This document shows, piece after piece, positions 1 to 32,074 of a stretch of 32,074 nucleotides of DNA. Made by a program: the position numbers and the translations under genes. Source of the stretch: Clostridiales bacterium (GTDB taxonomy: Bacteria; Bacillota; Clostridia; Christensenellales; Aristaeellaceae); contig SVGU01000027.1 of NCBI GenBank assembly GCA_015056155.1, forward strand, positions 1 to 32,074. The letters are read 5' to 3'. Each line of letters begins with the position of its first letter. Within the stretch, counting starts at the first letter, position 1. Under the pieces are notes generated by a model. That model did no database searches. It worked only from the letters and a program-made list of their open reading frames with translations, and had not been told where the DNA came from.

Positions 1-1179
1 CTTGTTGGTGCAGCCGTTGAGGAAGTCGGAGTTGACCATCTCGCCGTCGCCGGTGTAGGCTTCCTTCTCGATGTCGCCGCCCTTGATGACCTCGATGATG
101 TCCACGCCGAACTTCTTGGCGAACTCCCAGTCGCGCTGGTCGTGGGCGGGAACGGCCATGATCGCGCCGGTGCCGTAGCCCATCATGACGTAGTCGGAGA
201 TGAAGATCGGCACTTCCTTGCCGGTCAGGGGGTTCACGCCGTTCAGGCCCTCGATGCGCAGGCCGGTCTTGTCCTTCACCAGCTGGGTGCGCTCGAACTC
301 GGTCTTCTTCGCGCACTCCTCGCGGTAGGCGACGATCGCGTCCATGTTGGCGATCTTATCGGCATACTTGTCGATCATGGGATGCTCGGGCGCCATGACC
401 ATGAACGTCACGCCGAAGAGGGTATCGGGGCGGGTGGTGTAAATCTGAAGCTTCTCATCGGTGTTCGTCACGGCGAAGTTCACGAACGCGCCGGTGGACT
501 TGCCGATCCAGTTGACCTGCTGCTGGGCGATGTTCTCGGGGTACTCGACGGACTTCAGGCCCTCGAGGAGCTTATCGGCATACTTGGTGATGCGCAGATA
601 CCACACGTCCTTGGGCAGCTGGATGACGTCGCCATGGCACACGTCGCACTTGCCGCCCTGGCTGTCCTCGTTGGACAGGACGACCTTGCAGGTGGGGCAG
701 TAGTTGACCAGGGTTTTGTCACGGAAGACCATGCCCTTCTCGAACAGCTTCAGGAAGATCCACTGGGTCCACTTGTAGTAGTTGGGATCGGTGGTGTCCA
801 CCTCACGGCTGTAATCGAAGGAGAAGCCCAGGCGCTTGAGCTGCGCGCGGAAGTGATCCACGTTCTGCTTGGTGACGATGGCAGGGTGGATGTTGTTCTT
901 GATGGCGAAGTTCTCTGTGGGCAGGCCGAAGGCGTCCCAGCCGATGGGGAACAGGACGTTGCAGCCCTCCATGCGGCGCTTGCGGGAGATGATGTCCATG
1001 GCCGTGTTGGAGCGGGGATGGCCCACGTGCAGGCCGTTTCCGCTGGGGTAGGGGAACTCGATCAGGCCGTAGAACTTGGGCTTGGAGTAGTCATTGGTGG
1101 CGGCGAAGGTCTGGTTGTCGTCCCAGTGCTTCTGCCATTTCGGCTCGATCTCTGCCGGGTTGTAGGGCTTGAATTCCAT
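1..1179 (-). CDS. leuS: Leucyl-tRNA synthetase, N-terminal part (runs off the window)
   Basis: This enzyme charges tRNA-Leu with leucine in the cytoplasm. Reading the minus strand from ATG at 1179 gives 393 open codons to the window edge, roughly the first half of a LeuRS. The class I HIGH motif appears as PYPSGNGLHVGH near residue 42, followed by the LeuRS-typical NVLFPIGWDAFGLPTE. A Cys-x2-Cys pair (NYCPTCK, later CDVCH) matches the zinc-binding insertion. The start of the CP1 editing domain follows, with TTRPDTLFGVTFMVMAPEHP and GYGTGAIMAVPAHDQRD. AAGGAGG lies 8 nt before the ATG. The gene is preceded by its own T-box and promoter, so it is regulated by leucyl-tRNA charging. No frameshift is visible. 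The KMSKS half of the protein is outside the window. Confidence 0.97.
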   Translation of the reverse strand, partial: MEFKPYNPAEIEPKWQKHWDDNQTFAATNDYSKPKFYGLIEFPYPSGNGLHVGHPRSNTAMDIISRKRRMEGCNVLFPIGWDAFGLPTENFAIKNNIHPAIVTKQNVDHFRAQLKRLGFSFDYSREVDTTDPNYYKWTQWIFLKLFEKGMVFRDKTLVNYCPTCKVVLSNEDSQGGKCDVCHGDVIQLPKDVWYLRITKYADKLLEGLKSVEYPENIAQQQVNWIGKSTGAFVNFAVTNTDEKLQIYTTRPDTLFGVTFMVMAPEHPMIDKYADKIANMDAIVAYREECAKKTEFERTQLVKDKTGLRIEGLNGVNPLTGKEVPIFISDYVMMGYGTGAIMAVPAHDQRDWEFAKKFGVDIIEVIKGGDIEKEAYTGDGEMVNSDFLNGCTNK

Positions 1180-1195
1180 GGGGATTGCCTCCTTG

Positions 1196-1457
1196 TCAGG
1201 TTGGTGGAGTATGGACAGCTTTTGCGGGACAAAAAAACGTTTCGCCCCTGCAAAAACGCAAAGACGAAACGTGATGTTTCGCGGTACCACTCTGCTTGCC
1301 TGCGCATGGCAGGCCACTCTTGCGCGTAACGTGCGCCAATCGCCGGAAAACCGGTATCACTCCCGGGCGAGCGGCCGTTCGCAGCCTGTCCGCGCTCACA
1401 CCAGCCGCGCGGCTCTCTGGTCAGGCTTGGGGACAGCGTTCCCGTTCATCGTGATGA
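1196..1457 (-). promoter_or_regulatory. T-box riboswitch leader of leuS
   Basis: Read on the minus strand, the leader has a Stem I-like region with an AGAGAGCCGCG segment and GGTGTGAGCGCGG. Further on is the T-box core GAGTGGTACCGCG (1280-1292), and then an intrinsic terminator hairpin. T-boxes bind uncharged tRNA and switch the antiterminator/terminator equilibrium. Position directly ahead of leuS implies tRNA-Leu. Leu codons CUG and CUC both occur in the region where the specifier should lie, and I cannot decide between them by eye. Confidence 0.93.
1231..1272 (-). terminator. T-box-controlled intrinsic terminator of leuS
   Basis: On the minus strand ACGTTTCG (1265-1272) pairs with CGAAACGT (1237-1244) and is followed by a run of T (1231-1237). 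The 5' arm lies just after the T-box core, as expected for a terminator competing with the antiterminator. Confidence 0.88.
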
Positions 1458-1463
1458 TGCTTG

Positions 1464-1492
1464 ATTATAGCACGTTTGGCGGCGGTTGTAAA
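1464..1492 (-). promoter_or_regulatory. Sigma-A promoter of the leuS T-box transcript
   Basis: On the minus strand TTTACA (1487-1492), a 17-bp spacer and TATAAT (1464-1469). Start of transcription is expected near 1457. Confidence 0.85.
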
Positions 1493-1554
1493 GCGGGAAA
1501 TCTTTTGGAATTACAGTTGCGTGGAAGTTGGTTTCATAGAATCATTTCTGAATA

Positions 1555-3444
1555 TCATTCTACATACTTGTATTCTCCGCAATAGGAACACTGGTAGACG
1601 CTGAAACCATATCCATCCTCCAACCAGACGAAATTATGATTGATCGGAGGTGTCTCTACCTCATATATATCTCCACAGTAGGTACATTCATAATGATCGA
1701 AGGTGCCCCATACGCAAGCGAGTCCTTCAGACCATATCAATGAATAATTGTGGCCAGTCAGAGGTAAATCTTCACTATAGGTTCTCCCGCAGTTGCTACA
1801 CCGGTAAATGCGAGAGCCTTTTGATGTACATGTCGCAGGCGATATCTCAGCAAGTGAATAATCGTGACCAGTAGAGGGGGTTTCGTCATAATAGTAATCT
1901 CCGCAATGACATTTATAGATGTAGAGGCCGGAGGTCTCGCATGATGCAGACCGGACTAGACTGCCCGAATCGTAGGAGTGCCCGGTTGCGGAAATCGGCC
2001 AAGAGTCTGCAACATAACCGCAAATTGTACAGATACTGGCATTTTCTCCGTCTTCTACACAGGTGGGGCTCTTCAATTGCTTGGTAGCAGTACGATGACC
2101 GGTGGCAGAGATTGTATCATTGAAACTATAGCCGCAACTTGTACAGGTGTATGTAATTGTTCCGTTATTTGTGCATGTGGCATTGATGGTTTCGCGAGAA
2201 GCCATCTGGAGATGTTCGCACATTGCGTAAGTTTCGGCGACTGCTGAGATGCCAACGACGAATTCCTTTTCATCTAATGCTACAACACGATAGGAATTAA
2301 AGTAATTGATGTATGCGCCAGTGTCCAAATGGGTTGTGTGCGATGTTGTACCAATGGAAACCATGGAACTTGATTCGCTCCCCTTACCTTTAGCTCTGTA
2401 GACAGCATACTCTTTGGCTTTGGATACAGAGTTCCATGAAAGGCTAACCCCGGAGCCATTAAAATTGACTGAGGTGATCGAGAATAGTGTAACAACTCTT
2501 ATCTCGGATACACCAATGACCACATCATTTTGATCGTGTGCATCAATACGATATGAGGTAGATTGTCTGGAATACACGCTTGCATCTTGGTATGTTGTTG
2601 TGGTTGTAGTTGCAATCGTTGTAGGGGAGACAGTCTTGTTGTTGGTTTTGTCCATGTGATTGATGGTGTATTTCTTTGCCCCGGGAACGGGATTCCATGT
2701 AAGCTTAACACCCGTACCAACATAATCAATGGATTTGAACAGGAATACCGTAGGTTCAGGCGCAGGGGCTGCTGGTACAGAGGTGTCGCTTTCGTCTCCA
2801 CGGGTAGAGGTGTCAAGATTGGGAGTCGGAGTCGGTGTTGGTGTTGGAGTCGGTGTTGGAGTCGGTGTCGGTGTTGGAGTCGGAGTCGGTGTTGGTGTCG
2901 GAGTCGGTGTTGGTGTTGGAGTCGGTGTTGGTGTTGGAGTCGGTGTTGGTGTTGGAGTCGGAGTCGGAGTCAGTGTGGGAGACGGTTCAGACACAGAAGC
3001 CGTTGAGGATATGAAAGCTGATGTAGGAGTTGGGGTCGGAGTGGAAGTTGGTGTTTCATAGACCACAGGTGTGCATGCAGCAAGTGCGGTCAGTTCGTCC
3101 AGTGTCACGATCAATGCACCATTACGGCCGTGGCTTGGTGTCAGCTTATGATCGTTACAGTAATCCTCATAGGCATAGTAAGTCTCCGCATCAAAGTCGC
3201 CTGTCAGGCTTCCCTGATAGTACCCCAGCTTTTGCAACTGAAGCTGCAGTTCCTGCACATTGCGGCTGCTTTTGTCCCCGAAGGTAGCAAAGGCTTCGTT
3301 GCTCAGCAGAAGGTATGCGGCAGTGGCGCAGATCGCCAGAAGCAGCACGATGAACAGCCACAACGGAATGCTGATGTGGTGTGGCTTGTTTGGTATGCCG
3401 CTGTCGGTGCGGTATTTTCCGCTGCCGCGGGTGGAGTCGGACAT
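1555..3444 (-). CDS. Membrane-anchored surface protein: PG-binding-like domain, Thr-Pro linker, FN3-like and CxxC repeats
   Basis: This is a 629-residue protein. I chose ATG 3444 because AAAGGAAGTG lies just upstream; a longer frame would start before the promoter. Residues 28-47 form one hydrophobic helix after a basic N-terminus, so the protein is probably an N-in, C-out signal-anchor protein. Next comes a peptidoglycan-binding-1-like segment (VQELQLQLQKLGYYQGSLTGDF). A long Thr-Pro dipeptide tract follows, then two Ig/FN3-like units with TWNPVPGAKKY and SWNSVSKAKEY. The C-terminus carries about six repeats of the pattern TCT-x2-G-x3-Y-x-C-x2-CG with a GH pair, probably zinc-ribbon-like. 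Such CxxC repeats are common in clostridial surface proteins, and the giant protein at 10.6-17.1 kb has them too. Role unknown; cell-wall contact is an inference. Confidence 0.85.
   Translation of the reverse strand: MSDSTRGSGKYRTDSGIPNKPHHISIPLWLFIVLLLAICATAAYLLLSNEAFATFGDKSSRNVQELQLQLQKLGYYQGSLTGDFDAETYYAYEDYCNDHKLTPSHGRNGALIVTLDELTALAACTPVVYETPTSTPTPTPTSAFISSTASVSEPSPTLTPTPTPTPTPTPTPTPTPTPTPTPTPTPTPTPTPTPTPTPTPTPTPTPTPNLDTSTRGDESDTSVPAAPAPEPTVFLFKSIDYVGTGVKLTWNPVPGAKKYTINHMDKTNNKTVSPTTIATTTTTTYQDASVYSRQSTSYRIDAHDQNDVVIGVSEIRVVTLFSITSVNFNGSGVSLSWNSVSKAKEYAVYRAKGKGSESSSMVSIGTTSHTTHLDTGAYINYFNSYRVVALDEKEFVVGISAVAETYAMCEHLQMASRETINATCTNNGTITYTCTSCGYSFNDTISATGHRTATKQLKSPTCVEDGENASICTICGYVADSWPISATGHSYDSGSLVRSASCETSGLYIYKCHCGDYYYDETPSTGHDYSLAEISPATCTSKGSRIYRCSNCGRTYSEDLPLTGHNYSLIWSEGLACVWGTFDHYECTYCGDIYEVETPPINHNFVWLEDGYGFSVYQCSYCGEYKYVE
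2818..2970 (-). repeat. Thr-Pro codon repeat tract
   Basis: About 150 bp of tandem ACN-CCN codons (seen on + as ggagtcggtgttggt units) encode an uninterrupted Thr-Pro spacer. It is probably an extended wall-spanning linker and likely to vary in length between strains. Confidence 0.9.
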
Positions 3445-3480
3445 GTCATTCACTTCCTTTTGCATACAAATATTTCCTGT

Positions 3481-3509
3481 ATTATAGCACGATAGTGCGC
3501 CAAATGCAA
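3481..3509 (-). promoter_or_regulatory. Promoter of the CxxC-repeat surface protein
   Basis: On the minus strand TTGCAT (3504-3509), a 17-bp spacer and TATAAT (3481-3486). It begins immediately after the terminator of the SH3b gene. Confidence 0.75.
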
Positions 3510-3511
3510 GG

Positions 3512-3542
3512 AAAAAGCCCCATACCATACAATGGTTGGGGC
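3512..3542 (-). terminator. Intrinsic terminator of the SH3b gene
   Basis: On the minus strand GCCCCAACCAT pairs with ATGGTATGGGGC with one bulged base and a three-base loop, followed by TTTTT. It sits just after the SH3b stop codon. Confidence 0.88.
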
Positions 3543-3549
3543 TGCAGGA

Positions 3550-4470
3550 TCACCGCACCTCCGCCACGCCGGAGGAGATCCAGCAGTAGACGCCGTCGAC
3601 GCGGATCTGGTACCACTGCTTGCCGTTGGCGGCGGTGTCCACGTCGAGGATCTCGTAGCGCTCATAGCGCTGCACGTAGGCGACGATGGGGTAGGAGGTG
3701 CCGGCGGCGCTGCGGGCGTTGGCGCTCTGGGCGATGATGGCGCAGGTCTGCCCGACGGGATAGGGCTTGTAGCTGCCCGAGGAGGGCGTCCGGGAGGAGG
3801 AGCTGCTGCCGGAGGAGGAGCTGCTGCTCCCGCCGCTGATGTAGGGGGTGGAGACGTACACGCTGTCGTTCTTCGCGATGCCCGAGGAGATCCAGCCGAG
3901 GCGGCCGTCCACGCGGATCTGGTACCAGATCTTGTGCGCGTCGGATACGTCCGTGTCCAGGACGACATAGCGCTCCTTGCCGTACACATACCCGACGGTG
4001 TAGTATTCCGTGCCGGCGCCGCTGCGGGCCCGGGCACTGCGGGCGTTGATGGTGATGGAGGTGCCGATGAGGGTGTAGGCGTTGACCTGCCGGGCGTCCA
4101 GCGCGTTGCTGGCGTCCACCTGGACCAGCGAGGCGCTGACCCAGACCTCATAGCCGTCCCAGTCGATCTCGATCCAGCTGCGGCCGTTGCCGTTGAGGTA
4201 ATAGTCGGTGATCTCGTAGACCTCGCCGGGGATGGCGACGCCCACCTTCAGGGAGTATTCGCTGGCGCTCTCGCGGAAATTGCCGGAATGGATGATCTCC
4301 GCCGTGCCGCCGATGGCATCCTTGCCCAGCATCCGGGCCAGCTCCTGCAGGTCCTCGTTGGAGGGCTTGCTGGTCCAGCGGGGGATGGCGGTCAGGCCGT
4401 CGGCGAGGGAAAGCTGGCAGGGAACGAGCAGCAGCACCAGCATGAGGGCGGCGATGAATCTTTTCAGCAT
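3550..4470 (-). CDS. Secreted protein with three SH3b domains
   Basis: A 306-residue secreted protein. Residues 1-24 are a signal peptide (MLKRFIAALMLVLLLVPC, then LSLADG). Three bacterial SH3 (SH3b) modules follow at roughly 58-118, 140-203 and 243-305. Modules two and three share NARS-x4-GAGT/AAGT, YEILDVDT/YVVLDTDV and WYQIRVDG-x3-WISSG. A Ser-rich linker of about 22 residues separates them. SH3b domains usually bind peptidoglycan stem peptides or cross-bridges, so a wall-associated role is likely, but no catalytic domain is present. ATG 4470 is preferred over GTG 4473 because it leaves 7 nt to the AAGGAGG at 4478-4484. It is transcribed divergently from the operon starting at 4623. Confidence 0.9.
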   Translation of the reverse strand: MLKRFIAALMLVLLLVPCQLSLADGLTAIPRWTSKPSNEDLQELARMLGKDAIGGTAEIIHSGNFRESASEYSLKVGVAIPGEVYEITDYYLNGNGRSWIEIDWDGYEVWVSASLVQVDASNALDARQVNAYTLIGTSITINARSARARSGAGTEYYTVGYVYGKERYVVLDTDVSDAHKIWYQIRVDGRLGWISSGIAKNDSVYVSTPYISGGSSSSSSGSSSSSRTPSSGSYKPYPVGQTCAIIAQSANARSAAGTSYPIVAYVQRYERYEILDVDTAANGKQWYQIRVDGVYCWISSGVAEVR

Positions 4471-4517
4471 CACGATGCCTCCTTATATGTCGTTCAGCGC
4501 AGGATGGTTCTGTCAGA

Positions 4518-4547
4518 ATTGTATCACAGGGATGCAAGGAGTGTCAA
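4518..4547 (-). promoter_or_regulatory. Promoter of the SH3b gene
   Basis: On the minus strand TTGACA (4542-4547), an 18-bp spacer and TACAAT (4518-4523). It lies back to back with the divergent promoter at 4557-4585. Confidence 0.75.
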
Positions 4548-4556
4548 CGCCGGCGG

Positions 4557-4585
4557 TTGCGCGACACAGGGGGATGTGGTATAAT
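4557..4585 (+). promoter_or_regulatory. Promoter of the three-paralog operon
   Basis: TTGCGC (4557-4562), a 17-bp spacer and TATAAT (4580-4585), about 38 bp ahead of the GTG start at 4623. Confidence 0.7.
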
Positions 4586-4622
4586 TGGTCATATATGGGT
4601 GCAATACGAAGGAGGAATATGG

Positions 4623-5213
4623 GTGAAGAAGCTGATTCAGGTGATCGCGCCGCTGTGGAAGAACGGAAATTTCACGGAAATCAAATACAAGATGAGCCAC
4701 AGCGAGGAGGGCCTTGAGTGTACGGAGGACAGCAACGGCCTGACGGCGCACTACATCCAGTATGTGGAGAATGATGGGCACGGTCCGTCCCACTTCAAGA
4801 GCTGCTGGGTGCTGCGTATGACGGAGACGCAGGCGCGGGGCGCGAGAATGTACCTGCGCGCGAAATACCCGGAGATCAGCGATGAGCGGCTGGAGGATCG
4901 CTTCTTCGGGGCGATCGAGCGCTCTTTTGCGTCCTTCCAGTCGGGCAACAACAGGTTCTGGGGCTGGATCATCGGCTGGTTCGTTATTGCGGTGCTGATC
5001 AACACGGCGATTGTGATCGCGGAGGAAAAGAATCCTTACTCCGGGCTGATCCGGTTTCTGATGGCCATCCGCCTCTGGCTCGCCTTCGGGACGGGCGGAC
5101 TGGTGTTTGCGATCTCCCGAATCCCGCACCGGAAGCGGAAGGCAGCGCTGGCGTTCTTCCAGGATGGATCGGCGGAGACGATCTGCACAAAGCTTCAGGA
5201 GATGGAAGAATGA
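4623..5213 (+). CDS. Two-TM membrane protein, first of three tandem paralogs
   Basis: A 196-residue protein of unknown function. GTG at 4623 is chosen because GAAGGAGG ends 7 nt before it and upstream codons would overlap the promoter. The first 110 or so residues are soluble and mixed in character (IAPLWKNG, NGLTAHYIQYVEN, RMTETQARGARMYLRA, DERLEDRFFGAIERSF). Two hydrophobic helices follow near residues 120-136 and 148-168. The protein ends in a short basic, probably cytoplasmic tail. The same order (LW motif, DGL-A-Y strand, M-T/S-x3-L/A-x-G helix, two TMs, RR-K tail) is found in the next two genes. Its stop overlaps the next start (ATGA), so translation is coupled. No family is recognised. 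Confidence 0.85.
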   Translation: MKKLIQVIAPLWKNGNFTEIKYKMSHSEEGLECTEDSNGLTAHYIQYVENDGHGPSHFKSCWVLRMTETQARGARMYLRAKYPEISDERLEDRFFGAIERSFASFQSGNNRFWGWIIGWFVIAVLINTAIVIAEEKNPYSGLIRFLMAIRLWLAFGTGGLVFAISRIPHRKRKAALAFFQDGSAETICTKLQEMEE

Positions 5214-5764
5214 GAAGAGAAGCAATCGTAGAGGCGCTCACCTGCCTGTGGCAGCCGGGCGAACTGCACTATCAGATGGATTACGGCCACACCTATCCGG
5301 TGGAGGTCGCGGTCAGCGAAGAAGGGCTGATCGCGCAAAAGCGGATCAACAACGAAAACAGTCAGCGGACCTATGAGGTGCGGATGACCCCGGCGGTGCT
5401 GGAGGGCTTCCGGCAGGCAGTCCGCGGCTGCACGGACGCAGAGGATGACGAACAGGTCCTCCAGGCGCTGCAGAACATGCTGGCAGAGTCCTATGACCGG
5501 TACTGGAAGGGCACCCTCCGCCGGGGGCTCCTGATGGGGCTGACGGCGGGCGCGGCGGTGATGGTGATCGTCGGGATCACCAACGGTCCGCTGGGCGAGG
5601 CGCCTCCGGCTCTGATGCTGGGCGGCGCCGCACTGGGCTTTGTGGGCTGGCTGCTGATCTACGGCCGGCGGATGAAGATCCGGCAGCTGTGGGGCGAGGA
5701 AGGCCCGAAGGATGCGGAGGGCGTCCTGCAGGCGCTGGAAAAGACGGACGGACTGATGAGGTGA
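5210..5764 (+). CDS. Two-TM membrane protein, second of three tandem paralogs
   Basis: A 184-residue protein of unknown function that overlaps the preceding gene by 4 nt. The N-terminal domain has ALTCLWQPG, SEEGLIAQKR and RMTPAVLEGFRQAV at positions matching those of its neighbours. It is followed by two hydrophobic helices near residues 106-124 and 132-150 and the basic segment GRRMKIRQLWGEEG. Sequence identity to the flanking paralogs is low, and the relationship rests on motif order and topology. The soluble domain and short basic tail are most simply placed in the cytoplasm, which is an inference. Confidence 0.82.
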   Translation: MRREAIVEALTCLWQPGELHYQMDYGHTYPVEVAVSEEGLIAQKRINNENSQRTYEVRMTPAVLEGFRQAVRGCTDAEDDEQVLQALQNMLAESYDRYWKGTLRRGLLMGLTAGAAVMVIVGITNGPLGEAPPALMLGGAALGFVGWLLIYGRRMKIRQLWGEEGPKDAEGVLQALEKTDGLMR

Positions 5765-5771
5765 TGCCAGC

Positions 5772-6899
5772 ATGAATCTGGATGCGCTGACAGAGGTGCT
5801 GAGCCTGTTGTGGGACAGCCGTTACCATCCCGGCTGGCAGTACAAGCGATCCCACGGCGAGGGCGTGGCGTTCGAGATGCAGGAGGACGGCCTGCAGGCG
5901 GTCTATGTGTTCAAGGACGAGAGCGTGGAAGGCTCGAAGAGCACGGCAGGGCTGCATATGAGCGCTCCGCAGCTGCGGGGCGTGCTGCGGTGGATCCGGG
6001 TATCCGTCGACCGCGAGCTGACGGAGGATGAATACCGCTTCTATCTCAGGAGATGCCTGGACGATTCCGCGCCCCGGTGGAGAAAAAAGTGGCAGGGGCC
6101 GTGGTTCTGGGGCGGACTGGCGTTTTTCGGCGCCATGGCGCTGTATGCGGCGCTGGGGTCTGTGGGGCAGAACCGGGCGGAGGTATGGCCTCCGATGCTG
6201 GCGCTGCTCTTCGGGGCGATGCGGCTCATCGCCTGCGTGCTGATCGTGGCGCTGGCGGCTTATGTCCCCGGCAGCGGCAGGAGGAAGCTGAAGCGGGAGG
6301 TGCGGTCCTTCTGGTACGGCACGGAGGATGACGTATACAACGGCCTGATGCGCGTCGCGCCGATGGCGGAGCGCGGCGTCTCCGGCGGGCTCAACATGGG
6401 CATCGCCGGGCTGATGCTCCTGTGCATCCTGGGCTGCGTGACGCCGTATCTGCTGCCGGAGGAGGTCTTCCAGACGAAGATCGAGATCGCGGCGAAGAAC
6501 GCGGGCACATGGACGGATGCGGACCAGGCCTGCCGGGAGCTGCGGGGCTGCGAGCCGGAGGAGATCGTCGCACTGCTGCGGGAGGAGATCACCGACCCCG
6601 GCATCCCCGGAATGGGCAGGAGCCGGACGTCGCGGGCGCTGCTGTTCGGAAAGACGGCCTGCTGGCTGGCGGAGACGGGCGATATCCCGGCGGAGGACGC
6701 GCAGCAGCTGGCGAAGCTGGCGCTGGAGGGGATCGACCCGCACAAGATCACGACGGAGGAGCAGTCCGGGACGATCGGCGTGCTGCTGCGGTGGTGCCCG
6801 GCGGAGGACCTGGCGCGCTTCCTTGCGCTGATGGAGGGAGAGCGGGAGCTGTCCCCGGAGATGCAGAGGCAGCTGGACCACCTGCGGAAACAGCCATGA
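5772..6899 (+). CDS. Membrane protein, third of three tandem paralogs with an added C-terminal helical domain
   Basis: A 375-residue protein of unknown function, starting 7 bp after the preceding stop with GAGGTG upstream. It repeats the shared architecture: VLSLLWDSRYH, QEDGLQAVYVFKDE, HMSAPQLRGVLRWI, then two TM helices near residues 110-130 and 140-165. After a basic stretch and RSFWYGTEDD there is a third TM helix (NMGIAGLMLLCILGCV). A further 150 or so residues are rich in acidic helices and have no hydrophobic segment, possibly a helical solenoid. This extension is absent from the first two paralogs, so the protein may be the larger partner of a complex. A terminator follows directly. 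Confidence 0.83.
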   Translation: MNLDALTEVLSLLWDSRYHPGWQYKRSHGEGVAFEMQEDGLQAVYVFKDESVEGSKSTAGLHMSAPQLRGVLRWIRVSVDRELTEDEYRFYLRRCLDDSAPRWRKKWQGPWFWGGLAFFGAMALYAALGSVGQNRAEVWPPMLALLFGAMRLIACVLIVALAAYVPGSGRRKLKREVRSFWYGTEDDVYNGLMRVAPMAERGVSGGLNMGIAGLMLLCILGCVTPYLLPEEVFQTKIEIAAKNAGTWTDADQACRELRGCEPEEIVALLREEITDPGIPGMGRSRTSRALLFGKTACWLAETGDIPAEDAQQLAKLALEGIDPHKITTEEQSGTIGVLLRWCPAEDLARFLALMEGERELSPEMQRQLDHLRKQP

Positions 6900-6904
6900 A
6901 AATA

Positions 6905-6950
6905 CGGGAACGATGCAGCCCTGGACAGGCGGTCGTTCCCGTTGCTTTTT
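6905..6950 (+). terminator. Intrinsic terminator of the three-paralog operon
   Basis: CGGGAACGA (6905-6913) pairs with TCGTTCCCG (6933-6941) and is followed by TTGCTTTTT. Confidence 0.9.
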
Positions 6951-7743
6951 GTTGGATTGGTGGGTGGTGCGGAGAGGAGGCGGCTTTCTCTTTTGGAATT
7001 AGTCTGTTTTGTTACTTGGGGGCCGCTTTCGCCCGTCGAAAGCGGCGCAAAGCCGCCGGGGGGAAGCGAAAAAAGCGCTTCCCCCCGGACCCCCTCGCGT
7101 CCTTAGCGGGTTGCGCGCGCGGCTGCACAGTCTGGCGGCTCTGGATGCAGAGGATCGCCTGAATTTCCGCTTTCAGCGGAAGCGATCCTCTGCATAATCG
7201 CCGCATCTTTTCCTTTGTTTGTTGAGCGGCAGCCGCACAGCAGCTTGGCGAACCGCGGCATGCCGCTTCCTTTGATGGTGGTATGTGCCGTGGCCTGCCG
7301 CCACCGTTGCGGGTGGCATGTACGAGGGGGGATGCGTGCGACAGCACGCCACCCCATCAGAGGCAGTAAGTCCCGTACCCCACCGCAGGTGGGGGCCGCC
7401 TCCCACTACACCAAAAGGAAAGACGAGTCGGGGCGACGCGAGAACTCTGTGAGCTCCGCTCACAGATTCGAGCCAAAGCGCGCACAACAAGGTGCATGAA
7501 GCCTTCGCCCCCACGCTGCACAAAGGTGCAGCCGTGATCCGCCGTGCCATGCACGGCGGGCGCTCAACTCCGCATGGCGCAGCCGCACGAGCGCGTCGCG
7601 GCGCACCTGTCGTGCGCCGTGACCCCCGCAAGGAAGCCGACAACAAACACCCCCCAAAACGGGTCAAGGGTCGAAGACCCTTGCAGGGTCCCGGGACAGA
7701 GTCCCGGGCCGCCGGAGGCCCCCGTTCATCGCCCTCCGCCCCC
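6951..7743. other. Non-coding, palindrome-rich intergenic stretch
   Basis: Almost 800 bp without a convincing gene; the open frames here lack plausible starts or coding character. It holds at least five strong inverted repeats. These are CCGCTTTCG/CGAAAGCGG (7023-7045), a 13-bp G-rich stem (7056-7088), a nested 14-bp stem around a second hairpin (7145-7195), AAGGGTC/GACCCTT (7666-7682) and GTCCCGGG repeated twice (7688-7710). No RNA family is recognised. It may be a cluster of REP-like elements, and the last two hairpins may help end AraC-gene transcription. Confidence 0.6.
7145..7195. repeat. Nested perfect inverted repeat
   Basis: ATGCAGAGGATCGC (7145-7158) is perfectly complementary to 7182-7195. 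The interior contains a second stem (TTCCGC with GCGGAA). No T-run follows on either strand, so a simple terminator is unlikely; a REP-like element is a better guess. Confidence 0.75.
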
Positions 7744-8718
7744 TCACCCCTTCCTGCGTACCGGCCAAAGCTCCTTCCAGTAGCGCTCGGGGTCGTGATA
7801 GAAGTAGTAGATGCGGCCCATGGAATCGTCGAATTCGTAGTTGGTGGCGGACCAGTTGAACTCGTCCCAGGCCTTGTCGATGGCGAATTCGACGGAGCGG
7901 TTCTCCTGGTCGTAATTGAAGGGGCCGTGCTCGAAGACGATGTATTCCCCTTCGGGGACGTCGCGCAGGAGCATCTGTTCGGGGACGGGGCCGTCATAAT
8001 CGACCGGCAGGCGGCAGCCGTAGCACTCGTAGCGCGGCACGGGATAGCAGGGGAAACGCCCGCCGTCCTCCGCAGCCTCGTAGGCCATGATCTGCCCGGC
8101 GCCGGAGGAAATATCGCCCGAGCCCATGTCGTCCAGCTTGCCGGGGATGGAGTCCAGCAGCCCGCAGATGGTGTGGCAGTCCTGCCCGGGCACGGTTTCG
8201 TGGTGCTGCCAGAAGTCCCAGTAGCCGTTGCTGACGTTGTTGCGGATGTACAGGAGCTTGTGGGCGGGGATGGTCGTGAAGTAAACGTTGATCTGTCCGG
8301 ATGACTTAATCATGCCGATCTCCTCCATGCCAAAAGCGTAGCGGTCATAGGCGTTGATGCGCGTGCGGAGGGCCACGGCGACGGGATGCCTGCGATAGGC
8401 GGCGGGGGTGACGCCGTATTCGGCCTTGAAGGCGCGCGTGAAGGCCTCGTGGGAGGAAAAGCCGTAGTCCAGTGCGACGTCGATCAGCCGGCGCTGCGTG
8501 TCCCGCACCTCGATGAGGGCGAAGGCCAGGCGGCGGGCGCGCAGATACTGCCGCAGGGACAGTCCGGTGATCTGGTGGAACTGCTTCGTCATGTGAAAAT
8601 CGGAGTACCCCAGCCGCTGCGCAAGGCTGCGTAGGGTCAGCGCCTCGTCATCCCGGCGGCGGATGCACTCGTCGATCGCCACGATGATCGTCTGGATCTG
8701 CCGGTGCCATTCGTACAT
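7744..8718 (-). CDS. AraC-family transcriptional regulator with C-terminal GyrI-like effector domain
   Basis: A 324-residue regulator. ATG 8718 is used because AAGGGAGG (8726-8733) lies 7 nt upstream; the frame can be extended to a TTG that would overlap the RBS. The AraC/XylS DNA-binding domain is N-terminal. Helix-turn-helix one is near residues 27-52 (SLAQRLGYSDFHMTKQF). Helix-turn-helix two, near 76-109, has the family signature DVALDYGFSSHEAFTRAFK. Residues from about 125 onward resemble the GyrI-like/Rob C-terminal small-molecule-binding domain, ending with LWPVRRKG. This order resembles Rob and other regulators that sense hydrophobic or cationic ligands. No target gene is adjacent, and the upstream neighbour is divergent and belongs to the accessory block. 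Confidence 0.92.
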   Translation of the reverse strand: MYEWHRQIQTIIVAIDECIRRRDDEALTLRSLAQRLGYSDFHMTKQFHQITGLSLRQYLRARRLAFALIEVRDTQRRLIDVALDYGFSSHEAFTRAFKAEYGVTPAAYRRHPVAVALRTRINAYDRYAFGMEEIGMIKSSGQINVYFTTIPAHKLLYIRNNVSNGYWDFWQHHETVPGQDCHTICGLLDSIPGKLDDMGSGDISSGAGQIMAYEAAEDGGRFPCYPVPRYECYGCRLPVDYDGPVPEQMLLRDVPEGEYIVFEHGPFNYDQENRSVEFAIDKAWDEFNWSATNYEFDDSMGRIYYFYHDPERYWKELWPVRRKG

Positions 8719-8896
8719 GGGCAAGCCTCCCTTGCTGACTGCTCTGCTTCAGTATAGTGCGGCGGATGAGCGCCTGCTTGATCGGAGTTGCGGTGTTCTG
8801 CATGTAGTATTCGGTGGCGCGGGAGGGATATCCTGCCGGGGGGATGGCGGGGAAGAGATGCACTTGAACTGGGCAGAGTTGTGTTGCAGCTTTTGC

Positions 8897-8953
8897 AAAT
8901 GGTCATAGGTGTTGCTCGCGCATACTTCCTCAGTTGCCTCACGGCGACAGGCC
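8897..8953 (-). repeat. Degenerate MITE-like repeat
   Basis: Segments such as GCTCGCGCAT, CCTCAGT and GGCGACAG match, in inverted orientation, the conserved part of the palindromic repeats at 10.27-10.48 and 17.39-17.51 kb. The outer palindrome is no longer intact. Confidence 0.55.
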
Positions 8954-9000
8954 AGATAGTCAGGTAAGTGCATCGGAAAAGAAAACCTCGTGAGGTTTGG

Positions 9001-9049
9001 TACCCCTGCGTGGGGTCACTCACAAAAACGTGGGTGTGGCGGTGATACC
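9001..9049 (-). pseudogene. Fragment of the spoIVB 3' end (copy D)
   Basis: The minus strand encodes YHRHTHVFVSDPTQGY, matching the C-terminal THVFVSDPTQGY of the intact SpoIVB at 18.7 kb. Nucleotide identity is high through CCTGCGTGGGGTCACTCAC. The match breaks off beside a small hairpin (AAACCTC/GAGGTTT) near 8990. It has no start or full domain, so it is a remnant or duplicated site and not a gene. Confidence 0.8.
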
Positions 9050-9092
9050 AACTGCCGCCTGCTCTACGATTCGTAGACACTGCCGCTTTTTC

Positions 9093-9121
9093 TTGCAATA
9101 ACAAGGTAGGCAGTATATAAT
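9093..9121 (+). promoter_or_regulatory. Promoter of the PfkB-family kinase gene
   Basis: TTGCAA (9093-9098), a 17-bp spacer and TATAAT (9116-9121). Confidence 0.78.
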
Positions 9122-9179
9122 ATTATTAAGCGCAACACGTCCGTTCACAACAACACGAACAGCAAGACAGGAGGACCAT

Positions 9180-10079
9180 ATGAATTCTGATATTTACCTT
9201 TTTGGCCAGATTCTCGGCACTCATTCATTTTTGCTTCGCGGTGGATTTCTTCAGCCCGATGCATACTCGGAGATTGATGCGCAATACTTTCTCCCTGGCG
9301 GTGAAACCGGCACTGCCGCCACAGTGCTCAGTTCTTTGGGCGCATCGGTTCGCATGGCAGGTACGCACATCGGCACCGCTGTTGCACCGCTACTGAAGGA
9401 GTTCTACCACGACAAATCTGTGGATCTTTCTCCCCTGTATTTCGACCCGGATGATCCAGGCGTCATGGACTATGTGGTCATTGCCGGATTAGTCCGCTCT
9501 CCCATGGGCAGGTTTCAGACGTTGTTTTCACAAGATAACAAATGGTGGAACGTTCCCCAAGAAAAAGACATCGCATCCTGCAAGGTTGCAGCCATCGATC
9601 CTTTCTTCCGTGAAGAATCAACGCTTGCAGCGCAGCTATGCGTCAAGCATGGCGTCCCCTACGTGACTATCGACGCCCCGCACGATACCTATCTGCACCA
9701 GCATGCGGCAGTAAATGTTGTTTCCGGCGAATGCCTCCATCAGCATTATCGGGGTATGGAAAAAGAAGCTGTATTTACTCTGTTGCAACAGGAAAGCGAG
9801 GGCCTGACCATTATCACATCCGGCGGTGGCAGCATGCTCTATGGCCGCAAAGGGCAAGCCATGAAGCAAATGGCACCCTTCCGGATAGATGTTCGCAGTA
9901 CCCTTGGCGCAGGTGATACATTCAAGGCTGGCTGTACCTATGCGCTTCTGCACAACATGCCAGATGACGACCTTGTCCGTTTTGCCAGCGCCTGTTCAGG
10001 TATTGCGATTTCCAGATTTCCGCTCCCCCTCCATCCACCGACGCTGGATGAAGTTACCAAACTGATCGAACAGCAATAA
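9180..10079 (+). CDS. PfkB-family carbohydrate (ribokinase-like) kinase
   Basis: A 299-residue cytoplasmic kinase that should transfer phosphate from ATP to a sugar or nucleoside hydroxyl; the substrate cannot be told from sequence. AGGAGG lies just ahead of the ATG. The N-terminal half has the substrate-side motif PGGETGTAATVLSSLGA, equivalent to PfkB signature 1. The C-terminal half has STLGAGDTFKAG, signature 2, with the catalytic Asp at about residue 246 in GAGD. Length is normal for the family. The gene is less GC-rich than the flanking core genes. It is bracketed by two same-orientation copies of the spoIVB 3' end, at 9.0 and 10.15 kb, which suggests it arrived as a cassette. No sugar transporter is adjacent. 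Confidence 0.88.
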   Translation: MNSDIYLFGQILGTHSFLLRGGFLQPDAYSEIDAQYFLPGGETGTAATVLSSLGASVRMAGTHIGTAVAPLLKEFYHDKSVDLSPLYFDPDDPGVMDYVVIAGLVRSPMGRFQTLFSQDNKWWNVPQEKDIASCKVAAIDPFFREESTLAAQLCVKHGVPYVTIDAPHDTYLHQHAAVNVVSGECLHQHYRGMEKEAVFTLLQQESEGLTIITSGGGSMLYGRKGQAMKQMAPFRIDVRSTLGAGDTFKAGCTYALLHNMPDDDLVRFASACSGIAISRFPLPLHPPTLDEVTKLIEQQ

Positions 10080-10092
10080 GGCCCCTGTACCT

Positions 10093-10122
10093 CCCTGACA
10101 TCAAACGATGTCCGGGACTTTT
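10093..10122 (+). terminator. Intrinsic terminator of the PfkB kinase gene
   Basis: CCCTGACATC pairs with GATGTCCGGG (one mismatch) around AAAC and is followed by ACTTTTG. Confidence 0.75.
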
Positions 10123-10129
10123 GCGTTCA

Positions 10130-10224
10130 ATAAGCCCTTTCTGTTTCCTGCAGTATCCAATCCACATACAGCCCATATTCCTGGGTGGGGTCACTCACAA
10201 AAACGTGGGTGTGGCGATGATAAC
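10130..10224 (-). pseudogene. Fragment of the spoIVB 3' end (copy C)
   Basis: The minus strand reads YRYHRHTHVFVSDPTQEYGL, then YVDWILQETERAY and a stop codon. This corresponds to the last 26 or so residues of intact SpoIVB (THVFVSDPTQGYGLYVDWML). Both reading frame and stop are kept, but there is no upstream domain; the frame is closed by a TAG a few codons before. It lies between the PfkB gene and the MITE-like palindrome. Confidence 0.85.
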
Positions 10225-10267
10225 GATACATATCCTTGTTACATGGCTATTGTGTCACGCCCGCTTG

Positions 10268-10482
10268 CTCCCTCAGTCAGCGAGCAAGCTCGCTGCCAGC
10301 TCCCTCCCGGAGGGAGCCTTTCTGCACCCCTTGCAACAAGTCGGAGCAAGCAGCAAAAACAGGGACATGCAGCGGCATTCGTTGGCTCCCTCCGGGAGGG
10401 AGCTGTCGCCCGCAGGCGACTGAGGGAGAATGCGCGAGCTGTTGTTGTGACCTGCCGCACAGAATCAGACGGCATCCTCCTC
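10268..10482. repeat. MITE-like palindromic repeat with conserved tail
   Basis: Outer inverted repeats CTCCCTCAGTC (10268-10278) and GACTGAGGGAG (10418-10428) enclose inner GCTCCCTCC-type palindromes. About 65 bp of extra sequence lies in the middle compared with the copy at 17.4 kb. The right flank (AATGCGCGAGCTGTTGTTGT and onward to CAGACGGCATCC) is shared nearly base for base with that copy. It ends in a stub of the spoIVB tail. There is no transposase, so if mobile it depends on an enzyme in trans. Confidence 0.75.
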
Positions 10483-10495
10483 CTGCAGCATCCAA
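10482..10495 (-). pseudogene. Stub of the spoIVB 3' end (copy E)
   Basis: The minus strand TTGGATGCTGCAGG, followed by codons for EEDAV and a stop, matches the WMLQEADAV-stop end of copy B at 17.5 kb. The homology stops abruptly beside the terminator of the giant gene. Confidence 0.65.
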
Positions 10496-10499
10496 CAAC

Positions 10500-10541
10500 G
10501 AAAAGGCTTGGACGAGATACTGCGCGTATTTCGTCCAAGCC
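10500..10541 (-). terminator. Intrinsic terminator of the giant BspA-like gene
   Basis: GGCTTGGACGA and TCGTCCAAGCC (10505-10515 with 10531-10541) form an 11-bp stem. On the minus strand it is followed by TTTTCG. Confidence 0.9.
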
Positions 10542-10575
10542 GCTTTGTATTCCGTTGTTTCTGTGTATCCGTGGC

Positions 10576-13500
10576 TTACCGGGCCAGGAAGGTCAGGCCA
10601 TTGGACTCAGCCCAGTTTTCCACCGTTCCGTTCACAGGGGCAATGATGGCCGTGCCCGCAGGGATCGCGCCGTCGCCGATGGTGCAGTCCGCAGAGGTGA
10701 AGATGATCACCTTGAGGCTGCCGCAGCCGCTGAATGCGCCCTCCGCAATGGACGTACAGCCCGACGGGATCACGACCGCTTCCACCGCCGTGTCCGTGAA
10801 TGCCTCTGCTTCAACGGCCGTCAGGGAGGCAGGCAGGATCACCATGCTGCGCTCCACGGTCGCGCCGCAGATGGAGCAGATGCCGCCGTTGCCTGTGTCG
10901 TGGGGGCAGAACAGACCGCAGTTGGCGCACACATCATTGATGACGCTGTGCTTCTGCTGCTCATCCGTGTTGGAGTACGCCGTGCCCTCGCCGTCGCAGG
11001 ACAGCACCTGGTAGACCCGCTGGCCGCCCAGGGCGGGATAGCTGGCGGAGCCGATGGACTGGCCCCAGATGAGGGGCGCGTCAGCCATGACCCACTCGCC
11101 GGTCTCCTCGTCCCAGACCTCCTCGGGCTCAATGGTGCTCTGCAGGAGCCAGGCGATCTCGCCGCTGGCGAACTGTGCCGCCGTCCTGCCGCCATCGTCG
11201 GTGGCAGAGGCTGCGACGTAGTAGCTGTTGGTCACGTCGCCGTAGCTGTCGCGGAAGAGGGCGGAGCCGTCGGTGAAGCAGTTGGTGATGGGGCCGCCGT
11301 TGTAGCCGACCAGGTAGCCGGCGGAGTTGCCGGTACTGTAGCTGTTCTCGACCGTGCCGTAGTTCTCGCCCACCAGACCGCCGGCGGAGTCGCCGGTGAC
11401 GGTGTTGCCGGCGCCGTAGCTGCGGCTGATCGTGCCGTTGTTGTTGTAGCCCACCAGACCGCCAACGAGCTCGCCCTTGACAGTGTTGCCCGTCGCGCGG
11501 CTGCCGGTGATGGTGCCGATGTTCTGGCCCACCAGACTGCCGGCGTAGTTACCCTCAATGGTGTTGCCGCTGGCCCAGCAGCCGCTGATGTTGCTCGATG
11601 CGTAGCCAACCAGCGCACCCGCGTAGTCGCTGCCGATGAAGGTGCCGTTCACCACGCCGATGTTGCGGATGTTGTAGAAGTAATCCGTGTAGCCGAAGAG
11701 GCCGGCGCGGCTCGACACGCAGTACAGGCCGGAGATGGTGTGGCCGCCGCCGTTGAAGTCGCCGCAGTAGGGCGTCCAGCCCTGGCCGATGGGCTCCCAA
11801 TCCGGGATGCTGCCGCCCTTGCTGACAGAGGCAGGCACAGTGATGTTGGCCGTCAGGCGCGCGCCGATGCCGTTGTTGCCGCCTTTGACCTCCGCGGCGA
11901 ACCAGTAGAGCTGACCCGCGTTGGAGATGAGGTAGACGTCGTCCCAGGTTTCGTCCTCGTACTCGCCGGGATCGACCTCGGGCTTCTCGGCACTGCCGCA
12001 GGCCGCGCAGAAGCCGTTGTTCATGGGGCCCACGTGGTTCTCGCTGGGGATGGTGACGGTGTGGGTGCCGGTGACATCTGTGCCGTCCTCGAAGAACAGC
12101 GTGGCGGAGTAGCTCATGCTGCCAGGGTTCTTGCAGTCCGTCCCCTCGGTTTCGCCCAGGAATTCGCCCTCGCCGGAGGTGACTTCGAGCTCTTCGTCGC
12201 AATCCGAACAGGTCAGGGTCGCGTAGGCGTAGACGTAGTCGTCATCCGGGTTCCACTCCCAGACGACCTCGGTGTTGGCGTGGACGTCGTAGTCCGGCTC
12301 GCCGTATGCTTCGCCGCAGGCATCGCAGATCGCGCCGGACTGGCAGTTCGCTGTGCCGCCGGTGTGCTCGGGGACGTTCACCGTCACGGTATCCGCAAAG
12401 GTGTACAGGCTGCCGTCCCAGTTGCAGGGGGCGTTGACGGTGGTCAGGGCGTCGCAGCCATAGAACGCATCCGAGCCGATGCTGGTCACACTGGCGGGAA
12501 TGGTAATCTCAGCCAGTGCATCGCAGAACAAGAACGCTTGCTCGCCGATGGTGGTCACGCCTTCGGAAAGGGTGACGGATTTGATGTTATCATTGTTGTA
12601 AAAGGCCATCCGACCAATGGTGGTCACGCCCGCCGGGGTGGTGAAGGACTCAGCGGTTCTGCCCCGAGGATACCACAGCAGCGTCGTGCCGTCCGCAGAG
12701 CAAAGCACGCCATCAATATCCCTGTAGGTCGTGTTGCCCTCAGCGACAAAGACGTCAGTCATGCTTTCACTCATGACACGGGGCCCGTCGATGCTCGTCG
12801 CGCTGGCAGGGAGAGTGATCTGCGTCAGCTTGGGACAGTGGCCGAATGCGTAAACATCAATACTGGTCAGCTGGCTGCCCTCGGCAAAGGTGACGCTCTC
12901 CAGCACATCGCAGAGATAGAATGCATAGCCGCCCATTGTCTTCACGCTGGCGGGGATGGTGACGCTTGTCAGCTTCTTGAAACCATGGAACGCATCCTTG
13001 CAGATGCTGGTCACGCCCTCGTCGATGTGCAGAGTGGTGATGGACTTAGCGCGGCTATACCACGGCCGACTGGTTTCATTCGCATAGCTTGCCATATCGC
13101 CCGTGCCGGTGATGGTCAGCGTGCCGTCCACCAGCGTCCACTTTACGTTGTCGCCTTCCGCGCCGCACACGCCGCAGCAGGTGTTGCTCTGGTACGTGTG
13201 GTTGGCGGGATCCGGCTCTCCGTACTCACCGCACAGACGGCAGGTTTCGCCGTGCTGGCAGTTGGCGACGGTGGGGTCGATGTGAGACTCGCAGGTGAGG
13301 GTGCCGTTGTTGATGAGGACGAAATCAGCGCCGAGGGCCATTTCGTCCATATTGATGATCGCGCCGTTATTGGTCACGGTGCCGTTGAACGTACCGCCAC
13401 AGAGCTCAAACTGATTGGATACTTCGCCGTTGAATGTACCGCCATATACTCTGCCATTGTTGGTCACCTTGCCGGTGAAGATGCCACCATTGATGTTGCC

Positions 13501-16500
13501 ATTGTTCACCACCGTGCCGGAACAGGTATATTCTCCGGCGCTGAACAATTCGAAGCCCTGAGGAATCGTGATGTCTTCGTCACAGTCCGCCAGCATGCGG
13601 ACAATGCCGCTTGTCCCGACCGCTGCCAGCGCATCCGGCAAGGTGTCGTAGTAGACATTATCGATCGATGCCTTCGCCTCGTAGCCGCACAGGGTACAGA
13701 CTCTGCCTCCATCGTAGGCATGGGGCACGTAATCCAGCGCCACGCCCTCGCCGAAGGTGTACAGCGGAGTCTCCATCCACGCGCAGGGAACGACGGCGGT
13801 GGTCAGGGCGTCGCAGTAAAAGAACGCGTCCTCGCCGATGCTCTTCACACTGGCAGGGATGGTGACCTCGGTCAGCGGACAAGACGCAAATGCGTATTTG
13901 CCGATGGTGGTCAGCGTATCGGGCAGGCTCACGGAAGCCAGGGCGCACGTGTCGAAAGCACCGGCTTCGACCGTGGTCACGCCCTCGGAAAGGGTGACGG
14001 AGGAGACTTGCGCAAACACGAATGCCTTCTCCGCAATGGTGGTCACGCCTGCCGGGGTCGTGAAGGATTCATCCGTCTTCCCCTGAGGATAGTACAGGAG
14101 GGTGGTGCCGTCGCCGGAATACAGCACGCCGTCGACGGTCCTGTAGGCGGTGACGCTCTCCGGAATGCTGATGGCAGTCATGGAATAGCAAGCGTTGAAT
14201 GGGTCATCGCCAATGCTGCTCAGCCTGCTGCCCTCTGCAAAGGTGACGCTCTCCAGCGCTTTGCAGGAACCGAAAACCTCGTTCCCGAGCGTTTCCACGC
14301 TGGCGGGTAGGGTGATCTGCTTCAGGGAGCTCATGTTATAGAAGGCATACGAATCAATGGTGGTCAGCCGGCTGTCCGCAGCAAAGGTGATGCTTGTCGC
14401 ACCAATGTGATCGAGAGCACTTTCGCCAATGGACGTCACGCTGGCGGGGATGGCAAGCTCCGACACGGAGGGGAAGTCGTGTAATGCCCAGCTGCCGATG
14501 CGGGTCACGCCCTCGCCGATGTGCAGGGTGGTGACAGAACTGGCGTAGCTATTCCAAGGCCTGTCGAAATGACTGTTGTAGTCCGCCATCGCGCCGTCGC
14601 CGGTGATGGTCAGCGTGCCGTCCCTGTACGTCCAGACGACGCTCTGCTCGCCGCCCTCGTTGGCAGCCGCGCCGCAGTAGCCGCCGGTGACGCCGCAGGC
14701 CGTGCACGCGCCGTCTGCAAAGGCATGGTCAGCCACGACGACCGTCACGGTATCCTCGAAGGTGTACAGGCTGCCGTCCCAGCTGCAGGGGGCGTTGACG
14801 GTGGTCAGGGCGCTGCATTCAGCAAACGCATACTTGCCGATGCTGGTCACGCTGGCCGGGATGGTGACCTCGGTCAGGGAGTAGCAATTATCGAACGCGG
14901 AATTGCCGATGCTGGTCACGTTGGCCGGGATGGTGACCTCGGTCAGGCCGCCGCAGAAAACGAACACGAAATCGCCGATGCTGGTCAGCGTGCTGGGCAG
15001 GCTCACGGACTGCATGCTGGAACACCCAGAGAAAGCGCCATTGCCGATCGTGGTCACGCCCTCTGAAAGGGTGACGGAAGAAACCGCAGACCATGCAAAT
15101 GCACCATCGGCAATGGTGGTCACGCCCGCCGGAGTGGTGAAGGTTCCATCCGTTTTGCCCGCGGGGTAGAGCAGGAGGGTCGTTCCGTCGCCGGAATACA
15201 GCACGCCGTCGATGGTCTTGTAGGCGGTGACGCTCTCCGGGATGCTGATGGCGATCAGGGAACCGCAGTCGGAGAAGGGCCTATATCCGAGGCTGCTCAG
15301 CCTGCTGCCCTCCTCAAAAGTTACGGTCTCCAGACCGGCACAGCTCTCAAATACCCCGTCCCCGATGGTCTCCACGCTGGCGGGAAGGGTGATCTGCTTC
15401 AGGTAGACAACATAGCTGAACGCGTAATTGTCGATGGTGGTCAGCCGGCTGTTCGGGGCAAAGGTGACGCTTGACACCGTGCTGTTTCCGAAAGCATCAT
15501 TACCAATGGACTCCACGCTGGCGGGGATGGTGATCTCCGTCAGGGAACGGAAGCTGTAGAACACATGCTTGCCGATGCGGGTCACGCCCTCGCCGATGGT
15601 CAAGTCGGTGATGGTTTGTTGCGAATCACACCAGGGCATATCTACGTAGTTCGAATAATCCGCCATCGCGCCCGTGCCGGAGATGACCAGGTGGTTGTCC
15701 GCCAAAGTCCAGGTCACGCTCTGCTCGCCGCCCTCGTTGGTGGACGCGCCGCAGTAGCCGCCGGTCAGGCCGCAGGTGGTGCACACACCGTCTTCGAAGG
15801 CGTGGGCGCAGATCGCGCCGCACTGCGTGCAGAAGCCATCCTCATAGCCGGGATGCTCACAGGCAGCGCCGCAGGCCGTGCACGCGCCGTCTGCGAAGGT
15901 GTGGGGGCAGATCGCGCCGCAGCCGCCGCAGACGCCGTCCTTCCAGCGGTGGTCGGGCACGTTCACCGTCACGGTGTCCGCGAAGGTGTACAGGCTGCCG
16001 TCCCAGTTGCAGGGGGCGTTGACGGTGGTCAGGTTGTGGCAGGACTCGAACGCTCCGTCGCCAATGCTGGTCACGCTGGCAGGGATGGTGAGGTTGGTCA
16101 GGCAGTAGCAGCAAGCGAACGCGTAATCGCCGATACTGGTTACGCTGGCAGGAATGGCGATCTCAGTCAGGAGATCACACTGCTCAAATGTGGAATTCCC
16201 AATGGTGGTCAGCGTACTGGGCAGGCTCACAGACCGCAGCCCATAACATCCGGCAAAAGCGATGTCTCCGAGTGTGGTCACACCCTCAGAAATGGTGAGG
16301 GAACTGAATTGGGCTTTGGCGCATGCTTCCTTCGCAATGGTGGTCACACCCTCCGGAGTCGTGAAAGCTGCATCCGTTTTGCCCCTGGGATACAGCAGGA
16401 GAGTTGTGCCGTCGCCAGAATACAGCACGCCGTCAATGGTCTTGTAGGCGGTGACACTCTCCGGGATGCTGATGGCAGTCAGGGAAGGGCAGCTATCGAA

Positions 16501-17127
16501 GGGCATATATCCGAGGCTGGTCAGCCTGCTACCCTCCGCAAAGGTAACGGTCTCCAGAGCGGAACAAGAAGCAAAAGCGCCGTCCCCGATGGACTCCACG
16601 CTGGCGGGAAGGATGATCTGCTTCAGGGAGGAAGCAGTGTAGAACGCATAATCGCCGATGCTGGTCAGCCGACTGTTCGGGGCAAAGGTGACGCCGGACA
16701 CCGTGCTGCTTTCAAAAGCCTCATAGCCAATGGACTCCACACTGGCAGGGATGGCGATCTCCGTCAGGGATTGGAAGTTGTAGAACGCATACTTGCCGAT
16801 GTGGGTCACGCCCTCGCCGATGGTCACGTCGGTGATGGTTTGATGCGAATCCCACCAGGGCAGATCTTCGTAGTACGAATCCACCATCGCGCCCGTGCCG
16901 GAGATGACCAGGCGGTTATCCGCCAAAGTCCAGATGACGCTCTGCTCGCCGCCCTCGTTGGTGGACGCGCCGCAGTAGCCGCCGGTCAGGCCGCAGGCAG
17001 TGCATGCGCCGTCCGTGAAGACATGGGCGCAGTCGCCCTCCGCCCCCGCCGCGCCCGCGCAGCACAAAAGGCCGCACAGCACCAGCACCGCGCAGAGCAG
17101 CTTGGTCAGGGTATTCATTCTTGTCAT
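10576..17127 (-). CDS. Giant secreted BspA-like leucine-rich repeat / GLUG surface protein
   Basis: A 2183-residue extracellular protein. ATG 17127 has AAGGAGG 7 nt upstream (17135-17141). Residues 1-29 are a signal peptide (MTRMNTLTKLLCAVLVLCG..., then AGAAGA). It is built from large repeated blocks beginning near residues 44, 449, 805 and 1315. Each block has a CxxC element, mostly followed by GGYCGA-x2-NEGGEQSV, then GTGAM-x-D and a run of BspA/TpLRR units (IPASVTSIGDYAFA, LPSTLTTIGNSTFEQC). Around residues 1190-1290 is a parallel-beta-like stretch (NNGNINGGIFTGKVTNNG). Around 1829-1955 are GLUG repeats (AGGLVGEN-x-GTVENSYSTG). CxxC motifs and a final LRR cap end the protein. No LPXTG, SLH or lipobox is visible, so attachment is unexplained. 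BspA-like proteins are usually linked to adhesion, which is an inference here. Confidence 0.92.
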   Translation of the reverse strand: MTRMNTLTKLLCAVLVLCGLLCCAGAAGAEGDCAHVFTDGACTACGLTGGYCGASTNEGGEQSVIWTLADNRLVISGTGAMVDSYYEDLPWWDSHQTITDVTIGEGVTHIGKYAFYNFQSLTEIAIPASVESIGYEAFESSTVSGVTFAPNSRLTSIGDYAFYTASSLKQIILPASVESIGDGAFASCSALETVTFAEGSRLTSLGYMPFDSCPSLTAISIPESVTAYKTIDGVLYSGDGTTLLLYPRGKTDAAFTTPEGVTTIAKEACAKAQFSSLTISEGVTTLGDIAFAGCYGLRSVSLPSTLTTIGNSTFEQCDLLTEIAIPASVTSIGDYAFACCYCLTNLTIPASVTSIGDGAFESCHNLTTVNAPCNWDGSLYTFADTVTVNVPDHRWKDGVCGGCGAICPHTFADGACTACGAACEHPGYEDGFCTQCGAICAHAFEDGVCTTCGLTGGYCGASTNEGGEQSVTWTLADNHLVISGTGAMADYSNYVDMPWCDSQQTITDLTIGEGVTRIGKHVFYSFRSLTEITIPASVESIGNDAFGNSTVSSVTFAPNSRLTTIDNYAFSYVVYLKQITLPASVETIGDGVFESCAGLETVTFEEGSRLSSLGYRPFSDCGSLIAISIPESVTAYKTIDGVLYSGDGTTLLLYPAGKTDGTFTTPAGVTTIADGAFAWSAVSSVTLSEGVTTIGNGAFSGCSSMQSVSLPSTLTSIGDFVFVFCGGLTEVTIPANVTSIGNSAFDNCYSLTEVTIPASVTSIGKYAFAECSALTTVNAPCSWDGSLYTFEDTVTVVVADHAFADGACTACGVTGGYCGAAANEGGEQSVVWTYRDGTLTITGDGAMADYNSHFDRPWNSYASSVTTLHIGEGVTRIGSWALHDFPSVSELAIPASVTSIGESALDHIGATSITFAADSRLTTIDSYAFYNMSSLKQITLPASVETLGNEVFGSCKALESVTFAEGSRLSSIGDDPFNACYSMTAISIPESVTAYRTVDGVLYSGDGTTLLYYPQGKTDESFTTPAGVTTIAEKAFVFAQVSSVTLSEGVTTVEAGAFDTCALASVSLPDTLTTIGKYAFASCPLTEVTIPASVKSIGEDAFFYCDALTTAVVPCAWMETPLYTFGEGVALDYVPHAYDGGRVCTLCGYEAKASIDNVYYDTLPDALAAVGTSGIVRMLADCDEDITIPQGFELFSAGEYTCSGTVVNNGNINGGIFTGKVTNNGRVYGGTFNGEVSNQFELCGGTFNGTVTNNGAIINMDEMALGADFVLINNGTLTCESHIDPTVANCQHGETCRLCGEYGEPDPANHTYQSNTCCGVCGAEGDNVKWTLVDGTLTITGTGDMASYANETSRPWYSRAKSITTLHIDEGVTSICKDAFHGFKKLTSVTIPASVKTMGGYAFYLCDVLESVTFAEGSQLTSIDVYAFGHCPKLTQITLPASATSIDGPRVMSESMTDVFVAEGNTTYRDIDGVLCSADGTTLLWYPRGRTAESFTTPAGVTTIGRMAFYNNDNIKSVTLSEGVTTIGEQAFLFCDALAEITIPASVTSIGSDAFYGCDALTTVNAPCNWDGSLYTFADTVTVNVPEHTGGTANCQSGAICDACGEAYGEPDYDVHANTEVVWEWNPDDDYVYAYATLTCSDCDEELEVTSGEGEFLGETEGTDCKNPGSMSYSATLFFEDGTDVTGTHTVTIPSENHVGPMNNGFCAACGSAEKPEVDPGEYEDETWDDVYLISNAGQLYWFAAEVKGGNNGIGARLTANITVPASVSKGGSIPDWEPIGQGWTPYCGDFNGGGHTISGLYCVSSRAGLFGYTDYFYNIRNIGVVNGTFIGSDYAGALVGYASSNISGCWASGNTIEGNYAGSLVGQNIGTITGSRATGNTVKGELVGGLVGYNNNGTISRSYGAGNTVTGDSAGGLVGENYGTVENSYSTGNSAGYLVGYNGGPITNCFTDGSALFRDSYGDVTNSYYVAASATDDGGRTAAQFASGEIAWLLQSTIEPEEVWDEETGEWVMADAPLIWGQSIGSASYPALGGQRVYQVLSCDGEGTAYSNTDEQQKHSVINDVCANCGLFCPHDTGNGGICSICGATVERSMVILPASLTAVEAEAFTDTAVEAVVIPSGCTSIAEGAFSGCGSLKVIIFTSADCTIGDGAIPAGTAIIAPVNGTVENWAESNGLTFLAR

Positions 17128-17300
17128 CGCAATTCCTCCTTCAAAAAGCAAAAGGCATGCCCTGTCTGCGGAAATCCCGGACAGAACACACCTCCTCCCT
17201 ATTCTCTTTGCCGGTTATATTCCGGCGCAACTCCATTGGTATGGTTGTTTCACGGTTCTTATACAGCCCAGAAACTAATACATCCTTTTGTGTAAGGTAT

Positions 17301-17329
17301 ATTATACCACGAGAATTTCCCGAAAGCAA
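17301..17329 (-). promoter_or_regulatory. Promoter of the giant BspA-like gene
   Basis: On the minus strand TTGCTT (17324-17329), a 17-bp spacer and TATAAT (17301-17306). This leaves a leader of about 170 nt with no recognised element. Confidence 0.65.
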
Positions 17330-17392
17330 TCCTTTTCAGAAATGTGCATGCTGCATGATCATGTCGCTGGACTGCAGCGTCGCACCCGCGTG

Positions 17393-17514
17393 CTCCCTCA
17401 GTCAGCCGCAAGTGGCTGCCAGCTCCCTCCGGGAGGGAGCTGTCGCCCGCAGGCGACTGAGGGAGAATGCGCAAGCTGCTGTTGTGACCTGCCGCACAGA
17501 ATCAGACGGCATCC
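17393..17514. repeat. MITE-like palindromic repeat with conserved tail
   Basis: CTCCCTCAGTC (17393-17403) pairs with GACTGAGGGAG (17455-17465). Inside are an AGCCGC/GTGGCT hairpin, a central AGCTCCCTCC/GGGAGGGAGCT palindrome and a GTCGCC/GGCGAC hairpin, giving a cruciform-like fold. The right flank to 17514 matches the 10.4 kb copy almost exactly and runs straight into the spoIVB tail copy B. Similar CTCCCTCAGTC repeats are common in gut Firmicutes (recollection, not checked). Confidence 0.8.
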
Positions 17515-17599
17515 GCCTCCTGCAACATCCAATCAATATACAATCCATACCCTTGCTGAGGATCCCCCACAAACACATGGGTGTGTCGGTGATACCGAA
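17504..17599 (-). pseudogene. Fragment of the spoIVB 3' end (copy B)
   Basis: The minus strand encodes FRYHRHTHVFVGDPQQGYGL, then YIDWMLQEADAV and a stop. It is aligned in frame with the C-terminus of intact SpoIVB. Divergence is mostly synonymous or conservative, so it is probably an old copy or came from another strain's spoIVB. It directly abuts the MITE-like repeat on one side and the promoter of the 17.7 kb gene on the other. Confidence 0.85.
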
Positions 17600-17604
17600 A
17601 TATC

Positions 17605-17633
17605 TTGACATACGTCAGGTACTGAACTATACT
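17605..17633 (+). promoter_or_regulatory. Promoter of the AT-rich secreted protein gene
   Basis: TTGACA (17605-17610), exactly 17 bp, then TATACT (17628-17633). It lies immediately beyond the spoIVB tail copy. Confidence 0.85.
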
Positions 17634-17690
17634 TTTAACAGAGTATTCTCTTTTTACATTAACATGAGCTATCGCGCTGGAGGTTCTCTT

Positions 17691-18629
17691 ATGTCGTTCA
17701 CTAAATACAAATTATCTCGATTAGCGACTCTCTTTGGTATTATCTTTTTTTCGTTTGTCACTTTTTTTCTTTCAGCAAAAGCAGATTCTAATGATGTCTC
17801 ATGTTCTTTCACCACTCCCGCAACTGCTGAAGTTGGAGAAACTGTAACCATTTCTTACGCGCTTACAGGGGGAAGCGGCAACTATACCAATGTTTATGCT
17901 GAAGTTTTTGGCCGGACATGGGTTCTTAATTCTGGAAGCCCCATCGGAAAACAGGAACATATACCACTTGATTCTTCAGCGGGAACCATAGAGTTAATTG
18001 CTCCTGCCGGAGATGATTTAGGCATATTCATAGTTGGCCAAGACACAATAACCGGAGAAAACTTTTGGTTTATCGCCGATTTTCCACTTTCTCCAAACTC
18101 AAACTACTCACTTATCTTATCTCCAGAGAAATCTGAGTATTTCAAAGGTGAATCCATCACTGTTGAATATAATCTTTCTGGTTTTTCTGAAGTCCCCGAG
18201 AATGCTTATCTATGGTGGGCTATTGGTCATGACCATACTTCACCCGAACTTGAACTGGCCAAGGAACCTGTTCTTAGTTTGTCAGGTACTGCATCCTTCA
18301 GTGCACAATATGGTGATTGTGTGGTCTGTTATTTGTCTGGTACAGATAGTAACGGTATTCCCTTCTATGCAAAGTCTGACTATATTATTCTAAAAGATAT
18401 CGAAGAAATCCCTGTTTCAACTCTACCCGCATCGCTAACAAGAATCGACTCAGAAGCATTTACCAACACCTCCATTCTTGCAATTTACATTCCCGATAGC
18501 ATTCAATTTATTGCTGATGACGCATTTTCAAACAGTAGCATACTCGTGATTTATGGCAATACGGACTACGTAAAAGAGTATGCTAATGCCCATAATATTT
18601 TGTTTATCGAAAAAGAGTACCCTCAATGA
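17691..18629 (+). CDS. Secreted protein with Ig-like domains and a BspA-type C-terminal cap
   Basis: A 312-residue secreted protein of unknown function. ATG 17691 has GGAGG 7 nt upstream (17679-17683), so the longer open frame through the repeats is not used. Residues 1-27 are a signal peptide (SRLATLFGIIFFSFVTFFLS, AKA). Two beta-rich, probably Ig-like units follow, with similar openings (PATAEVGETVTISYALTGGS and SEYFKGESITVEYNLSG). The last 65 residues are a BspA/LRR-5 unit (LPASLTRIDSEAFTNTSILA...) ending in VKEYANAHNILFIEKEYPQ. The giant neighbour ends with the same kind of unit. The gene is strikingly AT-rich with A/T-ending codons, unlike everything around it, and lies between two copies of the spoIVB 3' end. 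It was probably acquired horizontally. Confidence 0.87.
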   Translation: MSFTKYKLSRLATLFGIIFFSFVTFFLSAKADSNDVSCSFTTPATAEVGETVTISYALTGGSGNYTNVYAEVFGRTWVLNSGSPIGKQEHIPLDSSAGTIELIAPAGDDLGIFIVGQDTITGENFWFIADFPLSPNSNYSLILSPEKSEYFKGESITVEYNLSGFSEVPENAYLWWAIGHDHTSPELELAKEPVLSLSGTASFSAQYGDCVVCYLSGTDSNGIPFYAKSDYIILKDIEEIPVSTLPASLTRIDSEAFTNTSILAIYIPDSIQFIADDAFSNSSILVIYGNTDYVKEYANAHNILFIEKEYPQ

Positions 18630-18634
18630 TTTTG

Positions 18635-18666
18635 AAAAAGCTACGGCGCATGCGCGTCGTAGCTTT
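18635..18666. terminator. Bidirectional terminator between convergent genes
   Basis: AAAGCTACG (18637-18645) pairs with CGTAGCTTT (18658-18666), with a GCGCATGCGC palindrome inside. On the minus strand it is followed by TTTTT, so it serves spoIVB well. On the + strand the T-run is weaker. Confidence 0.82.
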
Positions 18667-18688
18667 CACATATTTATGTGCCATTATT

Positions 18689-19945
18689 TTACGATCTCTT
18701 CTCTACCTCCTGCAGCATCCAATCCACATACAGCCCATACCCCTGCGTGGGGTCACTCACAAACACATGCGTCACCGCCCCGACGATCCGCCCGTCCTGA
18801 ATGATCGGGCTCCCAGACATCCCCTGCACGATGCCGCCGGTCTTGTCCAGCAGGCGCTCGTCCGTCACGCGGAGCACCATGCTCTTGGGTGCCGGTGCGT
18901 TCTGCGGGTTCACCCGGGTGATCTCCACCGCGTATTCCTGTATGCCGCCTCCGTCCACCGAGGACAGGATCGTCGCGGCGCCGGTGTGGACCGTCGTGCG
19001 CAGGCCGATGGGCAGTCCGTCCGGGTAGAGGGGATTGGCCGCGGGCGCCTCCAGCGTGCCGTAGATGCCCAGGATGGAGTTGCGCCGGATGTCGCCCAGC
19101 ACCTCCGCCTCCCGGAGAAAGCTACCCTTCAGCTCGCCCGGCGCGCCCTTGCGCCCCTTCTGCACCGCCACGATGCTCGCCCGGAGCACCTGCCCCTTGC
19201 TGACCGTCAGCACCGCGCCCGTGTCGCCGTCGGTGATCGCGTGTCCCAGGGCGGCGTACCGGCCGGTGTCCGGGTCGTAGAAGGACAGCGTGCCCACGCC
19301 GGCGGTGCTGTCCCGCACCCATGCGCCCAGCCGCACCGCCCCTGTCGCGTCGTCCCGGTGGGGCGTAAGCATCGCCGACTGCGCCTGCCCCTCCCGCAGA
19401 TAACCGATCTGTACCGGCTGCGCCCCTGCGGCGGAAACCAGCTCCGTCAGCTGCTCCGCGGTGGCGACGGGCTGCCCGGCAACGCTGGTGATCACGTCGC
19501 CCGCGCGGAGCCCGGAGGCCTTCGCCGGACATATGCCGTCCGCCACATCGCTCACGCCCACCACCAGCACGCCGTCGGTGCGCATCGCCACGCCAAGGGC
19601 CTGCCCGCCGGGGATCAGCCGCTTTTCCGGGTTCACCTCCACCTCCACGCGGCGAACGGGGATGCCGAACAGCGACAGGAGCAGCTCCGTCCCGCCGGTC
19701 TCCCGGGCGACGACATCCACCGCGCCGGTGGACGCGAGGCGCTCGTCCTGCGACGCCGTGACGCTCAGCGCCTCCCCGCTGGCGGTCAGCCCGCCCAGCA
19801 TCAGCGTGCTGGACTGTCCCTGCGTGAGACTGATGCGCCCGGGAATGCTGCGCAGCGCCTGCTGCGTGGGCGAAAACCACGTCAGCGCCAGAAACGCGGA
19901 CAGCACCACGCCCGCAGCCCGCTTCAATGTTGACGGCCTTTTCAT
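18689..19945 (-). CDS. spoIVB: SpoIVB sporulation serine protease (S55 family)
   Basis: A 418-residue protease. In sporulating Firmicutes it is made in the forespore, secreted into the intermembrane space and cleaves SpoIVFA to release SpoIVFB and activate sigma-K. Residues 1-32 hold an N-terminal membrane segment. A PDZ domain lies near 110-205 (GVAMRTDGVLVVGVSDV, GLRAGDVITSVAGQPV). The S55 domain has GHAITD with His235 and GMSGSPII with serines 377 and 379; B. subtilis uses His236 and Ser378 (from memory). Length is normal. GGAGG lies 8 nt before the ATG. It is the last gene of a minus-strand run with the two genes at 20.0-22.3 kb. In many Clostridia spoIVB sits between recN and spo0A; neither is here. 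Its final codons are the sequence repeated through 9.0-17.6 kb. Confidence 0.95.
   Translation of the reverse strand: MKRPSTLKRAAGVVLSAFLALTWFSPTQQALRSIPGRISLTQGQSSTLMLGGLTASGEALSVTASQDERLASTGAVDVVARETGGTELLLSLFGIPVRRVEVEVNPEKRLIPGGQALGVAMRTDGVLVVGVSDVADGICPAKASGLRAGDVITSVAGQPVATAEQLTELVSAAGAQPVQIGYLREGQAQSAMLTPHRDDATGAVRLGAWVRDSTAGVGTLSFYDPDTGRYAALGHAITDGDTGAVLTVSKGQVLRASIVAVQKGRKGAPGELKGSFLREAEVLGDIRRNSILGIYGTLEAPAANPLYPDGLPIGLRTTVHTGAATILSSVDGGGIQEYAVEITRVNPQNAPAPKSMVLRVTDERLLDKTGGIVQGMSGSPIIQDGRIVGAVTHVFVSDPTQGYGLYVDWMLQEVEKRS
18709..18771 (-). repeat. Intact spoIVB 3' end, parent-like copy (A) of the dispersed repeat
   Basis: These are the last codons of spoIVB (THVFVSDPTQGYGLYVDWML). 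The stretch matches copies B, C and D. On the minus strand the similarity starts at the THVFV codons; the preceding sequence here (AV-THV) differs from the copies, which share YHRHTHV instead. Confidence 0.85.
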
Positions 19946-20017
19946 GCAAAAAACCTCCCATCCTCACCGGCAGTTTGACCGGCGCGGAGGGGAGGTATGC
20001 TGGAAATTCTTCAAGGG

Positions 20018-21361
20018 TCACGGCGCTGCATATTCCGCGTCGAAGCCGACGGCGCACAGGGTCAGCACCTTTCCGCCGGCGTCGCGCACCTCAAAGCGCC
20101 AGGAGGTGCCCTTCGGTGCGGCGAGCCACAGCGTGTCCTGCCGCTGATTGCCCATCAGCACCCGGTACACGCCGGCGGACTCCTGTTCCAGCGTGAACCA
20201 CGACGGGTCGGACAGCTCCCAGCCGTCGCGCATCAGGTGCAGCGTCACCTGCGACGCGTCGATCATCGCCGGGATCACGGCATGCACGTCGCGGATCGTC
20301 CATTCCGCCCAGGGGTTGCTGACATATTCCGCCGAAAGCGCCGCGCCGGACACGGCATGGTTGATCGTCCACGCGGGATCGGTGAGGAAGGAGCCGCCAT
20401 AGCCGTATCTGGTCTTGTTGCGCCAGGCCCACGGCGGATTGGCCCGGTCCTCGCCCCAGTTGTCGCCGTCGAAGGCGCCGTAGGAGCCGAACACGCCGCT
20501 GCCGTCATAGGGACCGTTGTGGTACTCCCACAGCTCCGTCAGCGGACGCAGCGCATAGGCGCAGGGGTTGCGATCAAACGCACCGTTCCAGAACAGCGGC
20601 TTCTTTGCCTCGCCGCCGTAAACATAGCGCACGCCGCTCTCTCCCACGGACCAGTAGGTGCTGTGCTCCGCCGCGGATTCCACGCTGTGGCCGCAGTTCT
20701 TCAGCGTGCCGTTGGGGGTGATGTAGACGTGGGGACGGCCGCCCGTCAGGAGCAGCTGTCCGCCGTGGCGGGAGCCCTCCAGCATGTTCACGCTCTCCGG
20801 CGCGCTGGCGGTGTAGAAGAACACATTGCCGTGCCCCTGGGTGTACATGTATTCCGGGGCGGCGAAGGCTCCGTCCTGCTTCGGGATGGCGAGCATCACG
20901 CCCTCCATGTCGTTCTCATGCCGGTCGAGCCAGATCTCTGCATCGTCCCGGGGATGATAGAAGTAGTAGCCGGCAAAGTAGTGGGTGTCCGTCTCCTGCA
21001 CGGAGTAGTACACCACCGCGCGCAGATCGCCGGAAACGAGGTTTTCCCAGTTGTTCAGGCAGGACCAGTCGCCGTCGTAATCGACCGCGGTGATGAAGTC
21101 GCCGCGCCCGCCCGCGCCCAGCAGTACATTGACCGCCTGATCGATCACGGGGGCGTAATGGATGGCGATCTCCTCATGGGTGAGGGCGCCGTCCGCCATG
21201 GCATCTTCCCAGGAAAGCTGCACCTCGTCGAATTTGTCCATATCGTTGGGGCTGTCCAGCAGATCCCGCCCGTACAGGAAGCGGAACGCCAGCGTGAGCA
21301 CGACGCCCGCCAGCAGCAGGACGCCGATCCCCTTCAGGATGCACCCGATGATCCGTTTCAT
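20018..21361 (-). CDS. Membrane-anchored or secreted protein, possibly Vps62/NLP-like
   Basis: A 447-residue protein. An N-terminal hydrophobic helix (residues 5-26) marks it as exported or signal-anchored. The middle contains HYAPVIDQAVN, AVDYDGDWSCLNNWENL, AVVYYSVQETDTHYFAGYYF and RHENDMEGVMLAI. This order recalls Vps62-type and NPP1/NLP proteins, where an H-x-N/H-D-W/M-EG segment follows a Y-x3-Y-Y-F/Y strand. It is a resemblance by eye only. The C-terminal 200 residues are rich in Trp and Tyr and unrecognised. It overlaps the preceding glycosidase gene by 4 nt (ATGA) and lies 72 bp before spoIVB. Co-transcription and a sporulation-stage role are plausible but not shown. Confidence 0.75.
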   Translation of the reverse strand: MKRIIGCILKGIGVLLLAGVVLTLAFRFLYGRDLLDSPNDMDKFDEVQLSWEDAMADGALTHEEIAIHYAPVIDQAVNVLLGAGGRGDFITAVDYDGDWSCLNNWENLVSGDLRAVVYYSVQETDTHYFAGYYFYHPRDDAEIWLDRHENDMEGVMLAIPKQDGAFAAPEYMYTQGHGNVFFYTASAPESVNMLEGSRHGGQLLLTGGRPHVYITPNGTLKNCGHSVESAAEHSTYWSVGESGVRYVYGGEAKKPLFWNGAFDRNPCAYALRPLTELWEYHNGPYDGSGVFGSYGAFDGDNWGEDRANPPWAWRNKTRYGYGGSFLTDPAWTINHAVSGAALSAEYVSNPWAEWTIRDVHAVIPAMIDASQVTLHLMRDGWELSDPSWFTLEQESAGVYRVLMGNQRQDTLWLAAPKGTSWRFEVRDAGGKVLTLCAVGFDAEYAAP

Positions 21362-22251
21362 TCGCCGGCCGCCTCCGTTTCAGGCAACTCCGCGAAGGTC
21401 ATGATGTCCACATTCTTCTGCCCGTTCTTCCAGACCGTGCGGAGCTTTCCCTTTCCGTCCCGGTACATCAGCGCGCTGGAGGGGCCGCCGTCCAGATTGT
21501 ACGCCCATTCGGGGTCGAACTCCTCCTGCAGGAACTCCACCACCCGTGCCATGGTCAGACCGGTGTTCTTGCTCGTGACGGTCAGGATGAGGTAGTTGTT
21601 GGCGTCCATCTTTGCGATCACGGTGCGCATCGCCTTCGAGTTGGTGAACTTCCATTCCGGGTCCAGGATGGAGGTATGGTCGCTGATGATCGGGCATTCC
21701 ACATAGAACGACCAGGTCTGGGTCGGGTTCTGCGCCAGCACCTCCTGCGGATCGTCGCCCACATGCAGGCGCAGTCCGTCCGTATTCAGCGTCAGACCAT
21801 AATACGGCACGCCCTCCAGGCAGCGGAAGACCTCGCCGTCCGTCACCGTCACCGACCCCAGGGGCGTGAAATAATAATCGCTGTTCGTGCCCGGATAGTT
21901 GTCCGGGATCCACTTGTACGTCCTCGTCACATAGCCGCTGGCGTTGATGATCAGGGACGCATCCGGCTCCTGCTGCGCAAGGGTTGCGGCGTTCTTGATG
22001 TTCTCGCGCCAGTCGGAGGCAGCCTTGCCGATCTGCCGTCCCGGGTCGGCCATCCATACCTTGGTCACATAGACCGTCGCCTTGTCCACCTTGCACTTCT
22101 CGATCTGCCACACAAGGCTCTCCGATTCGTGCTCCGCTACCATCTCTCCCATATATTCATAGGGGTACACCGGCGCCGCCACGGACGCCTCCCGCGCCAT
22201 CGCGGCAACCGGCAGCAGACACAGCAACATCAGGATCAGCAGCTTTTTCAT
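21358..22251 (-). CDS. NAGPA-type phosphodiester glycosidase domain protein
   Basis: A 297-residue secreted protein. ATG 22251 is preferred because AAAGGAAG ends about 8 nt upstream; the alternative ATG at 22257 would be too close. Residues 1-19 are a signal peptide (MKKLLILMLLCLLPVAAMA). The body fits the NAGPA domain (phosphodiester glycosidase, PF09992): LIINASGYVTRTY, then SDYYFTPLGSVTVTDGEV, and the hallmark WAYNLDGGPSSALMYRDGK near residue 255 (NLDGGGSS in typical members). Such domains act on sugar phosphodiesters in eukaryotic enzymes. In Firmicutes they occur in wall or exopolysaccharide contexts, with few tested substrates. Translation is coupled to the next gene by an ATGA overlap. 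Confidence 0.85.
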   Translation of the reverse strand: MKKLLILMLLCLLPVAAMAREASVAAPVYPYEYMGEMVAEHESESLVWQIEKCKVDKATVYVTKVWMADPGRQIGKAASDWRENIKNAATLAQQEPDASLIINASGYVTRTYKWIPDNYPGTNSDYYFTPLGSVTVTDGEVFRCLEGVPYYGLTLNTDGLRLHVGDDPQEVLAQNPTQTWSFYVECPIISDHTSILDPEWKFTNSKAMRTVIAKMDANNYLILTVTSKNTGLTMARVVEFLQEEFDPEWAYNLDGGPSSALMYRDGKGKLRTVWKNGQKNVDIMTFAELPETEAAGE

Positions 22252-22427
22252 CGCCATTCTTCCTTTCGCATCACGCAGATTTTCCTGCCTCCATGATAGC
22301 ATATCTGTCCCCGGATGAGAAGCGGAAAATTCATCTTCGCTTCATCATCATTTCATTCTGGCGACACGGAGGCGCGGTATGCTGATCCTGCAGCCGGGAA
22401 GAACGCCGGATGCAGAAAGGAGGCCCC

Positions 22428-22604
22428 ATGAAGATCCGCAAGCTGGCCGACGCTGCGATCGTCGCCGCGATGCTCATGACCAGCATCCCCGGTCTTGCCG
22501 GCGACCTGACCCCCGCCGATCTCCTCGCGCCCGTCCCGCCCGCCGTCGTCTCTGTCCAGACCTCCGATCCGCCCGAAGATCCAGCTCCCCGCGAGCTTTC
22601 CTGA
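22428..22604 (+). CDS. Small secreted peptide, function unknown
   Basis: A 58-codon frame starting at ATG 22428, with AGAAAGGAGG just upstream; this RBS is the main evidence. The product has a short basic start, a hydrophobic stretch (AAIVAAMLMTSIPGLAG) like a signal peptide, and a Pro/Asp-rich remainder (APVPPAVVSVQTSDPPEDPA). Nothing is recognised. It is transcribed divergently from the glycosidase gene. It could be spurious despite the good RBS, since promoter elements are weak. Confidence 0.5.
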   Translation: MKIRKLADAAIVAAMLMTSIPGLAGDLTPADLLAPVPPAVVSVQTSDPPEDPAPRELS

Positions 22605-22722
22605 TAGATGGTCCACCCTTATCTTATCTTATGGCAGGCTGTCTGGTGGCTGACCGCAAGGGAAGAATCAGGAATTATGAATTGAGTGTGGACTACGGTT
22701 TTCTTCCCCGCCGCCCACAAAT

Positions 22723-22764
22723 AAGCGGACACTCCATGGCTGAGCCACAGGGTGTCCGCTTTTG
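22723..22764. terminator. Intrinsic terminator between convergent transcripts
   Basis: AAGCGGACAC (22723-22732) pairs with GTGTCCGCTT (22752-22761). A short T-run follows on the + strand (CTTTTG) and TTATTT on the minus strand. It can serve the ABC operon ending at 22792 and the small + strand gene. Confidence 0.8.
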
Positions 22765-22791
22765 CTATTGGGTGAATGGAATGCGCCTGCA

Positions 22792-23586
22792 TCAGGAGAG
22801 CAGCGCGCGGTCGTTGGCGAACTCGTCGCCGCTGACCCGGGCGAACTGCTCCAGCAGGTTCTCCACCGTGAGCTTCTTCTTCTCCTCGCCCGCGATGTCC
22901 AGAATGACCTTGCCCTCATGCATCATGATCAGCCGGTTGCCGTAGGCGATGGCGTCGCGCATGTTGTGAGTGACCATCATGGTCATCAGGTTGTTCTCCT
23001 CGATGATCTGCCGGGAGAGGGTCAGCACCTTTTCGGCCGTGCGGGGGTCCAGCGCGGCGGTGTGCTCGTCCAGCAGGAGCAGCCGGGGCTTCTTCAGCGT
23101 CGCCATCAGCAGGGTCAGCGCCTGACGCTGGCCGCCGGAGAGCAGGCCGACCTTGCTGGTCATGCGGTCCTCCAGACCAAGGCCCAGGGTCGCCAGCTTC
23201 TCGCGGTATTCCTCGCGCTCGGCGCGGGTGATGCCGGCCCGCAGGGTCCTGCGCTGACCGCGGCGGGCAGCTAGGGCGAGGTTCTCCTCGATCTGCATGG
23301 TGGCGGCGGTGCCGGTCATGGGGTCCTGGAACACGCGGCCCAGCATGAACGCCCGGCGGTGCTCCGACAGGTGGGTGATGTCCTGCCCGTCGATGATGAT
23401 CTGCCCCTCGTCCACCGGCCATACGCCGGCGATGGCGTTCAGCGTGGTCGATTTGCCCGCGCCGTTGCCGCCGATGACGGTGACGAAATCGCCGTCGTTC
23501 AGGTGGAGGTTGACGCCGTTCAGCGCGACCTTTTCATTGACCGTGCGGGGGTTGAAGGTCTTCCGGACGTTGATCAGGTCAAGCAT
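22792..23586 (-). CDS. ABC transporter ATPase, TrpXYZ-type (COG1101-like)
   Basis: A 264-residue nucleotide-binding subunit that powers the importer encoded upstream. Walker A is GGNGAGKST at residues 39-47. The Q-loop is near GRVFQDPMTGT. The signature LLSGGQRQAL, Walker B RLLLLDEHTAALD and the switch His in MMVTHNMRDA are all present. GRVFQDP and DEHTAALDP are typical of the ATPase paired with COG4120 permeases and COG2984 binding proteins; that group includes the proposed tryptophan transporter TrpXYZ of Firmicutes. It overlaps the permease gene by 8 nt, and GGGAGG lies 8 nt before the ATG. It is the last gene of the operon. Confidence 0.93.
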   Translation of the reverse strand: MLDLINVRKTFNPRTVNEKVALNGVNLHLNDGDFVTVIGGNGAGKSTTLNAIAGVWPVDEGQIIIDGQDITHLSEHRRAFMLGRVFQDPMTGTAATMQIEENLALAARRGQRRTLRAGITRAEREEYREKLATLGLGLEDRMTSKVGLLSGGQRQALTLLMATLKKPRLLLLDEHTAALDPRTAEKVLTLSRQIIEENNLMTMMVTHNMRDAIAYGNRLIMMHEGKVILDIAGEEKKKLTVENLLEQFARVSGDEFANDRALLS

Positions 23587-24496
23587 GGCTGTGGCCTCCC
23601 TTCTTCAGATGGATCTTTCCCTTCCAGTAGGGAAGCGCCAGGAACATTGCCACCACCAGCGCAGACAGGAGCTTGAGCAGGTTGGTGTCCAGACCCAGCC
23701 ACAGGACCACCTGGATGACGACATAGTACAGCACGGCGCCGATGACCACCGCAAAGAGCTTGGCGGCGAAGTTCGTGAAGAGCTTGCCGAAGATGACATT
23801 GCTGATGATGATCGCGGCCAGGCCGATGACGATGGCGCCGCGGCCCATGTTGACGTCCACGAAGCCCTGATAGTGGGAGTACATCGCAGAGGCCAGGGCG
23901 ACGATGCCGTTGGAGACCATCAGGCCGAGGATCTTGTACAGGTTGGTGTTCAGGCCCTGCGCGCGGGACATGGCCTCGTTCGCGCCGGTGGAGCGCAGCG
24001 CAGCGCCTACCTCGCGGCCGAAGAACCAGTACAGCACCGCGATCAGCACCACCACCACGATCAGCGTGATGAAGATCGGGTTTTGCAGGGACAGCTCTCT
24101 GACATAACGCGAGGACACGATCAGGTCATACTTCCGGATGTTGACCGCCTGATTCGCCTTGCCGCCCATGATGACCAGATTGATCGAATACAGGGACAGC
24201 TGGGTCAGGATGCCGGACAGGATCCCGGGGATGCCCATCGCTGTGTGGAACAGACCTGTCACCAGGCCCGCCAGCATGCCGGCGATGATCGCGCACAGCA
24301 GCGCAATCCAGACATTGACGCCCGCGATCATCAGCATGATGCACACCGCGCCGCCGGTCGCCATGGTGCCGTCGACGGTCAGATCGGAAAAGTTCAGGAC
24401 ATTGTAGGTGATGTACAGGCCGATGGCCATGATGCCCCAGATCATACCCTGCGCGACAGCGCCGGGCATTGCGTTAAGCAGAGTCGCCAAATTCAC
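23579..24496 (-). CDS. ABC transporter permease, TrpXYZ-type (COG4120-like)
   Basis: A 305-residue inner-membrane permease with about eight hydrophobic helices. It has features of the branched-chain-like permease fold: TYNVLNFSDLTVDGTMATGG near the N-terminus, and the cytoplasmic loop EVGAALRSTGANEAMSRAQG that should contact the ATPase. The start is GTG 24496, with GGAGG 8 nt upstream. It ends in the basic tail LKKGGHSHA, whose codons overlap the ATPase start. A G/C-rich stem-loop precedes it, which may lower its expression relative to the binding proteins. Confidence 0.92.
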   Translation of the reverse strand: MNLATLLNAMPGAVAQGMIWGIMAIGLYITYNVLNFSDLTVDGTMATGGAVCIMLMIAGVNVWIALLCAIIAGMLAGLVTGLFHTAMGIPGILSGILTQLSLYSINLVIMGGKANQAVNIRKYDLIVSSRYVRELSLQNPIFITLIVVVVLIAVLYWFFGREVGAALRSTGANEAMSRAQGLNTNLYKILGLMVSNGIVALASAMYSHYQGFVDVNMGRGAIVIGLAAIIISNVIFGKLFTNFAAKLFAVVIGAVLYYVVIQVVLWLGLDTNLLKLLSALVVAMFLALPYWKGKIHLKKGGHSHA

Positions 24497-24520
24497 GGTT
24501 GCTTCCTCCAGACAGTATGC

Positions 24521-24551
24521 GGAGGAAGGGAGGCATTTCTGCCTCCCCTCC
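24521..24551 (-). other. Intercistronic stem-loop between binding protein and permease
   Basis: On the minus strand GGAG-GGGAGGCA pairs with TGCCTCCC-TTCC around GAAA. No T-run follows, so it probably acts in RNA processing or stability rather than termination. Confidence 0.65.
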
Positions 24552-24565
24552 TGCAGGGTGAGTTA

Positions 24566-25513
24566 TCAGTTGATGGCCACGTAATCCTCGGGGATCGCGA
24601 CCTTCAGGATCTCGCACAGCTCGGCGTTGTACTTCTTGGTGACGTTGGGAGCGAAGCGGATGGCCATCGTGGCCACGTCGGCGCCGTTCACCAGGATCTC
24701 GTAGGCCATTTCGCCCGTGGCGCAGCCCAGATCGTAGTAGCTGATGGACAGGGTAGCCACGCCACAGCCGGAGCAGATGCCCTCTTCACCGGCGATGACC
24801 GGCACGCCCTCGGGCTCGACCACGTTGCGGATCGCCTCGGTGCAGGAAGCGGCGGTGTTGTCGGTGGGGATGTAGATGACGTCGCTGGTGGCGCAGGCGT
24901 TCATGGCCACGGAGGAAACGTCGTTGGAGTCAGCGAAGGCGTAGTTGGTGCAGTTGTAGCCCATCTCGGTCAGGTAGCCGGTGATGACTTCCACCTGGTA
25001 CACGGAGTTGGCCTCGGCGGAGCAGTACAGCAGGCCGACTTCCTTGGCGTCGGGGAAGAGCTCCTTGAGCATCGCGGCCTGATCCGCCAGGGGCGCCAGG
25101 TCGGAGGTGCCGGAGATGTTCACGCCGGTCACGCCGGTCCAGTCGTCCATGTCCAGCGCGGTGGCATAGTCGGTGACGGAGGTACCCAGGATCGGGATAT
25201 CCTCGGTGCCGGCGTAGGCGGCCTGCAGGGCGGGGGTGGCGTTGGCCATGATCAGGTCAACGTCGGAGGCGATAAAGGAGTTGATGATGGTGATACAGGT
25301 GGCGGAGTCGCCGGAGGCATTCTGCAGATCGAACTTGACCTTGTCGCCCAGCTTGGCGGTCAGGGTATCCATGAAGCCCTGGGTCGCAGCGTCCAGCGCG
25401 GGATGCTGCACCAGCTGGCAGATACCGATGGTGTAGGTATCGTCGGCCAGGGCGGGAACGGACATGGTCAGGCACATCAGGACAGCGGTCAGGATTGCAA
25501 ACAGCTTCTTCAT
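24566..25513 (-). CDS. ABC transporter substrate-binding protein 1, TrpX-like (COG2984)
   Basis: A 315-residue extracellular binding protein. ATG 25513 follows GGAGGAACC. The signal peptide is KKLFAILTAVLMCLTMSVPA with likely cleavage after ALA; there is no lipobox, unlike its paralog. The mature part begins YTIGICQLVQHPALDAATQGF, a signature of the ABC_sub_bind (PF04392) family. ILGTSVTDYATALD, ISGTSDLAPL, GLLYCSAEANSVYQ and YIPTDNTAASC follow. Members include TrpX of streptococci, proposed to bind tryptophan. The leader of this operon points to Phe/Tyr instead. It is about half identical by eye to the gene upstream. Confidence 0.92.
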   Translation of the reverse strand: MKKLFAILTAVLMCLTMSVPALADDTYTIGICQLVQHPALDAATQGFMDTLTAKLGDKVKFDLQNASGDSATCITIINSFIASDVDLIMANATPALQAAYAGTEDIPILGTSVTDYATALDMDDWTGVTGVNISGTSDLAPLADQAAMLKELFPDAKEVGLLYCSAEANSVYQVEVITGYLTEMGYNCTNYAFADSNDVSSVAMNACATSDVIYIPTDNTAASCTEAIRNVVEPEGVPVIAGEEGICSGCGVATLSISYYDLGCATGEMAYEILVNGADVATMAIRFAPNVTKKYNAELCEILKVAIPEDYVAIN

Positions 25514-25615
25514 TTGGGGTTCCTCCATTCTACATTGCTGTTTTGTATTTTGAAGCCCCGTGGATCGCGGCAGTGTGCTGCTGCCGGGACCGTCAGGCTG
25601 GCTTCCGGTGGGTGG
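25514..25615 (-). other. Intercistronic region with nested inverted repeats
   Basis: Between the two binding-protein genes, CGGCAG/CTGCCG is nested inside GAAGCC/GGCTTC on the minus strand and is followed by an A-rich stretch. It is possibly a processing or partial-termination structure. Confidence 0.5.
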
Positions 25616-26569
25616 TTACTCCCCGATGGGTTGGCAGCCCTGGGGAACGGCGACGCCGAGGAATTCGCACATGCCGGTGTTGACGACCTGCGTGAAGGAA
25701 GGCGAATACGCAATGGGCAGCTGCGCGACGTCCGCCTTGCCCAGCAGGATATCGCAGGCCATCAGGCCGGTGGCATAGCCCAGGTCGTAATAGTTGATGC
25801 AGATGGTCGCCACGCCGCAGCCGGCGCAGATGCTCTCATCGCCGCCGATGACCGGCACCTGCTCCATCTCGATCACGTTCCGCAGCAGCTCGGTGCAGGA
25901 GGCGATGGTGTTGTCCGTGGGGACGAACAGCACGTCGCTGTTCTGGCAGGCGTTCTGCGCGACGGAGAACACATCGTTCGTGTCGGTGAAGGCGTACTCG
26001 GTGCAGGCATAGCCCATCTGCTCCAGATGTCCGCGGATGATGCGGATCTGGTAGATGGAGTTGACCTCGGAGGAGCAGTACAGCAGGCCGACCGCCTTTG
26101 CATCGGGGAACATGGTCTGCAGGAGCGCAGCCTGCGCGTCCAGCGGCGCCAGGTCGGAGGTGCCGGACACGTTGATGCCGGTCACGCCCTCCCACACGTC
26201 CATGTCCAGCGCGGCGGGGTAATCCGTTACGGCCACGCCCAGGATCGGCGTATCGCCGGTGGCGGCGCTGGCGGCCTGCAGCGCCTGCGTGGAGTTCGCC
26301 AGGATCAGGTCCACATCCTCGGCGAGGAACGCATTGACGATGGCGATGCATGTCGCCGGGTCGCCCGAGGCGTTCTGCACAGTCACCTCGCACTGATCGC
26401 CGAGCGCCTGGGCAAGGGCGTCCATGAAGCCCTGGGTGGCGTCCTTCAGTGCGGTGTGCTGCTCCAGCTGGCATACGCCGATGCGGTAGCCTGTTTCGGC
26501 AGACGCACAGCCGGCAAGCTGCAGCAGCAACAGCAGCGCCGCCATCAGCAGTGAAGCTCTCCGTTTCAT
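25616..26569 (-). CDS. ABC transporter substrate-binding lipoprotein 2, TrpX-like (COG2984)
   Basis: A 317-residue binding protein and first structural gene of the operon. AGGAGG lies 8 nt before ATG 26569. The signal peptide ends in the lipobox LAGC (LLLLLQLAGCASAE), so it should be lipid-anchored. It shares YRIGVCQLEQHTALKDATQG, ILGVAVTDYPAALD, VSGTSDLAPL, GLLYCSSEVNSIYQ and GCGVATICINYYDLGYATG with the next gene, so the pair arose by tandem duplication. Two binders for one permease suggest differing ligand preference or placement. It is controlled by the long leader at 26570-26853. Confidence 0.93.
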   Translation of the reverse strand: MKRRASLLMAALLLLLQLAGCASAETGYRIGVCQLEQHTALKDATQGFMDALAQALGDQCEVTVQNASGDPATCIAIVNAFLAEDVDLILANSTQALQAASAATGDTPILGVAVTDYPAALDMDVWEGVTGINVSGTSDLAPLDAQAALLQTMFPDAKAVGLLYCSSEVNSIYQIRIIRGHLEQMGYACTEYAFTDTNDVFSVAQNACQNSDVLFVPTDNTIASCTELLRNVIEMEQVPVIGGDESICAGCGVATICINYYDLGYATGLMACDILLGKADVAQLPIAYSPSFTQVVNTGMCEFLGVAVPQGCQPIGE

Positions 26570-26593
26570 CGCGATCCCTCCTGTTTCGCATTG

Positions 26594-26627
26594 AAAAAGC
26601 GGCTTCTCATCTAAAAGAAGCCGCTTT
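26594..26627 (-). terminator. Attenuator terminator in the leader of the ABC operon
   Basis: AAAGCGGCTTCT (26616-26627) pairs with AGAAGCCGCTTT (26596-26607) around an 8-nt loop, followed by T residues (TTTTT including the stem end). It lies between the leader peptide and the first structural gene, where a terminator makes sense only if regulated. Its loop and upper 5' arm are complementary to 26653-26667. Confidence 0.85.
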
Positions 26628-26641
26628 CCTGTGACGGTATG

Positions 26642-26821
26642 TCACGAAATCTGCTGTCTTTTAGATGGCTGCAAGCCCATAAAGTAAAAGGAAGAATAAA
26701 AGGAAAAACGCAGCACGCCAAAATAGCATGCTGCGTTCAGATAGGCAGAGTGCGCCGCCGCACTGACGGCACAGACGGAGCGGGTGCTGACATGGTTCAT
26801 GCTCATCGCACGGTTCATCAT
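26642..26821 (-). CDS. Leader peptide of the ABC operon, rich in Phe and Tyr
   Basis: A 59-codon frame with a proper RBS: AGGAGG (26831-26836) lies 9 nt before ATG 26821, and transcription should start about 30 nt upstream. The peptide begins MMNRAMSMNHVSTRSVCAV. Residues 27-47 contain nine aromatic residues, culminating in FSFYSSFYF (39-47). The end is MGLQPSKRQQIS. No Trp codon occurs. The codons of residues 52-57 form one strand of an antiterminator with the terminator downstream. Such an arrangement is typical of ribosome-mediated attenuation, in which stalling for a scarce amino acid lets the operon be read. Part of the Phe richness could reflect the T-rich tail of the hairpin at 26707-26737. 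Confidence 0.7.
   Translation of the reverse strand: MMNRAMSMNHVSTRSVCAVSAAAHSAYLNAACYFGVLRFSFYSSFYFMGLQPSKRQQIS
26653..26667 (-). promoter_or_regulatory. Antiterminator strand within the leader peptide gene
   Basis: The minus-strand CATCTAAAAGACAGC can pair with GCTTCTTTTAGATG, the loop and six bases of the 5' arm of the terminator: 11 contiguous pairs, a bulged C, then three pairs. The pairing excludes the top half of the terminator stem. It starts 13 nt after the last Phe codon, about the reach of a stalled ribosome. Confidence 0.7.
26700..26737 (-). terminator. Hairpin with T-run inside the leader peptide gene
   Basis: AACGCAGCA (26729-26737) pairs with TGCTGCGTT (26707-26715), extendable inward by three pairs including a wobble, followed by TTTTTCCTTTT. 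It looks like an intrinsic terminator, or a strong pause, that a translating ribosome would open. Confidence 0.75.
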
Positions 26822-26859
26822 GATGCAGCGCCTCCTGTCTGTTCCTGATTTCTGTGAGA

Positions 26860-26889
26860 ATTATAAACCCGGGAAAATGGGATTGTCAA
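26860..26889 (-). promoter_or_regulatory. Promoter of the ABC transporter operon
   Basis: On the minus strand perfect TTGACA (26884-26889), an 18-bp spacer and perfect TATAAT (26860-26865). A start near 26853 gives a leader of about 285 nt. Confidence 0.9.
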
Positions 26890-26978
26890 TATCCGATGCC
26901 GCCCGTATGGACAGAATCTGGGAATTGTACACAGAAAAAACAATGCCGGACGGTGAAGATGCTGTGCACTGGCGGGGG

Positions 26979-29900
26979 TCACATGGTGATGCGCAGGGCG
27001 CCGATCTTGTCGTCGTACTGGCAGGTGGCGCCGGGGATGTGGGGCGCGAGGGCGTTGACCTCCATGACCAGGATGCCCGTGTCGGTCACGTAGGGCTGGC
27101 CGTCCATGAGGTTCTCCCGGCCGTCCACCAGCAGATGGGTCGCGCCGGCCTGGGCGATGATCGTCCGGCCGCCGGAGCGCACGGTCAGGGTCTGGCTGAC
27201 GGCGTCCCAGTCGAAGTCCACCCGGTCGGGGAAGTTGGCCTTCATCCGCTCGATGATGCACATGACGTTGCCCCAGATCGCGCCGTTGCGGTTGACGGCC
27301 CGGACGCCGCGGAAATCCGGCTCCTGCCCGTTGAGCATGATCTTGCAGTACAGCTCCTTGTCCGGGGTGTACTTGACGGCGTCGGCCTCCGGGATGGGAG
27401 TGAAGAAGCACTCCTGCGGGTCGAAGGCGGGGTTGGCGTAGTCGGCGCGGCATGCGGGGCGGGTGAGGGCTGTCTGCTCCGCCGGAACGCTCGTCAGCGT
27501 GACGCGCGCCTCCGGCAGGCCCTCTGCCGATGCAGTCAGGGTGATCTCCCCGGCGGTCAGTCCGGCGCGGAGAAGCACGCGGTTCGTGCCGCATTCCGCG
27601 TATACATGATCCTGATGGATCACGTTGTCGCTGCGTCCGTTGCCGTTGAAGCGGCCGCTGTTGTAGCCGCCGAGGAACACGGCGTCGCCGGTCAGGCGGA
27701 ATCGGATCCGGGCGTCGCAGAGCGGACAGATGCGCCCCTGTGCGTCCAGGACGGCGACGTCCACGCAGGCGAGGTCATTGCCGTCGGCGTGCAGTCCGCC
27801 GGGGGCTGTGCGGAGCGTCAGCTGAATGGAGACGGGTTTGCCGGCCGTTTCGATGCGGTCCCGGCAGAGCTCCCGGCCGTCGTAGGCGTATGCGACGGCT
27901 TCGGCGGATCCGGACTGTGTCACGTCCACATCGCGGATGGGGAAGACGAAGGTGTTTTCCGGCTCATCGCAGCGCCCGGCGAGGCGGCCGTTCACATACA
28001 GCTCCACCCGCGCCACGGCGTAGCTGCCGATGACGTAGACCGTCTTGCGGGTCGGGTCGCGGCGGAGCAGCTCGTCCGTCTCCTCCCAGTAGCTGCCGTT
28101 GAAGGCTTTGGCATGATAGCGGTAGCTGTCCTCCGTGAGCGCCGGGTAATTCCAGTGGCCGAGGATCTTCACGGCGGGCTTGACGCTCTGCATCGTGCGG
28201 TACACGTCGAAGGACTGCTTCCTTACGCGGATGGCGTCCACGCGCCCGCTCATGCGGCCGTTCTCCGACCAGGACTGGCGGCCGTGCTGCGCCGAATCGG
28301 TCCAGCACAGCGCGGCGGCGGCGCTGTACAGGTTCTTCCCGGAGGCGCCCTGAAGGCGGTCGTTGAAGAACTCCGCATAGCCCCGGGCGTTGGCGAGGGC
28401 CAGGTCCTCGCTGGTCAGGTCGTAGAAATCGCGGCCCTTCTGCTTTCTGCCAGCCTTGCCCAGCCACTTGTTGCGGTAGTCGAAATCCGGCGGCGTGAAA
28501 TCGTCCCAGACGCGCCGGGGTGCTTCCTCGCGGGAATACTCGGTCTCCGTGATCGGCCCGTGCTCGGAGAGGAACCGTCCGGCGTGCCGGTTGAGCATCG
28601 TGCCGACATACTCGGAATGGATCAGCACGTCCTCCGTGTTGATTGTCCGGCAGCCCATGAAGCGCCCGCCGCAGGGGTCCAGCATGTCCTTGACATGCTT
28701 CATTTCCGCCATGTGCGCGGCGTTGATGGAGTTGTTGCCGGCCTCCCAGAACAGGATGGAGGGGTGGTTGCGGAAGGCGAGGATGACATTGCGCATCAGC
28801 TCGACCCGCTGGTCCCACTGGCGGCCGAAGTTCTCCCGCTCCTTGTCGCCTGCGGGCTGGGTGCAGATCACGCCGTGGCGGTCGTAGGCGCGCACGTCCG
28901 CCGGGCTGCCCGCCACATGCATGAAGCGGATGTGATTCGCGCCGCTTTCCCGGATGAGCAGCGCATCCAGATCGTGCATCCACTCCGGAACGATGCCGGC
29001 GGCCGCCCACTCGTTGGTGGCGCGCTGTGCGTAGCCCCGCAGCCAGACGGGCTGATCGTTGATCATCACGCCCTGATCCTTGTCGTAGTGCACCTTGCGG
29101 AAGCCGGTTTCGATGACCTCGGTGTCCATTTCCTCTCCGCCGGCCAGGAGCGTGAGATGCACCCGGTACAGCGCCGGGTCGGTCAGGCTCCAGAACCGGA
29201 CACCGCTGATGCGTGCCTGCGCGCGGATGTGCTGCGTACCCGCGGCGGCCAGCTCGGTGGGGGCGACGAGCTCCTCGGGGGCGGGGACGTAGTGCCGGGT
29301 CGCCTCGTCCCAGACATAGGCGTCCTCCGGGGTGATGCTGATGCGGTGGATGCGGGCCTCCTCCGGGGCGGGGGACAGCGTCTCGCAGCCGGAGGAGAAG
29401 GCGGCGACCTCCTGCCCGTCCAGCGTACGCAGGGATACGCGCAGCTGCGCATCGACCGGGAGCGTCCGCAGATTCCGCACCTCCGCATCGACATGGAGCG
29501 TCATGGCGCTGTGGGCGAAGTCGAAATCCGAGCCGTAAACATAGGCGCCGTGGGTGCGGAGGTTGGCGTACAGGGGCAGCGTGAGGTGCACGTCCTTCTT
29601 GAAATGAATCATGACCGGCTGGCTGACGCCGCCCAGGACCGGGTTGAAATCATTGCAGTTCCAGAAGAACCCGACGCCCTCGCGGTCGGCGGGGATGCTC
29701 TGCTCCTGCGCAAGGAGGTAGGAGCCGGGGACCACATCCGGTTTGTTGGGCGTTTCGGCGATGCAGAAGGGGATGTTGCGGGTGGAGGTGTTGTCGGTGG
29801 CGATGGCGATGACGTTGTGCCCGTCGGGGGAGAGGAAGTCCGTCATGTCAAAGCCGAAGGGGCCCACGCCTGCCTCGTAGTATCCGCAGAGCCGGCCGTT

Positions 29901-30227
29901 GACGTAGAGGTAGCAGGTCTGGCGCATGCCCTCGAAGGCGATCAGCACCCGGTCGCCCCGATGCTCCGGGGGGACGTCCAGGCAGTTGCGGTAGAAGGCG
30001 GCGGTTCGGGTCTGGCCGCTGCCGGCGTCCTCGATGGGGACGGAGAAGAGCTCCCCGTCGTTGAAGGTGTGGGGCAGCGTGACCTGCTCCCAGCCTTCGT
30101 CGCAGTAGGCGGGATCATACACCTCCCGCCCGTGGGCGTCCCTGCAGGAGGCGAAGGCTTCTTCCATGGGGAAACGGTTTGCCAGACGGAATTTCCAGCC
30201 GTGGTGGAATGCATAGGTATTCGTCAT
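26979..30227 (-). CDS. Glycoside hydrolase family 2-like protein with C-terminal copper-amine-oxidase-N-like domain
   Basis: A 1082-residue protein. ATG 30227 has GGAGG 8 nt upstream, and there is no signal peptide. The N-terminal beta-sandwich has the GH2 sugar-binding pattern (WEQVTLPHTFNDGE, YRNCLDVPPEHRGDRVLIAFEG, LYVNGRLCGYYEAGVGPFGF). The barrel starts near residue 390 with VMINDQPVWLRGYAQRATNE. The conserved helix and strand read RNHPSILFWEAGNNSI. Typical GH2 enzymes have GNE there, so the general acid/base Glu is Asn499. ETEYS (Glu563) is the likely nucleophile. The last 80 or so residues resemble copper amine oxidase N-terminal domains, usually seen on exported proteins. It lies 69 bp downstream of a sugar-binding protein gene, so it probably processes an imported oligosaccharide. 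Substrate unknown. Confidence 0.88.
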   Translation of the reverse strand: MTNTYAFHHGWKFRLANRFPMEEAFASCRDAHGREVYDPAYCDEGWEQVTLPHTFNDGELFSVPIEDAGSGQTRTAAFYRNCLDVPPEHRGDRVLIAFEGMRQTCYLYVNGRLCGYYEAGVGPFGFDMTDFLSPDGHNVIAIATDNTSTRNIPFCIAETPNKPDVVPGSYLLAQEQSIPADREGVGFFWNCNDFNPVLGGVSQPVMIHFKKDVHLTLPLYANLRTHGAYVYGSDFDFAHSAMTLHVDAEVRNLRTLPVDAQLRVSLRTLDGQEVAAFSSGCETLSPAPEEARIHRISITPEDAYVWDEATRHYVPAPEELVAPTELAAAGTQHIRAQARISGVRFWSLTDPALYRVHLTLLAGGEEMDTEVIETGFRKVHYDKDQGVMINDQPVWLRGYAQRATNEWAAAGIVPEWMHDLDALLIRESGANHIRFMHVAGSPADVRAYDRHGVICTQPAGDKERENFGRQWDQRVELMRNVILAFRNHPSILFWEAGNNSINAAHMAEMKHVKDMLDPCGGRFMGCRTINTEDVLIHSEYVGTMLNRHAGRFLSEHGPITETEYSREEAPRRVWDDFTPPDFDYRNKWLGKAGRKQKGRDFYDLTSEDLALANARGYAEFFNDRLQGASGKNLYSAAAALCWTDSAQHGRQSWSENGRMSGRVDAIRVRKQSFDVYRTMQSVKPAVKILGHWNYPALTEDSYRYHAKAFNGSYWEETDELLRRDPTRKTVYVIGSYAVARVELYVNGRLAGRCDEPENTFVFPIRDVDVTQSGSAEAVAYAYDGRELCRDRIETAGKPVSIQLTLRTAPGGLHADGNDLACVDVAVLDAQGRICPLCDARIRFRLTGDAVFLGGYNSGRFNGNGRSDNVIHQDHVYAECGTNRVLLRAGLTAGEITLTASAEGLPEARVTLTSVPAEQTALTRPACRADYANPAFDPQECFFTPIPEADAVKYTPDKELYCKIMLNGQEPDFRGVRAVNRNGAIWGNVMCIIERMKANFPDRVDFDWDAVSQTLTVRSGGRTIIAQAGATHLLVDGRENLMDGQPYVTDTGILVMEVNALAPHIPGATCQYDDKIGALRITM

Positions 30228-30296
30228 ATGATCGTCCTCCATACAGGAAAGGGGCTGCCGCTTTCACGACAGCCCCGGGGCTTCAGGGATCAGGGA

Positions 30297-31805
30297 TTAC
30301 TTGGCCAGGGACTCCTGATAAGCGACGTTGTACTCTTCGATCATCATCAGGCCGCCCTCTTCTTCCCACTGCTGCCAGGCAGCCTGCAGGCCATCGAGGT
30401 CGATGATGCCCGCGATGTACTGGCAAGCGGCGTCGGACAGGATGGTGCTCAGCTGAGAACCGAAGGCAACGTTGGTCTCAGACACGAAGGGGTAGCAGGG
30501 GTCAGCCACGGCGTAGGGGGTCAGGATGGTGTTCAGCTCGTTGTAGCGGACGCGCATCGCGGAACCGGGGGTGGTGCCGGGCTTGATGGGGGTGCACAGG
30601 TCGCCGGCCAGGTTCATGCCCAGCTGGTTCAGGCTGTGCTGGTACAGCTTGCTGTTGGCGCCGATCTCGTCGCCCTGGTCAGCAGCCGCCACGCGGAAGC
30701 CTTCGCCGTCGGTCAGGTAGGTCAGGCCTTCAACGCCCCAGTTGAGCAGCATCTGGCCCTCAAAGGTGTTGGCCCAGTCCAGGAACTTCATGACCTTGGG
30801 CAGGTCTTCTTCCTTCACGGTCTTGGTCACGACGATTTCGCCGTTGAAGCCGGCGTTCTGGGGCCACACGGAGATGGAGCCGTCAGCCTTGGCCAGCGGG
30901 CCCACCATCTCGAAGACCTGCTCGGTCACGCCGGCATTCTTCTCGAACCATTCCTGCTGACGGTAAGCGTTGTCCAGGCAGTCAAAGCGCATGAAGGCCT
31001 TGTTCTGGCGCTCGATGTTGTCCCACTGGGAGGAGTCCAGGGTCGCGAAGTTGGGATCGATGCCGCCCTTGGCGTACAGGTCACGCAGCCAGTTCAGGCC
31101 CTCGAGGTAAGCGGGGGACTGGTGAGCGGGGTAGATCTTGCCCTCGGCGTCGATGCCCCAGTTGTGGGGAGCGCCGAAAGCGACGGTGATCACGTTGATG
31201 GTGCCCGCGGTGTAGGAGCACATGTTCAGCGCGTAGGTGTCCGCGGAGTAGGAAGCCAGAGCGTCGGCCAGAGCGGTCAGCTCTTCCAGGGTCTCGGGAA
31301 CCTTGGTGATGCCCATCTGCTCAGCGATGTCCTTGCGGTAGTAGATACCGGCGCGGGGGAACGCGCGGGTACGGTAGATACCGTAGATGCGGCCGTCGAT
31401 GGAGATGTTGCTGTAAACAGCGTCAGAACCGGCCAGGTTGGGGTAGTTCTCGGTATCCTTCACGTAGTCGGTCAGATCCCAGAACGCGCCGGCACGGGCG
31501 TTGTTGACCATGGTGGAGCCGCGGGCGTCGGTCATGACGATCAGCATGGGCTTCACATCGTCGGTCATGGTGGTGTTCAGGGTCTCGCCGAAGGTGGAGT
31601 TGGCGGCGTAGGTGATCTGCAGGCGCACGCCGGTGGCCTCTTCGATCGCCTTCAGCACGGGGTTGTCAGCGCTCACATCAGCGTCCTCGAGGGGGCTCAT
31701 GTCGGGCAGCAGCACGGTCAGGACAAAGGGTTCTTCGGCCGCGGCGAAGGACATCATGGACAGAGCCATCACCAGAGCCAGAAACAGGGAAACCAGCTTC
31801 TTCAT
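30297..31805 (-). CDS. Extracellular carbohydrate-binding protein of an ABC importer (family 1)
   Basis: A 502-residue secreted solute-binding protein. AAGGAGG lies just ahead of the ATG. Residues 1-23 are a signal peptide (MKKLVSLFLALVMALSMMSF, AAA) without a lipobox Cys. The mature protein has the family 1 / LplA-type layout: VLLPDMSPLEDADVSADNPV, EATGVRLQITYAANSTFGE, YGIYRTRAFPRAGIYYRKDI and WLRDLYAKGGIDPNFATLD. It ends with WQQWEEEGGLMMIEEYNVAY, common in LplA-like proteins. Large size and the adjacent LplC/YtcP-type permease suggest an oligosaccharide importer. It is probably co-transcribed with the permease and the GH2 gene. Confidence 0.93.
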   Translation of the reverse strand: MKKLVSLFLALVMALSMMSFAAAEEPFVLTVLLPDMSPLEDADVSADNPVLKAIEEATGVRLQITYAANSTFGETLNTTMTDDVKPMLIVMTDARGSTMVNNARAGAFWDLTDYVKDTENYPNLAGSDAVYSNISIDGRIYGIYRTRAFPRAGIYYRKDIAEQMGITKVPETLEELTALADALASYSADTYALNMCSYTAGTINVITVAFGAPHNWGIDAEGKIYPAHQSPAYLEGLNWLRDLYAKGGIDPNFATLDSSQWDNIERQNKAFMRFDCLDNAYRQQEWFEKNAGVTEQVFEMVGPLAKADGSISVWPQNAGFNGEIVVTKTVKEEDLPKVMKFLDWANTFEGQMLLNWGVEGLTYLTDGEGFRVAAADQGDEIGANSKLYQHSLNQLGMNLAGDLCTPIKPGTTPGSAMRVRYNELNTILTPYAVADPCYPFVSETNVAFGSQLSTILSDAACQYIAGIIDLDGLQAAWQQWEEEGGLMMIEEYNVAYQESLAK

Positions 31806-31874
31806 GGGGGAACCTCCTTATTTTTTATGTTCATGACGGATGCCTCCGCCATAAATCCGGATGAATGGGGCTGC

Positions 31875-32074
31875 TTAGCCCTTCAGAGCGCCGACCATGA
31901 CGCCCTTGACGAAGTACTTCTGCAGGAAGGGGTAGACGCACATGATCGGGATGGTGGATACCACGATAACGGCCATCTTGACGGACTGCTCCGGCGGCTG
32001 GATGAACTCGGGGTCCATGTTGGCCAGATCGCCGGCCGATGCGTTGGACAGAATGATGATCTCGCGCAGCAACA
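31875..32074 (-). CDS. Carbohydrate ABC permease, C-terminal end (5' part outside window)
   Basis: The last 66 or so residues of an inner-membrane permease of the LplC/YtcP (MalG-like) group. It has EIIILSNASAGDL and a hydrophobic helix (MAVIVVSTIPIMCVYPFLQ), and it ends with the group's typical KYFVKGVMVGALKG. The stop lies 69 bp before the binding-protein start, consistent with one operon. The EAA loop and other helices are beyond the window. Confidence 0.92.
   Translation of the reverse strand, partial: LLREIIILSNASAGDLANMDPEFIQPPEQSVKMAVIVVSTIPIMCVYPFLQKYFVKGVMVGALKG

Follow-up and report, generated by a model that had tools for sequence, protein, structure and literature searches.

A putative Phe/Tyr leader-peptide attenuator upstream of an ABC importer operon in Clostridia, with homologous leaders whose codons tend to follow the downstream pathway

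The leader in front of an amino-acid ABC importer operon on the minus strand of the window, by which we mean the whole 32,074-nucleotide stretch that was analysed, appears to be a ribosome-mediated attenuator that would sense charged tRNA-Phe and tRNA-Tyr and control the import of aromatic amino acids, probably Phe/Tyr. We give this reading a probability of about 0.88. It is based on the parts of the leader and their order, the aromatic codons lying in frame, the covariation of both pairings and the link to genes for aromatic amino acids, all of which can be read from the nucleotide sequences. The features are:

26889-26582, minus strand: attenuator leader, from promoter to the T2 region, upstream of the amino-acid ABC importer operon
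26860..26889, minus strand: sigma-70-type promoter, TTGACA-18-TATAAT (-35 at 26889-26884, -10 at 26865-26860)
26828..26836, minus strand: Shine-Dalgarno site of the leader frame, AGGAGG within the segment
26642..26821, minus strand: leader frame of 59 codons, MMNRAMSMNHVSTRSVCAVSAAAHSAYLNAACYFGVLRFSFYSSFYFMGLQPSKRQQIS, with homologous frames in relatives
26707..26737, minus strand: H1 hairpin (AACGCAGCATGC...GCGTGCTGCGTT) inside the frame, from folding; putative pause hairpin or first terminator
26681..26707, minus strand: codon tract FSFYSSFYF, at the same time the U-rich stretch behind H1; sites of the proposed stall
26645..26668, minus strand: antiterminator strand at the 3' end of the leader frame, with the core CATCTAAAAGA at 26667-26657
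26631..26645, minus strand: small hairpin GTGAC-ATACC-GTCAC, from folding, holding the leader stop codon
26596..26627, minus strand: intrinsic terminator T2 (AAAGCGGCTTCTTTTAGATGAGAAGCCGCTTT and a U tail), in which the antiterminator pairs with the stretch 26618-26608 of the 5' arm and loop
25616..26569, minus strand: SBP1, ABC substrate-binding protein (PF04392), first structural gene, with Asp at the Tyr-specificity position
24566..25528, minus strand: SBP2, second ABC substrate-binding protein (PF04392), with the Tyr-type pocket residues E248 and Y264
23579..24496, minus strand: ABC permease (PF02653)
22792..23586, minus strand: ABC ATPase (PF00005)

The perfect -35 and -10 hexamers, the ribosome binding site, the 59-codon frame with its FSFYSSFYF stretch and the terminator before the first gene, as described in the initial annotation, are all present on the minus strand, and what that description overlooked is the H1 hairpin inside the frame. 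The promoter hexamers match the consensus in 12 of 12 letters with a spacer of 18, one such promoter being found by the pattern scan as compared to 0.2 expected, and comparable hexamers are visible ahead of many homologous leaders. FSFYSSFYF corresponds to residues 39-47 of the leader peptide, and residues 27-47 hold nine aromatics and no Trp. The segment that had been proposed as complementary to the terminator loop and 5' arm also holds up: the 11-nt core CATCTAAAAGA, which begins 13 nt beyond the last Phe codon of the frame, is the exact complement of TCTTTTAGATG (26618-26608), a better complementarity than in any of 300 dinucleotide shuffles. The leader as a whole folds with z = -4.46, better than 200 of 200 shuffles, and the first structural gene begins at 26569, downstream of T2. 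A hairpin like GTGAC-ATACC-GTCAC can be seen in many relatives, judged by eye and not by a formal count.

From this arrangement we infer translation of the frame, stalling, read-through and a role for H1, as follows. When both Phe and Tyr are plentiful, the ribosome would reach the leader stop codon and mask much of the antiterminator strand, T2 would form, and transcription would end ahead of SBP1. If either amino acid runs short, the ribosome would stall at the Phe and Tyr codons just past H1 and leave the antiterminator free ahead of it. The antiterminator could then pair with T2's loop and 5' arm while the 3' arm of T2 is still to be made. T2 would then be blocked, and RNA polymerase would read through into the importer operon. 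H1 could act as a first terminator, or it could make the polymerase pause so that the ribosome keeps up with it.

The claim of a Phe/Tyr leader-peptide attenuator gains support from the relatives. In 20 homologous leaders the frame, the aromatic codons, the antiterminator and T2 are kept despite sequence change, and both of the mutually exclusive pairings covary. On 18 aligned leaders T2 has standard pairs in 97.1% of the cells and 6 pairs changed on both sides, a number equalled in 1 of 500 shuffles. The antiterminator is paired in 80.7% of the cells, as compared to 36-56% in slid controls, and 7 of its pairs show changes on both sides, a count seen in 2 of 500 shuffles. Of its 14 pairs, two do not form in 12 of the 18 sequences, and its count of further pair types is equalled in 116 of 500 shuffles. 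The pairing partners themselves diverge, being CATCTAAAAGA/TCTTTTAGATG in the window, CCGTCTGAAAGAAC/GTTCTCTTGGACGG in G034 and CCCATCTGAAGA/TCTCCGGATGGG in G162. Over 21 leaders, 0-32 of 300 shuffles were as good in antiterminator:T2 complementarity, and at most 20 of 300 in 20 of the 21.

Folding of partial transcripts that lack the 3' arm of T2 gave 12-20 antiterminator pairs for the free strand in all 21 leaders. In every leader there are two or more aromatic codons at which a modelled ribosome leaves the entire antiterminator free. Once moved to the stop codon, the modelled ribosome covers 7-28 antiterminator bases, and in 20 of 21 leaders the fold is then no stronger than -9.5 kcal/mol; 9-12 antiterminator pairs persist at this position in L034, L041 and L044. 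The ribosome footprint sizes in these models are assumptions, and the folding models cover nested pairs. Equilibrium folding favours T2 in 16 of the 21 leaders, which implies that the switch must be kinetic and decided during transcription.

When 100 related genomes were searched with the DNA, clear homologs came up in two, G009 from the genus of the window and G034 from a different genus, each preceding the same kind of ABC operon; the remaining matches were short. With the SBP2 protein, matches were obtained in 73 of 150 family genomes at E <= 1e-60; a single-sequence search of genome contigs with SBP1 gave no match. The upstream regions of 69 SBP2 homologs were scanned for aromatic-rich frames led by a Shine-Dalgarno site, and 16 of them had leaders of the window type and 3 had leaders of different sequence (L051, L053, L061). 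Aromatic content had a part in finding the first 18 leaders, which also trained the covariance models. Model R1 covers the part from the antiterminator to T2 of 18 leaders, mostly without the codon tract, by which it partly escapes this selection, and was searched against 250 family genomes. It gave 46 matches of at least 45 bits, 28 of them outside the training set, and 24 of the 27 new matches with complete upstream sequence follow a frame with at least four aromatic residues in ten. The three exceptions are G267 with no frame, G117 with a weak tract (F and Y once each) and G118 with a Leu tract. The 21 rows below 45 bits were dropped; among the 15 inspected, G118:C22 looked real and the others resembled ordinary terminators. 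Model R2, reaching from H1 to T2 and built from 33 leaders, gave 67 matches, spread over 57 of the 308 family genomes, and a frame with at least four aromatic residues in ten was found in 62 of the 66 matches with complete upstream sequence. In the window's own genus the element occurs in only 2 of 18 genomes.

Homologs that keep the terminator and lose the frame had been named beforehand as speaking against an attenuator. Such leaders do exist, with the frame lost or broken and T2 kept in two of the 66 model matches whose upstream sequence is complete, and the other tests were mostly favourable. In G267 (L130, G267:C3, approximately 3001-3150, minus strand) the promoter is followed directly by the antiterminator and T2, the frame and H1 being lost; as a natural deletion it would predict constitutive read-through. 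In G335 the start codon led by the Shine-Dalgarno site meets a stop after nine codons, and a later ATG persists in the frame of the tract. An order-wide search of 396 genomes, the family included, gave two rows of interest outside the family, G406 before a PaaK-like gene and the weaker G487 before an ABC gene (tract LFFYYYF), these being the two best rows and the ones inspected; 13 further rows were below 38 bits.

The gene behind the R2 matches, assigned by tblastn or by reading the protein starts, was an ABC binding protein in 51 cases, PaaK-like in 12, a DAHP synthase in two and LeuA-like in one, and one match lay at a contig end. One protein of each kind was scanned: the DAHP synthase of G165 passes the curated cut-offs, and the PaaK-like (phenylacetate-CoA ligase) and LeuA-like proteins have clear Pfam domains and fall below the NCBIfam equivalog cut-offs. 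In G165 the next long frame on the strand is trpE, and a chorismate mutase/prephenate dehydratase follows about 5 kb on. Codons were counted in 12-codon windows after H1. The ABC leaders (n = 46) hold 184 Phe, 63 Tyr and 14 Trp codons, the PaaK-like leaders (n = 12, one from outside the family) 60 Phe, 1 Tyr and 8 Trp, the DAHP synthase leaders (n = 2, both FFFGWWSW) 6 Phe and 6 Trp, and the LeuA-like leader (n = 1, tract LLLGL) 4 Leu and 1 Phe. Fisher tests gave 1.6e-6 for Tyr in ABC versus PaaK-like leaders, 5e-5 for Trp in DAHP synthase versus ABC leaders, 0.002 for Leu in LeuA versus the rest and 0.098 for Trp in ABC versus PaaK-like leaders; the tests treat related sequences as independent, so these values are overstated, and one LeuA-like and two DAHP synthase leaders are few. 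Judged from these counts, the leader codons tend to track the downstream pathway. In L135 (G118:C226) it was possible to observe Leu codons replacing the aromatic ones on the same scaffold, before the LeuA-like gene.

It could be argued that the Phe/Tyr run is a mere U-rich tail of a first terminator, H1, and that the leader consists of two tandem terminators with a fortuitous frame. H1 is indeed a strong hairpin (0 of 300 shuffles of the window sequence fold equally well) which directly precedes the U-rich tract encoding the Phe/Tyr run, and a simple terminator scanner flagged H1, and not T2, as the terminator. Since the U-rich tail of H1 is also the codon tract, the run in the window is not beyond chance; as many Phe and Tyr codons occur in 70 of 500 shuffles of the tract, and we rejected the window alone as evidence for it. 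At the sequence level it is the relatives that give the codons their significance. Counted over up to 10 codons after H1, with the tract end not chosen, which partly avoids the selection by the aromatic filter, Phe and Tyr make up 118 of 210 codons in frame in the 21 leaders, against 48 and 37 in the other two frames and about 50 in shuffles. Furthermore, some relatives have nearly all-Tyr tracts (FYYYYYYYY, FYYYYYLYYY), the DAHP synthase leaders have Trp-rich tracts and the LeuA-like gene has a Leu tract ahead of it, and we consider tandem terminators with a chance frame very improbable. The attenuator reading can on the other hand be extended, H1 being a true first terminator so that translation carries the polymerase past H1 and starvation carries it past T2. 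For such a pair of gates speaks that at most 26 of 300 shuffles match the H1 folding in 19 of the 21 leaders, with 4-8 T in the ten positions after it, and that a protector is lacking. A 1:2 protector strand was looked for in the 21 leaders, and pairing between the H1 region and the antiterminator was no better than in shuffles (mean z 0.09), so the classical four-strand trp/phe attenuator does not describe this leader. Untranslated RNA would thus leave the antiterminator free, and a fail-safe is to be expected. In L053 and L061, though, H1 is weak or lacking, and it could equally be a pause hairpin; on the 18 aligned leaders it is paired in 88.9% of the cells and its 2 pairs changed on both sides are reached by 221 of 500 shuffles, which is unremarkable. 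H1 with its U-rich tail may thus be a fail-safe or a pause coupling polymerase and ribosome, and we hold two gates to be a real possibility, at somewhat less than even odds.

The leader peptide could also sense a small molecule in the ribosome tunnel, as an arrest peptide of the TnaC kind, instead of codon scarcity. A similar PxPI ends several of the leader peptides; the antiterminator strand CCCATCTG codes for this motif, which changes along with the strand, for which reason we rejected it as an arrest motif, and the codons differ by pathway. We regard an arrest peptide as a long shot. Even less credible is that a T-box or an RNA-binding protein controls the operon and the frame is incidental. 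T-boxes do occur upstream of many homologous operons (see below), and the genome of the window has nine T-box matches elsewhere, which shows that both devices coexist. The initial annotation had pointed to a T-box as something that would explain the control, and none was found in the window leader: an Rfam scan gave no family at the gathering score, and the nine hits at relaxed settings were at chance level with no T-box (RF00230) among them, so a T-box or other Rfam RNA in this leader was rejected. Moreover, the antiterminator and T2 covary without any T-box feature. The attenuator that reads Phe and Tyr codons through the ribosome is thus the reading we prefer.

T-boxes (RF00230) were found before 27 of the 69 SBP2 homologs, 12 of them above and 15 below the Rfam gathering score, when 51 loci, i.e. 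the regions without a leader of the window type or another leader together with L061, were scanned at a relaxed threshold. An additional scan of 20 loci at the gathering score gave none. The T-box of L076 sits about 1 kb upstream. In 23 regions these scans gave neither leader nor T-box, and G117 among them was later matched by the model. Three T-boxes within one genus (G149, G047, G125) are on close homologs with SBP2 70-80% identical, and the T-boxes with a clear register sit on more distant homologs (approximately 61-64%), which makes their orthology less sure. The specifier loop, at what we take to be the specifier position in these T-box alignments, could be read in 14 cases. It is GAA-N-UUC (Phe) in four (L062, L066, L069, L072), GAA-N-UAC (Tyr) in two (L070 from G018, L073 from G106) and GAG-UAC in one (L091). 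The other seven (L029, L042, L045, L060, L078, L086, L096) have GAAUUC or GGAUUC, for which the usual register reads UCN (Ser). All 14 have a UGGU bulge, which asks for an A discriminator, and an A discriminator fits tRNA-Phe and tRNA-Tyr and not tRNA-Ser. A UUC specifier is likely in these seven. With the register doubtful in half of the 14, the case for Phe by itself is weaker, and the Tyr specifiers support an aromatic ligand.

The earlier proposal that the importer carries Phe or Tyr agrees with these Phe (UUC) and Tyr (UAC) specifiers and also with the Tyr-type pocket residues of SBP2. The label of a TrpX-type importer stands as a family label only, since the two binding proteins score 214 and 207 bits against the TrpX model NF041285 with its curated NCBIfam cut-off of 390. 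The closest solved relative of SBP2 is CD0873 (6HNI, E 9e-47). PMC6816091 describes CD0873 as tyrosine-binding, with two selectivity residues: Glu-263, which touches the hydroxyl of the bound Tyr, and Tyr-279, which keeps Trp out. The Trp-binding SP1069 has Gln (Gln-284) at the position of Tyr-279. Glu-263 and Tyr-279 align to E248 and Y264 of SBP2, and their equivalents are kept in 110 of 110 homolog rows, some loci being counted twice. The Trp-admitting Gln is absent, as there is a Tyr at the position of SP1069 Gln-284 in SBP2, in SBP1 and in the 110 homolog rows. The codons lean towards Phe, the T-boxes towards both and the pocket towards Tyr. Taken from these sequence comparisons, Phe/Tyr is a better guess for the ligand than Trp, which suggests that a "TrpX" importer carries Phe/Tyr. 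The operon has two adjacent binding proteins and one permease; SBP1 has an Asp where SBP2 has the Tyr-type Glu, and the ligands of the two may differ.

Attenuators of this general kind are known from enterobacteria, where the leader pheL precedes pheA and pheM precedes pheST. The leader in the window resembles them in its short Phe-rich frame, the presumed ribosome stall and the exclusive antiterminator and terminator. It differs in that the host belongs to another phylum, the peptide is longer, a 1:2 protector could not be detected, the main target is an importer operon and the codon tract is the U-rich tail of an in-frame hairpin. PMC2965389 describes leader-peptide attenuation as a device of Proteobacteria and Actinobacteria, with T-boxes serving Firmicutes, and notes leader peptides that replace T-boxes. 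In Firmicutes the excerpted sources describe his/hisS leaders (PMC2965389, PMC9413887), the Listeria ilv leader-peptide attenuator Rli60 (PMC5864092) and an ilv leader in S. aureus (PMC5794164). These are alike in that attenuation works via codons of the regulated pathway, and unlike the present leaders they use His or branched-chain codons and come from other lineages; a scaffold common to Phe/Tyr, Phe/Trp and Leu, as seen here, is not reported for them in those excerpts. The uORFC-13-1 motif is, in the available text of PMC8632094, placed upstream of aroF in Acholeplasma and environmental sequences only. It likewise combines a terminator with a uORF that holds Phe codon(s) and precedes DAHP synthase, and that text does not describe an antiterminator of the kind seen here. 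The published amino-acid cases in Firmicutes are, as far as these excerpts go, the His and branched-chain leaders and this proposed Acholeplasma uORF. The S. suis TrpX operon is reported to be under a T-box leader (PMC9382623); a member of the same transporter family is thus under a starvation-sensing RNA, which in that case reads tRNA directly and for Trp, whereas ribosome stalling for Phe/Tyr is what we propose here.

Ribosome-mediated attenuation itself is thus known; a search of open-licence papers turned up neither the scaffold nor a Phe/Tyr leader in front of this importer. One family of rumen and gut Clostridia would hold an aromatic-amino-acid regulon of homologous attenuators, with codons differing by pathway, beside T-boxes that serve homologous operons in related genomes. 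It is conceivable, though we hold it as a tentative generalisation, that they form a modular two-gate family of Clostridia in which the U-rich tract of an in-frame hairpin is both terminator tail and codon sensor, a classical protector strand is lacking, codon exchange retunes the device to Phe/Tyr (import), Phe/Trp (aromatic synthesis) or Leu (leucine synthesis), and Phe/Tyr T-boxes take its place on the same kind of operon. A change of specificity by codon swaps becomes directly testable, and so does the in-frame hairpin as a substitute for the protector strand.

A wider set of 80 loci, mostly from rumen and gut Clostridia and several identical to loci already in the family genomes, gave 17 matches to R2, three with a T-box-like core by pattern and nine short aromatic frames of another sequence type; the remaining loci had no R2 match, T-box-like core or aromatic frame by these scans. 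The nine leaders of this second type (L252, L253, L254, L255, L274, L276, L280, L289, L297) were observed before the same kind of operon, an example of the frame being MKVRLYAAYRFFYYFTESK. The terminator and antiterminator could be tested in eight of the nine, with 0-21 of 300 shuffles as good, and most of these leaders share an antiterminator like GAAGTTTGTGCTGCA. In some of the frames a TGCAGC upstream, seen by eye, could be a true 1:2 protector there. A pattern for the second type, allowing up to two mismatches, was found in 12 of 391 genomes of the class and in controls as well, and only G916 and G685 were judged likely from the matched letters. The aromatic frames L279, L291 and L307 were set aside by eye.

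Upstream of the leader, the window has a gene for a 1087-aa family-2 glycoside hydrolase with a copper-amine-oxidase-N1-like C-terminal domain (26979-30242, minus strand), and a gene that by its appearance encodes a putative secreted solute-binding protein (30297-31805, minus strand). Very long antisense open frames of 1085 and 1763+ aa are found on the plus strand at 23297-26554 and 26784-32072, probably an effect of the high G+C codon usage.
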